DNA from: Vibrio furnissii CIP 102972
GTDB lineage: Bacteria; Pseudomonadota; Gammaproteobacteria; Enterobacterales; Vibrionaceae
DNA: 64,000 bases
Assembly (NCBI RefSeq): GCF_000176175.1
Contig: NZ_ACZP01000021.1
Span: 1-64,000, forward strand
Direction: 5' to 3'
The notes under the pieces were generated by a model. The model did not search any database. It had not been told where the DNA came from and saw only the letters and a list, made by a program, of their open reading frames with translations. The stretch's first letter is position 1; the number at the start of each line of letters is the position of its first letter. Made by a program: the position numbers and the translations under genes. This document shows, in pieces, positions 1 to 64,000 of this stretch.

Positions 1-275
1 TAAAAAAGGGCTTTTTTGGTGCAGGTTGGTTTATTGAAGCAGATGAACTCATCCGTTCCCTCCTTGTAGTAATTCCTGAGCAAATGTGACGAAAATGTCA
101 AAAGCTGGCGCAGAGTACTTGAGGAAGGGAACAGATTAAAATCACAAATGTTACAAATGATTTCAAAACAAGAATAATGTAACGTAAACAAGCTAATTAA
201 TCAGATTATAAAACCATTAACAACACATAAGATAAAATAATATCAATGGACGCCATTATTAAATATGCCAATCAC
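1..275. other. Intergenic DNA at the left edge
   Basis: No gene is supported here. The first 17 bases (a run of A, then GGGC, then a run of T) look like the right part of a terminator belonging to a gene outside the window. The rest is AT-rich, with no convincing start codon plus ribosome binding site on either strand. It lies downstream of the leftward L31B-L36B pair, but I see no clear hairpin plus T-run for that operon. Confidence 0.4.
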
Positions 276-401
276 TTAGCGTTGCACGGCTTTAAACCTC
301 GGATTAGTTTTGCAAATGACATACAAACGCCCGCGACGCTTGACGATCTGGCAATCTGGATGGCGATTTTTTGCGCTTTTGAGTGAACTCAGTACTTTCA
401 T
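276..401 (-). CDS. ykgO: 50S ribosomal protein L36, type B (zinc-independent paralogue)
   Basis: This 41-residue protein begins [11 protein letters not shown] and ends NPRFKAVQR, the signature of the alternative L36 (RpmJ2/YkgO). The usual zinc-binding L36 carries four metal ligands (three Cys and one His). Here only Cys17 and Cys30 remain, so a zinc ribbon is not expected. Its ATG follows directly after the TAA of L31B with no gap, so the two are translated from one message. The family replaces the zinc-containing L36 in ribosomes when zinc is short, freeing the metal. Expression should depend on the Zur box in front of L31B. It is short but very clear. Confidence 0.92.
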
Positions 402-659
402 TTATTGCTCCTTCGCCCCAAAACGGGAAAAACGACGATTGAAGTTAGCGATTCGGCCCTCTTGCTGTACCGCTCGCTGTTTACCGGTGTAAAACGAATG
501 CGATTCCGACGACACATCGATCGCCATGTAGGGATAGGTTTTACCTTGCCATTCGATGGTTTGATCGGTTTGCAGCGCAGAACCAATCACAAAATAGTGA
601 TCGATGCTGGTGTCGTGAAACACCACCGGTCGATAGTTCGGATGAATGCCTGCTTTCAT
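402..659 (-). CDS. ykgM: 50S ribosomal protein L31, type B (zinc-independent paralogue)
   Basis: This 85-residue protein opens [16 protein letters not shown] and contains the [20 protein letters not shown] block typical of L31 type B (RpmE2/YkgM). It has no CxxC zinc motif, unlike the standard L31. It replaces the zinc-bound L31 on the large subunit under zinc starvation. The start has a good ribosome binding site (AAGGAGA) a few bases upstream. A near-consensus Zur operator sits about 20 bases upstream of the start codon, so repression by zinc-loaded Zur is expected. L36B follows immediately as the second gene of the operon. Confidence 0.95.
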
Positions 660-675
660 ACTTTTCTCCTTGGTT

Positions 676-698
676 GAATTGTTATGTTATAACATTTT
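676..698. promoter_or_regulatory. Zur (zinc uptake regulator) operator
   Basis: The core GTTATGTTATAAC (681-693) differs by one base from the gammaproteobacterial Zur core GTTATANTATAAC. Over the full 23-bp consensus I count 19 of 22 defined positions matching. A perfect palindrome ATGTTATAACAT occupies 684-695. The site lies just upstream of the zinc-free L31B-L36B operon, where Zur boxes are known in many gammaproteobacteria. Confidence 0.85.
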
Positions 699-898
699 AA
701 ATAATAGTAATTCTCACCTATGCGGTTTTGCAAGCGATTTGTCGAGAGGAATATGCTATTTTTTGCCAAGTTCATCGGCATACCAGCCCTCCGCTTCGGT
801 AAAACAGCCACTTAGCGCGCTGGTACGATGTGATTTTTTTTCGGCGCGTGACGCGCAAAATTTGCCGCCCATCATTGGTCGGCGTGAAGTAGGAAGTT

Positions 899-1594
899 AT
901 GCACACCATCGATCCGATTGCGGTTATCGAAAGCCCGTATCAAGAGAAGTTTGCCGTGCCCCGTCAGCCACGTTTGGTACCGAGCGCCCGTGCCCGCGTC
1001 AAACTGTTGGGCGAAATCAACTGCCCAGAAGCCGTGCGCGGCATTGAGCAATTCAGCCATCTGTGGTTGTTGTTCTTGTTTGATCAGAACCTGCAAGCGG
1101 GCTGGAAACCGACCGTACGCCCGCCGCGTCTCGGAGGCAATGAGCGTATTGGGGTGTTGGCTTCACGCTCAACATTTCGCCCCAATGGCATTGGCATGTC
1201 CGCGGTTGCCTTGCGTGGCGTCAGCAAACAGGGCGATCAGATCTATCTCGATCTCGGCAGCGTCGATCTGGTGAATGGCACACCGATCATCGACATCAAA
1301 CCGTATATTCCCTACGCCGATGCCATTGCTGATGCGCAAGGCGGCTATGCTGAAGCCGAGCCAGAGCTCGCGCAAGTGACCTTTTCCCCGGCCGCGCTAG
1401 AGGTGTTGCATCGCTCGCCTCATGGCGTAGAGCAGCAAGCCGTGATTCACGAAGTGCTGGCCCAAGATCCACGTCCGGCGTACAAAAAAAACAAACCGGA
1501 CATGAAGGAATATGCGGTCAATTTGTACGATTTGAACGTGAAATTCACGGTGAACGGTAACTTAGTGACAGTGACCGCAATAGAACGCTTTTGA
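899..1594 (+). CDS. trmO: tRNA (adenine(37)-N6)-methyltransferase TrmO
   Basis: The 231-residue protein matches the TrmO (TsaA/YaeB, UPF0066) family. It uses S-adenosylmethionine to methylate N6 of t6A37 in tRNA-Thr(GGU) in the cytoplasm. The N-terminal beta-barrel shows IDPIAVIESPYQEKFAVPRQP and the conserved RLGGNERIGVLASRSTFRPNGIGMS block that binds the cofactor. The C-terminal region contains the DPRPAY segment typical of the enterobacterial-type protein. Length agrees with the E. coli enzyme (about 235). The ATG has an AGGAAG ribosome binding site. It sits upstream of proS in the same direction; the two genes are also neighbours in E. coli. Confidence 0.95.
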   Translation: MHTIDPIAVIESPYQEKFAVPRQPRLVPSARARVKLLGEINCPEAVRGIEQFSHLWLLFLFDQNLQAGWKPTVRPPRLGGNERIGVLASRSTFRPNGIGMSAVALRGVSKQGDQIYLDLGSVDLVNGTPIIDIKPYIPYADAIADAQGGYAEAEPELAQVTFSPAALEVLHRSPHGVEQQAVIHEVLAQDPRPAYKKNKPDMKEYAVNLYDLNVKFTVNGNLVTVTAIERF

Positions 1595-1740
1595 CAAAAG
1601 CAATAGGCTGATATTATGAGCCGCTAATTTATTTTTAGTCGCGACCGATACCCTTGTGAATCCATTCAGCGGCCCAAAAGGCCAACTTGAACACTCCAAG
1701 GCGTTGCGATTCCTTAAAACTTTGAAAAACGGATACTTAA

Positions 1741-3456
1741 ATGCGTACCAGTAACTATCTTCTTTCTACTCTGAAGGAGACTCCAAACGACGCAGAAATC
1801 GTGAGCCACCAGCTCATGCTACGTGCAGGTATGATCCGTAAGCTAGCCTCAGGTCTTTACACCTGGCTACCTACTGGTCTGCGCGTATTGCGTAAAGTCG
1901 AAAACATCGTTCGTCAAGAAATCGATCGCGCAGGTGCTATCGAAACGTTGATGCCCGTTGTTCAGCCGTTTGAACTTTGGGAAGAGACAGGGCGCAGCGA
2001 GAAGATGGGCCCTGAGCTGCTTCGCTTTACTGACCGTCACGTTCGTCCGTTTGTTCTTAGCCCAACAGCAGAAGAAGTGATTACTGCGCTCGTACGTAAC
2101 GAAGTGAGCTCTTACAAACAGTTGCCGCTGAACCTGTACCAAATCCAAACCAAATTCCGTGATGAACGCCGCCCACGTTTCGGCGTGATGCGTGCTCGTG
2201 AATTCTCCATGATGGATGCGTACAGCTTCGACCTTGACAAGCAAGGCCTGCAAAAATCTTACGACGCCATGCATGCTGCTTACTGCAAAGCATTTGATCG
2301 CATGGGTCTGGATTACCGCCCAGTGCTGGCAGACAGCGGCGCGATCGGTGGTAACGGTTCGCAAGAATTCCACGTCCTCGCGGAAAGCGGCGAAGATTTG
2401 ATCGTGTTCTCAACAGAATCCGATTACGCGGCCAACATCGAAAAAGCAGAAGCCTTAGCGCCAGCCGCTGCAGCCGATGCACCAACCCAAGCGATGACGC
2501 TGGTTGATACGCCAAACGCGAAAACCATCGCAGAATTGGTTGAGCAACACGGTCTACCAATCGAGAAAACCGTTAAAACCCTGTTTGTGAAAGCGTCTGA
2601 CGAGGTCGATGCTGCGATCATTGCGTTGATCGTACGCGGTGACCACGAACTGAACGAAATCAAAGCAGAAAATCTGCCTGAAGTGGCCGCGCCGCTAGAA
2701 ATGGCTGGCGAAGAAGAAATTCGCGCCCTAATCGGTGCAGGCCCTGGCTCACTGGGTCCTGTCGGTCTGGAACTGCCATTCATCGTGGACCGCACTGTCG
2801 CGGTCATGAGCGACTTTGGCGCTGGCGCCAACATCGACGGCAAACACTACTTCGGCATCAACTGGGGTCGTGACGTCGCGCTGGGTAAAGTGGCTGACCT
2901 ACGTAACGTCGTGGAAGGCGATCCAAGCCCATGTGGCAAAGGTACCCTGATGCTAAAACGTGGCATCGAAGTGGGTCACATCTTCCAACTGGGCACCAAC
3001 TACTCTGAAAAAATGAACTGTAGCGTGCTTGGTCCAGACGGCAAAAACGTGATTCTGGAAATGGGCTGTTACGGCATCGGTGTTTCACGTGTGGTTGCTG
3101 CAGCGATTGAACAGAACAACGACAAATACGGCATCATCTGGCCAGATGCGATTGCACCGTTCCAAGTGGCGATCGTGCCAATGAACATGCACAAATCAGA
3201 GCGCGTTCAACAAGCAGCAGAAAAACTGTACGCTGAATTGAGTGCCGCTGGCATCGACGTACTGTTTGATGATCGTAAAGAACGCCCAGGCGTGATGTTC
3301 TCAGATATGGAGCTGATCGGTGTTCCTCACACCATCGTGATCGGTGACCGCAGCATGGACGAAGGCAACTTCGAATACAAAAACCGTCGCAACGGTGAAA
3401 AAACTGCGATTGCCATCGACCAGATCGTTGAGCACATCAAAGCGCAACTGGCTTAA
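1741..3456 (+). CDS. proS: Prolyl-tRNA synthetase
   Basis: This 571-residue class II aminoacyl-tRNA synthetase charges tRNA-Pro with proline. The N-terminal catalytic core begins [20 protein letters not shown] and includes the motif 2 region [18 protein letters not shown] YbaK-like editing domain (about residues 225-400), which hydrolyses Ala-tRNA-Pro, is inserted between motifs 2 and 3. The core resumes at [15 protein letters not shown] (motif 3), followed by the anticodon-binding domain from about residue 475. This is the long bacterial form, equal to the E. coli enzyme (572). A strong terminator follows. Confidence 0.98.
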
Positions 3457-3472
3457 TCGCCAACTGAGTTTG

Positions 3473-3498
3473 AAAAGCTGCCTTCGGGCAGCTTTTTT
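3473..3498 (+). terminator. Rho-independent terminator after proS
   Basis: AAAGCTGCC-TTCG-GGCAGCTTTTTT: a 9-bp stem with a UUCG tetraloop followed by a T-run, beginning 17 bases after the proS stop codon. Confidence 0.9.
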
Positions 3499-3563
3499 TA
3501 TGCGATTAATCGTGGGTTCATCTGCCCCTTTCTAGACTGTCTAGACACTCAAGGAGGTGACTT

Positions 3564-4211
3564 ATGGATCTGAAAGCGTTACTCAATCAAGCGCTGAATT
3601 CAGAATGGGGGCAAAAAGGCACCCAGCGCGCGCAATCCCTCACCCGCAATAAAAGCACACTCGCCACGTTCGGCGCCGGCGCACTTGGTGGCGGCCTGCT
3701 TGGCGTATTGATGGGCTCGAAGAAAAGCAAGAAGTTGGGCAAAAGCGCACTGAAAATCGGCGGCGCAGCGGCTTTGGGTGCCTTGGCGTACAAGGTATAT
3801 AACGATTGGCAAGTCAAACAGCCAGCTTCTGCCCCTCCGGCGGCCACCTTCGATGAACACAATCCCCGCCATGAGTTACTGATCCTCAAAGCAATGATCG
3901 CGGCGGCCAAAGCCGACGGCCATGTCGATGAGCACGAAATGGCACACATCAATCAAGCTGTGCAGCAATTGGGCGCCGACGCTAGCGTACAAACCTTGAT
4001 TGAGCTGGAATTGAAGAAACCGCTCGATCCGGCGGACATCGCCCGCCTCGCACAAACACCGGCTCAAGCCGCCGAACTCTACCTCGCATCGTGCTTAATC
4101 GTCGATGAGCAGAGCTTTATGGAAAAAGCGTACTTAAGCGAATTAGCGAAACAGCTTCGCTTGGACGACGCGCTGATCGCCGAACTCCATCAACAAGTCC
4201 GCGAAGAATAA
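3564..4211 (+). CDS. DUF533 / TerB-like inner-membrane protein (YebE family)
   Basis: The 215-residue protein belongs to the DUF533 family, of which E. coli YebE (about 219 residues) is the best known member; its biochemical role is unknown. A basic N-terminus is followed by a glycine-rich hydrophobic stretch (about residues 35-50) and a second hydrophobic segment (about 66-80) that may associate with the membrane. From about residue 95 there is an acidic helical TerB-like domain with the signature [18 protein letters not shown]. The ribosome binding site AAGGAGGTG is near perfect. A TCTAGACTGTCTAGA repeat lies about 20 bases upstream of the start. It is a single gene between the proS terminator and yaeP. 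Confidence 0.8.
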
Positions 4212-4315
4212 ATCGCCAATTGCACGCGGAATTTGCGCCAACGCAAACCGCAGTTTTGTCAGCGGGGAGCGGTGTGTGTATATTGGATGCAGAGACTTTT
4301 TTAGAGGATAAAATC

Positions 4316-4519
4316 ATGCAAGTTTATGCGTGTTGTGATTTGGTGCGTGAGCTGTACGCACAAATTGGCAGTGGTGACCAAGGGTACGTGCCGCAGGCGA
4401 TTTCTTGTGCCGTACGTGCGCTCAATGACATCGCCGCAGACACTTCCCTGCCCAAGGAAGCCCGCGAAAAAGCGGCGTTTGCCGCGGCGAACTTATTGAT
4501 TTCTGATTTCGAGGACTAA
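4316..4519 (+). CDS. yaeP: UPF0253 family protein YaeP
   Basis: This 67-residue protein resembles E. coli Yae[26 protein letters not shown], then [33 protein letters not shown]. Its function is not known. I chose the ATG at 4316 over the in-frame upstream start at 4220 because the short form matches the family length and a GAGGA ribosome binding site stands just before it. It is followed three bases later by the DUF4250 gene, so the two are probably co-transcribed. In E. coli yaeP also lies in the proS neighbourhood. Confidence 0.88.
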
Positions 4520-4521
4520 AC

Positions 4522-4713
4522 ATGAATTTGGCGAACTTTGCCACCATGGATCCCGTGATGCTGATGAGCATCGTGAATATGAAGCTGCGTGATGACTTCG
4601 GCGGCGATCTGAACCAATTGGTGGCCTATTTTGAGATTGATCGTGCAGCGCTAGAAGCTCGCTTGGCGACGGCCGGGTTTGAGTTTTTGCCAGAAGCCGG
4701 CCAATTTCGTTAA
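4522..4713 (+). CDS. DUF4250 domain-containing small protein
   Basis: This 63-residue protein has the DUF4250 pattern: an N-terminal MDPVMLMSIVNMKLRDDFGGD segment, then a helix-turn-helix-like FEIDRAALEARLATAGFEF. No function is established for the family. The gene begins three bases after the yaeP stop codon and ends ahead of a bidirectional terminator, so it is the last gene of a two-gene operon. Confidence 0.82.
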   Translation: MNLANFATMDPVMLMSIVNMKLRDDFGGDLNQLVAYFEIDRAALEARLATAGFEFLPEAGQFR

Positions 4714-4781
4714 GCGCGCTTTTCCACCAAGCCGCCCGATCCGCTCCCCAAGTTTCATCGAGCGGGGAAGCATCGAAACAG

Positions 4782-4809
4782 CAACGAGCCCGTCATGACG
4801 GGCTCGTTG
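4782..4809. terminator. Bidirectional terminator between the DUF4250 gene and the flavoprotein gene
   Basis: A perfect 12-bp stem, CAACGAGCCCGT with ACGGGCTCGTTG, separated by a 4-base loop. It stands between two convergent genes. The T-run is short on both sides, so efficiency is uncertain. Confidence 0.65.
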
Positions 4810-4844
4810 TGTATTTAGACGCAGCACTTGCCGCCTTTCATGGC

Positions 4845-6701
4845 TCAGCTCAAATGCACGTCGTACTCGGTGGCATAGCAGCGCAATTTACACTGATTGC
4901 CCTCATGACAACCACAACTCATACAGCGCCGTGCCTCGTGGTATGCTTGCTCCGCGCTGAACCCAGTCTCAACTTCGGCGAACGAGGTCACCCGGCGCGC
5001 CATGTCGATTTCGGGCATTTTGGCGCGAAAGATCCCCTGCATCGCCCACTGATAATGCTGCGCTTTGACCGCATCACTGTTTCCGCGTGCCATGGTTTTC
5101 AAGCTCTCTTTCACGCGCTGCGCATGATCAGGGCGCACCAAATGTGCAGTGCGTGACGCATTGCGTGAGCGGAAAGAGCGCGTATACAAAGGCGCCATGT
5201 CACCACCGAGCGACGCATCAATGCTCTGCGCAGCCACGCGCGCATCGGCAATCGCTTCAATCGCCGTCGCCGGTCCGCGGCGCACATCACCAATCGCAAA
5301 AATATTCCCCACGCCTGAAAACATGGTGTGTTCATCCACGTCAATGGTGTTGTGGCGGCTGAGATTCAACGCCATCGCCTCGCCTTCTAAAAAGCGAGTA
5401 TCGGTCTGCTGCGAGACAGCGGCAATCACCGTATCAAACGCCAATGTCTCCGTTTCGCCAGTTGGGGTTGGTGAACGTCGGCCGCTTGCATCGGGTTCAC
5501 CCAAGGCCATTTTCTCTAACACCACCTGTTTGACTCGGCCATGTTCATCAGCGATGTTTTCAATCGGGTTGGTGAGGAAACGAAACGCGATGCCTTCATG
5601 CTCCGCTTCTTCGACTTCGTAAGGTTCAGCAGGCATGGCCTCCCGCGTGCGGCGATAAATTAACGTCACCTCTGCGCCACGACGCAACGCAGTGCGCGCA
5701 CAGTCGATCGCCGTGTTCCCACCGCCAATCACGGCCACTTTCTTGCCCAGCGCCAGTTTACGCTCCAGCACATGGTCTTTTAGAAAATCCACGCCCAGAA
5801 AACACCCGGCCAAATCGCTGCCTGCATACGCCATCGCACTGGCTTGAGAAGCACCGACAGCCAAACAGACCGCGCTGTACTGCTGACTTAATGCCGACAA
5901 CGTGAAGTCCTCGCCCAACACTTGGCCGGTATGCAGCGTCACCCCATGCTGACACAGCAACTCAATCTCTTGATCCAAAATGGCTTTCGGCAACCGAAAC
6001 TCCGGAATACCGTAACGCAACCACCCGCCCGCTTGTGGCATGGCCTCAAAAATATCGACCTCATACCCTTCGCGACCAAGAAAATAACCGCAGCTCAGCC
6101 CACCCGGGCCAGCACCGACAATGGCGATTTTCTTCCCTTTGGCCGGTTTGCGTTCGGGCTGCAAGGATGGCGCCGCCGTAACATCGTAGTCGGCGGCATA
6201 TCGTTTTAACTGGCGAATGGCTAGAGATTCATCCACATTGCGGCGCAAGCATTTGTGCTCGCAAAACGCCGGACACACGCGGCCTATCGACAGCGGCATG
6301 GGCAAGGTGTTTTTAATCACGTCGACAGCCTGTTGCAGCTCATTGTTGGCAATCAGAGACAGATACAACTGAACGTCGACTTTGGCTGGGCACGCCACCT
6401 GACATGGCGGCAGACTACAAGTGATATTGGGGTTATCCAACAACGTTTCGAGGCGATGTTTGCGGCGCAGCTCCAGTGCCGTGCTGTTGGTCGTCACCAC
6501 CATTCCATCACGCGGCTTGCAGTCACGGGCGCTCACGATCCCTGCGCCGTCCACCTCGATGTCACACAAACCGCAATGGTGTTGAATGCCTTCCGAACCA
6601 CATAAACAGGGAATGATCACGCCACACTGCTGCGCAGCAAGCCATAAGCTTTGATGGGGGTCAACGTGGCAAGGCTTTCCATTCAGGGTAATTAAGACCA
6701 T
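4845..6701 (-). CDS. Ferredoxin-domain, GltD-like FAD-dependent NAD(P)H oxidoreductase
   Basis: A cytoplasmic redox protein of 618 residues with three parts. An N-terminal 2Fe-2S ferredoxin-like domain has the clustered cysteines PCLCGSEG and HHCGLC. A GltD-type iron-sulfur helical domain follows, with CSLPPCQVACP and GRVCPAFCEHKCLRR. Then come paired FAD and NAD(P)H Rossmann folds, GAGPGGLSCGYF and GGGNTAIDCART. The extreme C-terminus adds another cysteine cluster, CMSCGCHEGNQC. The family passes electrons between NAD(P)H and an iron-sulfur partner, as in the glutamate synthase small subunit. No partner subunit is adjacent, so the substrate is unknown. I chose the ATG at 6701, which has a GAGGA site, over a TTG four codons earlier. 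Confidence 0.8.
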   Translation of the reverse strand: MVLITLNGKPCHVDPHQSLWLAAQQCGVIIPCLCGSEGIQHHCGLCDIEVDGAGIVSARDCKPRDGMVVTTNSTALELRRKHRLETLLDNPNITCSLPPCQVACPAKVDVQLYLSLIANNELQQAVDVIKNTLPMPLSIGRVCPAFCEHKCLRRNVDESLAIRQLKRYAADYDVTAAPSLQPERKPAKGKKIAIVGAGPGGLSCGYFLGREGYEVDIFEAMPQAGGWLRYGIPEFRLPKAILDQEIELLCQHGVTLHTGQVLGEDFTLSALSQQYSAVCLAVGASQASAMAYAGSDLAGCFLGVDFLKDHVLERKLALGKKVAVIGGGNTAIDCARTALRRGAEVTLIYRRTREAMPAEPYEVEEAEHEGIAFRFLTNPIENIADEHGRVKQVVLEKMALGEPDASGRRSPTPTGETETLAFDTVIAAVSQQTDTRFLEGEAMALNLSRHNTIDVDEHTMFSGVGNIFAIGDVRRGPATAIEAIADARVAAQSIDASLGGDMAPLYTRSFRSRNASRTAHLVRPDHAQRVKESLKTMARGNSDAVKAQHYQWAMQGIFRAKMPEIDMARRVTSFAEVETGFSAEQAYHEARRCMSCGCHEGNQCKLRCYATEYDVHLS

Positions 6702-6713
6702 AACAATCCTCAA

Positions 6714-7078
6714 CTTAGACTGACAGTGGGAAATACAGCCGCAGTCCGTATCGACCTAGGGACTGATATGATTTTCGCGAGAACAAGAATCCTTTCTTTT
6801 CATCTTGGGATGGCTCCCTTTAGGCGTTATTTTTCGGTATTTCCCATCAACAACTGCATAGTGAGAGACATGATGTGATTTGCTATGCAGACTGAGACTC
6901 AAATTTTTTGATCCGATCATTCTTGCACAGCAAGGACGGATTACTTTGACTTTGCGCAAGAAAGTGAAATTCGCGAATTCGCCATGTAGAAGAAAAATTT
7001 TAACGTCTTGTTTATCAAGCAATAAAATTTCACATCAATTCATTCGCTCTCAAGGGAGGCCTGATAAATGGCATGCAT
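6714..7078. other. Intergenic stretch between the flavoprotein gene and purL
   Basis: About 365 bases without a supported gene. An 88-codon open frame on the minus strand has no ribosome binding site and no recognisable family. Two inverted repeats are visible: CAGTCC/GGACTG around 6743-6764, and the perfect 8-bp pair CTGCATAG (6855-6862) with CTATGCAG (6884-6891). The right part should contain promoter elements for the leftward flavoprotein gene. A decayed insertion or a small RNA is possible, but nothing identifies it. Confidence 0.35.
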
Positions 7079-7108
7079 AAAAAAGGCCCTGCCGAAGCAG
7101 AGCCTTTG
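7079..7108 (-). terminator. Rho-independent terminator after purL
   Basis: Read on the minus strand: AAAGGCTCTGC-TTCG-GCAGGGCCTTTTTT, an 11-bp stem with one mismatch, a UUCG loop and a T-run. It begins about 20 bases after the purL stop codon. Confidence 0.85.
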
Positions 7109-7126
7109 TGTCGTCATGGTTTGGGA

Positions 7127-10100
7127 TTAACCCAAGTTCTTACGCGCGTTTTGGAACATACGCATCCAAGCACCATTTTCGCCCCAGTGGTCTGGGTGCC
7201 ATGAATTCGCCACAGTGCGGAAGACACGCTCTGGGTGCGGCATCATGATGGTGACACGGCCATCTTGTGTTGTCAGACCGGTAATCGCATTCGGTGAACC
7301 GTTCGGGTTGTTCGGGTATTGCTGCGTCGGCTGACCGAAGTTATCCACGAAACGCACGGCAACTGTACCAGATTGTTCAATCGCATTGAGGTGCGCTTCA
7401 TCGCGAACTTCCACACGACCTTCACCGTGAGAGACCGCAATCGGCATACGCGAGCCCGCCATGCCATCGAAGAATACAGAATCCGACTTCTGCACTTCAA
7501 CCAGACTAAAGCGCGCTTCAAAACGCTCCGATTCGTTGCGTACGAAACGTGGCCACAAATCTGCACCTGGGATCAGATCTTTCAGGTTAGACAACATTTG
7601 ACAGCCGTTACACACACCCAGCGAGAAGGTGTCCTGACGGTTGAAGAACTGCTCGAACTGTTCGCGAGCCTGCACATTGAACAGCACCGATTTCGCCCAA
7701 CCTTCACCCGCGCCCAGCACGTCACCGTAGGAGAAGCCACCACACGCGACCAGACCTTGGTAGGCATCCAGTACCGCTTGACCGGTCAGAATGTCGCTCA
7801 TGTGAATGTCGACTGCGTCAAAGCCGGCGCGGTCAAAGGCTGCCGCCATTTCAACGTGTGAGTTCACGCCCTGCTCACGCAGAATCGCCATCTTCGGCTT
7901 CGCACCGGTATTGACCATAGGCGCAGCGATGTAAGGTGCCGCGACGTCTTCGTTGACATCAAAGCTCAGTGACACGTTCAGACCTGGGTCTGAGTTGTCT
8001 TTTTTCGCTGCAAATTCTTGATCGGCACACGCTGGGTTGTCGCGCATGGCTTGCATCTTGTGCGTCGTTTCCGCCCAGAGGGTACGCAGTTCGGTACGTG
8101 AACGTTGCAGAAGAACTTGTTCACCCGAAGTCACCACGAAGTCATCCGATGCGTCAACGTCACCAATCACGTGTGAACACGCTGCTAGGCCATGGGCCGC
8201 CAGTGTTGCCAAGACCGCATTCAGTTCATCGTTCTTAACCTGAATCACCGCGCCCAACTCTTCGTTGAACAGCGCCGCCAGTGCGTCATCACCCAAGGTT
8301 TCAATGTTGACTTTCACACCACAGTGACCCGCAAACGTCATTTCAGCCAGCGTGACAAACAGACCGCCGTCGCCTTTATCGTGGTAAGCCAACAGCTTGT
8401 CGTTGCGAACCAGCGTTTGCATCGCATCGAAGAAACCTTTCAGTTGCTCGGCGTTATCCACGTCAGCCGGCTTATCACCCAACTGCTTGTACACTTGCGC
8501 CAAAGCCGTCGCACCCAGACGATTCTGACCGTTACCCAGATCCACCAGCACCAGAGACGTTTCACCCAGTCCTTCCATGGTCGCTGGCGTACGTAGTTGT
8601 GGTGTGATGGTCTTACGCACATCTTCCACACGCGCAAACGCGGTAATGACGAGCGACAGCGGCGAAGTCACTTCTTTGTTTTCACCGTTCTCGTGCCACT
8701 TGGTCTTCATCGACATCGAGTCTTTACCAACCGGAATAGTCAGACCCAGCGCCGGACACAGCTCTTCACCGACAGCTTTCACCGCTTCGTACAGACCCGC
8801 ATCTTCACCCGGGTGGCCGGCAGGAGACATCCAGTTCGCGGACAGTTTGATGTGTTTGATATCGCCGATATCGGTGGCCGCGATGTTGGTCAGTGACTCA
8901 CCCACCGCCAGACGTGCCGATGCGCCGAAGTCGAGCAGAGCAACCGGCGTGCGCTCGCCCATTGACATCGCTTCACCGTGGTACGTGTCGTAGCTTGCAG
9001 CTGTGACCGCGCAGTTGGCCACAGGCACCTGCCAAGGACCCACCATCTGGTCACGCGCCACGAGACCCGTCACCGTGCGGTCACCGATGGTGATCAGGAA
9101 GGTTTTCTCCGCCACCGCCGGCAGACGCAGCACGCGATCCACCGCGTCATTGAGTTCGATACCGCTGCGGTCAATCGCCGGGCTGGTCACTTTCAGCGTG
9201 GTCGCTTCACGGTGCATTTTCGGCGGCTTGCCAAGCAGAATGTCCATCGGCATGTCGATTGGCGTGTTGTCGAAGTGGCTGTCTTCCAGCGTCAGATGAC
9301 GCTCTTCCGTTGCCACCCCGACGACGGCATAAGGTGCGCGCTCACGCTGACAAATAGCATCAAATTCCGCCATGTGCTCCGGCGCAACCGCCAGTACATA
9401 ACGCTCTTGCGATTCATTACACCAGATTTCCAGCGGGCTCATGCCCGGTTCATCGTTTGGCACGTCACGCAGTTGGAAAATACCACCGCGATCGCCATCG
9501 TTCACCAGCTCAGGTAGTGCGTTGGAGATGCCGCCCGCGCCCACATCGTGGATAAACGCAATCGGGTTGTCGTCGCCCATTTGCCAACAGCGGTCAATCA
9601 CTTCCTGACAGCGGCGTTCCATTTCTGGGTTTTCACGCTGCACGGAAGCAAAATCCAAATCTTCTGCCGACTGACCCGACGCCATAGAAGACGCTGCGCC
9701 ACCGCCCAGACCGATGTTCATCGCCGGACCGCCCAGCACGATCAGTTTCGCGCCAACCGGGATTTCTTTTTTCTGCACGTGTTCGTCACGAATGTTACCC
9801 ATGCCGCCAGCAATCATGATGGGCTTGTGGTAACCGCGGATCTCTTCACCCGCGTGTGAGGTCACTTTCTCTTCATAAGTACGGAAGTAACCCAGCAGGT
9901 TTGGACGACCAAATTCGTTGTTAAATGCCGCGCCACCCAGCGGGCCTTCCAACATAATATCCAGCGCGCTCACGATGCGGCTGGGTTTACCAAAATCACT
10001 TTCCCAAGGCTGAACAAAGTCTGGAATACGCAGGTTCGAGACCGTAAAGCCAACCAGACCGGCTTTTGGCTTACCGCCGATACCGGTTGCGCCTTCATCA

Positions 10101-11050
10101 CGAATTTCACCGCCGCTACCGGTTGAAGCACCCGGCCAAGGCGAAATTGCCGTTGGGTGGTTGTGCGTTTCCACTTTCATCAGAATGTGGGCATCTTCGT
10201 GGTGGTAAGTGTATTGACGTGAGTCCGGATCCGGGAAGAAACGGCCGACTTTCGAACCGGTCATGACCGCTGCGTTGTCTTTGTAGGCAGACAGCACGTG
10301 ATCCGGCGTGGTTTCAAAGGTGCTCTTGATCATTTTGAACAGCGATTTGTCCTGATCAACACCGTCGATCGTCCAATCCGCATTGAAAATTTTGTGACGG
10401 CAGTGCTCAGAGTTCGCCTGAGCAAACATCATCAGCTCGATGTCATTGGGGTTGCGACCCAGCTTGATGAAACTCTCCACCAAGTAATCAATTTCATCTT
10501 CCGCCAGCGCAAGGCCAAGGGAAACGTTTGCTTCTTCTAGCGCAGCTCGGCCACCGGCCAGGATATCAACTTGCGTCAGCGGCGCTGGCTCAGCCACGCT
10601 AAACAGCGCTTGTGCCGCATCAAGTTCCGCAAACACCACTTCCATCATGCGATCGTGCAACAGAGCTTTCAGTGTCGTCACTTGCGCGTCCGTCAGCGCA
10701 GTTTCGCTCTCGACGTAGTACGCCGTGCCGCGTTCCAGACGTTTGATCGACGCCAGACCACAGTTGTGCGCAATATCAGTCGCTTTGGATGACCAAGGGG
10801 AAATGGTGCCCGGACGAGGCGTGACCAGCAGGAGGAATCCCTGAGGTTCATGTTCTTGAATGGTTGGACCGTAAGTCAGCAGCTTCTCTAACTTTTCCAG
10901 TTCCTGGCTGTCCAAGTCTGCTTTGAGATCTGCAAAGTGCATGAACTCAGCATAGATGCCAGTTACAGGCAGGTGTTGTTCACGACAAGTTTCAAGTAGT
11001 TTGTTTACACGAAACTCGGAAAGAGCTGGGGAGCCACGCAAAATTCTCAT
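7127..11050 (-). CDS. purL: Phosphoribosylformylglycinamidine synthase (FGAM synthase, large single-chain form)
   Basis: The 1307-residue enzyme catalyses step four of de novo purine synthesis, converting FGAR, glutamine and ATP to FGAM. An N-terminal PurS-like region begins [19 protein letters not shown]. The paired ATP-binding AIRS-like halves contain [32 protein letters not shown]. The C-terminal class I glutamine amidotransferase carries the nucleophile in GVCNGCQML and the HGEGR and MPHPERV motifs. Length is close to E. coli PurL (1295). It is transcribed alone and leftward. A 14/16 PurR box lies about 155 bases upstream, so repression by PurR with purines is likely. mltF is divergent, as in E. 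coli. Confidence 0.98.
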
Positions 11051-11204
11051 GTGCTTAGGTCTCTATATACAAGTGATTAAGATGTAATTGGAATAAATTC
11101 ATATAAATAACAGCAATTTATATGGTCATTTGCGAACTTATACCGATTTCACCTCTCCATTGCGTGCGCATTATAGATGATTTTTTTTTGTGACGTAACA
11201 CTAA

Positions 11205-11220
11205 AAGCAACCGTTTGCGT
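11205..11220. promoter_or_regulatory. PurR operator upstream of purL
   Basis: AAGCAACCGTTTGCGT matches the consensus ACGCAAACGTTTGCGT at 14 of 16 positions. It lies in the divergent purL-mltF intergenic region. purL is the expected target. Confidence 0.75.
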
Positions 11221-11357
11221 CATTTTTTTCGTTAAATTTGAATTACAACTCATTTGCTCAAAGATTCAACAACACGCCTCACATGCAGCCGCAAAACTTT
11301 GCCAAGTGTGTGGGGTTTGATATAAAGACACTACTTGATGTAAGAGATCCCGAATTA

Positions 11358-12917
11358 ATGACCAAGCTTTCTTTCGCTGCTGCGAGTCGCGCCCTCTTTT
11401 TGGCTGCGCTGGCTCTACTGCTTGCTGGGTGCCAAATCGACTCTGAGCCGAAAAGTGAACTCGAGCAAATCCGCGCGCGCGGTGTCTTGCGTGTCGGCAC
11501 CCTCAACAACCAACTCTCCTATTACATCGGTCCAGACGGCCCCTCGGGTCTGGACTACGAACTGGCGCGTGAATTTGCCCGTGAGCTGGGCGTCAAACTC
11601 GAAATGAAGCCGGCTTACCGATTGTCGAGCCTGTTTCCCGCGCTGAAAAATGGCGAAATCGACATCATTGCCGCCGGTTTAAGCCAATCCGAACAGCGAT
11701 TGAAAGATTACCGAGCGGGTCCGGCTTACTACTACGTGTCACAGCAAGTGGTGTACAAAAAAGGCCAATGGCGCCCACGCAATATCGAACAACTGATCGC
11801 CAAACAGGATGAACTGTATTTGGAAAGCGGCGACGCGCCGATTTTCAGTGTGGTCAACGATTCCCATTTTGAAAACACCCTCGACTCGTTGAAAAGCACG
11901 TATCCGGAATTCCGCTATTACGTTGATAACAATGCTGATGTCAACGACCTACTCAAGTTGGTTTCTCAAGGCGAACTCAAATTCACCATGGCCGATTCAG
12001 TGGAAATTTCCCTGTCACAACGCATCTATCCCGACATCGCCACCGCATTTGAGATGACCGAAGATCAGCCAATCTCGTGGTTTATGCGCCGCTCTGATGA
12101 TGAAAGCCTGTATGCGATGATGATTGAATTTTTCGGCAATCTGAAACAGTCCGGCAGCCTCGCGTCTCTGGAAGAGAAATACATTGGTCATATCGGCACC
12201 TTTGATTATGTCGACACACGCGCCTTTATTCGCGCGCTCGATTCCCGTTTGCCAAAATGGATGCCTCTATTCCAAAAATATTCGGAAGAGTTTGACTGGC
12301 GCCTGATTGCGGCCTTGGCGTATCAAGAATCGCACTGGAATCCGAATGCCAAATCACCCACTGGGGTGCGCGGCATGATGATGCTGACGCTTCCTACCGC
12401 GCGCAGCGTGGATGTCACCAACCGCCTGAATCCAGAGCAATCGGTGCGTGGCGGGGTGGAATATCTGCGCCGCATGATGGAACGCATTCCTGATTCGATT
12501 CCCGATCACGAGAAAATCTGGTTTGCGCTGGCATCGTACAACGTCGGCTACGGCCATATGATGGATGCCCGCCGCCTGACCAAACTGCAAGGCGGTTCGC
12601 CGGATGCGTGGGCGGACGTGAAAGATCGTCTGCCGCAGTTGCGTCAGAAAAAATACTTCACGCAAACGCGCTACGGCTACGCGCGAGGTGATGAAGCGCT
12701 GTCGTACGTGGAAAACATTCGTCGTTACTATCAGAGCATCATCGGCCACATGGAACAAAAACAGGTGACCAGTGTGGATTCAGGCACCGATGATCTACTG
12801 GTGATCACGCCAGAAGAGGAGATCATCGACGACAATAGCGATCTTGATGAGTCACTGGCGTCGAGCGAAGAAACCGTGTCCTCGGCCAGTTCAGCGCAAA
12901 ATGTGAGCAATAAATAA
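11358..12917 (+). CDS. mltF: Membrane-bound lytic murein transglycosylase F
   Basis: This 519-residue outer-membrane lipoprotein cleaves peptidoglycan glycan strands to 1,6-anhydro-MurNAc products. The signal peptide ends in the lipobox-like LLAGC. A periplasmic SBP_bac_3-like module (about residues 40-270) begins IRARGVLRVGTLNNQ. The SLT (lysozyme-like) domain follows, with catalytic Glu324 in AYQESHWNP, then SPTGVRGMMMLT and ASYNVGYGHM. I chose the ATG at 11358 because it gives a normal signal peptide and matches E. coli MltF (518); the longer TTG form adds 40 residues ahead of the signal. The tail after about residue 465 is acidic and Ser-rich. Confidence 0.95.
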   Translation: MTKLSFAAASRALFLAALALLLAGCQIDSEPKSELEQIRARGVLRVGTLNNQLSYYIGPDGPSGLDYELAREFARELGVKLEMKPAYRLSSLFPALKNGEIDIIAAGLSQSEQRLKDYRAGPAYYYVSQQVVYKKGQWRPRNIEQLIAKQDELYLESGDAPIFSVVNDSHFENTLDSLKSTYPEFRYYVDNNADVNDLLKLVSQGELKFTMADSVEISLSQRIYPDIATAFEMTEDQPISWFMRRSDDESLYAMMIEFFGNLKQSGSLASLEEKYIGHIGTFDYVDTRAFIRALDSRLPKWMPLFQKYSEEFDWRLIAALAYQESHWNPNAKSPTGVRGMMMLTLPTARSVDVTNRLNPEQSVRGGVEYLRRMMERIPDSIPDHEKIWFALASYNVGYGHMMDARRLTKLQGGSPDAWADVKDRLPQLRQKKYFTQTRYGYARGDEALSYVENIRRYYQSIIGHMEQKQVTSVDSGTDDLLVITPEEEIIDDNSDLDESLASSEETVSSASSAQNVSNK

Positions 12918-13216
12918 CCACTTGATTTTCAGTTGGGAAACCCAAAGATAGATGTGTGAACTTGATCGCTTGCGTGATTTCTCAAAGCAGTGACAATCAA
13001 GTGCAATCAAAACACGATAAGCTGTTATTTTTTTGGGTTCCCTGCTGAAGAACATCCTCACGCACGATGATGCGCTGGGATGACAGACCCAACAGAACGG
13101 ACGTATTCAACCCACTGGACAGACGACATCTGGTCGCTGACCGCAAAGGAGAAGGCGGCCCTCTGTTCGGTCCGGAAAGGGGTTCTTCTTTGTCGTCCGT
13201 TGTAGGAGGGTGTTTT
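12918..13216 (+). promoter_or_regulatory. Putative structured leader ahead of the 43-residue basic protein
   Basis: About 300 bases between mltF and a tiny gene. Just before the ribosome binding site (AGGAGGG, 13204-13210) two overlapping segments can pair with different upstream partners. TGTCGTC (13191-13197) pairs with GACGACA (13122-13128). CGTCCGT (13194-13200) pairs with ACGGACG (13097-13103). They share bases, so only one helix can form at a time. GACCG (13139-13143) can pair with CGGTC (13168-13172). This layout resembles an attenuator, protein-binding leader or riboswitch, but I recognise no known class. A T-run at 13024-13032 may end mltF transcription. Confidence 0.35.
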
Positions 13217-13348
13217 ATGCTGAAACGTAAACGGCACTCAAAACTCCTAAGTAAAGCCGTCTCAGCCAACCGTCGCCGCCGTATGCTCGCCAATACCAAG
13301 AAAAAAGTGCTGGCTCGCCATCGTGCGTTCGTACAGTTATCGGACTGA
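13217..13348 (+). CDS. Small highly basic protein (43 residues), function unknown
   Basis: An ATG with a very strong ribosome binding site (AGGAGGG, 6 bases upstream) opens a 43-codon frame: it begins MLKRKRHSKLLSKAVSANRR and ends ARHRAFVQLSD. About 16 of 43 residues are Lys or Arg, with a run of four arginines, as in small RNA-binding or ribosome-associated proteins. I do not recognise the family. The same frame is open upstream to an ATG at 13067, but that form lacks a ribosome binding site and its extra 50 residues look like translated leader. A 9-bp hairpin (13361-13389) lies just downstream. Confidence 0.6.
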   Translation: MLKRKRHSKLLSKAVSANRRRRMLANTKKKVLARHRAFVQLSD

Positions 13349-13360
13349 AACATTCACGCG

Positions 13361-13389
13361 GCAAACATCTACCTCATGGGGATGTTTGC
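13361..13389 (+). terminator. Hairpin downstream of the small basic gene
   Basis: GCAAACATC and GATGTTTGC form a perfect 9-bp stem with an 11-base loop, 12 bases after the stop codon. No clear T-run follows, so this may be a weak terminator or a 3' stabilising hairpin. Confidence 0.4.
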
Positions 13390-13531
13390 TCATCGTTGCC
13401 ATTCCTCGTTACCTTATTTCCTCGTTGATCCATTTACTCGTGACCCATGACGCGTTGACCGAGCGTTGGTTTCGCTGCCCGCTCACCTTTCACGCCGCAT
13501 CGTCACGCAGCACGGGGTCGATCTCGATGGG

Positions 13532-14101
13532 TTACTGCGCGTCGTCTTGATTCTGAGCAGAACCGGGGTGACACGAATCATCTTGAGCCGCCCGTAATTT
13601 CTCGGCCTCTTTTCGCGCTTTGATCTCTTTGCGGCGTCGTTGGAAAAATGCCTGTAACTGCTGGCGACACTCGTCTTCCAGCAAGCCTTTCTCCACCGTG
13701 GCGTAGTGATAAGCCGCTTGGCTGCTAAACAGGTCGAGCACCGTACCGGCCGCGCCCGCTTTGAGATCTGGCGCGCCATACACAATCCGTTTCACGCGGC
13801 TGTGCAGCAACGCCCCTGCGCACATCGGGCATGGCTCTAAGGTCACGTACAGCGTGGTCTCTAGCAGGCGATAGTTGTGCAGCGCTTCGCCTGCTTGACG
13901 CAAGACCTGAATTTCAGCATGCGCGGTGGCATCGCAAGCGCCAATCGAACGGTTCCACCCTTCGGCAATGATGTGACCATCTTTCACCAGCACCGCACCG
14001 ACGGGCACTTCCCCTTCCGCTTCAGCTTGCTCGGCCAGCGCCATCGCGCGGCGCATGAATTGTTCATCTTCGGGAGAAAATGGGGCGCGTGTGTCTGTCA
14101 T
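13532..14101 (-). CDS. tadA: tRNA-specific adenosine deaminase TadA
   Basis: This 189-residue enzyme deaminates A34 to inosine in the anticodon wobble position of tRNA-Arg(ACG). Zinc ligands and the proton shuttle are visible: His61 and Glu63 in HAEIQ, and Cys91 and Cys94 in PCPMC. The C-terminus beyond the deaminase fold is charged and longer (RRRKEIKARKEAEKLRAAQ) than in E. coli TadA (about 167), as is usual in vibrios. I prefer the ATG at 14101, which has a GAGG site, to the TTG at 14116. It lies near mltF and purL, as in E. coli. Confidence 0.95.
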   Translation of the reverse strand: MTDTRAPFSPEDEQFMRRAMALAEQAEAEGEVPVGAVLVKDGHIIAEGWNRSIGACDATAHAEIQVLRQAGEALHNYRLLETTLYVTLEPCPMCAGALLHSRVKRIVYGAPDLKAGAAGTVLDLFSSQAAYHYATVEKGLLEDECRQQLQAFFQRRRKEIKARKEAEKLRAAQDDSCHPGSAQNQDDAQ

Positions 14102-14128
14102 GGAAACCTCATTCAATTGGGGGCGGCA

Positions 14129-15016
14129 TTATAACGGCATCGACGGCGCAGATAAATGCTGGGCCAGATAATCCACCAGCAGGCGCACTTTGGGCGACAA
14201 GTGGCGGTTTTGCGGATAGAGCGCCCACACCCCTTCCCGCTCATCGCGATAGGCGGGCAACACTTCGACCAAACGGCCGCTGGCCAAATGCGCTTCCACG
14301 TAATAATCCGGCAATTGCACCAATCCCATGTCTTTGAGCGCCGCATCAAGTAGCACCACGCCACTGGCGCAATGCACACGGCCGCGCACGCGAATGGCAC
14401 GCGACTGCTGATTCTCTTTAAACCGCCAGTGATCGTGAGTGCCCACCAAACAGCTGTGTTGCGTCAATTCAGACAAAGTATGAGGCGTGCCGTATTGCGC
14501 CAGATAGTGCGGCGTGGCACACACGTACAGGTTGCGATTGCTCAAGCGGCGCGCGATGAAGCTGGAATCACCCAACTGCCCCAAGCGCACGGCCACATCC
14601 ACGCCTTGCTCAATCAAATCGAGTTTTTGGTTGGTGAGCACAAACTCCAATTCCAATTGAGGATGCTGCAATAGAAAGTCATGCAGTAGCGGCGCGATTT
14701 TCTGCTCGCCATACGTCACCGGCGCGGTCACTTTGAGTTTGCCTTTGGGCGTTTGTTGCATCTGCGTGACTGTCAGTTCGGCCTGTTCCAACCCTTCGAG
14801 CAACGCGCGACATTGTTGGTAATACACCTGCCCCGCTTCCGTCAACGACACTTTGCGCGTGGTGCGCAGCAGTAATTTTACCCCCAAACGCTCTTCCAGC
14901 AGTGCGATGCGGCGGCTGACATTTGCCACCGACGTCGCCAAGCGCTGCGCTGCGCGCGTAAAGCTACCCGTTTCGGCAACGGCCACAAACTCGCTTACCC
15001 CTTCCCAACTTGCCAT
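14129..15016 (-). CDS. LysR family transcriptional regulator (divergent from frmA)
   Basis: A 295-residue LysR-type regulator. The N-terminal winged helix-turn-helix is clear (EFVAVAETGSFTRAAQRLATSVANVSRRIALLEERLGVKLLLRTTRK, residues 9-54). The C-terminal periplasmic-binding-like effector domain spans about residues 90-290. It belongs to the broad group whose effector domain starts GKLKVTAPVTYG. It is transcribed divergently from frmA with a 163-bp shared intergenic region, so it is probably the activator or repressor of the formaldehyde detoxification genes. The effector is unknown. Confidence 0.85.
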   Translation of the reverse strand: MASWEGVSEFVAVAETGSFTRAAQRLATSVANVSRRIALLEERLGVKLLLRTTRKVSLTEAGQVYYQQCRALLEGLEQAELTVTQMQQTPKGKLKVTAPVTYGEQKIAPLLHDFLLQHPQLELEFVLTNQKLDLIEQGVDVAVRLGQLGDSSFIARRLSNRNLYVCATPHYLAQYGTPHTLSELTQHSCLVGTHDHWRFKENQQSRAIRVRGRVHCASGVVLLDAALKDMGLVQLPDYYVEAHLASGRLVEVLPAYRDEREGVWALYPQNRHLSPKVRLLVDYLAQHLSAPSMPL

Positions 15017-15119
15017 ATCGCCTCATTCACTGCGTTATTATTACAATATCGTAAAAGTTATTCTCATTTTGACTCAATTATCACGCAGAGTAAAAGGACT
15101 ATACTGAAACTCTTGGTAG

Positions 15120-16310
<1,191 letters not shown>

Positions 16311-16345
16311 TCGCTCACCCCATTAATGCGGGGCAAACCACATCA

Positions 16346-16380
16346 CGTTGACGCAGTTGCCTTACGCGGCAGCGTCAACG
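16346..16380 (+). other. Stem-loop between frmA and frmB
   Basis: CGTTGACGC (16346-16354) and GCGTCAACG (16372-16380) form a perfect 9-bp stem, with an inner GCC/GGC pairing in the 17-base loop. No T-run follows. It may set the relative levels of the two cistrons by partial termination, processing or mRNA protection. Confidence 0.5.
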
Positions 16381-16417
16381 GTTTGAGTGACCGTTTGTCC
16401 CCCATCAAGGAGTCTTC

Positions 16418-17263
16418 ATGAGTTTAACCCACCTGACGCAGGCAAAAGTCTTTGATGGCTGGCACAAGCAGTACCAGCATTCGTCGGACGTGCTGAACTG
16501 TGACATGCGGTTTGCGATTTATCTGCCACCGCAAGCCTCCGCCAGCGCCCCAGTGCCCGTGCTGTACTGGTTATCGGGACTGACCTGCACCGATGAAAAC
16601 TTTATGCAGAAAGCGGCCGCGTTTCAAAAAGCGGCAGAGCTTGGCATCGCGATCGTCGCACCGGATACCAGCCCGCGTGGCGACCATGTACCGGATGATG
16701 CGCAGGGCGCGTACGACTTTGGCTTGGGCGCAGGCTTTTACCTCAACGCGACGCAGGAGCCGTGGTCGGCCAACTACCAAATGTATAGCTACATCGTAGA
16801 TGAGTTGCCGCAATTAATTGAAGCGCACTTTCCAGTCAATCAACGTAAAGCGATTGCTGGTCACAGCATGGGCGGCCATGGCGCGCTGACCATTGGCGCG
16901 AAAAACCAGAACCACTACACCTCGATCTCAGCGTTCAGCCCTATCTGTCACCCGATGGCAGTGCCATGGGGCCAGAAAGCATTTCGTCATTATCTCGGCG
17001 ACGACAAATCAGCGTGGGCGCAGTACGACGCGGTCGAACTGTTTCAGTCGCATGCTGTACGCACGCCGATTTTGATTGATCAGGGCGAAGCGGATAGCTT
17101 CCTGCACGAGCAGCTCCAACCGGAAACCTTGGCCCAAGTCGCCAAGGAGAAAGGCCTTGATCTCACCCTGCGCATGCAGCCCGGTTACGATCATAGCTAC
17201 TTCTTCATTCAGAGCTTTATCGGCGAACATTTGGCATTTCACGCGCAATACCTCAAGGCGTAA
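16418..17263 (+). CDS. frmB: S-formylglutathione hydrolase
   Basis: This 281-residue serine hydrolase of the esterase D family converts S-formylglutathione to formate and glutathione. The nucleophile elbow GHSMGGHGAL places Ser150. The aspartate lies in LIDQGEADSFL and the histidine in the GYDHSYFFIQSF motif. Family hallmarks such as the N-terminal LYWLSGLTCTDENFMQKA are present, and the length matches E. coli FrmB (277). It is the second gene after frmA and ends at a strong terminator. Confidence 0.96.
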   Translation: MSLTHLTQAKVFDGWHKQYQHSSDVLNCDMRFAIYLPPQASASAPVPVLYWLSGLTCTDENFMQKAAAFQKAAELGIAIVAPDTSPRGDHVPDDAQGAYDFGLGAGFYLNATQEPWSANYQMYSYIVDELPQLIEAHFPVNQRKAIAGHSMGGHGALTIGAKNQNHYTSISAFSPICHPMAVPWGQKAFRHYLGDDKSAWAQYDAVELFQSHAVRTPILIDQGEADSFLHEQLQPETLAQVAKEKGLDLTLRMQPGYDHSYFFIQSFIGEHLAFHAQYLKA

Positions 17264-17282
17264 ATCGCCGGCATTCAACGTC

Positions 17283-17310
17283 AAAAAGCCCGCAATTGCG
17301 GGCTTTTTTT
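17283..17310. terminator. Bidirectional terminator between frmB and abgT
   Basis: AAAAAGCCCGCAATTGCGGGCTTTTTTT: a perfect GC-rich stem flanked by A-run and T-run, so it can work for both convergent genes. Confidence 0.92.
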
Positions 17311-17324
17311 GTACCGATGATGGA

Positions 17325-18884
17325 TTAAAGCGTGTACGTGTACGGCGCTTGGATGCCCATAGGAATCCCCATCGCCCAATACGCCAATAGGAACAGCGTC
17401 CAACCAATCAACATCGCGATCGAGAATGGCATCATCAAAGAGGCTAATGTGCCGATCCCGGTCGACTTCACGTAGCGTTGGCAGTACACCACCACCAGCG
17501 GGAAGAACACCATCAACGGAGAAATGATGTTCGACACGGAGTCACCCACGCGGTACGCCGCTTGAGACAACTCAGGAGAAATTCCCACCGCCATCAGCAT
17601 TGGCACCAAAATAGGCCCAATCAGCGCCCACTTCGCCGACGCTGACCCGACCAATAGGTTCACCATCGCAGTCAGTAAAATCATGCCGACAATGGTCGCT
17701 TCACCCGGAAGATTCAGAGTTTTCAGCCCTTCAGCACCGTACAGCGCCAGCATTGTACCAATGTTGGATTGACCAAAAGCAGACAGGAACTGCGCGCAGA
17801 AAAACGACATCACAATGTACGCGCCCATGGTCGACATGGTGCCCGACATCGCCTTGATCACATCATTGCTGTTTTTAAACGTGCCGGACACACGGCCATA
17901 GACGATGCCAGGAATGATAAACAGAATGAAAATCAGCGGCACGATCGACTTCATGATTGGTGCTGAAAACGCCGTAATTTCACCGTCTGGAGAGCGCAGC
18001 GCTGAGTTTTCTGGCCACAAGGCCGCGACCAAAAGTGCAATACCCAGCAACATCGCGCTGCCTGCGTAACGAAAAGCTTTTGATTCGATGGCGCTAAACG
18101 AGCCTAAATCTGGCGCGTCTTCGGCATCCTCATCCACGGGCATGCGTTTCAGGCGCGGTTCAATCACGCGCTCAGTCACATACCAGCCAATGGCCACGAT
18201 GATGATCGACGACAGACCCGTGAAGAAGATGTTCGCCAGCGGGTTCACTTGATACGTCGCGTCCAGTACCTGCGCTGACGTTTGAGTAAAGCCTGCGAGC
18301 AGCGGGTCGATCCCCGACGGAATAAAGTTGGCAGAAAAACCACCCGAGACACCGGCAAATGCCGCCGCAATGCCCGCCAAAGGATGACGTCCGGCAGCGT
18401 GGAAGATGATACCGCCCAATGGAATCACCAACACATACCCCGCATCAGCGGCGGTATGCGACACGATGGCCACCAAGATCAGCATCGGCGTCAGCAGTTT
18501 CGCCGGCGTGTAGTTGAGCATTTTCTTCAGGCCCGTGGTAATAAAGCCTGAGGAATCCGCAACGCCAACTCCAAGCATGGCGACCAGAACAATGCCAAGC
18601 GGAGCAAAACTGGTAAAGGTGCTCACCATGTTGGCGAGAAAATGAGCCAGTGATTGCCCGGTCAACAAGTTGTTGATCTCAAGGACTTCACCCGTGCGTG
18701 GGTTCACCAGATCAAAACTGACATTCGACAGCAGTGCAGAGGCAACCCAAACGATCACCAACGCCCAGAAAAACAGAATCGCCGGGTCTGGGATTTTATT
18801 GCCGGCACGTTCGATAAAATTAAGAAAACCATCCATGCGACTCGAATTCGCCGGTGGTGTAGAGTTTACGGCTTGGTTACTCAT
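17325..18884 (-). CDS. abgT: AbgT family transporter
   Basis: A 519-residue inner-membrane protein with multiple hydrophobic segments. It matches the AbgT family (p-aminobenzoyl-glutamate uptake in E. coli; sulfonamide or antimetabolite efflux in other members). Recognisable blocks include the start NFIERAGNKIPDPAILFFWAL, the SHTAADAGYVLVIPLGG hairpin and the SANFIPSGIDPLLAGFTQ region that coordinates sodium. The start ATG has an AGGAG site. It is a single gene with its promoter in the roughly 290 bases upstream. Whether it takes up aminobenzoyl-glutamate or exports drugs cannot be told from sequence. Confidence 0.9.
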   Translation of the reverse strand: MSNQAVNSTPPANSSRMDGFLNFIERAGNKIPDPAILFFWALVIVWVASALLSNVSFDLVNPRTGEVLEINNLLTGQSLAHFLANMVSTFTSFAPLGIVLVAMLGVGVADSSGFITTGLKKMLNYTPAKLLTPMLILVAIVSHTAADAGYVLVIPLGGIIFHAAGRHPLAGIAAAFAGVSGGFSANFIPSGIDPLLAGFTQTSAQVLDATYQVNPLANIFFTGLSSIIIVAIGWYVTERVIEPRLKRMPVDEDAEDAPDLGSFSAIESKAFRYAGSAMLLGIALLVAALWPENSALRSPDGEITAFSAPIMKSIVPLIFILFIIPGIVYGRVSGTFKNSNDVIKAMSGTMSTMGAYIVMSFFCAQFLSAFGQSNIGTMLALYGAEGLKTLNLPGEATIVGMILLTAMVNLLVGSASAKWALIGPILVPMLMAVGISPELSQAAYRVGDSVSNIISPLMVFFPLVVVYCQRYVKSTGIGTLASLMMPFSIAMLIGWTLFLLAYWAMGIPMGIQAPYTYTL

Positions 18885-19177
18885 CAGTAACTCCTGACAG
18901 ATGTTGTTGCTTACGGCCTTAGTAATAGATGTCGGCTTGGCCTGCCCACGTCACACGATTCGTGTGTGCATGCGATCCATTCACACGCGAACATATAACG
19001 CTACTAAGCATTCTATTAGACCGCCCTTCAACAAGCACAAAATTCCAAACCGATTGAAACATCTAGAGACACATTTTGTATATTAGCTATATTTTAGCAA
19101 CATAATTCACACAGCAGCTCAGCAAATGAGAAAACAAAATGCTAAAAAAGTGGCCAAAATCAATCTATCGAAAAGAG

Positions 19178-19594
19178 TTATTGATGGTATTGATTGTATC
19201 GTGATACGGCAGTTTGCAGCTCAATGCTTTGTGACTGGCCTTGTCGATCTAACCAAGACGCCGTGATGACAACCGTTTTTAACGAACCCGACACCGTCGC
19301 AGCCGGCACCTGCCAGCTCAGCGCGTATCCTGGGTGAGAGAAGTCCTCTCCGCTGACAATATCAGTGTCAAAATCAGCGTGCACCCATGACGGTGAAGCC
19401 GAAGAGGCACCGTGGGTACGAAACCATTCCAGTTGCTGCTCTGCAAGGTTAAGCGCCTGCACGCTGTGCAGCGCAAAATCAGCGCGCTGCTCAATATACG
19501 CTTGCAGTTTCACTAATCCCAATGCCCCCACGCCGATCAAGACAAACGCGATCATCACTTCAATCAAACTAAATCCCCGGTGTTTACTGCCCAT
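19178..19594 (-). CDS. pilV: Type IV pilus minor pilin PilV-like
   Basis: About 138 residues. The start MGSKHRGFSLIEVMIAFVLIGVGALGLVKLQ is a textbook type IV prepilin leader: basic residues, Gly before Phe+1 and Glu+5, then a hydrophobic helix; PilD cleaves after the glycine. I chose the ATG at 19594 because it gives a short leader; the longer frame adds 21 residues that duplicate the end of the previous gene. Its start overlaps the end of the PilX-like gene by 11 bases. It is the last of four leftward minor-pilin genes. Minor pilins form the tip complex that primes pilus assembly at the inner membrane. Confidence 0.82.
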   Translation of the reverse strand: MGSKHRGFSLIEVMIAFVLIGVGALGLVKLQAYIEQRADFALHSVQALNLAEQQLEWFRTHGASSASPSWVHADFDTDIVSGEDFSHPGYALSWQVPAATVSGSLKTVVITASWLDRQGQSQSIELQTAVSRYNQYHQ

Positions 19595-20912
19595 GCCACG
19601 ATCCTTGTTGCCATTTGAATTGACGAATTTTATTGAGCGGCACCTCGATCGCATCACGGTTAAACGTGAAGTTCATCGACGCCGTGAACACCGCATACGT
19701 ACCCGGCGCATCCATTACATAGCCTCCGGTGGGGAAAAACGCACCATTTTGAAAATACGCGGTGTTTGACACCGACACGGCCGGCACAACATCGGGATCG
19801 TGATCCACTACACCCGCAAGGTTTGTGGTTTGGGTCGTATTGAGCGACTTCCACGCATCTTCACTGGGTGTGAAATCCGGCGAGCCATCATCAGCGGCCG
19901 AGATAAAGTGATAAATCATGCCTTTGAACGTGAGTGAACCATGCGTCGATAGCAAGCCGTTGTGCACCACCAGAATCACACCGTCCAACGTTGAACTAGC
20001 CCCATCAATGGCCGTACTGACCGCTTCGAGGTCATCACCATCCATGTGACAACTGCCATATATCCACAAGAGATCGTGACCAGCACTAATCTGCTGCGCA
20101 ATTTTATCGCCACAGTCACTCACGATCTCGGGAGTGGGAAGCGCACTTTGATCCATCAGCATTTGACCATTTCCGTCAACTAAACTCTCATTGGCAATTT
20201 TTTGAAAATGACGATCGGCCATCACTTCAAACCAATCACTGCGCGGCGCACCAAATAAGTCTTCAAATGGGGTTTGACCGCTATCTTTGACAAAATCACG
20301 TTTCAGCCCTGTGGGCGTCGAAGCCCCTGTCGCAGTGAGTTCAGTCAGATAATCAGGGTGGCAAGATTGTCCAAGTGGATACCCTTCATAAGGCAAATCC
20401 GAATTCAACAAGCCATCATTTTTTAGGGCACCATTCACCAGAAAATCTTGGCTGTAACGCAACATGGTGCAGCCCCATTGACTCTCCCCCAGACTCAAGC
20501 CAGGGTCGGGGCGCATCGCCAACCCGCCTGCAAAGTAGAGATTGGAGGTCGCTTTCAACACGCCAGAGGCCGGCGCTGGATAACGAATCGTTTTACTCAG
20601 TTGGCTGTAGCCATAGGTTGCGGTGACGGCCAACTGCCCCGGTGCGGGCGTGTGATACCCAAAGGCCACGTCGGGACAATCGACATAACTGGTGGCCGAT
20701 GGCAACACGCGCTGAGTCTGCGTCAGACTATACACACACTCCAATCCACCTTCGGCGCGCCAAAATTGTTGTTTGGCTTTGACTTCGTTCTGCGCACGTT
20801 TGATTTGGAAAAACAGATGTTTATACATGCCGAGCGTCACCACTAGCGCCACCGACAGGAGAATCGATGTCAGTAGCAGTGTGGCAACACCGCGTTGAGA
20901 ATGGTTTATCAT
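19584..20912 (-). CDS. pilX: PilX-like minor pilin-cluster protein with a large C-terminal domain
   Basis: A 442-residue protein. The N-terminus NHSQRGVATLLLTSILLSVALVVTLGMYKHLFFQIKRAQNE has the PilX-type leader (G before V, then a long hydrophobic helix) but lacks the usual Glu+5, a known PilX/GspK-like feature. The family is usually near 200 residues, so the region from about residue 110 is an extra domain with several cysteines and many Asp, Ser and Thr residues, facing the outside at the pilus tip. The start overlaps the PilW-like stop by 4 bases (translational coupling). The V. cholerae counterpart cluster contributes to the competence (ChiRP) pilus. Confidence 0.72.
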   Translation of the reverse strand: MINHSQRGVATLLLTSILLSVALVVTLGMYKHLFFQIKRAQNEVKAKQQFWRAEGGLECVYSLTQTQRVLPSATSYVDCPDVAFGYHTPAPGQLAVTATYGYSQLSKTIRYPAPASGVLKATSNLYFAGGLAMRPDPGLSLGESQWGCTMLRYSQDFLVNGALKNDGLLNSDLPYEGYPLGQSCHPDYLTELTATGASTPTGLKRDFVKDSGQTPFEDLFGAPRSDWFEVMADRHFQKIANESLVDGNGQMLMDQSALPTPEIVSDCGDKIAQQISAGHDLLWIYGSCHMDGDDLEAVSTAIDGASSTLDGVILVVHNGLLSTHGSLTFKGMIYHFISAADDGSPDFTPSEDAWKSLNTTQTTNLAGVVDHDPDVVPAVSVSNTAYFQNGAFFPTGGYVMDAPGTYAVFTASMNFTFNRDAIEVPLNKIRQFKWQQGSWHGQ

Positions 20913-21550
20913 TGCCAGTTCCTCTGCTGAATGTGAAAGGAAAGGGATTGGCTGACGCTGGGATTCTGAGTTAAAGCTGCCGTGAGTGAAACCGTGGTCA
21001 CGGCGCCACTCACGCGGTCGGAAACTAACGTGTCGGTGCGTGCGCTAAACGCCATAACGGAGATCTGGCGCGCATCAAACAGGGAATAACAATTCCCGCT
21101 AAATCCAGAATCTGCTGCTGACGCCACACTCAATGGTACGGGCTGCTGTTTTTCACACAGTTTCAACTCCGTCGTGCCGCCTGCGGCACTTTGCTGACGA
21201 TAGACCACATTGCGATACGCTGATGATGCACCAGACATCACCTGATAGACGTAACCCAGCAGAGGCGGCGCCGCTTCGGTGTGTACGATACGAGTGGCAC
21301 CAGACAGCAAGACCGATTTGCGCTGCACGCCACCGTAACCGGCTTGATACAGATCTTCTTTCATCACTTGCAACACGTTGGTCATGTTTTGCAGCAACAA
21401 AATTTCCTGACTGCGTTGCGCGGCACTGCGCTGGCTGGAGATAAACACCGAACCGACAATGCCAAGCGCCATCGCACCAACCAGTGCTGCAATCATAAAC
21501 TCAATCAGCGACGCGCCGCCAAGGCGCCTAGTTGCATTTCGGATAGCCAT
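20909..21550 (-). CDS. pilW: PilW-like minor pilin
   Basis: About 213 residues. MAIRNATRRLGGASLIEFMIAALVGAMALGIVGSVFISSQ is a prepilin leader: Gly-Gly before Ala+1, Glu+5 and a hydrophobic helix. The gene length and position between FimT-like and PilX-like genes fit PilW. I preferred the ATG at 21550 to the upstream frame start because it gives a normal leader; it overlaps the previous gene by 23 bases. The soluble part contains two cysteine pairs probably joined by disulfides after export. Confidence 0.8.
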   Translation of the reverse strand: MAIRNATRRLGGASLIEFMIAALVGAMALGIVGSVFISSQRSAAQRSQEILLLQNMTNVLQVMKEDLYQAGYGGVQRKSVLLSGATRIVHTEAAPPLLGYVYQVMSGASSAYRNVVYRQQSAAGGTTELKLCEKQQPVPLSVASAADSGFSGNCYSLFDARQISVMAFSARTDTLVSDRVSGAVTTVSLTAALTQNPSVSQSLSFHIQQRNWQ

Positions 21551-22037
21551 ACACCGCTCCTTGTTCACCGCACACGATAATGCGGCTGGCACCAAATGAC
21601 GTGCTGAGTTTCAATTGCTGAGTGGCATCGGCGACAGGCGAAAAAAACAGACTGCCGTTTTTGACCTTGCCGCGCACGCCATCAAATTTCACTTGATCGG
21701 AGGTGAAATCCGACGTGACCTTGATATGACGAAACGGCTGCCCACTCATCACCAGCAGCGCGCTGCCCGCGCTCACCGAATCACTGTCGTTGAGGATGAT
21801 TTGCCATAATCCGGTGCTAGATGGATTGCTATCCATCACGATGTGTGCCCATAAATCCTGATTCCGAAACACCGCTTCGGATTTGGCTTGCTGTAGGAAG
21901 CCTTGCAATTCAGACGCTAAGGTTTGCATCTGATGTTGCTGCGAAAAGCGCTGAAAATTTGGCGCAGCAAAGACCAACATCGCCGACAACACCGCCACCG
22001 TGATCAGCAGTTCCAATAAAGTAAACCCGCGAACCAT
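21528..22037 (-). CDS. fimT: FimT/GspH-like minor pseudopilin
   Basis: About 169 residues. MVRGFTLLELLITVAVLSAMLVFAAPNFQRF is a perfect prepilin leader, cleaved between Gly4 and Phe5 with Glu+5. The C-terminal half fits the GspH/FimT domain (SEAVFRNQDLW early, a glycine near ARIIVCGEQGAVYG at the end). The ATG at 22037 is the start consistent with the leader. It is the first gene of the leftward cluster and is divergent from pilE with 96 bases between starts. FimT-type pilins can bind DNA during natural transformation in some bacteria; here that is an inference. Confidence 0.83.
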   Translation of the reverse strand: MVRGFTLLELLITVAVLSAMLVFAAPNFQRFSQQHQMQTLASELQGFLQQAKSEAVFRNQDLWAHIVMDSNPSSTGLWQIILNDSDSVSAGSALLVMSGQPFRHIKVTSDFTSDQVKFDGVRGKVKNGSLFFSPVADATQQLKLSTSFGASRIIVCGEQGAVYGYPKCN

Positions 22038-22069
22038 TTCCCAAAACCTTTTGCAAACAATGAGATGAA

Positions 22070-22085
22070 TGTGAATCAACTTGCA
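22070..22085. promoter_or_regulatory. Possible CRP or CRP-S site in the fimT-pilE divergent region
   Basis: TGTGA-ATCAAC-TTGCA matches the CRP half-sites TGTGA-N6-TCACA at 8 of 10 positions. It lies between the two divergent pilin genes. In V. cholerae, competence pilus genes are controlled by CRP together with TfoX, which suits a weak site here. Confidence 0.4.
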
Positions 22086-22133
22086 CCGATGCTAGCAGTA
22101 TCCACAATAGAGGCAGGCGGATTCAGGGAAGTA

Positions 22134-22571
22134 ATGGAAATGATTCGAACAAATCGTTGCAACAGGCGGCAATCCCATTCGTTGGGTATGACACTGATCG
22201 AATTAATGATCGCGGTTGTGATCGTCGGGGTGTTGGCCAGCATCGCCTACCCGGCCTATACCCACCATGTCAAAGAAGGTCATCGCAAACAGGCCATGGC
22301 CGATATGGCGCGTATTCAGCTTTATCTAGAAGAGCACTACAATGGTGCTTACAGTACCAGCGGAGTGATCTCGGCGGGTACGTGTACCTTGTGTGATGGG
22401 GATAGCGATCGCTACGCTTGGTCGGTGACCCTGAGCAGCACAGGTTATGTGATCACAGCAACGCCGCAAGCCGCGAAAGGGCAAGATCAGGACCAATGTG
22501 GCGACCTTGGTTACAGCAAACTGGAACTCAGTAGCAACGGCACCCGTTCACCGGACGCATGTTGGCACTGA
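22134..22571 (+). CDS. pilE: PilE-like type IV minor pilin
   Basis: About 145 residues. The leader MEMIRTNRCNRRQSHSLG is long and basic; cleavage before Met+1 gives MTLIELMIAVVIVGVLASIAYP with Glu+5. The C-terminal region has the PilE-type cysteine loop (CTLC and a late CWH). Two ATG codons (22134 and 22140) are possible; I took the first, which is better spaced from AGGGAAG. It is divergent from the fimT-pilW-pilX-pilV cluster and ends at a terminator shared with dnaJ. It is a pilus subunit of the minor type, not the main pilin PilA. Confidence 0.83.
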   Translation: MEMIRTNRCNRRQSHSLGMTLIELMIAVVIVGVLASIAYPAYTHHVKEGHRKQAMADMARIQLYLEEHYNGAYSTSGVISAGTCTLCDGDSDRYAWSVTLSSTGYVITATPQAAKGQDQDQCGDLGYSKLELSSNGTRSPDACWH

Positions 22572-22582
22572 TCCCCAGGCAC

Positions 22583-22608
22583 AAAAAAGCCTGCGAACGC
22601 AGGCTTTT
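22583..22608. terminator. Bidirectional terminator between pilE and dnaJ
   Basis: AAAAAAGCCTGCGAACGCAGGCTTTT: an 8-bp GC-rich stem with A-run and T-run flanks, between convergent genes. Confidence 0.9.
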
Positions 22609-22633
22609 CTCATTCAATGTGAATGGCGCATCA

Positions 22634-23782
22634 TTAGCTGGTTAAGTCGTCAAAAAACTTCTTCACGCCATTGAAGAAACCTTCAGATTTCGGCTTGTGC
22701 TTGTTTGCCGCTTCACCGCCGCACGATTCTTCCAATTCACGCAGCAACTCTTTCTGACGCGCGCTCAGTTTCACCGGCGTTTCTACCACCAGTTTGACGA
22801 TCAGATCGCCGATGGCGCCACCGCGAACACTTTTCACGCCTTTACCACGCATACGGAACATGCGGCCCGTTTGCGTTTCTTCCGGCACTTTCAGATTCAC
22901 ACGGCCATCAAGTGTTGGGACTTCCACTTCACCACCCAATGCCGCCATCGCAAAGCTCACTGGCACTTCACAGTACAAGTTGTTGCCGTCGCGTTCAAAA
23001 ATGTGGTGCTCTTTAACGTGCACTTGTACGTACAAGTCGCCCGCTGGTGCGCCCATTTCTCCGGCTTCGCCTTCACCCGCAAGGCGAATACGGTCACCCG
23101 TATCCACACCGGCAGGAATTTTCACGTTGAGCGTTTTGCTCTTCTGTTTACGGCCTTGACCATGACACTCGTTACAAGGGTCTTTAATGATCTTGCCTTT
23201 ACCGTGACAGGTTGGACAGGTTTGCTGAACCGCGAAGAAGCCTTGACGCATCTGCACTTGACCGTGGCCATGACAGGTGCCACAAGTTTGCGCCGACGTA
23301 CCTTTCTTCGCACCGCTACCATCACATGCTTCACAGTGCACCAGTGTTGGGACTTCAATCTCTTTCGAGCAACCGCGTACCGCTTCTTCCAGCGTCAGTT
23401 CCATGTTGTAGCGCAGATCGGCACCACGTTGTGGGCGCGGCGCACCGCCACCACGACGACCGCCACCGAAAATGTCGCCAAACACATCACCAAAGATGTC
23501 GCCGAAATCCGCACCGCCGCCGCCAAAGCCGCCACCACCGAAACCACCGCCGCCTTGTTCAAAGGCTGCGTGGCCGTATTGGTCATAAGCGGCTTTTTTC
23601 TGCGGATCCGTCAGAATTTCATACGCTTCTTTTACTTCTTTAAACTTATCCGCAGCGCTGGCATCACCCTGATTGCGGTCTGGGTGGAATTTCATCGCCA
23701 GGCGTTTGTACGCCTTCTTAATATCACGCTCAGAGGCATCACGGCTAACGCCTAATACTTCGTAAAAATCACGTTTTGACAT
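22634..23782 (-). CDS. dnaJ: Molecular chaperone DnaJ (Hsp40)
   Basis: A 382-residue class I J-protein. The J domain (residues 1-70) has HPD at 33-35 in MKFHPDRN. A Gly/Phe-rich linker follows (about 75-110). The zinc domain has four CxxCxGxG repeats: [24 protein letters not shown] and CNECHGQG. The C-terminal substrate-binding domains complete it. It delivers unfolded proteins to DnaK and stimulates DnaK ATP hydrolysis. It lies downstream of dnaK on the same strand with a 237-bp gap that contains a large hairpin, so it is probably co-transcribed from the dnaK heat-shock promoters with partial attenuation. Confidence 0.98.
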
Positions 23783-23975
23783 GTTCTAGATCACCAATCT
23801 GTTACTGCAAACGGTTCTCGCTGTACTTAGCGCCGCTTGGTGTTTTGTATCGATATAGATAAAAAGTGCATCTTTCTTAGCTATAGCGATAAAGCTGACA
23901 AACAGACGGGCGTAAGAGTTTCCCCCAACGCCCGCATCAAACTTCGAGTATCCTTTTCAACAAAGGACGAAGGTG

Positions 23976-24007
23976 AAGGGCTTGAATTCTCTCAAATTCA
24001 AGCCTTC
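23976..24007 (-). other. Long stem-loop between dnaK and dnaJ
   Basis: On the minus strand GAAGGCTTGAATT pairs with AATTCAAGCCCTTC around a 5-base loop (TGAGA), with one bulged base. It begins about 15 bases after the dnaK stop codon. No T-run follows, so it looks like an mRNA-processing, protective or partially terminating hairpin that could make dnaJ levels lower than dnaK. Confidence 0.6.
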
Positions 24008-24019
24008 GATGACAATCAA

Positions 24020-25930
24020 TTATTTCTTGTCGTCTTTCACTTCTTCAAACTCTGCGTCGACCACGTCATCTTCTGGAGAAGCAGACTGTTGGCCAGCGTC
24101 AGCACCTTGTGCTTGAGCTTTCTGCTGAGCGATTTCCATCAACTTTTGAGAGGCCGTCATCAATGCTTGAACTTTCGCATCGATTTCTGCTTTATCTTCG
24201 CCGCGTTTCGCTGTTTCCAGCTCACTGATTGCCGCTTCGATTTTCTCTTTTTCGTCTGCTGGCAGTGCGTCACCCGCTTCTTCAACCTGCTTACGAGTTG
24301 CGTGGATCATCTGGTCAGCTTGGTTACGTGCAGTCGCTAACTCTTCGAACTTTTTGTCCGCTTCTTTGTTCGCTTCTGCTTCTTGAACCATTTTTTCGAT
24401 TTCTTCGTCGCTCAGGCCACCCGATGCTTGGATCGTGATGTTCTGCTCTTTACCAGTTTGTTTGTCTTTCGCTGATACGTGCAGGATACCATCCGCATCC
24501 AGGTCGAAAGTTACTTCGATCTGAGGCATACCACGTGGTGCAGGCTGAATGCCTTCTAGGTTGAACTGACCCAGCGACTTGTTGTAGTTCGCTTGTTTAC
24601 GTTCACCTTGCAGAACGTGAATCGTTACTGCGTTTTGGTTGTCTTCTGCAGTTGAGAACACTTGATTCGCTTTGGTTGGAATCGTGGTGTTTTTCTCAAT
24701 CAGTTTGGTCATCACACCGCCCATGGTCTCGATACCCAGAGACAGCGGTGTTACGTCCAGCAGCAGTACGTCTTTCACGTCGCCTGACAGTACGCCACCT
24801 TGAACTGCAGCACCCACAGCGACCGCTTCATCAGGGTTCACGTCACGACGCGCTTCTTTACCAAAGAACTCAGCCACTTTTTTCTGAACCATTGGCATAC
24901 GAGTCTGACCACCCACCAAGATAACGTCAGTGATGTCGTTTACTGATAGGTCAGCGTCAGCCAGGGCGACTTTCAATGGTTCCAGAGAACGTTGAACCAA
25001 GTCTTCAACCAACGATTCCAGTTTCGCACGAGTCACTTTGATGTTCATGTGCTTAGGACCAGTTGCATCCGCAGTGATGTAAGGCAAGTTCACATCAGTT
25101 TGCTGTGCTGAAGACAGTTCGATTTTCGCTTTCTCTGCCGCTTCTTTCAGACGCTGCATCGCCAGTGGATCGTTCTTCAGGTTGATGCCTTGTTCTTTGT
25201 TGAACTCGTCAACCAAGTAGTTGATCATGCGGTTATCGAAGTCTTCACCACCCAAGTGAGTGTCACCGTTGGTTGCCAATACTTCGAAGGTTTTCTCGCC
25301 TTCAACTTCATCGATTTCGATGATTGAAATATCAAATGTACCACCACCCAGGTCGTATACTGCGATCACGCGGTCGCCGCCCTGTTTGTCCAAACCGTAA
25401 GCCAGTGCAGCTGCAGTTGGTTCGTTGATGATACGTTTTACTTCAAGACCTGCGATACGTCCGGCATCTTTCGTTGCCTGACGTTGTGCATCGTTGAAGT
25501 AAGCTGGCACTGTAATAACCGCGCCAGTGACTTTCTCGCCCAGGTAATCTTCTGCAGTTTTCTTCATTTTTTTCAGAACTTCTGCTGAAACCTGAGGCGC
25601 TGCCATTTTTTGGCCTTTCGCTTCTACCCACGCATCGCCGTTGTCTGCACGCACGATTTTGTAAGGCATAATTGAAATGTCACGCTGTACTTCTTCGTCT
25701 TCATAACGACGACCGATAAGACGCTTAATTGCAAATAGCGTGTTTTCCGGGTTGGTTACAGCTTGACGTTTTGCTGGCTGACCAACTAGCGTTTCACCAT
25801 CTGTGTACGCAATTACAGAAGGGGTTGTACGCTCACCCTCTGCGTTCTCGATTACGCGAGGTTTGTCGCCGTCTAGCACAGCAACACATGAGTTAGTAGT
25901 ACCTAAGTCAATACCAATGATTCTACCCAT
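24020..25930 (-). CDS. dnaK: Molecular chaperone DnaK (Hsp70)
   Basis: A 636-residue Hsp70. The N-terminal ATPase begins [21 protein letters not shown] and includes the phosphate loops and [16 protein letters not shown]. The interdomain linker is DVLLLDVTP. The substrate-binding domain and helical lid end in an [10 protein letters not shown]-type tail. It binds exposed hydrophobic segments in the cytoplasm, cycling with DnaJ and GrpE. Two sigma-32-type promoters lie in the 150 bases upstream, so heat induction is expected. Length matches E. coli DnaK (638). Confidence 0.99.
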
Positions 25931-25975
25931 CAGGCTATCTCCGAATAAATTCTATGTTCGTTTTGCTATACCCCT

Positions 25976-26004
25976 AATGTGGGGATGGAGAATCGGGTTT
26001 CAAT
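25976..26004 (-). promoter_or_regulatory. Sigma-32 promoter, proximal, for dnaK
   Basis: On the minus strand: -35 ATTGAAA, a 13-base spacer, then -10 CCCCACATT. Consensus is CTTGAAA-N13-15-CCCCATNT. It ends about 45 bases before the dnaK start codon. Confidence 0.7.
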
Positions 26005-26051
26005 CCCCGCTCACAAACAAAACTGTGTATGTTTGCTTCTCGTATGCCCCA

Positions 26052-26080
26052 TAGATAAGGGCGACAAATACCTTTTCAAG
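26052..26080 (-). promoter_or_regulatory. Sigma-32 promoter, distal, for dnaK
   Basis: On the minus strand: -35 CTTGAAA (perfect), a 13-base spacer, then -10 CCTTATCTA. The -35 match is exact and the -10 keeps CC, AT and TA positions. With the proximal site this makes a tandem heat-shock promoter pair, as at E. coli dnaK. Confidence 0.65.
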
Positions 26081-26118
26081 GGTAAAAACAAAAAAAGTTT
26101 GAATTTTTAGTAAGAAAA

Positions 26119-26139
26119 AAGCGAAGCCTTGGCTTCGCT
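26119..26139 (-). terminator. Terminator after the dicarboxylate symporter gene
   Basis: On the minus strand AGCGAAGCC-AAGGCTTCGCT forms a stem followed by TTTTTTC. It is about 27 bases after the symporter stop codon. Confidence 0.85.
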
Positions 26140-26165
26140 TGGATAAATAGAGGTCAATTTCTGCC

Positions 26166-27440
26166 TTAACGCGATTCTGTCACCAGCTCAGCTTGCGCGT
26201 CATCTGCGGTTGCCAGTTCCCCTTCACTCTTCGCCACGATGGTGTTCACAGCGGTATCTCCCACCACATTTGACGAAGTACAGAACATGTCATTGATACG
26301 GTCGACCGCTGCAATGATCGCCAATCCTTCAGGTGGCAGACCCAGTTGGTGCAGCAGTACGCCCACCATCACCACGCCACCACCCGGAACACCGCCGGCA
26401 CCAATTGACAGCAACAGAATGGTTAAACCGAGGGTAAAGATGTCTGCCGAGTTGATCGGCTGACCAAAGGCGTTCGCAACAAAAATCGTTGCCAGCGCAA
26501 TATAGATAGACACACCAGACATGTTCATGGTCGCGCCCAGCGGCACACCAAAACCCGCGACAGACTTAGACACTTGCAGCTTTTCAGTCAGCGTGCGCAT
26601 GGTCACCGGAATGGTTGCATTCGAGCTGGCCGTCGACAGAGAGAACAGCACCTGTTCACGAGTCGCGCGCAAGAATTGTTTGGGTGAAACGCTCGTCGTC
26701 ATCCCCACAACCATCGGGTAGAAAACGAAGATCCAGAACACCAACATCGCCACCACCAAGGCCACGTATCCCGCCACCGACATCAGCGTGTGTGCATTTA
26801 AAGTTGCACCCAGTTGCGTCATCAGCGCGAACACACCGTAAGGCGCGAGGCTCATCACCAAGCCCACCAGCTTCATCATGATTTCGTTGGCTAATTTAAA
26901 GGTACGAATCGCAGGGCCACCACGTGAATCCAGCGCCTGAATCGCTAACCCCGTCAAAATGGCCATGAAGATGATTTGCAGCATGTCGCCATTAGCAAAC
27001 GCTTGTACTGGGTTGCTTGGCACAATGTTGACCACCAGCGAGAAAATATCCGGCGTTTCGGTCGTTGTGAGTTTCACCGCTTGAGACACAGTCCCTGCCA
27101 AGTTCGCATCCGCACCCGGTTGGAAGATCATGCCGACGGTCAGTGCCGCTGCAATCGCAATGACGGTGTTGATGATATAAAGCGCAAAAGTTTTAGTGCC
27201 TAAACGGCCAAAAGCGGAGATGTCTTTTAGATCAACGATGCCACACACGATGGACACATACACCAGTGGCACCACCAGTAACTTGATGAGCGAGACGAAC
27301 ATGCCGCCTGCACCTTCTGCGGCACCTAATAGATACACGTCGAACAGGGAAACACCCTGAAACAGGTATTGAATGGCGGTCCCGAGAACCAGACCAGCAA
27401 ACAAGCCTAAAAAGATTTTCGATGAGAGCGATTTATCCAT
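26166..27440 (-). CDS. Dicarboxylate/amino acid:cation symporter (DAACS/SDF family)
   Basis: A 424-residue inner-membrane transporter of the sodium:dicarboxylate symporter family (GltP, DctA, SstT relatives). The MFVSLIKLLVVPLVYVSIVCGI helix, the serine-rich reentrant loop LSTASSNATIPVTMRTL and the motif GATMNMSGVSIYIALATIFVANAFGQ are visible; these form the substrate and sodium sites. The late GGGVVMVGVLLHQLGLPPEGLAIIAAVDRINDM block is typical. The substrate (glutamate, aspartate, C4-dicarboxylate or serine/threonine) cannot be assigned. Transcribed alone, with its own terminator. Confidence 0.88.
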   Translation of the reverse strand: MDKSLSSKIFLGLFAGLVLGTAIQYLFQGVSLFDVYLLGAAEGAGGMFVSLIKLLVVPLVYVSIVCGIVDLKDISAFGRLGTKTFALYIINTVIAIAAALTVGMIFQPGADANLAGTVSQAVKLTTTETPDIFSLVVNIVPSNPVQAFANGDMLQIIFMAILTGLAIQALDSRGGPAIRTFKLANEIMMKLVGLVMSLAPYGVFALMTQLGATLNAHTLMSVAGYVALVVAMLVFWIFVFYPMVVGMTTSVSPKQFLRATREQVLFSLSTASSNATIPVTMRTLTEKLQVSKSVAGFGVPLGATMNMSGVSIYIALATIFVANAFGQPINSADIFTLGLTILLLSIGAGGVPGGGVVMVGVLLHQLGLPPEGLAIIAAVDRINDMFCTSSNVVGDTAVNTIVAKSEGELATADDAQAELVTESR

Positions 27441-27718
27441 CGTTCTACTCCAGTTTGTTGTGTTGAGTATTTATCGTTATAAAGTCGTTTATGTCACAAA
27501 AGGTGCTAAACGTCCGCGCATCATACACACAGTGATAACAATCAGAAGTATTTATTTACAAAAATGTTACATGGCGCAAATTAGAACATTTACTGAAAAA
27601 CAACGATCTCAACAGGATTTATCTCTAACCAGCTGTTTCATAAGCTATTCAGGAATACCTAACAACACTAATTAAGCCATCCCTGATACACCAAGCATTC
27701 CAACGTGTTTTTCAAATA
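27441..27718. other. Intergenic region between the symporter and grpE
   Basis: About 280 AT-rich bases upstream of the leftward symporter gene. It must hold that gene's promoter. I see no coding sequence, repeat or RNA that I can support. Confidence 0.4.
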
Positions 27719-27720
27719 AA

Positions 27721-27746
27721 AAAAGAGAGGCATAAGCCTCTCTTTT
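27721..27746 (-). terminator. Terminator after grpE
   Basis: AAAAGAGAGGCATAAGCCTCTCTTTT: an 11-bp stem with a 4-base loop; on the minus strand it runs into TTTTTTTATTT. It begins about 18 bases after the grpE stop codon. Confidence 0.9.
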
Positions 27747-27763
27747 CATACACAGTCAGTAGA

Positions 27764-28366
27764 TTATTTCGCTACCATCACCATCGCAGGGCGTACGACG
27801 CGACCATTCAGCTCATAGCCTTTTTGCATCACAAACATCACGGTGTTTGATGCGTGATCGGGACTTTCCTGAATCGACATCGCTTGATGGAATTCTGGGT
27901 TGAATGCTTCACCTTCTGGGTTGATCTCTTTGAGGCCAAATTTCGCGACCGCATCCACGAACGTTTTATGTGTCAGCTCCACACCTTCCAGAATCGGTTT
28001 CACCACCTCGTTCTCACCATCCGCAGCTTGAATCGCACGTTCCATGTTGTCCAGCACGGGCAGCAGCTCTTCAATAAAACGGCTCAGCGCATATTTACGC
28101 GCTTTGTCGACCTCTTGTTCGCTACGGCGGCGCATGTTTTCAACATCAGCACGAGCACGCAGTACCGCATCCTGTTGCTCCTTCACGCGCTCTTCACTCG
28201 TTAGCAGTGCAGCTTCTAACTGAGCAATTTTCGCTTCCTTTTCATCAAGCTCGTCTGCGCCTTGATTCCAATCGATATCAGCATCAGTGCCAACGGCTTC
28301 CGCTTCTACTTCAACCGCACCTTGTTGCAGCTCTTCGTCTTTGATCTTATTTTCTTCGTTGCTCAT
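27764..28366 (-). CDS. grpE: Nucleotide exchange factor GrpE
   Basis: A 200-residue co-chaperone that releases ADP from DnaK. An acidic N-terminus ([16 protein letters not shown]) leads into a long coiled coil (about residues 40-95, with [18 protein letters not shown]). The C-terminal beta wing ends in [21 protein letters not shown] chose the ATG at 28366 because it matches the family length; the longer frame adds 22 residues lying in the 5' leader. A near-perfect sigma-32 promoter lies about 100 bases upstream. It is divergent from nadK, as in most gammaproteobacteria. Confidence 0.97.
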
Positions 28367-28461
28367 GATATCTCCAAAACTCTTGACACTTAATGTGCTT
28401 AGGAGTTGAAATCTCTTAGTTTCCTGACACAAAAATTCGCATAAAAGCGTAACTTGCCTTT

Positions 28462-28490
28462 ATTATGGGGATGAAGAATTCTGATTCAAG
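28462..28490 (-). promoter_or_regulatory. Sigma-32 promoter for grpE
   Basis: On the minus strand: -35 CTTGAAT, a 13-base spacer, then -10 CCCCATAAT. Only the last base of the -35 differs from consensus. It ends 21 bases from the nadK start codon, so heat-shock polymerase bound here would overlap the nadK leader. Confidence 0.85.
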
Positions 28491-28511
28491 CCTAATTCGG
28501 TTGGAAAACTT

Positions 28512-29396
28512 ATGAAAAACCCGTTTGACGTGATCGCCATCATCGGAAAACCGAGAGATCAACAAGCGATTCAGACACATAAAGATCTTTATGATTGGTT
28601 AACGTCTCTTGGTAAGACCGTGTTCATTGATGAGCGACTGCGCGAAATTTTGACCGAGATCCCATCAGACCATTTCGGCAGCCTGATTGAACTGGGAAAA
28701 AAAGCCGATCTCGCCATCGTGGTTGGCGGCGACGGCAACATGCTTGGCGCTGCTCGCGTGCTATCGCGCTTTGACATTTCGGTGATCGGCGTGAACCGAG
28801 GCAATCTTGGCTTTCTCACCGATCTCAATCCGGAAGATTTCCAAACGCGGCTGGCCGATGTCCTAAACGGCAACTACATGGAAGAAGAACGCTTTCTGCT
28901 CGAAGCCGAAATTCATCGCCATGGCCAAGTCAAAAGCCACAATGCAGCGCTCAATGAAGCAGTGCTGCACCCGGGCAAGATTGCGCGCATGATTGAATTT
29001 GAAGTTTACATCGACAACAACTTCGCGTTCTCTCAGCGTTCCGATGGCATCATCGTCTCAACCCCGACCGGGTCGACGGCGTATTCGCTCTCCGGCGGCG
29101 GCCCCATTTTATCGCCAAGTCTCAATGCCATTACCTTAGTCCCCATGTTCCCTCACACCTTGTCTTGCCGCCCATTGGTGGTCGATGGCAAACGACGCAT
29201 CAAGCTCATCGTGTCTCCAGACAACCGGGGAACGCAGGAAATCAGCTGTGATGGTCAGGTGTCGTTGTCGGTCTCTCCGGGGGATGAAATTCATATTTAT
29301 CAAAGCCCGAACGTACTGCGACTGATCCATCCTGAGGACTACAGCTACTACCATGTCCTGCGGAATAAACTGGGGTGGTCCAGCAAGCTATTTTGA
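28512..29396 (+). CDS. nadK: NAD kinase
   Basis: A 294-residue cytoplasmic enzyme that phosphorylates NAD to NADP with ATP. The catalytic GGDGN motif lies at residues 72-76 (Asp74). The NE-type motif AALNEAVLH and the glycine-rich [23 protein letters not shown] block are present. Length matches E. coli NadK (292). It sits between divergent grpE and recN, the usual gammaproteobacterial order. Confidence 0.97.
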
Positions 29397-29446
29397 GTTT
29401 GCTCACACTTTATTTCGCCACCTAAAAATTTTCACCTGGGTAACTT

Positions 29447-29466
29447 TACTGTATAAAGAAACAGTA
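29447..29466. promoter_or_regulatory. LexA box 1 upstream of recN
   Basis: TACTGTATAAAGAAACAGTA contains CTGT-N8-ACAG exactly and matches the SOS consensus outer bases TA and TA. It lies about 50 bases before the recN start. Confidence 0.9.
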
Positions 29467-29468
29467 TA

Positions 29469-29488
29469 TACTGTTTTCTTATACAGTA
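29469..29488. promoter_or_regulatory. LexA box 2 upstream of recN
   Basis: TACTGTTTTCTTATACAGTA, again a perfect CTGT-N8-ACAG. It starts two bases after box 1, one helical face along, and ends 24 bases before the recN ATG. Tandem boxes imply tight SOS repression. Confidence 0.9.
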
Positions 29489-29512
29489 TTGTTCAATTAT
29501 ACAGGTGCAAAA

Positions 29513-31174
29513 ATGCTGGCCCATTTAAGTGTGAATAACTTTGCGATTGTGAAATCTCTGCAGCTTGAGCTGTCAAAAGGAATGACCACGATTACCGGAG
29601 AAACCGGTGCAGGTAAATCCATTGCGATAGACGCGCTGAGTCTGTGTTTGGGGGGCCGCGCAGAAGCCAGCATGGTGCGACAAGGGGAAGAAAAAACCGA
29701 AGTCAGCGCCGCCTTTGTTCTGGATAACAATATTCACGCCACTCGTTGGTTAGAAGATAACGATCTCTTGGATAGCAAAGATTGCATTCTGCGTCGTACC
29801 ATCACCAAAGATGGCCGCTCACGAGCATTCATCAATGGCAGCCCGGTGCCCCTGTCGCAACTCAAATCCCTCGGTCAACTACTGATCAACATTCACGGTC
29901 AGCATGCGCATCAACAACTGATGAAACCGGAATATCAGCTCGCGATGCTGGATCAATACGCCGGCCACATCGACCTACTGAAAAAGACCCGCCTCAGCTA
30001 TCAAGGGTGGCGTCAAGCCAATAACCAGCTCAAGCAAATGAGAGAAAATAGCCAGCAGAACCTGGCGCAATTGCAGTTGCTGGAGTATCAGATCAAAGAG
30101 CTCAATGAGCTGGCGATTGGCGAAGACGAATACGCCGAACTCGAACAAGAGCACAAGCGTTTGGCCAATAGCGGTGATCTGGCGATCAACTGCCAAAAAG
30201 CCATCGACCTTTTGTACGAAGGCGACGAAGTGAACGCACTCAGTCTGTTGCAATCCACCAGTGCCACATTGATTGAACTGGCAGAATTGGACAGCAAACT
30301 CAGCGCGCTGCCAAACATGATTTCAGATGCCATGATTCAACTCGAAGAAGCCAACAGTGAGCTACGTGGCTACCTCGACAGCATTGATGTTGACCCAGAG
30401 CGCATGGCGTTTGTGGAAGAGCGTTATTCACGCATCATGTCACTGTCGCGCAAACATCACGTTTTACCCGATGCGCTGTATCAACATCATCAAGATTTGC
30501 TGCAACAAATTGCGCTGCTCGATTGCTCAGAAGAGAAAATGGATGCATTGGCAGATGAAGTCGACGCGAAGTATCAGTTGTTTGTGACCGCAGCAGAGAA
30601 ACTACACAAATCGCGCAGCCGCTACGCCAAAGAGCTTGATAAGCTCATCAGCCAAAGCATGCACGAACTCAGCATGGAACATGCGCAGTTTAAAATTGAC
30701 GTGTGTAATCAAGGGGGGCCTTCTCCGCTTGGCTTTGATGCCATCACCTTCTTGGTCTCCACCAACCCCGGCCAGCCTTTGCAGCCAATTGCCAAAGTGG
30801 CCTCTGGTGGTGAACTGTCACGGATGTCACTTGCCATTCAGGTGATCACCGCGCAGAAAGTCGATACACCAAGCCTCATTTTCGATGAAGTGGATGTGGG
30901 GATTTCAGGCCCAACCGCCGCTGTCGTCGGGAAAATGCTGCGCACGCTGGGCGAGTCCACGCAGGTCTTGTGTGTCACGCACTTGCCCCAAGTGGCCGGC
31001 TGTGGTCACAACCAATTGTTCGTGGCAAAACAGACCAAAGGCGGCAAAACCGAAACGCAGATGGTCAAACTCGATCACGAACAACGAGTGGCAGAGTTGG
31101 CTCGTTTACTAGGCGGTAGCCAAATCACCGAATCGACTCTGGCGAACGCTAAAGAGCTGCTGATTGCTGCCTAG
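29513..31174 (+). CDS. recN: DNA repair protein RecN
   Basis: A 553-residue SMC-like ATPase that acts at double-strand breaks. The Walker A motif GETGAGKS is at residues 29-36. A central coiled coil spans about residues 150-370. The C-terminal ABC signature is [13 protein letters not shown], and the Walker [16 protein letters not shown] and the [10 protein letters not shown] switch follow. I chose the ATG at 29513, giving [13 protein letters not shown] as in E. coli (553 residues), not the longer frame that would run through the LexA region. Two tandem LexA boxes put it in the SOS regulon. Confidence 0.97.
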
Positions 31175-31233
31175 CGCACAAAAAATGAATTTTTTGTTCA
31201 CGCTTTGCAACCTAATTCAAAATTCGTAGTCTC

Positions 31234-31285
31234 AACAAGCTCAGAGGACACGGGATGTTTTTACATCTGCCCTGAGCTTGTTTAT
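31234..31285 (+). terminator. Long hairpin between recN and bamE
   Basis: AACAAGCTCAG (31234-31244) pairs perfectly with CTGAGCTTGTT (31272-31282), with further GGGATGT/ACATCTGCCC pairing inside. The T-run after it is weak (TTTATT). Probably the recN terminator. Confidence 0.55.
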
Positions 31286-31328
31286 TATCACCCCAGTTTT
31301 GAGTTTCATCAGCTATAGAATTTTAAAT

Positions 31329-31688
31329 ATGCAGTTTACCAAGTGGCTTGTCGCCCTTCCTCTGGCCTTGACGATGTTGTCTGGCTGTAGCGTTCTAGAA
31401 CGTCTGGTTTATCGTATCGACATTAACCAAGGCAACTACATCGAACAACAGGCCGTTGACCAGTTGAAATTCGGTATGTCGAAAGAACAGGTCCGTTTTG
31501 TACTGGGTTCACCCATGTTGGTTGAAAACGGTTATCCGGATACCTGGTACTACATTTATCACCACACCGCAGGGCACGAAGCATCCATTCAGAAAAATCT
31601 GGTGGTCAACTTCAACAATGGCGGCACCTTGGTCAATATCGCGGGTGACTTCCAGCAAAGTGACAATTTCTTTGAAAGCTTGAACTGA
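31329..31688 (+). CDS. bamE: Outer membrane protein assembly factor BamE (SmpA)
   Basis: A 119-residue lipoprotein. The signal peptide [20 protein letters not shown] ends in a lipobox (LSGC, lipidated Cys20). The mature part shows the SmpA/OmlA fold, with [32 protein letters not shown] and [10 protein letters not shown]. It stabilises the BamA-BamD complex that inserts beta-barrel proteins into the outer membrane. The frame is open 17 codons further upstream, but the ATG at 31329 gives a normal signal peptide. Confidence 0.96.
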
Positions 31689-31697
31689 TCAGGCATG

Positions 31698-31725
31698 AAA
31701 AAAGCTCGCCAAGGCGAGCTTTTTT
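31698..31725. terminator. Bidirectional terminator between bamE and rnfH
   Basis: AAAAAAGCTCGCCAAGGCGAGCTTTTTT: a perfect palindrome with A and T runs, between convergent genes. Confidence 0.93.
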
Positions 31726-31734
31726 GTATGTGGC

Positions 31735-32094
31735 TTAATCTGCGTCTGATTTACGCGAGGCATTGGGTTTGCCTCCCGTGACAGGATCCGCCTTGCCGGC
31801 CGCTTTCGCTTGCTCGGCACGCTTACGACGAATCTCTTTTGGATCCGCCAGTAGCGGTCGGTAAATTTCAATGCGATCACGGTCGCGTACCGTCGCATCC
31901 AACTTCACGTTGCGGCTAAATACACCCACTTTATTTTTGCTCAGATCAATTTCCGGATACATCTGCAAAATGCCTGATGTTTCGATGATCTCTTCAACCG
32001 TCATCGCTTTATTCACCACCAGCGTAAGGACGCGCTGTTCCTGTGGAAGTGCATATACCACTTCTACGTGAATCATGTCTGACTCAATACTCAT
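31735..32094 (-). CDS. rnfH: RnfH family ubiquitin-fold protein (UPF0125)
   Basis: A 119-residue beta-grasp protein of the RnfH/UPF0125 family. The conserved opening [20 protein letters not shown] and the block [43 protein letters not shown] are typical. The basic, low-complexity tail [20 protein letters not shown] is variable in the family. The function is not established. It overlaps the ratA stop codon by 4 bases, so translation is coupled. Confidence 0.93.
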
Positions 32095-32525
32095 AGCGCA
32101 TACACCTGCTTGGCTCGCTTGGTAAAAGCGTTCACCATATTCCCCGTCAACTCGTTGAACACCTTACCAAACGCCATCTCAATCATCTTGCTAGAAAATT
32201 CAAATTCCAGCTTCAATTCCACTTTACACGCTTGCTCATCCAACGGCGTAAAATACCAACCACCGCGCAACGTTCGAAACGGGCCATCTACCAAATTCAT
32301 GATGATAGACTCGCCGTGATTCAATTCATTGGATGTGGTAAATGTCTTGCTGATACCCGCTTTCGACACATCTACCGACGCAACCATCTTATCGTTCGAT
32401 GCTTCAATCACACGCGAACCGGAACATCCCGGTAAAAACTCCGGATAACGAGCCACATCATTCACTAAATGAAACATCTGATCTGCACTGAAAGACACCA
32501 GAGCAGAACGACTGACTTGCTTCAT
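32091..32525 (-). CDS. ratA: RatA family protein (START-like ribosome association toxin / CoQ-binding family)
   Basis: A 144-residue START/polyketide-cyclase-like protein beginning [34 protein letters not shown], the RatA (YfjG) signature. E. coli RatA was reported to block 70S ribosome assembly; homologues such as Coq10 bind ubiquinone. rnfH follows with a 4-base overlap; the ratA-rnfH pair beside smpB is the standard arrangement, with smpB divergent here. Whether it acts as a toxin or a quinone-binding protein in this organism is open. Confidence 0.94.
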
Positions 32526-32751
32526 CTTTTCTCCTCACATTACCCAGAATTCTTGTTCAACTCATCATTTGTACGGATGATCCCACCGCAATCGGTCCGT
32601 TGGGAATATCACATTGCAGCGATTGTACGTTTATCCCCGCACGACCTCAAGTTACTGCATCAATCCCTCTTGAGCTCTGTTGCCGTTAACCTTATGCTAC
32701 GCAAAGAAAAGCATTTCCTAACCTTTCACCAATCCGTATAATGCGCCCACT

Positions 32752-33240
32752 ATGGTAAAGAAAAAATCAAACACAAAAGCGGGTAGCAACACTATCGCGC
32801 TGAACAAAAAAGCTCGCCATGAGTATTTCATTGAAGATGAAATCGAAGCTGGCATGGAGCTCCAAGGCTGGGAAGTTAAATCTCTACGCCAAGGCAAAGC
32901 CAATATCGCAGAAAGCTACGTTTTCTTGCGTGACGGAGAAGCGTTTATCTCCGGTATGACGATTACACCACTGCAGCAAGCATCCACGCACGTCGTCGCA
33001 AACCCGACCCGTGTACGCAAGCTGCTCTTGTCACGTCGTGAACTCGACAACCTGTTTGGTCGTATCAACCGTGAAGGCATGACTCTGATCGCCACTGCGC
33101 TTTACTGGTCTCGCTCATGGGTGAAAATCAAAATCGGTGTCGCGAAAGGTAAAAAACTGCACGACAAACGTGACGATTTGAAAGAAAAAGATTGGCAGCG
33201 TCAGAAAGCTCGCGTCATGAAGAGCAACAACCTGCGCTAA
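32752..33240 (+). CDS. smpB: SsrA-binding protein SmpB
   Basis: A 162-residue oligonucleotide-binding-fold protein that binds tmRNA and delivers it to stalled ribosomes. It shows [38 protein letters not shown] and the basic C-terminal tail [24 protein letters not shown], which folds into the mRNA channel. The ssrA gene follows 67 bases downstream, so both halves of the trans-translation system are adjacent. Confidence 0.98.
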
Positions 33241-33265
33241 TCTTAACCACTTGAACGCATATGGC

Positions 33266-33293
33266 TGGACAGCAAAAGCTTTTCTGGTAGTAT
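33266..33293 (+). promoter_or_regulatory. Likely sigma-70 promoter of ssrA
   Basis: TGGACA (5 of 6 to TTGACA), a 16-base spacer, then TAGTAT (4 of 6 to TATAAT). It ends 14 bases before the mature tmRNA 5' end. Confidence 0.5.
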
Positions 33294-33307
33294 GCGAACA
33301 ATACCTT

Positions 33308-33674
33308 GGGGCTGATTCAGGATTCGACGGGAATTTTGAAGTCTAAGGTGCATGCCGAGGTGCGGTAGGCCTCGTTAACAAACCGCAAAAAAATAGTCGC
33401 AAACGACGAAAACTACGCACTAGCAGCTTAATACCCTGCTCAGAGCCCTTCCTCCCTAGCTTCCGCTTGTAAGACGGGGAAATCAGGAAGGTCAAACCCA
33501 ATCAAGCTGGCGTGGATTCCCCCACCTGAGGGATGAAGCGCGAGAATTAATTCAGGTTAGCCATTCGTTAGCGTGTCGGTTCGCAGGCGGTGGTGAAATT
33601 AAAGATCGACTAAGCATGTAGTACCAAAGATGAATGGTTTTCGGACGCGGGTTCAACTCCCGCCAGCTCCACCA
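33308..33674 (+). ncRNA. ssrA: tmRNA (SsrA)
   Basis: A 367-base tmRNA. The 5' GGGGCTG pairs with CAGCTCC before the encoded ACCA end, making the tRNA-like acceptor stem. The T-arm region GGTTCAACTCCC is present. The tag frame (33399-33431) reads ANDENYALAA then TAA, the degradation tag of vibrios and E. coli. It rescues stalled ribosomes with SmpB. Its 3' end marks the left edge of an accessory region. Confidence 0.97.
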
Positions 33675-33719
33675 AACGTTTGGAAAGGGCCAACTCGAAA
33701 GAGTTGGCCCTTTTTGTAT
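33672..33719 (+). repeat. Direct repeat, left copy, at the ssrA 3' end (candidate attL)
   Basis: A 48-base segment beginning with the CCA end of tmRNA and covering its terminator is repeated at 37879-37926. The only difference is one base in the hairpin loop (CTCGAAAGAG here, CTCGCAAGAG there). Flanking bases on both sides differ. It brackets the helicase-nuclease gene. Confidence 0.85.
33684..33715 (+). terminator. Terminator of ssrA
   Basis: AAAGGGCCAACTC-GAAA-GAGTTGGCCCTTTTT: a 10-bp GC-rich stem (13 with A-T pairs), a tetraloop and a T-run, 10 bases after the mature tmRNA end. Confidence 0.93.
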
Positions 33720-34246
33720 TTCTATCTTCATGTTTAAACTATTTGTTCTAGATTTTGGCACTCAAGCCTGTGCTATTTATCGATATCAAAACACAGCGCA
33801 CCAACAAGAAATTTTGATGCAAATTTTTCTAACGACGAAGATGCACGGCATGAACTTCTAAATAACTTCTTTCATTACTTGCGTTCTCTGAATAATTAAC
33901 AGTCGCTCGATGAGCCAATTTTTATCAACTGAGAAACTAAAGATGGAGTTTTGTGTTATCGAGAAAACAAACGTTGTTGTCGTCTGGCAATCCATTCGGA
34001 CAATGGTTTGGCCTTCAAACACGCCCCTTATTCATTATGTTTAATCGACAGGATTTTAACTGATTCGAAATTCAGTTGATTACAGATCCCCCCTTTAACT
34101 CATCATCAAAGAATTCGCGCCTACTAATTTTTATTCACACATTACTTCCATCAAATAATCGACCAAAGTTCCAATAAAAACGTTCTGTATGAAATACAAT
34201 ACTGTTTTTAAATCACACATTTAAAGCAAAGTTTCCAAGGTGAGGT
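33720..34246. other. AT-rich leader of the accessory element
   Basis: About 530 bases between the ssrA terminator and the helicase-nuclease gene. No gene is supported. It is clearly richer in A and T than the core genes. TACAAT at 34195-34200 could be a -10 element for the gene at 34247, with no good -35. No integrase fragment, tRNA-like sequence or inverted repeat that I can defend is present. Confidence 0.4.
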
Positions 34247-37200
34247 ATGAATAATCAGGGCTGGGTTCACTATTGGCGTAATTCGCTTGCCGATGCCGAC
34301 AGCGCGAAAGGTGCATTAAAAAAGCAAGATCTGACGAATTATGAGCGGACGACAACTAACGAATTCAAAGAAGGTAGGCTGGAACCGGGTTCTCCCTTGC
34401 TAGAAGAGCTGTTTCGCAATGAACCAGATACCCTCACCGCTGTACAAATTCATCTTCGCCCAGTCACCTACTATCTTAGGAAGGTTCATGGCAAAGATTA
34501 CAGCGGCAATATGCCAGGGGTACTGACGCCAATTATTTGCTCTTTGTGGATCAATCGTGAAGGACTAATGTTTCCCCACACCGCGCCATTCATACCTCGT
34601 GATTTACTTGCTCCTCAAGGGACGGACACCTTTACTATAGCTGACGTCGATAAACTCGATAAATTCCTGACAGTGCACGAAATAACAGCCCAATCGGCTG
34701 AAGGTATTCCAACCAAATTCGAACAAGAAGAACAGTATCTGAACCATCAAAAAGATTGGCAAAACTATTACGGGCTCACCCAAAAACTGTTTGCCGACTA
34801 CTGCGATAGATCCCGAATCGAGCAGTTCTACGAAGACATTGAAAGTCGTGGTTTAGTCAACAAAATCAGCGAGTGTTTAGGGGCCTCAAGACATATTTTA
34901 AAACTGTACGATAACCTCTGTAATTCAAGCAAAGACTTGCCTCTGCTTGATAGTTACGCGGCAAAAACAGTAACCAACCACGATGCGTGTCTTGATGTAT
35001 CTCAGACAGTGAATCTGCGTTTTGGTCACTCAAATCGTCAATTCCCGTTAGCTAAAGCGCAATGCGATGCTTTGGCCCACACCTTAGCCCTGCAGGAAGG
35101 CGATATTCTTGCGGTCAATGGCCCTCCTGGCACGGGTAAAACAACGTTTGTTCTATCTGTAGTCGCATCATTGTGGATTGAATCGGCGCTAAAAGAGAGT
35201 CAGCCACCGCTCATCATTGCAGCATCGACGAATAACCAAGCCGTAACCAACATCATTGATGCTTTTGGTAAAGATTTCGATGAGGGCGACGATGAGCTAT
35301 CAGGCCGATGGTTACCCGACATTTTTAGCTACGGAGGCTACCTGCCATCAGCCTATGGTGAATCGGAAGCTGCCAAACGCTACCAAACTAAGCATTTCTA
35401 TGAAAAAGTCGAACAATTGGATTTTCTCGATCAAGCCCAAGCGCATTATTTGGATAGAGCAAAACAGGCGTTTCCACAACAGAATTTTGCTGATGTAACG
35501 CAAGTTAAAATATATCTCCTTGTCGAATTACGCCAACATCAAACCCAGTTAGATCAAATCCAAAGCAATTGGCATCACTACAACCGCCAACTGAATGACA
35601 TCCATTCACGCCTTGGGGACAATCCACAACAAACATTGGCAGATCAACAACAAGCGGTTTCTAATGCGCAAGCATTGAAAGATAACGCCAAAGAACGGTT
35701 AACTGCATGGCGAACCTACCTAGGCAACGAATCTACATGGTTAACTCTGTTTAGGTGGCTATCGCCAATCAAGAACAAACTTGAACTTCAGCGCAAAAAT
35801 TTCATGTTCAGCCTTATTGAGCACGATGAAGAACACATTGAAAATCTGTCATCAGATCGATTTGAGAGCCTACTCAAGCAAGTATTTTCTAGCAAAAAAG
35901 ATGATTTTGACGATCAAAATAACCGATATCAATCTTGGTTAGAGCAGTATCAAAAGTTTGAGCAATCACAGCAAAATTGGCTTGATTCTATTAATCACCT
36001 TACTGAGAACGCTCCAGAACAAACCATTCCACAACTGGCCGACATCGATTCGGTTTTGGATATCACGACCCGTTTTCGAATGTTCCGCTTAGCTGTCCAT
36101 TACTGGGAAGCATGCTGGTTACTGAGTTGCAGAGATATGGGCCAAGAACTGAACAAGCAGGCCCGGAAAACAGGCTTGAAAACAGTTCGTCCTCGTTGGC
36201 AGCGGCGGATGATGCTCACCCCTTGTATTGTATCAACGTTCCATTCTCTGCCTTCTCATATGACTTATCAGTCTCACGTTGGGAATAATGAGTTTGAAAC
36301 AGACTATCTGCTTAATGAAATAGACCTTTTGATCGTTGATGAAGCTGGCCAAGTGGCCCCAGAAGTTGCCGCAGCCTCATTCGCACTCGCCAAAAAAGCC
36401 TTGGTGATCGGTGATATTTACCAAATCCCGCCGATTAGAAATGTGAGCTCATCGATTGATCGAGGTAATTTAAAACAACATAAAGTGATCAAATCAGACG
36501 ATGAATACACAGCCATTCAAGAGGCAGGCCGAAGTGTCGTGACTGGCAGTGCGATGCATGTAGCCCAACAAGCAAGCCGTTTTCATTATATGCAAGAAGC
36601 GGAACCTGGCATGTTTTTGCAAGAACACCGACGCTGTTATGATGAATTAATCTCGTACTGCAATGAACTTTGCTATCAGGGCATCCTGATCCCCAAGAGA
36701 GGACAAGCAACTGAAGATAGCCTCTACTCTCCTTTCAGTCATTTACACGTCGACGGTATCGCGGAGTCATTTAGCGGCAGCCGACGCAATAAACTAGAAG
36801 CAGAAACTATCGCTGCATGGCTACATGCTAATAAAGCTAAAATAGAGAATTACTACGGTGAACCACTGGCCAAATGTGTGGGTATCATTACGCCATTTTC
36901 AGCTCAAGTGAACCAGATCAAAACCGCGTGTCATGCCTACGAGATCAAAGCAGGTAAAGGGAAAGATCAACTCACCGTTGGCACCGTTCATTCCCTTCAA
37001 GGTGCTGAGCGCAAAATCATCATTTTTTCTCAGGTGTATACTAGACACAACGATGGCGGGTTTATCGACATGGATCCTTCAATGCTTAACGTCGCTGTCT
37101 CGCGAGCTAAAGATGCATTCTTGGTCTTTGGTGATTTGGATATCATCGAAGCGGCTCCATCATCTTCTCCACGAGGATTACTGGCCAAGTATCTCTTCAC

Positions 37201-37765
37201 TGACGAGCGGAATGAGCTTGAGTTTAGTGTTGGTCAGCGTCCCGATTTATTACAAATATGCGGCCATCCAAAATTGCTCACCAATGCCGAGGAGCACGAT
37301 GCGTTCTTGTCTAAACTGTTGGGGGAAGTACAACGAAGCATTGATATCGTCTCACCTTGGTTACTGCTAGACAAACTGCAATCAACTGGGCAACTAGAAC
37401 TACTAAAAACGGCACTGCACAAAGGTGTTCAAATCACCATACACACCGACAGACATTTCAATACCACGGTCGCAAATCACCCAGATACCAATAAGGTAAA
37501 AGCGTTTCAACATTGTTGTGCGACCTTGGAACAACTTGGTATCGTTATCAACGTGATCAATGGTGTCCATAGTAAAAGCGTTTTTGCTGATGATCGGTAT
37601 ATGGCTGTGGGGTCATTCAATTGGTTTAGTGCAAGCAGAAGCGCAAAATATGCCAATATCGAAACATCATTGATTTATGTCGGTGAGTTAGAGAAGGAGA
37701 TTAAAACCCAGCTCGACTTCCTCAATAGTCGCAGCTGCAGCACAAACAAGCAGCCCGTGACGTAG
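34247..37765 (+). CDS. mkoC: SF1 helicase-PLD nuclease fusion, probable type II Mokosh defence protein MkoC
   Basis: A 1172-residue protein. Residues 1-285 match nothing I recognise. A COG1112/UPF1-type superfamily 1 helicase follows: Walker A GPPGTGKT at 292-299, a coiled-coil-rich insert (about 400-620), Walker B DEAG at 698-701, and the C-terminal helicase motifs in VGTVHSLQGAERKIIIF and LNVAVSRAKDAFLVFGD (about 908-960). The last 150 residues form a phospholipase D-type nuclease with one HxK(x4)D motif (His1108, Lys1110, Asp1115), then GSFNW. A single HKD motif implies dimerisation. Type II Mokosh anti-phage systems are one protein with this fusion. It stands alone at ssrA, flanked by a 48-bp repeat, with AT-rich codons unlike its neighbours. 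A non-defence role cannot be excluded. Confidence 0.72.
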   Translation: MNNQGWVHYWRNSLADADSAKGALKKQDLTNYERTTTNEFKEGRLEPGSPLLEELFRNEPDTLTAVQIHLRPVTYYLRKVHGKDYSGNMPGVLTPIICSLWINREGLMFPHTAPFIPRDLLAPQGTDTFTIADVDKLDKFLTVHEITAQSAEGIPTKFEQEEQYLNHQKDWQNYYGLTQKLFADYCDRSRIEQFYEDIESRGLVNKISECLGASRHILKLYDNLCNSSKDLPLLDSYAAKTVTNHDACLDVSQTVNLRFGHSNRQFPLAKAQCDALAHTLALQEGDILAVNGPPGTGKTTFVLSVVASLWIESALKESQPPLIIAASTNNQAVTNIIDAFGKDFDEGDDELSGRWLPDIFSYGGYLPSAYGESEAAKRYQTKHFYEKVEQLDFLDQAQAHYLDRAKQAFPQQNFADVTQVKIYLLVELRQHQTQLDQIQSNWHHYNRQLNDIHSRLGDNPQQTLADQQQAVSNAQALKDNAKERLTAWRTYLGNESTWLTLFRWLSPIKNKLELQRKNFMFSLIEHDEEHIENLSSDRFESLLKQVFSSKKDDFDDQNNRYQSWLEQYQKFEQSQQNWLDSINHLTENAPEQTIPQLADIDSVLDITTRFRMFRLAVHYWEACWLLSCRDMGQELNKQARKTGLKTVRPRWQRRMMLTPCIVSTFHSLPSHMTYQSHVGNNEFETDYLLNEIDLLIVDEAGQVAPEVAAASFALAKKALVIGDIYQIPPIRNVSSSIDRGNLKQHKVIKSDDEYTAIQEAGRSVVTGSAMHVAQQASRFHYMQEAEPGMFLQEHRRCYDELISYCNELCYQGILIPKRGQATEDSLYSPFSHLHVDGIAESFSGSRRNKLEAETIAAWLHANKAKIENYYGEPLAKCVGIITPFSAQVNQIKTACHAYEIKAGKGKDQLTVGTVHSLQGAERKIIIFSQVYTRHNDGGFIDMDPSMLNVAVSRAKDAFLVFGDLDIIEAAPSSSPRGLLAKYLFTDERNELEFSVGQRPDLLQICGHPKLLTNAEEHDAFLSKLLGEVQRSIDIVSPWLLLDKLQSTGQLELLKTALHKGVQITIHTDRHFNTTVANHPDTNKVKAFQHCCATLEQLGIVINVINGVHSKSVFADDRYMAVGSFNWFSASRSAKYANIETSLIYVGELEKEIKTQLDFLNSRSCSTNKQPVT

Positions 37766-37878
37766 ACACAAAGCGTCACACTTGTTTATCACAAGTGGTT
37801 TTAGTACCAAGATAAAACTCGAATCATAAAAAACATTAAATATCATGCATTTAAACAAACACGCCTGATGACACCGGG

Positions 37879-37926
37879 CCAAACGTTTGGAAAGGGCCAA
37901 CTCGCAAGAGTTGGCCCTTTTTGTAT
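37879..37926 (+). repeat. Direct repeat, right copy (candidate attR with duplicated ssrA terminator)
   Basis: Copy of 33672-33719 with one loop substitution, 4207 bases away. The hairpin (37891-37922) still forms, so it also ends transcription of the helicase-nuclease gene. The upstream flank (ACACCGGG) does not continue the tmRNA sequence, so only the terminator part is duplicated. Confidence 0.85.
37891..37922 (+). terminator. Terminator downstream of the helicase-nuclease gene (ssrA terminator copy)
   Basis: AAAGGGCCAACTC-GCAA-GAGTTGGCCCTTTTT. The stem is identical to the ssrA terminator with a GCAA loop in place of GAAA. It lies about 125 bases after the mkoC-like stop codon. Confidence 0.88.
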
Positions 37927-38016
37927 CTACATCGTTCAGACCTAAGTACAATTTGAGCTGAGTACGACAACCTTCGTATTGCTTCTAAACACTGGGATGC
38001 TCAAGCCCAGAGACTC

Positions 38017-38474
38017 TCAACAATCACAGGTATACCGACACTTCGGAAATGCTGTGCAGCCGTAAAACGATTTGCCTGCATTCTGGCCTTTTTTCGCGAT
38101 ACGCACGACCAGCTCAGAATGACAATTAGGACACAACTTAGGAGGAAATTGAGGAGATGGTTCTTCAATCACCGGCTTTTGCGTCAAGCTGCGTCCCTCT
38201 TCGATCATGTGAACTAATTCGCTCCCGTTGACTAGCCACAACCGTTTACCTTGAGCAAAAGTGATCGCTTCAGCGGTAAAATCACCAGAGGTCACGATGA
38301 TCATTTTGCTGGCCTGATGTTCAATCATCACACCATACATCTCTCGCAACACTTGGACCCCAACCTTTCGCGCTTTCCAATGCTTACATTGAACAAGGCT
38401 GAGTTCACCATCTTTGGTGAGCCAAGTATCGACGCACCGTCTATCCTTTCCGTCATCATTCCTTTTCAGCAGCC
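38017..38474 (-). pseudogene. 5'-truncated Mrr-like restriction endonuclease with topoisomerase-type zinc finger
   Basis: The frame encodes the end of an Mrr_cat-type endonuclease, a family that cuts modified or foreign DNA. The catalytic QxK element survives (LVQCKHWKARKVGVQVLREMYGVM), followed by MIIVTSGDFTAEAITFAQGKRLWLVNG and a C-terminal zinc ribbon with CPNC and two more cysteines. The preceding DGG(V/I)D region is altered to GKDRRCVDTW. The frame meets a stop codon at the end of the adjacent LysR gene, with no ATG before the first internal Met, so the N-terminal half is missing. The longest unusual-start frame is 111 codons from 38352. It is a relic of another defence gene at this site. 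Confidence 0.7.
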
Positions 38475-39356
38475 TTCAATCTGCGCTTTCAGCCAATCGC
38501 GGAAGATGCGGGTGGTGTCGTTGGCGGTGTGGGTGATGAGGAAATAACCGGCGTTGGCCGCGATGGGGGTAAAAGGCGTGACCAGTTTGCCGCTGTCGAG
38601 TTCATTGGTGATGAGCGCCATACGTGCCATGGCAATACCCACGCCCGCTTCGGCGGCAGACATCGCCATGTCGGTACGGTTGAAGAAATGGCCGCGTTGG
38701 GTCGCGAGTTCCAATCCCATCTCGGATGCCCAATACAGCCATTCAAAATCGCGCGGCGCTTTGGCCCACGGCATGGCATCGTGCAGCAACACCACATCCT
38801 GCCAGCCAGCGGCATGGCTTAATTGCGGGTGCGCTGCCAGATAAGCCGGGCTCATCACCGGCAACAACGATTCTTCCATCAACATTTCTGCATTTGGTTT
38901 GGGGTATGGCAGCGGGCCGTAGTCAATTGCAAGATCGAAATCTCGGCGATCACTGTCCACCAGCGCGCCTTCGGCAAACATTTGAATCTGAATGTCTGGG
39001 TTGTGGCGATAAAAGTCATCCAGGCGCGGTACTAACCATTTAAAGGCCAGCGACGGCGTCAGCTTGAGGCGAATCTCTTTGCGATTGTCACGCTGGCTAA
39101 GGCTTTGTATTGCTGAATCAATTTCCTGAAAGCTACGTTGCAACACCGTGAGCAGCGTCTGCCCCGCTTCGGTTAAACGTACGCCTCGTGAATGTCGTTC
39201 AAACAGACTAAAACCTAGTTGCCCTTCCAATTGCAACAATTGCTGGCTAATCGCCCCTGTAGTCAGGTGCAGTGCTTTCGCTGCACTACTGAAACTCGGG
39301 TGCTGCGCGACCTGCATAAAGGTATGTAACGCGGAGACATTGTGGCTTTTTAACAT
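38466..39356 (-). CDS. LysR family transcriptional regulator (divergent from dadA)
   Basis: A 296-residue LysR regulator of the GcvA-like group. The winged helix (residues 8-60) contains FMQVAQHPSFSSAAKALHLTTGAISQQLLQLEGQLGFSLFERHSRG. The effector domain runs from about residue 95, and the IRLKLTPSLAFKWLVPRLDDFYRHNPDIQI block is typical. It is transcribed away from dadA with 185 bases between starts, so it probably senses an amino acid and controls D-amino acid oxidation. Its 3' end abuts the truncated endonuclease, marking the right edge of accessory DNA. Confidence 0.85.
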   Translation of the reverse strand: MLKSHNVSALHTFMQVAQHPSFSSAAKALHLTTGAISQQLLQLEGQLGFSLFERHSRGVRLTEAGQTLLTVLQRSFQEIDSAIQSLSQRDNRKEIRLKLTPSLAFKWLVPRLDDFYRHNPDIQIQMFAEGALVDSDRRDFDLAIDYGPLPYPKPNAEMLMEESLLPVMSPAYLAAHPQLSHAAGWQDVVLLHDAMPWAKAPRDFEWLYWASEMGLELATQRGHFFNRTDMAMSAAEAGVGIAMARMALITNELDSGKLVTPFTPIAANAGYFLITHTANDTTRIFRDWLKAQIEGC

Positions 39357-39541
39357 GGCTTGCTTAATACCGCTTGCTTATAAAAAAACTAAACACTGGT
39401 GATAAATATTATCGATTGTTAAGAAAAGGTAAAGCAAAGAAACTACTCCCCACAAACAAGAAGTCGCCCTATTGATGTCGCGACTTCATAAAACAGTCAG
39501 TCGTTTTAAACAATCAACAGCCTTTGTCATAGGAAGTCGTT

Positions 39542-40804
39542 ATGGAAGTTATCGTATTAGGGAGTGGTGTGGTCGGTCTCACTTCAGCATGGTACTTGTC
39601 TCAGGCAGGACACAGCGTCACGGTCGTCGACCGACAGCCACGCAGCGCTGAAGAGACCAGCTTCGCCAACGCCGGACAGATCTCTTACGGCTATTCCTCC
39701 CCATGGGCGGCGCCGGGCATTCCGCAAAAAGCGGTCAAATGGTTGTTTGAAAAACACGCGCCCCTGAAAATTAAACCGTCACTGGATCCCAAACTGCTGG
39801 GTTGGATGACTCAAATGCTGGCCAACTGCCAACTGTCGCGCTACCAAGTCAACAAAGCGCGCATGCTGGCGATTGCCAACCACAGCCGCGCGTGCCTGAC
39901 CCAACTGAACAAAGAGCACAACGTGCAATATCAGGGTCGTCAGCAAGGCACGCTGCAAGTGTTCCGTGATGAAAAGCAGCTGGTCTCGATTGAAAAAGAC
40001 ATGCGTTTGCTGGAAGAGAGCGGCGTGCGTTTTGAACTGATGAACGTCGACTCATGTATCGCGCAAGAGCCGGGACTGTCTCCAGTGAAAGACAAACTGG
40101 TGGGCGGCTTGTACCTGCCGGATGATGAAACGGGCGACTGCTACCTGTTCTGTCAGCAAATGACGGAACTGGCGAAAGCTCACGGTGTGCGTTTTGAGTT
40201 CGATACCCAAATCAAATCGCTGGCGACGGAAGGCAAAAAGATCGTCGGTGTCCAAACCAATAAAGGCCTGCTGAAAGCCGATGCGTACGTGGTGGCGTTG
40301 GGCAGCTTCTCTACGGCGATGCTGAAACCGCTGGGCATTGATATTCCGGTTTACCCCGTGAAAGGTTACTCACTGACTGTGCCAATCGTAAATCCAGAAC
40401 TGTCACCACAATCAACCGTCATGGATGAAACGTACAAAGTGGCACTGACCCGTTTTGATGACCGCATTCGTGTGGCGGGCACCGCAGAGCTGGCGGGCTT
40501 TGACCCATCGATTCCAACTGCACGTAAAGAGACGATTGAAATGGTGGTGCGCGATCTATTCCCACAAGGGGGCGATTTCGACCAAGCGCAATTTTGGACT
40601 GGCTTCCGCCCAATGACGCCTGATGGCACGCCCATCATCGGTGCGACGCAGTTCGATAACCTGTTCACCAACACTGGTCACGGGACGCTGGGTTGGACCA
40701 TGGCTTGTGGTTCCGCACATCTGCTGGCAGACATCATGACTCGCGGCAAAGCGGAGATCGACACCAGTGGCCTGAACGTGTTCCGCTATCAAAACGCCTC
40801 TTAA
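39542..40804 (+). CDS. dadA: D-amino acid dehydrogenase
   Basis: A 420-residue membrane-associated flavoprotein that oxidises D-amino acids, chiefly D-alanine, to 2-oxo acids and passes electrons to the quinone pool. The FAD-binding GSGVVGLTSAWYLSQAGH is at the N-terminus. The DadA block RQPRSAEETSFANAGQISYGYSSPWAAPGIP and the C-terminal FRPMTPDGTPIIGATQFDNLFTNTGHGTLGWTMA are diagnostic. The ribosome binding site is AGGAAG. No alanine racemase follows, unlike the E. coli dadAX operon. The divergent LysR gene may control it. Confidence 0.94.
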   Translation: MEVIVLGSGVVGLTSAWYLSQAGHSVTVVDRQPRSAEETSFANAGQISYGYSSPWAAPGIPQKAVKWLFEKHAPLKIKPSLDPKLLGWMTQMLANCQLSRYQVNKARMLAIANHSRACLTQLNKEHNVQYQGRQQGTLQVFRDEKQLVSIEKDMRLLEESGVRFELMNVDSCIAQEPGLSPVKDKLVGGLYLPDDETGDCYLFCQQMTELAKAHGVRFEFDTQIKSLATEGKKIVGVQTNKGLLKADAYVVALGSFSTAMLKPLGIDIPVYPVKGYSLTVPIVNPELSPQSTVMDETYKVALTRFDDRIRVAGTAELAGFDPSIPTARKETIEMVVRDLFPQGGDFDQAQFWTGFRPMTPDGTPIIGATQFDNLFTNTGHGTLGWTMACGSAHLLADIMTRGKAEIDTSGLNVFRYQNAS

Positions 40805-40863
40805 CCGAGCACGTTTGAACGCAACCTGCGCCAGCGTGATGCACTCATGCTGGCGCGGTGGTT

Positions 40864-41412
40864 TTATTGATAAGCCACTTTCAGCAGCGCCCAAGATTGC
40901 GCGCGACCGACCGTGACGGGTGAGGTGGTCACATCCGTGTTGGCTTCATAGGCGGCGGCAAAGTGCGTGACGTTCTCGCCATCGGCCAGTGTTTTCATAG
41001 TCGCAACAGCACCATTATCCAGCGGCTGATGATTGTAGAAAAGACGCACCCCGATGCCCTGAGCGCCGCCATCGACCTGAAATAGCTTACCGCTGCTATC
41101 TGGGTTGGCATAAAAGGTAAAGCTGGCGATCTGGGCAATATTGGTATCGCAATCGGTGAGACGAATCGTGAACGGCACGGGCTGCGTGCGATCACCTTTG
41201 GCTTTAAACACATGGGTTGGGTATTGGCCCAATTGAACGGTTTGATGAACGCTGTCGGAAGCGAGGCCGCACGCCGATTCAACAATCTCGCCTGTGAAAT
41301 AGACTTTGGTGACGTTGTCGGCAAGCACTGAAGAGGAAGAAAAGACACCCAAAGCCGTGAATAACGATGGGGCCACCACACGCAAAAGACTTTTGTTTAT
41401 TTGAATCAACAT
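40864..41412 (-). CDS. Orphan fimbrial major-type subunit
   Basis: A 182-residue exported pilin. After a signal peptide ending near SSVLADN comes a chaperone-usher type subunit: an N-terminal donor strand, Cys in ESACGLAS and Cys in LTDCDT (one disulfide), and a C-terminal LLKVAYQ strand. Aligned by hand without gaps it is about two thirds identical to the major subunit at 50071-50616. It has no usher or chaperone beside it, so it must borrow those at 46.8-50.0 kb. It may be an alternative pilin or a copy from duplication. Confidence 0.85.
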   Translation of the reverse strand: MLIQINKSLLRVVAPSLFTALGVFSSSSVLADNVTKVYFTGEIVESACGLASDSVHQTVQLGQYPTHVFKAKGDRTQPVPFTIRLTDCDTNIAQIASFTFYANPDSSGKLFQVDGGAQGIGVRLFYNHQPLDNGAVATMKTLADGENVTHFAAAYEANTDVTTSPVTVGRAQSWALLKVAYQ

Positions 41413-41829
41413 AATGTTACTCCATTAAAAGAATCAAAGCCTTACATCAAATTTAGGTGAGATTTTTCCACAATACAATCTTCGCTTCAGAGTTTGGGAA
41501 GCGGATCGAACTCCGCATTTGAATGCTGTTTAATTTTTAATCAGAATAATCATCTAATCTTTACCCCGCTTTCAGCACAGCACTTTATAACGAATAGTTA
41601 TTCATACCTAGACGTATTGTTTACGTACTTAATGCGATAAGACACAAAACGCTCACTAATTAATCAAATGCTAATAAAGCCAGCCAAAATTTAACATTAC
41701 TCCAGAGTTTTGTGTTCCATATCACGCTCCTGCGCATTACCAGACAAATCAATTAACATTTGAGTTACAAAAAGATTAATATGTTGAACGCAAAACAAAC
41801 ACAACTATCTTTAAACAGGGAAAATACTC
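41413..41829. other. Intergenic region between the orphan fimbrial gene and the AGCS symporter
   Basis: 417 AT-rich bases between divergent genes. It must contain promoters for both. I looked for a glycine riboswitch, which precedes AGCS transporters in some vibrios, and did not find its conserved elements. No gene is supported. Confidence 0.4.
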
Positions 41830-43377
41830 ATGCAGTCATTTGTTGATTTTCTAAATGGAATTATCTGGAGCCCGGTATTGATTTACCTTTGCTTGGGTGC
41901 CGGTTTGTTTTATTCCATTTTGACCCGTTTCGTTCAGGTCCGTCATTTCTTTGAAATGTGGCGCTTGCTGCTATCTGGCAAAAGCTCATCCAAAGGGATT
42001 TCATCGTTTCAAGCCCTAGCCGTCTCACTGTCAGGCCGTGTGGGGACAGGTAACATCGCTGGCGTTGCAGCAGCGATCGGCTTTGGTGGCCCAGGCGCCG
42101 TCTTCTGGATGTGGGTGGTCGCCTTCTTTGGCGCCGCAACCGCATACGCAGAATCGACGCTGGCACAGATTTATAAAGAAGAAGACGACGGCGAATTCCG
42201 CGGCGGCCCAGCGTACTACATCGAAAAAGCGATGGGTCAGAAATGGTACGCTTGGATTTTCGCGATCGCGACCATCTTCGCATGTGGCGTGCTCCTGCCG
42301 GGTGTACAGTCGAACAGTATCGGCAACGCCGTGGAAGCCGCATTTGGTGCAGGCCCAATGATTGATACCGGGATCGGTACTTACAGTTTCGCAAAAATCT
42401 TTACTGGTACGGTTGTCTCTATCTTGTTGGGTTTCATCATCTTTGGTGGTGTGAAACGAATCGCCAACTTCACGCAAATCGTGGTGCCATTCATGGCGCT
42501 GGCGTACGTGATCACCGCATTCGTGATCATTCTGCTCAACATCGGTGAAGTGCCACGCATCTTCGCCATGATCGTGGGTGACGCATTCACGCCAATGGCG
42601 GGGATTGGTGCTGCCATCGGCTGGGGTGTAAAACGTGGTGTGTACTCCAACGAAGCGGGCCAAGGGACCGGCCCACACGCAGCAGCAGCGGCTAGTGTTG
42701 AGCACCCAGCTCAGCAAGGTCTGGTTCAGTCGTTCTCGATCTACATCGATACGCTGCTGGTCTGTTCTGCAACCGCGTTTATGATTCTGATCACCGGTGC
42801 GTACAACGTACACGGCGGCGCAGAAGGTGCGTTCTTGGTGCAAAACATCGCCGCAGACATCAGCGCCAACGGCCCTGTGTTTACCCAAATGGCGATTGAA
42901 AGTGCGCTGCCTGGCGTGGGTAAACCCTTCGTCGCCTTTGCGCTGTTCTTCTTCGCCTTTACCACGATTCTGGCGTACTACTACATCGCAGAAACCAACA
43001 TTGCTTACATCCGTCGTACCTTCAAAGTGGACGGCCTGATGTTCATCCTGAAACTGGCGATCATGGCGGCCGTGTTCTACGGCACGGTTAAAACCGCAAA
43101 CCTTGCGTGGGCCATGGGTGACGTGGGTGTTGGCCTGATGGCTTGGCTGAACATCGTGGGTATTCTGATCATCTTCTTTATGGCGAAACCCACCATGGCG
43201 GCGCTGAAAGATTATGAAGATCAGCAAAAGCAAGGCGTGAGTGAATACATTTTCAACCCGGTGAAACTGGGTATTAAAAACGCCACGTATTGGGAAGAGA
43301 AGTACAAGCGCAAAACCGGCAAAGAACCGAGCGCTGAGGTGGAAGACACTCAAACTGTTGAGCAGCCTTCAACCTAA
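41830..43377 (+). CDS. Alanine/glycine:cation symporter (AGCS family)
   Basis: A 515-residue inner-membrane transporter of the AGCS family (DagA/AlsT-like), which imports alanine or glycine with sodium or protons. Clear blocks are FQALAVSLSGRVGTGNIAGVAAAIGFGGPGAVFWMW, the conserved GGPAYYIEKAMG, and GVKRGVYSNEAGQGTGPHAAAAASVEHPAQQGLVQ. About ten hydrophobic segments are present. The C-terminus is charged and cytoplasmic. It lies near dadA, which fits alanine use. It ends at a terminator shared with the convergent BASS gene. Confidence 0.93.
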   Translation: MQSFVDFLNGIIWSPVLIYLCLGAGLFYSILTRFVQVRHFFEMWRLLLSGKSSSKGISSFQALAVSLSGRVGTGNIAGVAAAIGFGGPGAVFWMWVVAFFGAATAYAESTLAQIYKEEDDGEFRGGPAYYIEKAMGQKWYAWIFAIATIFACGVLLPGVQSNSIGNAVEAAFGAGPMIDTGIGTYSFAKIFTGTVVSILLGFIIFGGVKRIANFTQIVVPFMALAYVITAFVIILLNIGEVPRIFAMIVGDAFTPMAGIGAAIGWGVKRGVYSNEAGQGTGPHAAAAASVEHPAQQGLVQSFSIYIDTLLVCSATAFMILITGAYNVHGGAEGAFLVQNIAADISANGPVFTQMAIESALPGVGKPFVAFALFFFAFTTILAYYYIAETNIAYIRRTFKVDGLMFILKLAIMAAVFYGTVKTANLAWAMGDVGVGLMAWLNIVGILIIFFMAKPTMAALKDYEDQQKQGVSEYIFNPVKLGIKNATYWEEKYKRKTGKEPSAEVEDTQTVEQPST

Positions 43378-43410
43378 TAACTTAAAAAAAGCAGTGGATA
43401 ACACCAAACC

Positions 43411-43435
43411 AAAGGGCCAACGATGTTGGCCCTTT
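43411..43435. terminator. Bidirectional terminator between the AGCS and BASS genes
   Basis: AAAGGGCCAAC-GAT-GTTGGCCCTTT, followed by TCTTTT: an 11-bp stem between convergent genes. Its stem resembles the ssrA terminator but the loop differs. Confidence 0.85.
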
Positions 43436-43486
43436 TCTTTTCCGGCTCGTGACCGTCAACACGGCCCGAGTTGATGATGACCGCGC

Positions 43487-44443
43487 TTATTGGGTGTCTG
43501 ATGCGCTCACGGAAGATGTCGCCCCTGCGCGATGGTCTAACGGACGCTTGGCCCAATATCCCGCCAATAACGAACCTGACAAGTTGTGCCAAATCGAGAA
43601 AATGGTGCCGGCAACCGCAGAGGCGGGCGTAAAGAATTTCATCGCCAGCGCCGTCGCTAAACCTGAGTTTTGTAAGCCCACTTCAAACGCCACTGTGCGG
43701 CAAATGCTCTCATGGAACCCTAAAGCGCGGCAAATCGCGTAACCGGCAGCAAGGCCAATGCTATTGTGCAAAATAACCGCCACCGCAACAATCGGCCCAA
43801 TGGTGGTCAATTGCTCAGCATTCAACGCCACCACAATCGCAATGATCAGCACAATCGCCACCATGGATACCAAGGGCAAAATCGGCTCCAGCTTTTCCGT
43901 CACGGTATGCAAGAAGACATTCAGCAGCAACCCCACGCCGACCGGCACGAGCACAATTTTCACTAGGCTCATCAGCATGCTGAGCGCTGGCACATCCACG
44001 CTTTGACCCGCGAGTAACTCCACCAACAACGGCGTGAGCGCCACGCCCAATAAGGTTGAAATCGACGTCATGGTGATCGAAAGCGCCACATCGCCTTTGG
44101 CGAGATAACACATCACGTTCGATGACGTGCCCCCTGCCACACTGCCCACCAGCACCATGCCGATGGTCAGCATCGGGTCGAAGCCGAGCAGCACGCTGAT
44201 CAGCAACGCCGCAAGCGGCATCACCGAGAATTGCAGTACAAGGCCAATGCCAATCGCTTTTTTATTGGCGACCACATTGAGAAAGTCTTTCGGTCTTAAC
44301 GTCAGCCCCATGGCCAGCATAATGATGGTCAGGAGCGGCACGATCTGGCTTTTCAGCGACACGAAGGTCGCGGGAAATACGTAGGCGCAGACGGAGAACA
44401 GCACCGCCCACAGCGGAAACAGCTGAGTAATTGTCCTTAACAT
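43487..44443 (-). CDS. Bile acid:sodium symporter family (BASS) transporter
   Basis: A 318-residue membrane protein with about ten hydrophobic segments. BASS signatures are visible: MLAMGLTLRPKDF early, GSVAGGTSSNVMCYLAKGDVALSITMTSISTLLGVALTPLL in the sodium-binding region, and the late ICRTVAFEVGLQNSGLATALAMKFF. Bacterial members transport pantoate, pyruvate or other organic acids as well as bile salts; the substrate here is unknown. It is transcribed alone, convergent with the AGCS gene. Confidence 0.88.
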   Translation of the reverse strand: MLRTITQLFPLWAVLFSVCAYVFPATFVSLKSQIVPLLTIIMLAMGLTLRPKDFLNVVANKKAIGIGLVLQFSVMPLAALLISVLLGFDPMLTIGMVLVGSVAGGTSSNVMCYLAKGDVALSITMTSISTLLGVALTPLLVELLAGQSVDVPALSMLMSLVKIVLVPVGVGLLLNVFLHTVTEKLEPILPLVSMVAIVLIIAIVVALNAEQLTTIGPIVAVAVILHNSIGLAAGYAICRALGFHESICRTVAFEVGLQNSGLATALAMKFFTPASAVAGTIFSIWHNLSGSLLAGYWAKRPLDHRAGATSSVSASDTQ

Positions 44444-44641
44444 GGTTATACATTCCTGTTGTGTGTTGTGTTTTTTATAGTGTGTGAAATATCACCAACT
44501 AAGCTAACTCAGCTCTTTGTCTTGAAACAACCTGTTTTTCATTAAGGACTTATCTTGTTTCACGCCCCAATAGGCGTCAACGTGGGCAGCAAAGCGGTCA
44601 GCAACGTCAGTACGAAACCAGTCGTTGCTGGGGCACGCCTT

Positions 44642-44672
44642 CACGTGACGCATTTGCTCCATACGTCACGTG
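44642..44672. repeat. Inverted repeat downstream of the OmpA-like gene
   Basis: CACGTGACG (44642-44650) and CGTCACGTG (44664-44672) form a perfect 9-bp inverted repeat with a 13-base spacer. It begins 25 bases beyond the end of the last fimbrial-cluster gene, without a T-run. Confidence 0.6.
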
Positions 44673-44696
44673 GGCGCTAACCATCACGAGATTTGC

Positions 44697-45710
44697 TTAA
44701 CGGGAGGACACCTCGGCGGCGCGGCGCACATCGATAGTCACTTTGCGCGCGGCTGGATTGTCTGCCTCTCCTTGCGCCAGATGGGTCAGCGATGCCGCCA
44801 CCACAATCTGCGCGGGCTTGACGCCGTGTTGCATGAGGTAAGTTTGTGCCGCTTGCGCTCGGCGCAGCGCCAATTGGTGGTTATAGCGACGATACGCCAT
44901 GCGTGAATCCGCGCCGCCCGTTATATGAATCACATAATCCGGCTGCATCACCAGCGCGGCGATGATCGTATTTAGCTGCGCTTTCACCGCAGGCGTCAGC
45001 TGATATGAGTTATACACATAATCATCACTGGCCCAGACGTGTTCAAAACGTAATTCCTCCGGTTCGACAGGGGGTGACTGCACCTCAGCGACCACCGCCA
45101 CCGGGCGCGGCGTGAGGATCGGCGCCGCATAGGTGTTGCTCGCCCAAGGTTTGACCACCACAGAAAGGCTAATTTGGTCGAGATCGGCATGCGTTTTACG
45201 ATCGTACATCGGGCTCACCAACGCCAGATTGAACACACGCTCATACTGCACCCGCACGTCAATATTTTCGTGCAACTGGTAATCCCCGCCCACCGTGAGC
45301 ATGGGCGCCACGCCGGTAAAGCGCGTGTTGCTGTCATAGAGGGCGTTGTCGGTCTGTGAGTGATACACATAACCGCCCACCCCAGCGCGAAGGCCCAGTG
45401 CTTGCCATTGCAACAGGGTTTGGCTCGCCACCACGTCCCAACCTCGAACGGTCAAGTCTTTGCCATCGGAATAATCGCGATAGCCAATTTCAGCGCTCAG
45501 CGACGGAAAGGCATACCCAACCCCATAGCGCAGCTGCGTGATGTTGTCGCTCGCAGCGACATCGCTGCCACGCAGTTCGGCTTTTCCGCCACCGGCAAAA
45601 AAATACAACCCCGATCGATCCCAAGACTCATGGGGCGCTTCGGCGGCCAGTAGGCTGTAGGAGACCAGCACCGTGATGATGGTCATCCACACAAAAAATG
45701 TTTTGCTCAT
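44697..45710 (-). CDS. OmpA-family outer-membrane protein, last gene of the fimbrial operon
   Basis: A 337-residue exported protein. The signal peptide ends near LLAAEA. An OmpA-like eight-strand barrel occupies about residues 25-190. A periplasmic OmpA_C-type domain (about 225-330) has NHQLALRRAQAAQTYLMQHGVKPAQI, the peptidoglycan-binding signature, though the usual first Asp region is diverged. It starts 12 bases after the tip-like subunit, so it belongs to the chaperone-usher operon. An OmpA protein is uncommon there; it may anchor the assembly platform to peptidoglycan or act as a surface structure on its own. Confidence 0.75.
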   Translation of the reverse strand: MSKTFFVWMTIITVLVSYSLLAAEAPHESWDRSGLYFFAGGGKAELRGSDVAASDNITQLRYGVGYAFPSLSAEIGYRDYSDGKDLTVRGWDVVASQTLLQWQALGLRAGVGGYVYHSQTDNALYDSNTRFTGVAPMLTVGGDYQLHENIDVRVQYERVFNLALVSPMYDRKTHADLDQISLSVVVKPWASNTYAAPILTPRPVAVVAEVQSPPVEPEELRFEHVWASDDYVYNSYQLTPAVKAQLNTIIAALVMQPDYVIHITGGADSRMAYRRYNHQLALRRAQAAQTYLMQHGVKPAQIVVAASLTHLAQGEADNPAARKVTIDVRRAAEVSSR

Positions 45711-45721
45711 CCTGTTCCTTC

Positions 45722-46765
45722 CTACAAGTAAGACACGGAGTACACCACCATGCCCTCAAAGCTGCCCTTGTCGATGGCATTGGCATCACGCGCATACAAC
45801 ACCGCGCGGTACCGTTCATAGCCGATTTGTTCAATTTCAAACCCAGCACCAATCGGCTCATTGAGTTCGACGCGTTGACCGTTCTGATCTTCAATTCGAA
45901 TCGCCACCCCTTGCATCGGCTGACCATCCGAACCAAACACCGGCACGTATTGGTTGTTGCCCGTATCGCGAATGTTGCTGAAATAGCCGCGCAGCTTCAC
46001 GGCCTGACAATCCGAGCCATATTTGACATTGCGCACCACAATATTCAGCGGTTGAGTCACGCTGTTGCGCACATCATTTTCAGTCAACAAGCCAAAGTCG
46101 ATATCGTCATTTTGCAGTTCAATTTCGACCTCGCATTTGGATGGCTGTAACACATCCATGTTTTCAATCACACTGAAATAGTTGGCGTAACGGTTGTTGT
46201 AGCCCTTCTCACCATCGACCTGAAAAATGTTCAGCGCCGAGCTGTAACCCGTAAATGTTCCCGAGGCGGTCACGATGATCGGTTGAAAGGTGATCACTTT
46301 GGTGATCTGGGTGCGCGACTCACACGCCGAGTTCGATTCGCCCGTTTTACACCGCTCAACCACAAAGCCGCTCACGGGCGTTTTGGCTCCGTAAATATCC
46401 ATGCCCTGATAACGAAAGCCGATTTTGATCCCCGGAATATCCGGCACGCCGATGTCGCCCGTTTTGCCCGGCCAGAAATAGACTTGCTCATCATTCTTTT
46501 TCAACGTTGGGTGATTGGACGCGTCTTTGTAACAGGTGATGCTGACGGTCTGAGTCGCGCCGCGCCACACGATTTGATCGTTGGGCGCGATCTCCGGCAC
46601 CGACGCCGATGGGTCGATATAAAACCGGCTCGAACCGCCAGGCCCGCTGCCGCCAAAGACGCCGCCTGCATCACTGCTATAACAGGCGAGCGCCCATGCC
46701 GACGACCCACCCAAAGTGCATCCCAAGGCAAACATGAAAAGTAGAACCACGCGAATCGCTTGCAT
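45722..46765 (-). CDS. Fimbrial tip-like subunit / adhesin
   Basis: A 347-residue exported protein, about twice the size of a shaft pilin. The signal peptide ends at SSAWALA. The N-terminal half would be the receptor-binding lectin-like domain (with CYSSDAGGVFGGSGPGGSSRF and two Cys pairs). The C-terminal half (about residues 190-347) resembles a pilin domain, with CEVEIELQNDDIDFGLL and a terminal beta strand GMVVYSVSYL that would take the chaperone strand. It lies between chaperone and OmpA-like genes in one operon. The ligand is unknown. Confidence 0.72.
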   Translation of the reverse strand: MQAIRVVLLFMFALGCTLGGSSAWALACYSSDAGGVFGGSGPGGSSRFYIDPSASVPEIAPNDQIVWRGATQTVSITCYKDASNHPTLKKNDEQVYFWPGKTGDIGVPDIPGIKIGFRYQGMDIYGAKTPVSGFVVERCKTGESNSACESRTQITKVITFQPIIVTASGTFTGYSSALNIFQVDGEKGYNNRYANYFSVIENMDVLQPSKCEVEIELQNDDIDFGLLTENDVRNSVTQPLNIVVRNVKYGSDCQAVKLRGYFSNIRDTGNNQYVPVFGSDGQPMQGVAIRIEDQNGQRVELNEPIGAGFEIEQIGYERYRAVLYARDANAIDKGSFEGMVVYSVSYL

Positions 46766-46777
46766 GTCACAACACTC

Positions 46778-47527
46778 CTATTTCACGCGATCAACAAACT
46801 GACACCGCTGATTGCCACATTGATATCGATTGGTGATCAGCGCGCCGTAATCGTTGATGTGGGTGATGAAGTATTCCCCCTTCACCGCCATGGTTAGTTT
46901 TTCGCGGCTGAACGGTTTTAGCATGATCGACTCAAACCCTTTGACCGGATTCGATTGGTTGTCGGTGATCGAAAAGTAAGTGGCATAAAACGGTGAGTTG
47001 TTTTCCAGCCATATCTCCTCCTGCACCATCTCAATCGAGGTCGCTTTGGCCTGCGCCAAATCGATGTTCTTGATTTGACTCAGCGCGGCCGGGCGATAAA
47101 ACAGTTTGATGACCGATTCAATGGCAAACTGAATCGAGCCGCCGGTTTGCCCCACTCGACTCTGCGCGCTTGACGCCATCTCTTTCGGTGGCACTTCACG
47201 TACGTGGAAATAGAACACGCTTTCACGATCGCTTGGCAATTCATCCAACCCCGACACTTTTTCAATCCGCAATACGGCATAATCGTCGCTGTTAATGCGC
47301 ACCAGCGGCGGCACGACCATAAACGGTTCAAGTATTTCATTGCCCTGTTCATCACTGATCCAAGCCTGTGACAAGTACGGCTGTTCAGCCGGATTTTTCA
47401 CCCGCACGGTTTCCAATGCGCTCTGCTGCGGAAAAATGATCCGCGTGCGATCGAGCGCCAACGCTGCGTGTGCACTGGCAGCCAACACGCTCCAAAGCAG
47501 CGCGACCCAAGTGAGATGTGTTTTCAT
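46778..47527 (-). CDS. Periplasmic fimbrial chaperone (PapD-like)
   Basis: A 249-residue exported chaperone with two Ig-like domains. The signal peptide ends near ASAHA. The first domain contains LDRTRIIFPQQ and the conserved Arg; the PPLVRINSDDYAVLRI region resembles the G1-strand lead, with QSRVGQTGGSIQFAIESVIKLFYRP as the FGL junction. It stabilises pilin subunits in the periplasm by donor-strand complementation and delivers them to the usher encoded just upstream (14 bases apart). Confidence 0.9.
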   Translation of the reverse strand: MKTHLTWVALLWSVLAASAHAALALDRTRIIFPQQSALETVRVKNPAEQPYLSQAWISDEQGNEILEPFMVVPPLVRINSDDYAVLRIEKVSGLDELPSDRESVFYFHVREVPPKEMASSAQSRVGQTGGSIQFAIESVIKLFYRPAALSQIKNIDLAQAKATSIEMVQEEIWLENNSPFYATYFSITDNQSNPVKGFESIMLKPFSREKLTMAVKGEYFITHINDYGALITNRYQCGNQRCQFVDRVK

Positions 47528-47541
47528 ATCGCCTCAAACAT

Positions 47542-50004
47542 TTAATGACAGTTCAGTAAGCGAATCGAACGCTCACCGTGTTGTGGAGTTTCCATCGCGA
47601 TGCGACAGGATTGGGCTTGCCCCCAAATCACCCTCAATTCGCTCTCTTGATTGACGCCAGAGAGATAAACCGCTTGCGCCGTGCCGACGAGGCCGACCTC
47701 TTCTTGATTGCGTTCGTCGATCACCGATGCGCCAAACGGAATGGGGTCACGCGAGACCAAGCGCGCCAAATAGCTTTCGCCCTGACGAGCACGAACCGAC
47801 TGATAGCCGATCGCTCCTTCTGTCAGCACCACGCTTTTGACTGAATCCAGCACCTCAACGTGTTTCGGCAGCGCCTTGTAATCGACCGTGTTCTGGCTTT
47901 TTTGATACGGCGTGATCCCGTTGACCAACGCTAAACCAAACGCATTCGATTCCTGTTTGCCCGTGCCTTGAATCGTCACATCAGGCACGCTGGTGTCGAG
48001 TAGCAGGCGTGTGTCTCCAGCCGTTAAATTGCTGTAAGCCAAGCCATGTTGAGTCATCAACACCGTACCGGACGCACTGGCGTTGACCTGCTTGTACGCA
48101 TCACTTTGTACGCTGCCGCCGAGCGACGTCGAGACATACGCAAAGTTGCGCTGATAGTTGCCGCTCACGCCAACCGACTCGCCTTCATACTCATCAAATG
48201 CAAGGCGATAGTTGGCATTGCGCGCGTTATCACGCCCCGCATAAGACAGGGTTTGCGCGTAACGATCGGCCGTGTGGCGCGACTGCATCGACACGGTGTG
48301 GCTGTTGCCAAGGGGAATGGAAATCCCCACCGACCACCCGTTCTCATCCTGACTGGCGTCGGTGCTTTGCCAACCTTGAGTATCGCTGTAACTGACGTGA
48401 CGACTCTGCGCGCGATACACGTTGGCATTGAGATAGAACATCAACCCATTGACCGACAACGGCTGCGACACGGTGAGGTCGTAGCGTTCCGAGCTGCGGC
48501 GAGAATCCCAGTAATTGCGCGCGTTGTACGAGAAAAACAAATTGGTGTTGGCGATGCTTTGCGTCAGCGTGATGTACTGTTCATCTTTCTTGTTATTGTT
48601 GGCCTGATACAACAAGGCCTGATTTCGCGCATCAAAGCTGTGCAGGTACTCATCGAACTCGTAGAATTTCTCCTGAGAAAAGCGATAGCCCGCAACGCGC
48701 ATCCCCAATCCCCAATCGGTGAGTGTGTTGTTGTAACTCACGCCGATCGAGGTGCCCGATAACGATTCACCATCCGGCAATTCAGTGTTGGCAAACGACA
48801 CATCCGCAGACAGCGCCCCCATGCTGCCAAAGTTCACCCCAGAACCGAGGGTGTAAACCTGATAGTCGCTGGAGAGTAACGTGCCGCCAAACAGCGACCA
48901 TTGGTTATTCAGGCCATACGAACCTTCCGCCGAGACGAAGCCGGGCCGATGTGCATAGATGTCGCGATCCGGCGCGCCAGCCGACAGGCTGTAACGAATG
49001 TGCCCGGGGCGCGTCAAATACTGCACCGATGCGCCGTTAACCTGATACCGCTGCACACTGCCATCTGCCAGCCGAATTTCGACATCGATTTCGCCTTGGC
49101 TCGACTGCGACAGATCGTCAATCACATACGGGCCGGGATTCACATTGACCACTTTCAGCACGCGCCCTTGCTGAGAAAGGGTGATGACCGCAGGGGCTTC
49201 AACGGTTCCGGAAATCACCGGCGAGTAGCCACGCAGGTAAGCGGGCAACATCTGATCGTCACTTTGCAGCCGCACACCATTCATGCGAAACGACGCGTAG
49301 ATCTCCGAACCAAACGCGGTGTTGCCAAAACTCAATTTGGATTTTATGTGGCGCAATGGTAGGTAGCCGTAGTATGAGGTGAGCTCGCCTCGGGTTTGCG
49401 ACGATTGCTGATAATTGGCACGCAAACGCACAGGCCCCGCGTTGACACCGACCACGCCAAAGGTCGTCCAATCATCAAACCAATCGCTATCCTGATTTTG
49501 TTTGGTGGCAAAGTAATTGGAGTGATAATCAAAGAACACACCGCCGATGCCGTCGTCCCATAGATTTGAATTCACAAAACCATTTTTATATTCTTCCGCC
49601 AAATATTCCTGCGGCAAGGTAATATCCATTCGACCTTTGGTTAAATCGGTCTGGATATTTGAAAATGCCACTTGTGAGAGCTGATAACATTCCTTATTTT
49701 CAGGCATGAATGTCGACAAATATTTTCCCAAACCAAGTGAATTAAGTGGCATACGTTCAATCATTGCTTGGGTCACACACACCTGTTCAGAGACAACGGA
49801 TATTCTTTCGGTATAGAGATAATCCTGATTAAAGAAAATATCGAACTGATATATTCCATCTGGAATATAGTTCGCTTGATTAAATTTACTCAGATCGACC
49901 ACACTGGATGATTTAATAAAATGGCTATTAAATTCAGCACCCGATGTAGAAAATGAAGCAATAGTCATACTGCCCAAGAGCATAATTGTTAACTCTAAGC
50001 GCAT
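47542..50004 (-). CDS. Outer-membrane fimbrial usher (PapC/FimD-like)
   Basis: An 820-residue usher. It begins with a signal sequence (MRLELTIMLLGSMTIASFSTSGA), then the N-terminal subunit-binding domain with FNQANYIPDGIYQFDIFFN and a Cys pair. The 24-strand barrel with its plug domain follows (about residues 130-660), including GYSPVISGTVEAPAVITLSQQGRVLKVVNVNPGPYVIDDLSQSSQGEIDVEI. Two C-terminal domains end in RIAMETPQHGERSIRLLNCH. It forms the pore through which fimbriae are built. It follows the major subunit by 66 bases and precedes the chaperone in one operon. Confidence 0.94.
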   Translation of the reverse strand: MRLELTIMLLGSMTIASFSTSGAEFNSHFIKSSSVVDLSKFNQANYIPDGIYQFDIFFNQDYLYTERISVVSEQVCVTQAMIERMPLNSLGLGKYLSTFMPENKECYQLSQVAFSNIQTDLTKGRMDITLPQEYLAEEYKNGFVNSNLWDDGIGGVFFDYHSNYFATKQNQDSDWFDDWTTFGVVGVNAGPVRLRANYQQSSQTRGELTSYYGYLPLRHIKSKLSFGNTAFGSEIYASFRMNGVRLQSDDQMLPAYLRGYSPVISGTVEAPAVITLSQQGRVLKVVNVNPGPYVIDDLSQSSQGEIDVEIRLADGSVQRYQVNGASVQYLTRPGHIRYSLSAGAPDRDIYAHRPGFVSAEGSYGLNNQWSLFGGTLLSSDYQVYTLGSGVNFGSMGALSADVSFANTELPDGESLSGTSIGVSYNNTLTDWGLGMRVAGYRFSQEKFYEFDEYLHSFDARNQALLYQANNNKKDEQYITLTQSIANTNLFFSYNARNYWDSRRSSERYDLTVSQPLSVNGLMFYLNANVYRAQSRHVSYSDTQGWQSTDASQDENGWSVGISIPLGNSHTVSMQSRHTADRYAQTLSYAGRDNARNANYRLAFDEYEGESVGVSGNYQRNFAYVSTSLGGSVQSDAYKQVNASASGTVLMTQHGLAYSNLTAGDTRLLLDTSVPDVTIQGTGKQESNAFGLALVNGITPYQKSQNTVDYKALPKHVEVLDSVKSVVLTEGAIGYQSVRARQGESYLARLVSRDPIPFGASVIDERNQEEVGLVGTAQAVYLSGVNQESELRVIWGQAQSCRIAMETPQHGERSIRLLNCH

Positions 50005-50070
50005 TGGGAATATCCAGATTAAACGGCAGGTACACAGCCTCGAGCGCCGCCCGAAGCTGTGGCAATCTTA

Positions 50071-50616
50071 TTATTGGTAGCTCACGCGAAGCAGCGCCCA
50101 CGATTCCGCATTACCGGCGGTCACCGGATTAGCCGTGACATCGACGTTCGCTTCATACGCAGCCGAGAACGACGCAATGTTGGTGCCATCTAGCAGGGTG
50201 TTGCTCGCCGCAACTGCGCCGTTATCGACCGGTTTGCCATTGTGCAGAATACGCACGCCAATGCCGGTGGCGCCGCCTTCCACGCTAAACAGTTTGCCGG
50301 TGGCATCTTGGTTCGATAGGAAGGTAAAGCTCGCCGTCTTGGAGATGGTGGTATCACAATCCGTCAACTTGATGTTGAACGATACCGGTGTTGAACGGTC
50401 GCCTTTCGCTTTAAAAATGTGCGTTGGGTGCTGACCCAATTCGATGGTTTGATCGATGCTGTCAGGTGCCAAACCACAAGCCGCCTCCACAATTTCTCCC
50501 TTGAAATAAACGTTGGTGGCGTTGTCTGCAAGCGCAGGCGCAGACAACGTCGCACCAACCATTGAAACCGATGCTGTGGCGACCATTAACAGGTTTCTTT
50601 TCGTTTTAAAAAGCAT
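50071..50616 (-). CDS. Fimbrial major subunit
   Basis: A 181-residue chaperone-usher pilin, the first gene of the operon. The signal peptide ends near APALADN. The mature protein has Cys in EAACGLAP and LTDCDT, a typical pilin disulfide, and the C-terminal ALLRVSYQ strand used for polymerisation. It is a close paralogue of the orphan subunit at 40864-41412. The 380-base AT-rich region upstream is shared with a divergent ToxR-like regulator, the likely controller. Confidence 0.9.
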   Translation of the reverse strand: MLFKTKRNLLMVATASVSMVGATLSAPALADNATNVYFKGEIVEAACGLAPDSIDQTIELGQHPTHIFKAKGDRSTPVSFNIKLTDCDTTISKTASFTFLSNQDATGKLFSVEGGATGIGVRILHNGKPVDNGAVAASNTLLDGTNIASFSAAYEANVDVTANPVTAGNAESWALLRVSYQ

Positions 50617-50996
50617 GAATTAACTCCGTTATAAATATTATTTCTATCTATTTTAAATAATCATTAACCCATTCAATTAATCAATTCATTCATTATTCAT
50701 TGACCAATTCAATGGAACTCGTTGTTTATTAAGCTACGCTCATGACTGATGGCGTCATACGACACAAAAGCCGCAACAAACGCAGCGAATGAATTACAAC
50801 AAGAAACGGACAATCAACCCAATGAAACACCCTTTTTCACAGTGATTCATATAAAAAAACATAAATTAATGACATGTAATATGCAAAAACAAGAAAATAT
50901 AAATAGAATCCATGCGAATGATGTGGATAACAATATTTAATTCTGTGACATTCAAATAGACCAAACCTTTCCATACATAGATAACAAGGGATTATA
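50617..50996. other. AT-rich divergent control region of the fimbrial operon
   Basis: 380 bases, strongly AT-rich, between the fimbrial major subunit (leftward) and the ToxR-like regulator (rightward). The block 50659-50714 is made of recurring TTCATT and CAATT units, a plausible site for a winged-helix regulator or H-NS. A 63-codon open frame at 50749 lacks a ribosome binding site and is rejected. Confidence 0.45.
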
Positions 50997-51719
50997 ATGA
51001 AAGAGTTTGAAGGCTATATATATCAGCCGACTTTCAACATATGTCAGTACGAGTTCAGCGATGGAAGTGTATTTTTGCCTGAGCAATTCAGCATCTTCTC
51101 CACCGATGGGGAACGATACCTGATCAGTTACAATGAGTGCGTCGCACTGTGCACCTTGCTCGAATATCAGAACACATTTGTGATGCGCAAAACCCTGCTT
51201 CATGCCATTTGGGGCAACCGAGGGTTATTGGTGGATGAAAACAGCCTCAACCAGTGTATCTCTCGCCTTAGAAAGCAAATCAATCACAGTTGTTTAAAGC
51301 AGGTCGTTCAAATCGAAACCCTGCCTAAAATTGGCTACAAAATCGTGACGGAGACCAAACGAAAGCACGCCACTAACCGCCCCAAAAAGCCCCGCCCCCC
51401 CATCACCAAACCTCATCACGAGTACCGTAAAAAGTTACTGTTGGTGAGTGCGCTCTCTTTTTCATCCATGATTGGCGCTGTGGCTTATCTGACGATCAGT
51501 CCATCAGGGCATCGAATCTCTAATCTATTGAGCGATGAACTGAGTCTGTTATTTGATGACGACGAACGGGAATATGTTGAAAAGACGCAGTCGATTGATG
51601 GGGAGAGTAAAACCATTTACTGCTTTAACAATACCAAGGGAAAGGCAATGGCAGTCAGTGGCTCGGCGCGCACCATTTGCCTGTTTAAAGATGAATCCGC
51701 CGTCCCGATCCAGGAATAA
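50997..51719 (+). CDS. Membrane-anchored winged-helix regulator (ToxR/CadC-like)
   Basis: A 240-residue one-component membrane regulator. Residues 1-115 form an OmpR-type winged helix (LISYNECVALCTLLEYQNTFVMRKTLLHAIWGNRGLLVDENSLNQCISRLRKQI, then a hairpin with IETLPKIGYKIV). A basic, proline-rich linker follows (KKPRPPITKPHHEYRKK). One transmembrane helix (about 146-165, LLLVSALSFSSMIGAVAYLTI) leads to a short periplasmic domain of about 70 residues with two cysteines (YCFNN and TICLF), like the ToxR/TcpP sensor pair. It is divergent from the fimbrial operon and probably controls it. The signal is unknown. Confidence 0.85.
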   Translation: MKEFEGYIYQPTFNICQYEFSDGSVFLPEQFSIFSTDGERYLISYNECVALCTLLEYQNTFVMRKTLLHAIWGNRGLLVDENSLNQCISRLRKQINHSCLKQVVQIETLPKIGYKIVTETKRKHATNRPKKPRPPITKPHHEYRKKLLLVSALSFSSMIGAVAYLTISPSGHRISNLLSDELSLLFDDDEREYVEKTQSIDGESKTIYCFNNTKGKAMAVSGSARTICLFKDESAVPIQE

Positions 51720-51779
51720 CGTCTCCACGCTCAAACCGCATGCTCGGAGGTGGGCCACTTAAAGTTCAATTGGGGTACA

Positions 51780-51806
51780 AAAAAGGCTGGCACCTGGCCA
51801 GCCTTT
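51780..51806. terminator. Bidirectional terminator between the regulator gene and satP
   Basis: AAAAAGGCTGGC-CAGGT-GCCAGCCTTTT (minus-strand reading is equivalent): an 8-bp GC-rich stem with A and T runs, 16 bases from the satP stop codon. Confidence 0.88.
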
Positions 51807-51821
51807 TCCTGATACGTTTAA

Positions 51822-52415
51822 TTACGCAGCGATTTCTTGTGCAACCGGAGCCGCTTTTTTCTTCTCACCGATTGGCAGAACCACGCGGCCGTACTCGTTG
51901 TTAATCACTTGCGCCATCGCGAAGTATACTGCGCTTGCGCCACAGAAGATGCCTTCGAAACCTGCGATCATGCCGATGAATTCGCTACCAGTAAAATCAC
52001 GAATCGCTAGCAGTGCAAACAGGATGGTCAGTGAACCGAACACCACTTGTTTTGCCACTGGGTAGCACAGTGAACCGATGAACATGAATCCTGTGAAGAT
52101 GCCCCACAATGCGAGGTACCAACCCATGAACGGTGCAGGACTTGCTGGCAGACCCATTTTTGGCATCACCAACAGGCCAACCAGCGTCAGCCAGAACAGA
52201 CCGTAAGAAGTAAACGCCGTTGTACCGAATGTATCACCGCGCTTAAAGCACATGATGCCTACAATCACTTGGCTCAAACCGCCGTAGAAAATACCCATCG
52301 CAAGAATCATCGAATCGATTGGGAAGAAACCTGCGTTGTGAATATTCAGCAGAATAGTCGTCATACCGAAACCCATGAGACCGAGCGGCGCAGGGTTGGC
52401 TAATTTAGTAGACAT
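51822..52415 (-). CDS. satP: Acetate uptake transporter (SatP/YaaH, GPR1/FUN34 family)
   Basis: A 197-residue inner-membrane protein with six hydrophobic segments. The family signature [26 protein letters not shown] occurs at residues 7-32. The remaining helices include [24 protein letters not shown] and [16 protein letters not shown]. It moves acetate and succinate with protons. Length matches E. coli SatP (188) with a charged tail. Transcribed alone. Confidence 0.93.
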
Positions 52416-52585
52416 TCAAGTTACCTTACAAAAGTGTTGATAAAAAATACGCGCGGATTTTAATTACGCATAAATAAAAGTATAGAACTCAAAAATGAGA
52501 TCTAAGATTACCAAAATACAAACACCGCAAACCCGAACGATAGATAACGCCAATCAACTGATAAATAATAACTTTTATAAAAACA

Positions 52586-52613
52586 AAAAGGGCCTTCCAC
52601 ATAAGAAAGGCCC
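52586..52613 (-). terminator. Terminator after the TrmB-type regulator gene
   Basis: On the minus strand GGGCCTT and AAGGCCC pair around a short loop and run into TTTTTGTTTTT. It lies about 50 bases beyond the regulator stop codon and ends the leftward glucan operon. Confidence 0.85.
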
Positions 52614-52664
52614 GAGAGCGATAAAAAATAAATTATTTACAAGATATTTCATCCCAAAACAACA

Positions 52665-53501
52665 TCAGCTCGAGGTTTGTACCTGAGAGATCAGGCGGCC
52701 ATCTGCCACCATGTTATTTTCCAGTTCATGTACGGTTGCGATTCGGCAACGCTGATCTGGAGCCAGCTTCTCATACTCCGTGAGATAAATATCACTGTGG
52801 ATATGCTCTGCCATCATTTTGATGATTAGGCGGTTATTAGAGTAGAGCCCCTGCGTTTCCTCACGGTGCGAAAAAATCATGGCCTGTTTCATGTCTATCA
52901 CCATCATGAAACGGTGCGACGGATAACGTTGCTCCGGGTTTTCAGAGCGCGAATAGTGCTCAATTTTTGGATGTGGCAGTGTCAGTCGGTTGAAGGAAAA
53001 GACGATAACTCGAACGCCTCGTTCTATCGCCTGAGAGATTTCGTCGGCGAGTAAATCAAGATGAAAATCTGTATTCAGATACACTTCGACTTGCGCCAGA
53101 TTGAGCAGCTCTCTGGCTTTCTGCAGCAGATTCTCGAATCCGGAGACATTGTAAATAAACTCTTTCTCTTCCTGGAGCATCATACGTGACAGCTCCTTTT
53201 TCAGGATATGAATGTCCTCTATAGTCTTTTTCTCAATCTGATTGAAGATCAAATCGGGAGACTTTGCTTCATATTCTTTGGTTTCACCGTCGGATAAGAA
53301 AATACAACCATTTTTGTATAAGTTGTCGATCGATGAATATACCGAAGAGCGGGAAAGAGAAATTTCTTTGGCTATCTTGTAGCCACTGGCACGGCCATTT
53401 TTCAATAAATTGATGTAAACCAATGCATCGGTCTTGGTAAAACCAAAGCCCATCAGTTTTGTTACCAGTTCGGTCACGGGGGTTCCTCGGTGATGCTTCA
53501 C
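52665..53501 (-). CDS. TrmB family transcriptional regulator of the glucan locus
   Basis: About 278 residues. The N-terminal TrmB helix-turn-helix is clear (LMGFGFTKTDALVYINLLKNGRASGYKIAKEISLSRSSVYSSIDNLYKNGC, residues 16-66). The effector domain contains VYLNTDFHLDLLADEISQAIERGVRVIVFSFNRL. TrmB proteins sense sugars, chiefly maltose and trehalose in archaea; bacterial members are less common. The GTG start at 53501 overlaps the upstream TGA (GTGA); a second GTG at 53477 with a GAGGA site is a possible alternative. As the last gene of the leftward operon, it is probably autoregulated and controls both arms of the locus. Confidence 0.87.
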   Translation of the reverse strand: MKHHRGTPVTELVTKLMGFGFTKTDALVYINLLKNGRASGYKIAKEISLSRSSVYSSIDNLYKNGCIFLSDGETKEYEAKSPDLIFNQIEKKTIEDIHILKKELSRMMLQEEKEFIYNVSGFENLLQKARELLNLAQVEVYLNTDFHLDLLADEISQAIERGVRVIVFSFNRLTLPHPKIEHYSRSENPEQRYPSHRFMMVIDMKQAMIFSHREETQGLYSNNRLIIKMMAEHIHSDIYLTEYEKLAPDQRCRIATVHELENNMVADGRLISQVQTSS

Positions 53502-54421
53502 ACTATTTTTCCTGTCAAGGTTAGCACTCCTCGTGATTCGAATGTAGGGCGTTTTAACGTTTTTACGCTATGTATCGAGCTTGCACCCTGTGCAAAGCGG
53601 AATTCATCACCGCACAAACACACGATCTCAGGCAAAACCTCACAGGGGCAATAGCGACTCAGAGAACTTTTTAGTGTCAACGCCAGATCCCTCCGCAGTA
53701 TCAGACTGCCGCTGAGGATAAGTAGCGCAGGCCGAAAGCACGTCACCGGATCACATAAGGCACGGGCAAGCTGATCGACCCAGATCCGGTATATTCGAGC
53801 AGACCAGCCGTGAGTATCCTCAATTCCGTTGAGAATATGACTGGCTGAGTCGCTCTGCAACGAAAGCTGATGATACTGACGTTCGACCCCTTTTTGAGAC
53901 ACATATTGCCGTACACACTCATCACTGCCACACCAACAAAGCGGCGTAATACCATCGATGAGACTCTCATACCCTTTGAGTGGCTGGTGTGCCCAACACA
54001 AATCGAGCACATTACCCTCTGGATCACGGTGCCAAAGTTCATCGGCGACACACAAATCACAACCGTCGTCCAACACCGCACTCAAAATGTTTCCCTTTGG
54101 GAGGTCCCCAACCTGAGTTAATGCGATCACCGCGGGCTCAAACAGATGACAAGGGATCGCAAGCTGGGCGGTTATCGACTGAGCCAATTCTGCCTTTGAT
54201 TCCTTATGGTCGGCTTGCCAGCAATCGGGCATAACCGTGAGCCCAATCTGTGTAAAAGGACCAAACATGCGCTGCATGCTCCGCGCCATTTTTATGATCA
54301 AATCCGTTGTTGATTGCGGGCTATGCAACGTCTTTTGTTGGTTACGATAGATAAGATTTTTATTACTGTCGAACAGAACACTACGAACCCACTCTGAATC
54401 AACAGACAGTCCAAGTTTCAT
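53498..54421 (-). CDS. Degenerate ROK-like protein
   Basis: A 307-residue protein that resembles the ROK family (sugar kinases and regulators) but is altered at key sites. The ROK zinc motif is present as CWCGSDECVRQYVS (about residues 160-173). The N-terminal phosphate loop DIGGTK is replaced by GLSVDSEWVR. The second ATP motif, normally GxGxGGG, is LDDGCDLCVAD. Kinase activity is therefore doubtful; a sugar-sensing or accessory role with the TrmB regulator is more likely. Its ATG overlaps the GH13 stop codon (ATGA), and it is coupled to the regulator downstream. Confidence 0.6.
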   Translation of the reverse strand: MKLGLSVDSEWVRSVLFDSNKNLIYRNQQKTLHSPQSTTDLIIKMARSMQRMFGPFTQIGLTVMPDCWQADHKESKAELAQSITAQLAIPCHLFEPAVIALTQVGDLPKGNILSAVLDDGCDLCVADELWHRDPEGNVLDLCWAHQPLKGYESLIDGITPLCWCGSDECVRQYVSQKGVERQYHQLSLQSDSASHILNGIEDTHGWSARIYRIWVDQLARALCDPVTCFRPALLILSGSLILRRDLALTLKSSLSRYCPCEVLPEIVCLCGDEFRFAQGASSIHSVKTLKRPTFESRGVLTLTGKIV

Positions 54422-56211
54422 AATACTTCCTGTGATACAAGGTTACGCAATTCGAATCCAAAGGCTGGCAGGATAATGTCAACGCCGTTGACGCGACACG
54501 TACTCGGCTGGCCACTATTATTCATGACCACCTGCAAAGACCCTTTGCAAAACGCAATCACATGCGAATGCTCAACCGGGATCCATTCCAAATAGGGCTG
54601 ATTGCACTCAGGGTAGCGCTTTCGCAACAAAATCAGCTTTTGAATAAACGCTTTAAATTCAAGATCCTGATATTTTTCCTCCCAAATCATACATTTTCGG
54701 TTAAGTTCCAACCCCATGCCCTTCTTCCCATCCATACCTATCTCTCCACCGTAATAAATACATGGAGACCCCACCTGAGTGAACATGAACAAGTAAGATA
54801 GCTTCGCCTTACGTTTGTCGTTTTGACACAGCGTCAATAGGCGAGTGGTGTCATGACTTTCCAGCAAATTAAACATCGCCTCATTGACATTGCGCGGATA
54901 GGCAAGATACGACTTTGTAACCGCATGCATAAAGGCGCTCTTTTCGATGGCTCCAAGAGCAAAAAAATCAGTGACGGCCTGCGTCAGCGGATAATTCATC
55001 AGCGAATCATATTGATCCCCCCGCAACCAGGGAATCCCTTCATGCCAGATTTCACCGAGGATATAGCAATCCGGTTTGATGCTTTTAACTAAGCGGCGAA
55101 AGTCTCGCCAGAATTCATGATCGACCTCATTAGCGACATCGAGACGCCAGCCATCAATATCAAACTCTTCCAGCCAATGACGGGCAACATCAAGCAAGTA
55201 CGCGCGACACGCTGGATTTTCAGTCTTGAGCTTGGGCATTTCAGCCACATTCGCAAAGGTTTCGTAGTTGAGGTTGCTGTAGTCCCATTCTGATCGCGGC
55301 TTCTCGGGGTAAACAGGAAAGCGTTTGATCCAAAACCAATCGGCATACGGCGATTTTTCGCCTTTTTCAACCACATCCAACCACAAGGGCGACTGATGAC
55401 CAATATGGTTAAATACCGCATCCAGCATCACTTTCATGCCTCGCTGATGAGCCTCTCTCACCAGCGCCCGAAATGCTTCATTACCACCGAAATGGGGATC
55501 AACATTGTAGTAATCGACCGTGTCATACTTATGGTTCGCTGGTGCAGTAAAGATCGGACAGAAATAGAGACCGTTGACCCCGAGATCCTGTAAATAGTCC
55601 AGCTTCTCAATGACGCCCCATAAATCGCCCCCCATAAAGTTACGACTGGTTGGCTGGTTACCCCAAGGTTCAACACCAGTCGGAGAAATATCGGGGCGCC
55701 CGTTGTGGAAACGTTCAGGGAAAATCTGATACCAAACGGTATCACGGACCCACGTCGGTGTTTTCAACACATCGACTGGGTTAATGTAAGGGAAACAGAA
55801 AAAATTGCTTAAGTTACTGAGTTCCACTTCGGCCTGTAAGACTTCGCGAATATCTACGCAGTGCTTTTCACCGAACAACAGTTTTTCACCATCTTTCCCA
55901 TGAAGAATGAAACCATACCGAGCGCGTTTTTTAGGCGGAACATATGAGGCAAACCAGTGATCATGATGCTCGCTGCATCCCTCCCGCAGCATGGGCACTT
56001 CAGTTCCCCCAATCCAGCCGTGCGCGTCGCTGCCGCCTAAGTTCCCCCCATCTAACCCCCCCTCAGCCCAGGTGTAAGGATCGCCGATCCACAAAGTGAC
56101 TTTATCCACCTCACCTTTTGCACTGCGGAATCGAATGTGTAATGTCTGGTCATCATAGGCGTAACTGTCTGCACTTTTTGCCAAGTGTGTCAGTGAGCTT
56201 CTTGTAATCAT
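54418..56211 (-). CDS. Cyclomaltodextrinase / neopullulanase-type GH13 glycosidase
   Basis: A 597-residue cytoplasmic enzyme (no signal peptide) that hydrolyses cyclodextrins, maltodextrins or pullulan. An N-terminal CBM34-like domain occupies about residues 1-130. The GH13 barrel shows GDLWGVIEKLDYLQDLGVNGLYFCPIF, the nucleophile Asp358 in WRLDVANEVDH, the acid Glu387 in GEIWHEG and the stabiliser Asp454 in ESHDTTR. The length is that of Klebsiella CymH (about 598, from memory). It follows the permease genes after 15 bases and is translationally coupled to the ROK-like gene. Maltogenic amylase activity is an alternative. Confidence 0.92.
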   Translation of the reverse strand: MITRSSLTHLAKSADSYAYDDQTLHIRFRSAKGEVDKVTLWIGDPYTWAEGGLDGGNLGGSDAHGWIGGTEVPMLREGCSEHHDHWFASYVPPKKRARYGFILHGKDGEKLLFGEKHCVDIREVLQAEVELSNLSNFFCFPYINPVDVLKTPTWVRDTVWYQIFPERFHNGRPDISPTGVEPWGNQPTSRNFMGGDLWGVIEKLDYLQDLGVNGLYFCPIFTAPANHKYDTVDYYNVDPHFGGNEAFRALVREAHQRGMKVMLDAVFNHIGHQSPLWLDVVEKGEKSPYADWFWIKRFPVYPEKPRSEWDYSNLNYETFANVAEMPKLKTENPACRAYLLDVARHWLEEFDIDGWRLDVANEVDHEFWRDFRRLVKSIKPDCYILGEIWHEGIPWLRGDQYDSLMNYPLTQAVTDFFALGAIEKSAFMHAVTKSYLAYPRNVNEAMFNLLESHDTTRLLTLCQNDKRKAKLSYLFMFTQVGSPCIYYGGEIGMDGKKGMGLELNRKCMIWEEKYQDLEFKAFIQKLILLRKRYPECNQPYLEWIPVEHSHVIAFCKGSLQVVMNNSGQPSTCRVNGVDIILPAFGFELRNLVSQEVL

Positions 56212-56226
56212 AATGCTTCCTGTAAA

Positions 56227-57063
56227 TTATTCTTTTACCGCACCACTGACCAAACCGGTCGTGATGTGTTTCTGAGTCGCGATAAACAACAGGGTTATGG
56301 GGATGGCAACCAGCAACGAACCAGCCGCAAAAAGTGTAAAGTTTTCTGAAGAGTTGGACGTAATCCAGCTGAAGATCCCAATGGCCAGCGTCATCTTTTC
56401 TTCACTGCGTAGAATGAGTGTCGGTAGGATGAAATCCATCCATGGCCCGGTGAACGAGACCAATGCAACAAACACTAAAATCGGCTTCGCCAAAGGCAAT
56501 ATAATTTCGATGAATATGGTCATGTGCCCTGCACCATCAATCTTGGCAGCTTCATCTAACGACGTCGGTATCGCGTCAAAATAGCCTTTCACTAACCAGG
56601 TCATAAATGGCAGAGACCCCGTGACATAAACAAATAGTAAACCGAGGTAAGTATCGATCAGCCCCATTTTAGACAGCAGGATGTAAATGGCGGTCATCGA
56701 CAGAAAAGCAGGAAACATTTGCAACACTAAAATGCTCATCAACACATTCCGTTTGCCCTGAAAGCGATAACGAGAAAAAACAAACGCAGTCATGGTGACA
56801 ACCACCAATGAAATCAACATATTTGCGGTCGCCAGAATAAAGGTGTTTTTGTACCACTCTAAGTAAGGGGTATCGTTAAACAACGTCATGTAGTGGTCCA
56901 GCGTAAAACTGAAGTCCGTAAATGATGAACTGAAAAGGTTATTTCCGGGTTTAAACGATGCAAGCACAGTCCAAATAACCGGCCCGAGAACCAACAAAGC
57001 ATTCAGTGTCAGAAACAGATAAACAATGCCAGTCGCAAGTTTGTTCAGCAACGAATTCATCAT
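56227..57063 (-). CDS. Maltodextrin/cyclodextrin ABC permease, MalG-like
   Basis: About 278 residues. A binding-protein-dependent transport permease with six hydrophobic segments and the EAA loop PTSLDEAAKIDGAGHMTIFIEIILPLAKPI that contacts the ATPase. Length fits MalG/CymG. Three possible start codons are stacked (GTG, ATG, ATG); I chose the ATG at 57063, which overlaps the MalF-like stop codon by one base (TGATG). It pairs with the MalF-like subunit in the inner membrane. Confidence 0.92.
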   Translation of the reverse strand: MMNSLLNKLATGIVYLFLTLNALLVLGPVIWTVLASFKPGNNLFSSSFTDFSFTLDHYMTLFNDTPYLEWYKNTFILATANMLISLVVVTMTAFVFSRYRFQGKRNVLMSILVLQMFPAFLSMTAIYILLSKMGLIDTYLGLLFVYVTGSLPFMTWLVKGYFDAIPTSLDEAAKIDGAGHMTIFIEIILPLAKPILVFVALVSFTGPWMDFILPTLILRSEEKMTLAIGIFSWITSNSSENFTLFAAGSLLVAIPITLLFIATQKHITTGLVSGAVKE

Positions 57064-58346
57064 CACACCCCTACATCATCTTTAAACGAATTCATTCGCC
57101 GGAATTGCCAAACCGCAATCACCGATAGAAACAGGAAAATCACAATAGAAATCACCGAAGCAATTTGGTATTGCTGAAAATCCAAAGTGAGTTTGTAAAT
57201 CCAGGTAATTAATATGTCGGTATGACCCGCGAAACGATATTCCGGATTAATCGGCCCCCCTTCCGTCAACAGAAAGATCGCACCGAAGTTATTAAAGTTA
57301 TGTGCGAAGGTCATCACTAAAGACGGCGCGACTTGATGCAATACCATCGGCAATGTTATCTCACGAAACTGCTGGAATTTATTCGCACCGTCAACTTCAC
57401 TGGCTTCGTACAAATCGCGTGGAATATTGGTCAGAGCACCGGAAATCAACAACATAAAATATGGCGCCCCCACCCAGACGCTGACAGCAATGACCGTCAT
57501 CTTGGCTAAATAAGGATCAGAAAGAAAAGCAACCGATTCAATGCCCCAAGAATTGAGCAGAGCGTTCACGGGCCCGATGCCATTGAGCAATAAACGAAAC
57601 ATCAACAAAGTGACAAAGGCAGGAACCGCATAAGGAAGAATAAAAACGAATCGCCATAATTTCTTAGCTCTGATGTTTCGGTTTTCCAGTGCCAATGCGA
57701 GGACAAAACCAAAACCACAAGTTAATACGGTGGCCGATATTGCCCAGATAACCGTCCAGCAAGCCACGCCCAAAAAAGTACTGGACCAAATTTTTAATTC
57801 AAACAGTGTCTGGAAGTTTTTTAACCCGACCCAATCAACTAAATTTTTGGGCGGAATGTGGTGAGGAGCAGAATAGTTGGTAAACGACACCAAGACCGTA
57901 ATCGCGATCGGCATGATGATGAATGCCAGACTGGCTATCAATGCTGGCGATAACACAATAAGCGCAAACTTATCGTCATAAATAGCTTTGGCTTGCTCAC
58001 GGAGAGTGAGCGTACACCATGAGCAATCTTGTGCATGACGAACATTAACGACATACGTGGTGATGGTTAACACCACAAGCACCAGAGCTATCACCCCTTC
58101 CACCAGCATAAAAATTGAATTGTCGCCAGCAATCACTTGAAAGCCCTGACGTGTTTGTGCAACATCCCCCAGCGAAATCAACCCTTTAAGCGCACTGGCC
58201 ATCTCTGGCGCAAAGGATAAAAACAAGACTTGCACCAAGAGGAAAATCCCCCCGGTGATCCAATGTCCACGAGCGAACTGAGTTGATCCCATAATGATCC
58301 AAGAGAGTCTCATTTTCGGGTCCTTAACAGTTTGAGACAAAAGCAT
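57063..58346 (-). CDS. Maltodextrin/cyclodextrin ABC permease, MalF-like
   Basis: A 427-residue permease with eight hydrophobic segments. Two N-terminal helices precede the core, as in MalF. The EAA loop is PRDLYEASEVDGANKFQQFREITLPMVLHQV. Length equals what I recall for CymF of Klebsiella. It begins 2 bases after the binding-protein gene and is followed directly by the MalG-like gene, so the three form one operon. Confidence 0.92.
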   Translation of the reverse strand: MLLSQTVKDPKMRLSWIIMGSTQFARGHWITGGIFLLVQVLFLSFAPEMASALKGLISLGDVAQTRQGFQVIAGDNSIFMLVEGVIALVLVVLTITTYVVNVRHAQDCSWCTLTLREQAKAIYDDKFALIVLSPALIASLAFIIMPIAITVLVSFTNYSAPHHIPPKNLVDWVGLKNFQTLFELKIWSSTFLGVACWTVIWAISATVLTCGFGFVLALALENRNIRAKKLWRFVFILPYAVPAFVTLLMFRLLLNGIGPVNALLNSWGIESVAFLSDPYLAKMTVIAVSVWVGAPYFMLLISGALTNIPRDLYEASEVDGANKFQQFREITLPMVLHQVAPSLVMTFAHNFNNFGAIFLLTEGGPINPEYRFAGHTDILITWIYKLTLDFQQYQIASVISIVIFLFLSVIAVWQFRRMNSFKDDVGV

Positions 58347-58348
58347 AA

Positions 58349-59578
58349 CTACTCCTGATACGCGATCTGCTCTTCAATGATCGATTTCGCATGGTCAAGA
58401 GCCTGATTGACCGGCTGATCGTTGACCCACATCGCCGTGATTGCACTCGCCATCGGTGACCACAGGTAGCCCATTTCAGGAATCGATGGCATTGCGTCGG
58501 AATGAAAACCTTGCGCAATAATGGCATAGGTGGCCTCATCCGCATCGACAATGATTTTCTCCATCAGTGATTCAACGGGTGGAATAGATTTGGTCATTTG
58601 GTAGCGTTTCAGCAGCATTTTTTCTGAGGACAGATAATCGGCAAACAGTTGGGAAGCTTTGGGATATTCACTGTAAGAGGACACCACCGCCAGACGCACG
58701 GTCGAAAATGTTCTGGGTTGCTTCCCTTTTAGAGTGGGGATTGGAACAACACCATAATTGACACCACTGTTGTCGTAACCTTGTATCGCCCAAGGTCCAT
58801 CAATAATCGCCGCGACTTTCCCTTCGCCAAATAACCCTCGTCTTACCTGAGCATTACGCATATCAACCGGGTTAGAACGATTGGCTGCTTTTAGCATTTT
58901 CATCGCATTCATTCCTTGCTGTGCCAATGGTGAATCAATGCCAAGATCTTTGGCATCAGTTCCCTGGTTTCCAAATTCGTAAGCGCCATACAAGGTCAGG
59001 AACATTCGTGATTCATAGTAGTTCTGGATATCCCATAACAATGCATAGCGATTCGCCTTAGCGTCATTAAAACCATTGCCAAATTGGATGATTTCTTCAA
59101 AAGTCTTGGGAGCGGTTGGTAATAATTCTTTGTTGTAAAAAAGCGCTAATGTGGCGTAGCTGACGGGAAAACCGTAATTGCTGCCAGCATATTGGGCCGC
59201 TGCAGTCGCATTCGGTAAGAAAGTCGACAAAATACGTTCAGAGGAGACTAAGTTTTCCATCGCTCCCCCCGCAACAACCAAACGACCAAGTAAATCATGC
59301 TCAATCTCGGCGACATCTGCGACACGAGCTGAACCACCATCTTGAATCAAGCGGCTTGCAGCATCAATCGGCGCCAACCCACGAAAGGAAAACTTAATAT
59401 CGTAACCAAAATCCCGGTTAAAAGACTCCGCAGCATACTTCATGTAATCCAGCGTAGAGCTATCCGTCCATATCAGTAGATCCGATCCCGCTTCAGGTTG
59501 AATGTCTTCAGCCTGACTCCACAGAGGCAAACTAACGCATGCGCTTAGCAAAACGGTTTTTATCCATGTATTTCTCAT
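58349..59578 (-). CDS. Maltodextrin/cyclodextrin-binding protein (MalE/CymE-like)
   Basis: About 409 residues. The signal peptide MRNTWIKTVLLSACVSLPLWSQA targets it to the periplasm. The mature part is a cluster-1 sugar-binding protein, with LLIWTDSSTLDYMKYAAESFNRDFGYDIKF, an internal GSNYGFPVSYATLALFYNKELLP hinge block and GKVAAIIDGPWAIQGYDNSGVNYGVVPIPTLKGKQPRTF. It captures the sugar for the MalF/MalG-like permease. I chose the ATG at 59578 rather than the GTG one codon earlier. It is the first gene of the leftward operon, facing the AACTACTA-rich control region. Confidence 0.9.
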   Translation of the reverse strand: MRNTWIKTVLLSACVSLPLWSQAEDIQPEAGSDLLIWTDSSTLDYMKYAAESFNRDFGYDIKFSFRGLAPIDAASRLIQDGGSARVADVAEIEHDLLGRLVVAGGAMENLVSSERILSTFLPNATAAAQYAGSNYGFPVSYATLALFYNKELLPTAPKTFEEIIQFGNGFNDAKANRYALLWDIQNYYESRMFLTLYGAYEFGNQGTDAKDLGIDSPLAQQGMNAMKMLKAANRSNPVDMRNAQVRRGLFGEGKVAAIIDGPWAIQGYDNSGVNYGVVPIPTLKGKQPRTFSTVRLAVVSSYSEYPKASQLFADYLSSEKMLLKRYQMTKSIPPVESLMEKIIVDADEATYAIIAQGFHSDAMPSIPEMGYLWSPMASAITAMWVNDQPVNQALDHAKSIIEEQIAYQE

Positions 59579-59581
59579 CAC

Positions 59582-59834
59582 AACACCATGTAGTAGTTCA
59601 ACTAATACTACTATGTGTATTGTGACTATTTTAAGTCAACTACTATCGAAATCGCCGTGCAATTAATTGTGACAAACATCAACAAAACCTTGTCTAATCA
59701 AGGTAAACAGCGTCACGAACTGGCATCAACGACGACGAGTGATCACCGAGCAAAAAACGAACTCAAAAGACAAAAAAACGCGACAATAAAATTAAATTTG
59801 TGACAACAATCAACAAGTCAAGGACATAACAGTG
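59582..59834. promoter_or_regulatory. Divergent control region with repeated AACTACTA-type motifs
   Basis: The region between the binding-protein gene and the porin contains repeats of one motif. TAGTAGTT (59591-59598) is the reverse form. TACTACTAT (59606-59614) and AACTACTAT (59638-59646) are forward forms, and a further AACTACTAT lies at 59911-59919. The first two make an imperfect inverted repeat around TCAACTAA, close to the leftward start. They are candidate operators for the locus TrmB regulator. The MalT consensus is not seen. Confidence 0.5.
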
Positions 59835-59894
59835 ATGGAGTTCTCAATTGAAGAATTGCGAAGAGGAAAAACCGGTTCATATCAAGAAGAATGA
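59835..59894 (+). CDS. Possible 19-codon leader ORF ahead of the porin gene
   Basis: An ATG with AAGGA about 10 bases upstream opens 19 codons (MEFSIEELRRGKTGSYQEE) ending in TGA, 81 bases before the porin start. It contains a CAATT-AATTG hairpin. It could be a leader peptide or chance; nothing else supports it. Confidence 0.2.
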   Translation: MEFSIEELRRGKTGSYQEE

Positions 59895-59975
59895 GTAGGC
59901 GTTCACAGTGAACTACTATGAATTCATTTAAATTATATTAACGACTAACAACCAAGTGGTTGATAAGGACCTATC

Positions 59976-61010
59976 GTGAAAAGAACCTTACTCTCTGCCT
60001 CTATCGCTGCTGCACTGACTCTTTCTGTCCCCACTTTTGCGGCTAGTGAACGAGGCATAGACCCCAGTGACAGCTTTTTCAATGAAGCATTACAATTTGG
60101 CGGGCATGTCGGTACATCATTAGAATATGAATATAAAGTGACGGATGGTTTCAATGGCAACAAGAAGAAAGAGAAAACAACTACCCATGAAGCCTTTGGT
60201 GTCTATTACAACAATTCCCGCTGGAATTTCAGTGCGCTATATGGACTAAAAATAGAAAATCGCGAACAAAAAGAACCCGGATATCATGAAAATGAAGATG
60301 GCCTTAAACACCTCTTCTCATTAAATAAAGGCTTCTATCTCGCCGACGGCTGGACGACTGGGCTTATCTACGAACTTGAATACACACGCAGCAAGGTTTT
60401 TTCTCCTTATGTCAGTGGACTGCACAAAGATTTGGCAGAACACAGCGTTCGACCTTATCTCACCTATTTCAGCAATGAGTATAATTGGGGTTTTTACTCT
60501 AATCTCGAATATCTCTACAGTAAAGAAGACAAAAGCGAATGGGGAGAGCGTGTCGAAGAGGGTTACAGCCTGCTGTTCAAACCATACAAGCGTTTTGGGA
60601 ACTGGGAGTTGGGCGTCGAGCTGTACTATCAGATCAAAGACAACAAAGATCATCAAGCGAATGGTGCCATCAATGAAATCAGCGATTTCACCGAAAAGTA
60701 TATTGAACCAATCGTGCAATATAGCTTCGATGATGCCGGTGTTCTCTACGCTCGCTTCCGCCTCGGAGAAAACGAAACGAAAAACTCTGCCAGTAGCGGA
60801 GGCGGCAATGCCAATGTCGACTACTTCAAAGATATTCGTAAAGCAACTCTAGGCTACGAACAAGCTGTGGGAGATAACTGGTTGCTGAAAGGCGAATATG
60901 AATACGCCAATGAAGTGGAAGAAAAAAGTCAACTGGCCGGTTGGGAAGCGAAGAATGAAAGCGAGCTTTCACAACATACCGTTTACTTACAAGCTTTATA
61001 TCGGTTCTAA
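59976..61010 (+). CDS. Outer-membrane porin, OmpG/CymA-like monomeric barrel
   Basis: A 344-residue exported barrel protein. The signal peptide ends at PTFA. The mature protein alternates Trp/Tyr-rich strands with charged loops ([52 protein letters not shown]) and ends in an aromatic residue (VYLQALYRF), the usual assembly signal. Size and context match cyclodextrin-specific CymA and other 14-strand monomeric porins such as OmpG. It starts at GTG with an AAGGA site. It is the first gene of the rightward operon and would admit oligosaccharides or cyclodextrins. Confidence 0.78.
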
Positions 61011-61028
61011 CATCATTAAGAGGCCATC

Positions 61029-62042
61029 ATGCTAAGTGTTGCTGAGATTGCACATCGTCTATCAGGCAAAATTGTTGGGGATCCGTCGATTATCATCGAC
61101 ACCATTCGTCCTGTGGTCAGTGACCGGCAAGGCGGCCTCGCCATCGTCTTCGCCAAATCGGAACTTAAACAGATTGCACAAACCAGCGCAGATGTTCTGG
61201 TGGGGCCTAGTGAAATTATGCAAAGTCCTGCGAAAGCGCATGTCGTAATAGAACAGTTGGATGTCATGAAAATTAACCAACTGCTGCGCTATTACAAAGT
61301 CAATAAGTATCGCGTATTCGAGCAATCAAATACGTCAACCCTTGAGGGAGTATACATCGGTGAGCACTGCCAAATTGGCAAAGGTTGCCATTTCATGCCA
61401 GGCGTTAAAATTATGAACGCTGTAACTATTGGTGACAATGTGGCGATTCATGCCAATACAGTCATCAAAGAAGGCACAGTGATTGGCAATAACGTGACCA
61501 TTGATTCGAATAATTCGATCGGTAACTACAGCTTCGAATACATGTCAGGTCATGATGGCAGCTATCAACGTGTCGAAAGTATTGGGCGGGTTATTATTGA
61601 AGATGATGTGGAAATCGGTAGCAACAATACCATCGATCGGGGCACGTTTGGTGACACTGTGATTGGCCGGGGCAGCAAGATTGATAACCAAATACAAATT
61701 GGTCACGACTGCCGAATTGGCAGCCACTGCCTGATTGTGTCTCAATGTGGCTTTTCCGGCCATACCATTTTAGGTGATCACGTCATTGTTCATGGTCAGG
61801 TTGGTACAGCTGGACACATTACAATTGGCAGCCATTCCGTGATTAAAGCAAAATCCGGGGTCAGCCACTCTTTTCCACCGGGCAGCGATTTGTTTGGCTA
61901 TCCAGCCAAAGATGCCAAAGCCTATTACCGTAATCTGGCGGTGCTCAACAAACTCACCCACCACCACGAACGGACAAAAAAATCTCCAACTAAAACCAAA
62001 CATTGGTATTCCCGATTTTTTGACAAACACGTCAATGAATAG
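61029..62042 (+). CDS. LpxD paralogue (UDP-3-O-acylglucosamine N-acyltransferase family) in the glucan operon
   Basis: A 337-residue left-handed beta-helix acyltransferase of the LpxD family, which in lipid A synthesis transfers a 3-hydroxyacyl chain from ACP to UDP-3-O-acyl-glucosamine. The N-terminal uridine-binding domain starts MLSVAEIAHRLSGKIVGDPSI. Hexapeptide repeats run from about residue 105 to 290. The catalytic His is retained (His226 in QIQIGHDCRIG). It is 18 bases after the porin stop codon and clearly within a sugar operon, so it is a second copy rather than the housekeeping lpxD, which lies with bamA, fabZ and lpxA. The substrate is unknown; lipid A modification or sugar acylation are possibilities. 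Confidence 0.85.
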   Translation: MLSVAEIAHRLSGKIVGDPSIIIDTIRPVVSDRQGGLAIVFAKSELKQIAQTSADVLVGPSEIMQSPAKAHVVIEQLDVMKINQLLRYYKVNKYRVFEQSNTSTLEGVYIGEHCQIGKGCHFMPGVKIMNAVTIGDNVAIHANTVIKEGTVIGNNVTIDSNNSIGNYSFEYMSGHDGSYQRVESIGRVIIEDDVEIGSNNTIDRGTFGDTVIGRGSKIDNQIQIGHDCRIGSHCLIVSQCGFSGHTILGDHVIVHGQVGTAGHITIGSHSVIKAKSGVSHSFPPGSDLFGYPAKDAKAYYRNLAVLNKLTHHHERTKKSPTKTKHWYSRFFDKHVNE

Positions 62043-62121
62043 GATATCTGATTAATCCCAATACAGCGCTGACTTTCCGCACTGTATAACTGAAACAAGA
62101 CGAAATGATCAAGGACTTGAT

Positions 62122-62607
62122 ATGAAACTTACACTTCTGTTTGCCGCTACCTTAACAACCCTGATAACCGGTTGTGCCAGTACCACGTCTGACTCATCAA
62201 AACAGGCCACTGACATCGACACCCGTTTCTTCAGTTGTGATTTACCAACGCTTGCCAATGATCGCGGCCCAATTAGCCCTTCTCTGTTTGTTGTTGGTAC
62301 CTTCTCCGAAGGTCAGTGGATTCATATGGATAACCATAAAATGGCTTACAAAGGCGATGGTATTTACCAGGTTGTATCGCAAGAAAAAACCGGAAATGTC
62401 AGCCTGCAATTTGCCACCATGAGCTGGACGCCGCAGTTTACCGTTTCCGGTATGGCGTTATCAGTCGGCGAAGTCAAAGAGCTGAAACGCGGCGGATTTG
62501 CTAAGAATACGGTCGTAGCCATCCCTTCCGATGGCCGTTATGTCTGGACAATACAAATTGCCCCAGACAAGAAACCTCTTCTGGCAGCAATCGCGGAATG
62601 CCAATAA
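62122..62607 (+). CDS. Predicted carbohydrate-binding lipoprotein
   Basis: A 161-residue lipoprotein. The signal peptide MKLTLLFAATLTTLITGC has a lipobox (ITGC, Cys18). The mature part begins with a short Ser/Thr linker. It then shows a beta-sandwich pattern like the N-terminal E-set or starch-binding modules of glucan enzymes: SLFVVGTFSEGQWIHMDNHKMAYKGDGIYQVV. The residue after the lipidated Cys is Ala, so outer-membrane sorting is likely. I do not recognise a named family. The context suggests that it holds oligosaccharides near the porin. Confidence 0.6.
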   Translation: MKLTLLFAATLTTLITGCASTTSDSSKQATDIDTRFFSCDLPTLANDRGPISPSLFVVGTFSEGQWIHMDNHKMAYKGDGIYQVVSQEKTGNVSLQFATMSWTPQFTVSGMALSVGEVKELKRGGFAKNTVVAIPSDGRYVWTIQIAPDKKPLLAAIAECQ

Positions 62608-62725
62608 CAACCGAAGCAGTGATCGGGTAGCATAATAGCTGCCCATTCTTCCCGAATTGGATAACGTCAAATCCAGTGGAATATTTCAATCCCCTTTTAG
62701 ACCCAGCGGGTCAGTGGAGATAGTC

Positions 62726-63856
62726 GTGGCAACAGTAAGCCTACGTAAAGTAGAAAAGAAATATGATAACGGCTTTAAAGCAGTACATGGTATCGACTTA
62801 GATATTCGCGAAGGCGAGTTTATGGTGTTTGTTGGGCCATCAGGGTGCGCAAAATCAACCACACTGCGAATGATTGCTGGGCTGGAGAGTATCTCTGACG
62901 GTGAAATACGTATTGGTCAGCAAGTGGTCAACGATCTGCCGCCCAAAGATCGGGGAATTGCCATGGTGTTTCAAAACTATGCGCTCTATCCCCATAAAAC
63001 TGTCTTCGACAACATGGCTTTTGGCCTCAAAATGCAGAAACGGCCAAAAGACGAAATTAAACGCCGAGTCGAAGAAGCCGCCGAAAAATTAGAAATCACC
63101 GATTTACTCTATCGGAAACCGAAAGAAATGTCTGGTGGTCAGCGTCAGCGTGTCGCAGTTGGCCGGGCCATCGTTCGTAAACCCGATGTCTTTTTATTTG
63201 ATGAACCGTTATCGAATCTTGATGCCAAACTTCGCGTCTCTATGCGAGTAAAAATAGCGCAACTGCATAAATCGCTAAAAGAGGAAGGCAACCCTGCCAC
63301 CATGATTTATGTCACTCACGATCAAACCGAAGCGCTCACCCTCGGTGATCGAATCTGCGTGCTCAATCAGGGCAAAATTATGCAGGTAGACACCCCTAGT
63401 AATTTATATAACAAACCGGCGAACAAATTTGTTGCCAGTTTTATTGGTTCGCCGGCAATGAATCTCGTCGATACAGTGATCCGAGAGGATAATGGACAAC
63501 TCTATATCGATATTGCCAACGACATTCGAATTCTTATTCCGCTCGAAAAACAACAAGCGCTGTGGCGATATATTAACAAGCCCGTTTGCTTTGGCATCCG
63601 ACCGGAGCATATCAATATTGCCACGACGGATGACGCGCTCAATGTAGTGACCGGACAATTAACTGTTGTTGAAAATATGGGCAATGAAAAATATCTCTAT
63701 TTTCAGGTGGGCAGTAAAGAACTAATTGCTCGCGTCAATGATCAAACCATCTCAACCTCAGATATCGGTAAATCAATTCGTTTTAATCTCAATACAGAGT
63801 TCTGCCATATTTTCGATTTCTACAGTGAAAAGAGTTTAACCAACGACCGGGAATGA
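62726..63856 (+). CDS. Sugar ABC transporter ATPase, MalK/UgpC-like
   Basis: A 376-residue ATPase (GTG start with GGAGA site). The nucleotide-binding domain has Walker A GPSGCAKST (residues 37-45), Q loop MVFQNYALYPHKTVFDNM, signature MSGGQRQRVAVGRAIVRKP, Walker B VFLFDEPLSNLDAKL and H loop YVTHDQTEA. The C-terminal TOBE/OB regulatory domain follows (about 240-376). In Walker A the usual third glycine (GCGKST) is alanine; this occurs in some members. It would energise the MalF/MalG-like permease encoded in the leftward operon. Length fits CymD (about 370). Confidence 0.92.
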   Translation: MATVSLRKVEKKYDNGFKAVHGIDLDIREGEFMVFVGPSGCAKSTTLRMIAGLESISDGEIRIGQQVVNDLPPKDRGIAMVFQNYALYPHKTVFDNMAFGLKMQKRPKDEIKRRVEEAAEKLEITDLLYRKPKEMSGGQRQRVAVGRAIVRKPDVFLFDEPLSNLDAKLRVSMRVKIAQLHKSLKEEGNPATMIYVTHDQTEALTLGDRICVLNQGKIMQVDTPSNLYNKPANKFVASFIGSPAMNLVDTVIREDNGQLYIDIANDIRILIPLEKQQALWRYINKPVCFGIRPEHINIATTDDALNVVTGQLTVVENMGNEKYLYFQVGSKELIARVNDQTISTSDIGKSIRFNLNTEFCHIFDFYSEKSLTNDRE

Positions 63857-63893
63857 TCACCGGTTAATATTCACCACGACAAGGAAATCTCCA

Positions 63894-64000
63894 ATGAAAA
63901 AACGCACCTTGCTTTGCAGTGCGCTGCTGACTGCTATTGCCTTAAATGGGCTGACATTAAGTTCACCGCTCTTTGCTGAGACAAACATACAAGCTGAAAC
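63894..64000 (+). CDS. Start of a secreted protein, cut by the window end
   Basis: The ATG has an AAGGAAA site. The first 35 codons read MKKRTLLCSALLTAIALNGL then a signal peptidase site after SSPLFA. It is the next gene of the rightward glucan operon, 37 bases after the ATPase gene. A secreted amylase or cyclodextrin glycosyltransferase would fit, but only the signal peptide is visible. Confidence 0.7.
   Translation, partial: MKKRTLLCSALLTAIALNGLTLSSPLFAETNIQAE

Follow-up and report, generated by a model that had tools for sequence, protein, structure and literature searches.

A Mokosh type II helicase-nuclease gene between two ssrA terminator copies in Vibrio furnissii

A single long gene between two copies of the ssrA terminator

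The window analyzed here, a 64,000-nt stretch of the Vibrio furnissii CIP 102972 genome, carries on its forward strand the tmRNA gene ssrA (33308..33674), the presumed integration target, followed by a terminator-like 55-nt repeat consisting of the ssrA CCA end, a hairpin, and a T-run (33672..33726), a 376-nt leader (33727..34102), the gene mkoC (34247..37765), and a second copy of the 55-nt repeat (37879..37933, 93%), which holds just the final CCA of ssrA proper; the two repeats may be att-like. mkoC is the sole long gene between these two copies of the ssrA 3' end, a setting that distinguishes it from Mokosh type II at large, and its G+C content is lower than that of its surroundings. No integrase reading frame was found between the repeats, where the only open frame of at least 60 codons besides mkoC is an antisense one (37691-37876) across the end of the gene. 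When the leader was sought across the genus in 225 further genomes, one 28-nt match (in G003) was returned and none besides. The left terminator copy of the window would be consistent with a leftover of a lost island resembling that of G051, but in that genome the terminator word is present once and the leader has no match. Repeats of 142-144 nt near mkoC in G100 and G060 resembled attC, and an integron cassette was considered as a candidate; by eye, they read as a duplicated terminator and a duplicated coding end of neighboring genes, and this candidate was set aside.

This arrangement resembles the integrase-less ssrA islands and cis-mobilizable elements of Dehalococcoides, described in a passage of PMC3146451 as having tandem ssrA-end repeats and some units without an integration module, although the cargo here is a defense gene. 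Similarly, according to part of PMC10250203, the core defense hotspot cDHS2 of P. aeruginosa holds defense genes beside ssrA, with Mokosh often among them; the present case differs in being from another genus and in having one gene bounded by terminator copies. An ssrA-bounded, one-gene defense cassette without an evident integrase offers a simple case for studying gene exchange.

The encoded protein matches Mokosh type II from end to end

The mkoC reading frame starts with ATG, has no internal stop, and encodes a 1172-aa helicase-PLD nuclease fusion, as recognized by PADLOC and Pfam. An earlier note on this DNA had proposed such a fusion of the Mokosh type II kind and had suggested a profile search, which returned the PADLOC MkoC profile (PDLC03924) as the best match at 1412.5 bits, with residues 3-1162 of 1172 aligned to profile positions 5-1135 of 1136, so that the proposal is borne out over the length of the protein. 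The second-best PADLOC profile, MkoA, matched partially at 123.6 bits (best stretch 791-1081 of 1112), and the PLD profile of Mokosh type I reached 46.4 bits. The Pfam models AAA_11, AAA_12, and PLDc_2 were all above cut-off, while the other named helicase models fell far short of theirs, namely PLuB_AAA (85.7 against 999), the IGHMBP2-family model TIGR00376 (66.5 against a curated 348.9), ProA (45.1 against 1500), and Hhe (32.8 against a curated 2000). Judged by these profiles, the gene is a further member of the already described Mokosh type II (MkoC), a single-gene system in which a helicase and a C-terminal PLD domain are joined in one protein; no difference in architecture between the window protein and the type was found.

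A housekeeping helicase for nucleic-acid maintenance that merely resembles a defense gene might share the Upf1/IGHMBP2-like core described below and would likewise give a single match per genome (mkoC has one in its own assembly in a search at E 1e-3). We regard this as highly improbable given the failure of the other helicase models, the position between ssrA repeats at reduced G+C, and a patchy distribution. Specifically, of 227 genomes in the genus, the window's own counted, 10 hold an unbroken copy at ≥79% identity, and 57 of 72,556 plasmid records hold a match, which covers at least 80% of the protein in 37. When 5426 E. coli genomes were searched with blastn, 2172 gave DNA matches; no match extends over 80% of mkoC, and coverage is 19% in those listed.

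A predicted SF1B motor with its own N-terminal region

The whole-protein model of MkoC (pLDDT 87.8) places the motor in the Upf1/IGHMBP2/Sen1/DNA2 class with a predicted SF1B core. By sequence profile, the top solved relatives of the motor are SETX (8ftm), UPF1, DNA2, Sen1, and IGHMBP2. RecA domain 1 carries a helical insertion at residues ~367-655 (35345..36211, +; Pfam and model), ~290 residues composed mostly of long helices, and the best AAA_11 stretch stops at residue 465; RecA domain 2 spans residues ~770-985 (36554..37201, +; model and Pfam AAA_12 at 778-963). Compared with the Upf1, IGHMBP2, SETX, and DNA2 helicases, with which it has the SF1B core and whole-model alignments from residue 1 in common, MkoC adds this insertion, an N-terminal region of its own, and the PLD domain.

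The model aligned with IGHMBP2 at Z 21.5 (rmsd 4.0, 474 residues), with Upf1 at Z 21.4 (rmsd 4.7, 481 residues), and with DNA2 at Z 20.4 (rmsd 3.6, 458 residues), and because the RNA motors and DNA2 lie within ~1 Z unit of each other, the fold itself cannot choose between substrates. The predominance of RNA-acting relatives (Upf1, IGHMBP2, SETX, Sen1) in both structural and profile matches would suit an RNA-targeting Mokosh, in which phage transcripts or RNA-DNA hybrids would serve as the track for an Upf1-like motor and RNA would be cleaved by the PLD domain. Passages of two publications (PMC10740426; PMC11672841) point the same way, calling Mokosh an RNA helicase and proposing phage RNA or RNA-DNA as its target; according to the former, MkoC acts on RNA or RNA-DNA, which counts against a DNA-based mechanism. 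We consider RNA targeting a real but minority possibility, since the DNA-acting DNA2 matches the model nearly as well as Upf1 and further points listed below speak for DNA.

The N-terminal region (residues 1-265; 34247..35041, +; Pfam and models) occupies, in the model, the stalk/1B position of Upf1-like helicases. The earlier note had found residues 1-285 to match nothing familiar, and the searches agree: Pfam offered DUF6648 alone for this region, at E 0.04 and under cut-off, and the segment folded by itself (pLDDT 86.0) had nothing above Z 3.8 or with E <0.5 among the PDB matches listed and nothing with E <0.1 among the BFVD matches listed. In whole-model alignments, Upf1-type rows start at residue 1 and two UvrD rows at 259, which suggests a stalk common to MkoC and Upf1-type helicases, with the reservation that these alignments report first and last aligned residues only and do not give the aligned share of residues 1-285. 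The N-terminal part has the highest dN/dS of the three protein parts in 4 of 4 Vibrio comparisons; a trigger-sensor role for this region is possible.

Both active sites are conserved

The reading frame and the family alignment locate the Walker A motif GPPGTGKT at residues 292-299 (35120..35143), motif II DEAGQ at 698-702 (36338..36352), and a single HKD motif, H1108-x-K1110-x4-D1115 (37568..37591), followed by GSxN at 1122-1125, all on the forward strand. The Walker A, DEAG (698-701), and single HxK(x4)D (1108-1115) motifs, reported intact in the earlier note, are whole and at those residues. In the family alignment, K298, D698, E699, G701, Q702, R795, R796, Q918, and R953 are invariant in 82 of 82 rows, and the H/K/D/G/S/N set of the nuclease is whole in 73, in a sample that leans toward intact genes because, of the 80 loci fetched, 6 had been discarded before alignment on account of stops or frameshifts. 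D1115 is replaced by G or E in three rows, and the PLD domain is wholly or mostly absent in six. Four of these six (L108, L117, L126, L129) seem to be mkoC genes that are truncated or cut by a contig edge, and the remaining two (L056 and L065), at 31-32% identity, pair with each other on a long branch apart from the rest. Moreover, the dN/dS of mkoC against four Vibrio relatives is 0.09-0.12. Conservation of the active sites together with this low dN/dS lies far beyond chance and fits purifying selection.

The PLD nuclease domain comprises residues ~1010-1162 (37274..37732, +), as delimited by PADLOC, Pfam, and profile relatives. Since it bears one HKD motif, MkoC probably works as a dimer. 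Among solved structures, its sequence profile comes closest to the endonuclease Nuc (1byr) and to NucT (6ehi). Both act on DNA, which argues against RNA as the target.

Type I restriction genes recur upstream of mkoC

A sister genome has a 44-kb ssrA-linked region that carries genes for Hachiman, type I restriction, and McrBC, with mkoC at its far end. Elsewhere, 8 of 74 loci have hsd genes on the strand of mkoC and immediately upstream of it; this count comes from a blastp search of mkoC loci alone, for which the query sequences were drawn from two genomes, including that of L129, itself among the eight. The hsd-adjacent loci are scattered over the tree (6 changes) and include at least two different HsdR types; in L129, which lies close to the edge of its contig, mkoC breaks off short of the PLD domain. 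The other 66 loci have no hsd gene directly upstream, and neither has the window copy. In G051, the helicase beside type I restriction-modification genes was considered as a truncated gene, a reading that was dropped as its frame runs on. No mkoC-hsd operon was found described in the open-access literature on Mokosh that was searched, and part of PMC10999674 lists Mokosh and type I restriction together in one strain.

The placement of mkoC behind type I restriction genes favors DNA as the substrate and thereby weighs against the RNA-targeting reading. The same placement, with its varied HsdR types, could also be explained if MkoC were a guard of restriction, quiet alongside a healthy type I system and firing once restriction is blocked by a phage. 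PrrC and other anticodon nucleases guard restriction in that way. Most loci, the window included, are without an adjacent hsd gene, and we find this explanation unlikely. A broader proposal, to which we give somewhat more weight while still holding it doubtful, is that MkoC would be, at least in part, a fourth type I restriction gene, taking over DNA ends or stalled complexes made by HsdRMS or guarding the complex, and would also have become a free-standing one-gene cassette that is shuttled into and out of ssrA, between terminator copies, by the integrases of neighboring islands.

A working model among known defense systems

In the mechanism that we favor, and on whose central claim we are evenly divided, a motor of the Upf1/DNA2-type SF1B class, with its RecA1 and RecA2 domains, N-terminal stalk/1B-like region, and long helical arm, would load wherever invading nucleic acid exposes a single strand, as at ends, gaps, and replication forks or in transcripts, and would bring a dimeric PLD nuclease to such strands. 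The motor would travel along the bound strand, presumably 5'-3', by ATP hydrolysis, and this movement might position or release the C-terminal nuclease, whose active site, built from two chains, would cut the bound strand or its partner. The preferred substrate may be single-stranded DNA, either at the ends that type I restriction leaves, for instance, or at the forks of replicating phage. This is in keeping with a table in a review (PMC10286901), in which phages escape Mokosh (type not given) through changes in functional proteins, such as the DNA polymerase, the ssDNA-binding protein, a helicase, or the terminase; these DNA-handling proteins again speak against RNA targeting. Against this model and its presumed antiviral effect, a portion of PMC10999674 makes a negative remark on the Mokosh type II of Pantoea agglomerans L15 with regard to phage P1.

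No paper devoted to the mechanism of Mokosh type II was found in the open-access literature searched, and a section of a 2026 review places Mokosh among largely uncharacterized systems (PMC12926258). As the protein family has already been described, it is the location of the gene and the companion genes of its relatives that offer clues to its working mode; the 82-row alignment, the confident model, and the varied hsd-mkoC placements lead to testable proposals, namely a DNA-end substrate and a link to restriction.

Mokosh type I (MkoA and MkoB) is related through its helicase core and PLD domain, as the profile scores above indicate, but encodes helicase and PLD in two separate genes, whereas the window has one gene and its MkoA match is partial. 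Published parts of type I include a kinase, according to an excerpt of PMC11672841, and NERD (PMC10952713), and neither domain was found by Pfam in the window MkoC protein. Hachiman HamAB, like MkoC, couples a defense motor to a nuclease, although it does so with a DEAD-type helicase and a separate nuclease protein; a passage of PMC12278908 describes the nuclease as held by the helicase and released on DNA damage, and its genes share the ssrA-linked region with mkoC in the sister genome.

The mkoC gene and its ssrA setting

The earlier note had read the gene at 34247-37765 (+ strand) as a Mokosh type II helicase-PLD nuclease fusion, mkoC, and this reading was correct, well made and of a known kind; what is new here is the context, namely an ssrA cassette, an association with type I restriction, a family alignment and a structural model. 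The stop-free open reading frame encodes 1172 amino acids with the claimed motifs exactly in place (Walker A at 292-299, DEAGQ at 698-702 and H1108-K1110-D1115), and the Pfam families AAA_11, AAA_12 and PLDc_2 score above cut-off. The profile search that the note had asked for gave 1412.5 bits to PADLOC MkoC over protein residues 3-1162, with PADLOC MkoA and MkoB, the proteins of the two-gene type I, matching only partially. NCBI models of other helicase families scored far under their own cut-offs; the window's assembly holds a single match.

The gene follows ssrA, the tmRNA gene, which ends at 33674. A left repeat at 33672-33726, comprising the CCA end of ssrA and a hairpin terminator, recurs at 37879-37933 with 93% identity over 55 nt. 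The two copies may be att-like repeats. Between these repeats mkoC is the sole long gene, the one other frame of at least 60 codons not inside it running antisense across its end, and G+C is below that of the surroundings. Past the right repeat, at 38017-38352 (-), are the remains of a restriction endonuclease of Mrr type with a Top1-like zinc ribbon; of the Mrr_cat profile, the scanned ORF matched only positions 67-115 of 115. A similar short form occurs in the sister genome G051 (L046:9525-9854).

ssrA as a landing site in the genus

The tmRNA gene was sought in 61 genomes of the genus Vibrio and is present in every one. A terminator word of 25 bases, with up to two mismatches allowed, occurs on the contig and strand of ssrA in 17 of the 61, abutting ssrA in nine and lying 2.9-44 kb away in nine; the window genome alone of the 17 has both copies together, and the word tells nothing about the remaining 44. 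G124 and G222, which do not belong to the 17, show the layout of the window, with ssrA and terminator, a short cargo and a second terminator; neither cargo contains a recognisable integrase among its open frames of at least 90 codons. The G124 cargo (L155) encodes a dGTPase (PADLOC, 223.5 bits) and a 584-aa protein (L155:1828-3579, -) that matches nothing in Pfam or PADLOC at the thresholds applied and is possibly an unnamed defence partner. The G222 cargo (L060) encodes a HipA_C protein between terminators about 80% like those of the window, the right copy carrying a 23-nt ssrA end.

In G051, the nearest genome, whose MkoC is 99% identical to that of the window, the order is ssrA, an integrase, Hachiman HamAB, type I restriction, a distant MkoC-like helicase (26% identical in its C-terminal part; a 711-aa piece gives 190 bits to the MkoC profile), a cluster judged by eye to resemble type VI secretion, McrBC and mkoC, the last lying 40.6 kb after ssrA with a terminator copy 3' of it, 44.2 kb from ssrA. 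Three further ssrA-linked stretches (L062, L153 and L154) carry integrases and, read by eye, type I restriction genes, and an integrase-bearing one in G146 (L152) encodes an 821-aa SIR2_2 protein (L152:2993-5455, +) between ssrA and the displaced terminator. Defence-type cargo has thus landed at ssrA repeatedly in this genus. A site of this kind has been published for Pseudomonas aeruginosa, with Mokosh frequent next to ssrA according to an excerpt of PMC10250203, and ssrA units without an integration module appear in excerpted text on Dehalococcoides (PMC3146451).

Distribution and association with type I restriction

Of 227 genus genomes, 10 (that of the window among them) carry unbroken mkoC at 79% identity or more; of two others, G085 holds a broken copy and G138 a relative at 34% that lacks PLD. 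The unit shared with other genus genomes is mkoC with up to about 520 nt upstream and about 200 nt downstream, in unlike surroundings. Among 72,556 plasmid records, 57 gave a match at E 1e-50 (80% or more of the protein being covered in 37), and among 50,697 phage records three did so at E 1e-20 (one with such coverage). Relatives are encoded on 17 viral contigs, essentially whole length in three. In a class-wide draw of 368 other genomes, two matched at E 1e-60, with 38 and 41% identity over part of the protein, and E. coli gave partial DNA matches in 2172 of 5426 genomes, none over 80% of the gene.

Scanning genome_contigs with a small family alignment gave at least 592 stretches, 409 encoding a relative, of which the best 80 were retained; 74 had open frames and six were discarded. 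HsdM-like genes were found by blastp in the flanks of 12 of these 74 loci, within at most 8 kb on either side. In eight of the 74 (L075, L076, L078, L079, L081, L082, L087 and L129), mkoC is immediately preceded by hsd genes of its own orientation, at a distance of 0-145 nt. A Pfam scan of five of the eight (L075, L076, L078, L082 and L087) bore out HsdR, HsdM or HsdS in each, the assignment in L079, L081 and L129 being based on blastp. Among the listed neighbours, judged by eye and by the matches of this blastp search, no hsd gene stood directly downstream of mkoC. Motor and HKD residues are complete in seven of the eight proteins; that of L129, close to the end of a contig, stops short of the PLD domain. 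Descent of the pairing as a single block is unlikely, because both the HsdR type (EcoEI_R_C in L076 and L082, T1R_D3 in L087) and the order of the genes vary and the hsd-upstream label requires six changes on the FastTree tree. Part of the pairing could come from a general tendency of defence genes to cluster.

Two MkoC-like helicases without PLD form a separate branch (L056:8623-11688, - and L065:1326-3953, -), the former adjoining genes that resemble type I restriction. In two loci of the Rhodobacter group (L113 and L135), mkoC follows, at a distance of 73 nt and in the same orientation, an ORF of 866 aa that resembles a helicase by eye only and is possibly another operon partner.

Predicted fold and proposed mechanism

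The AlphaFold2 model of MkoC, built from the alignment, has a mean pLDDT of 87.8 and a pTM of 0.79. By applying VIA-align to Foldseek matches, IGHMBP2 (4b3g; Z 21.5, rmsd 4.0, 474 residues) and Upf1 (8rd3; Z 21.4) were ranked highest, with SETX, Sen1 and DNA2 about one Z unit lower (DNA2, 5ean: Z 20.4, rmsd 3.6, 458 residues). Sequence profiles place the motor in the same helicase group and relate the C-terminus to Nuc (1byr) and NucT (6ehi). The insertion in RecA domain 1, at about residues 367-655, is modelled mostly as long helices. In Nuc, the active site is formed by two chains; MkoC, with a single HKD motif in each chain, probably likewise needs two to make one active site.

In the mechanism that we propose, the motor would load onto exposed single strands and bring a dimeric PLD nuclease to them. 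DNA ends are a plausible substrate because of the link to type I restriction, and the likeness to Upf1 makes RNA a possible one. Published proposals, as excerpted, name phage RNA or RNA-DNA as the MkoC target (PMC10740426) and degradation of phage genetic material as its action (PMC11672841). A review table groups Mokosh, of a type not given, with systems that phages escape by altering proteins of their own, DNA polymerase, ssDNA-binding protein and helicase being examples (PMC10286901). Hachiman is the published analogue, a motor holding back its nuclease until it encounters damaged DNA (PMC12278908).

Conservation and selection

The family alignment comprises 82 rows (the 74 loci, the window, six further genus loci and one locus of the class). 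Residues K298, D698, E699, G701, Q702, R795, R796, Q887, G912, Q918, G919, S952 and R953 are identical in all of them, and the PLD set H1108, K1110, D1115, G1122, S1123 and N1125 is complete in 73; D1115 is G or E in three rows, and the PLD domain is absent or mostly absent in six. When the N-terminal region was modelled by itself (pLDDT 86.0), neither PDB nor BFVD gave a convincing match. In pairwise comparison with four Vibrio copies, dN/dS was 0.09-0.12 for the whole gene, and among its three parts residues 1-265 gave the highest value in all four comparisons (0.12-0.22).
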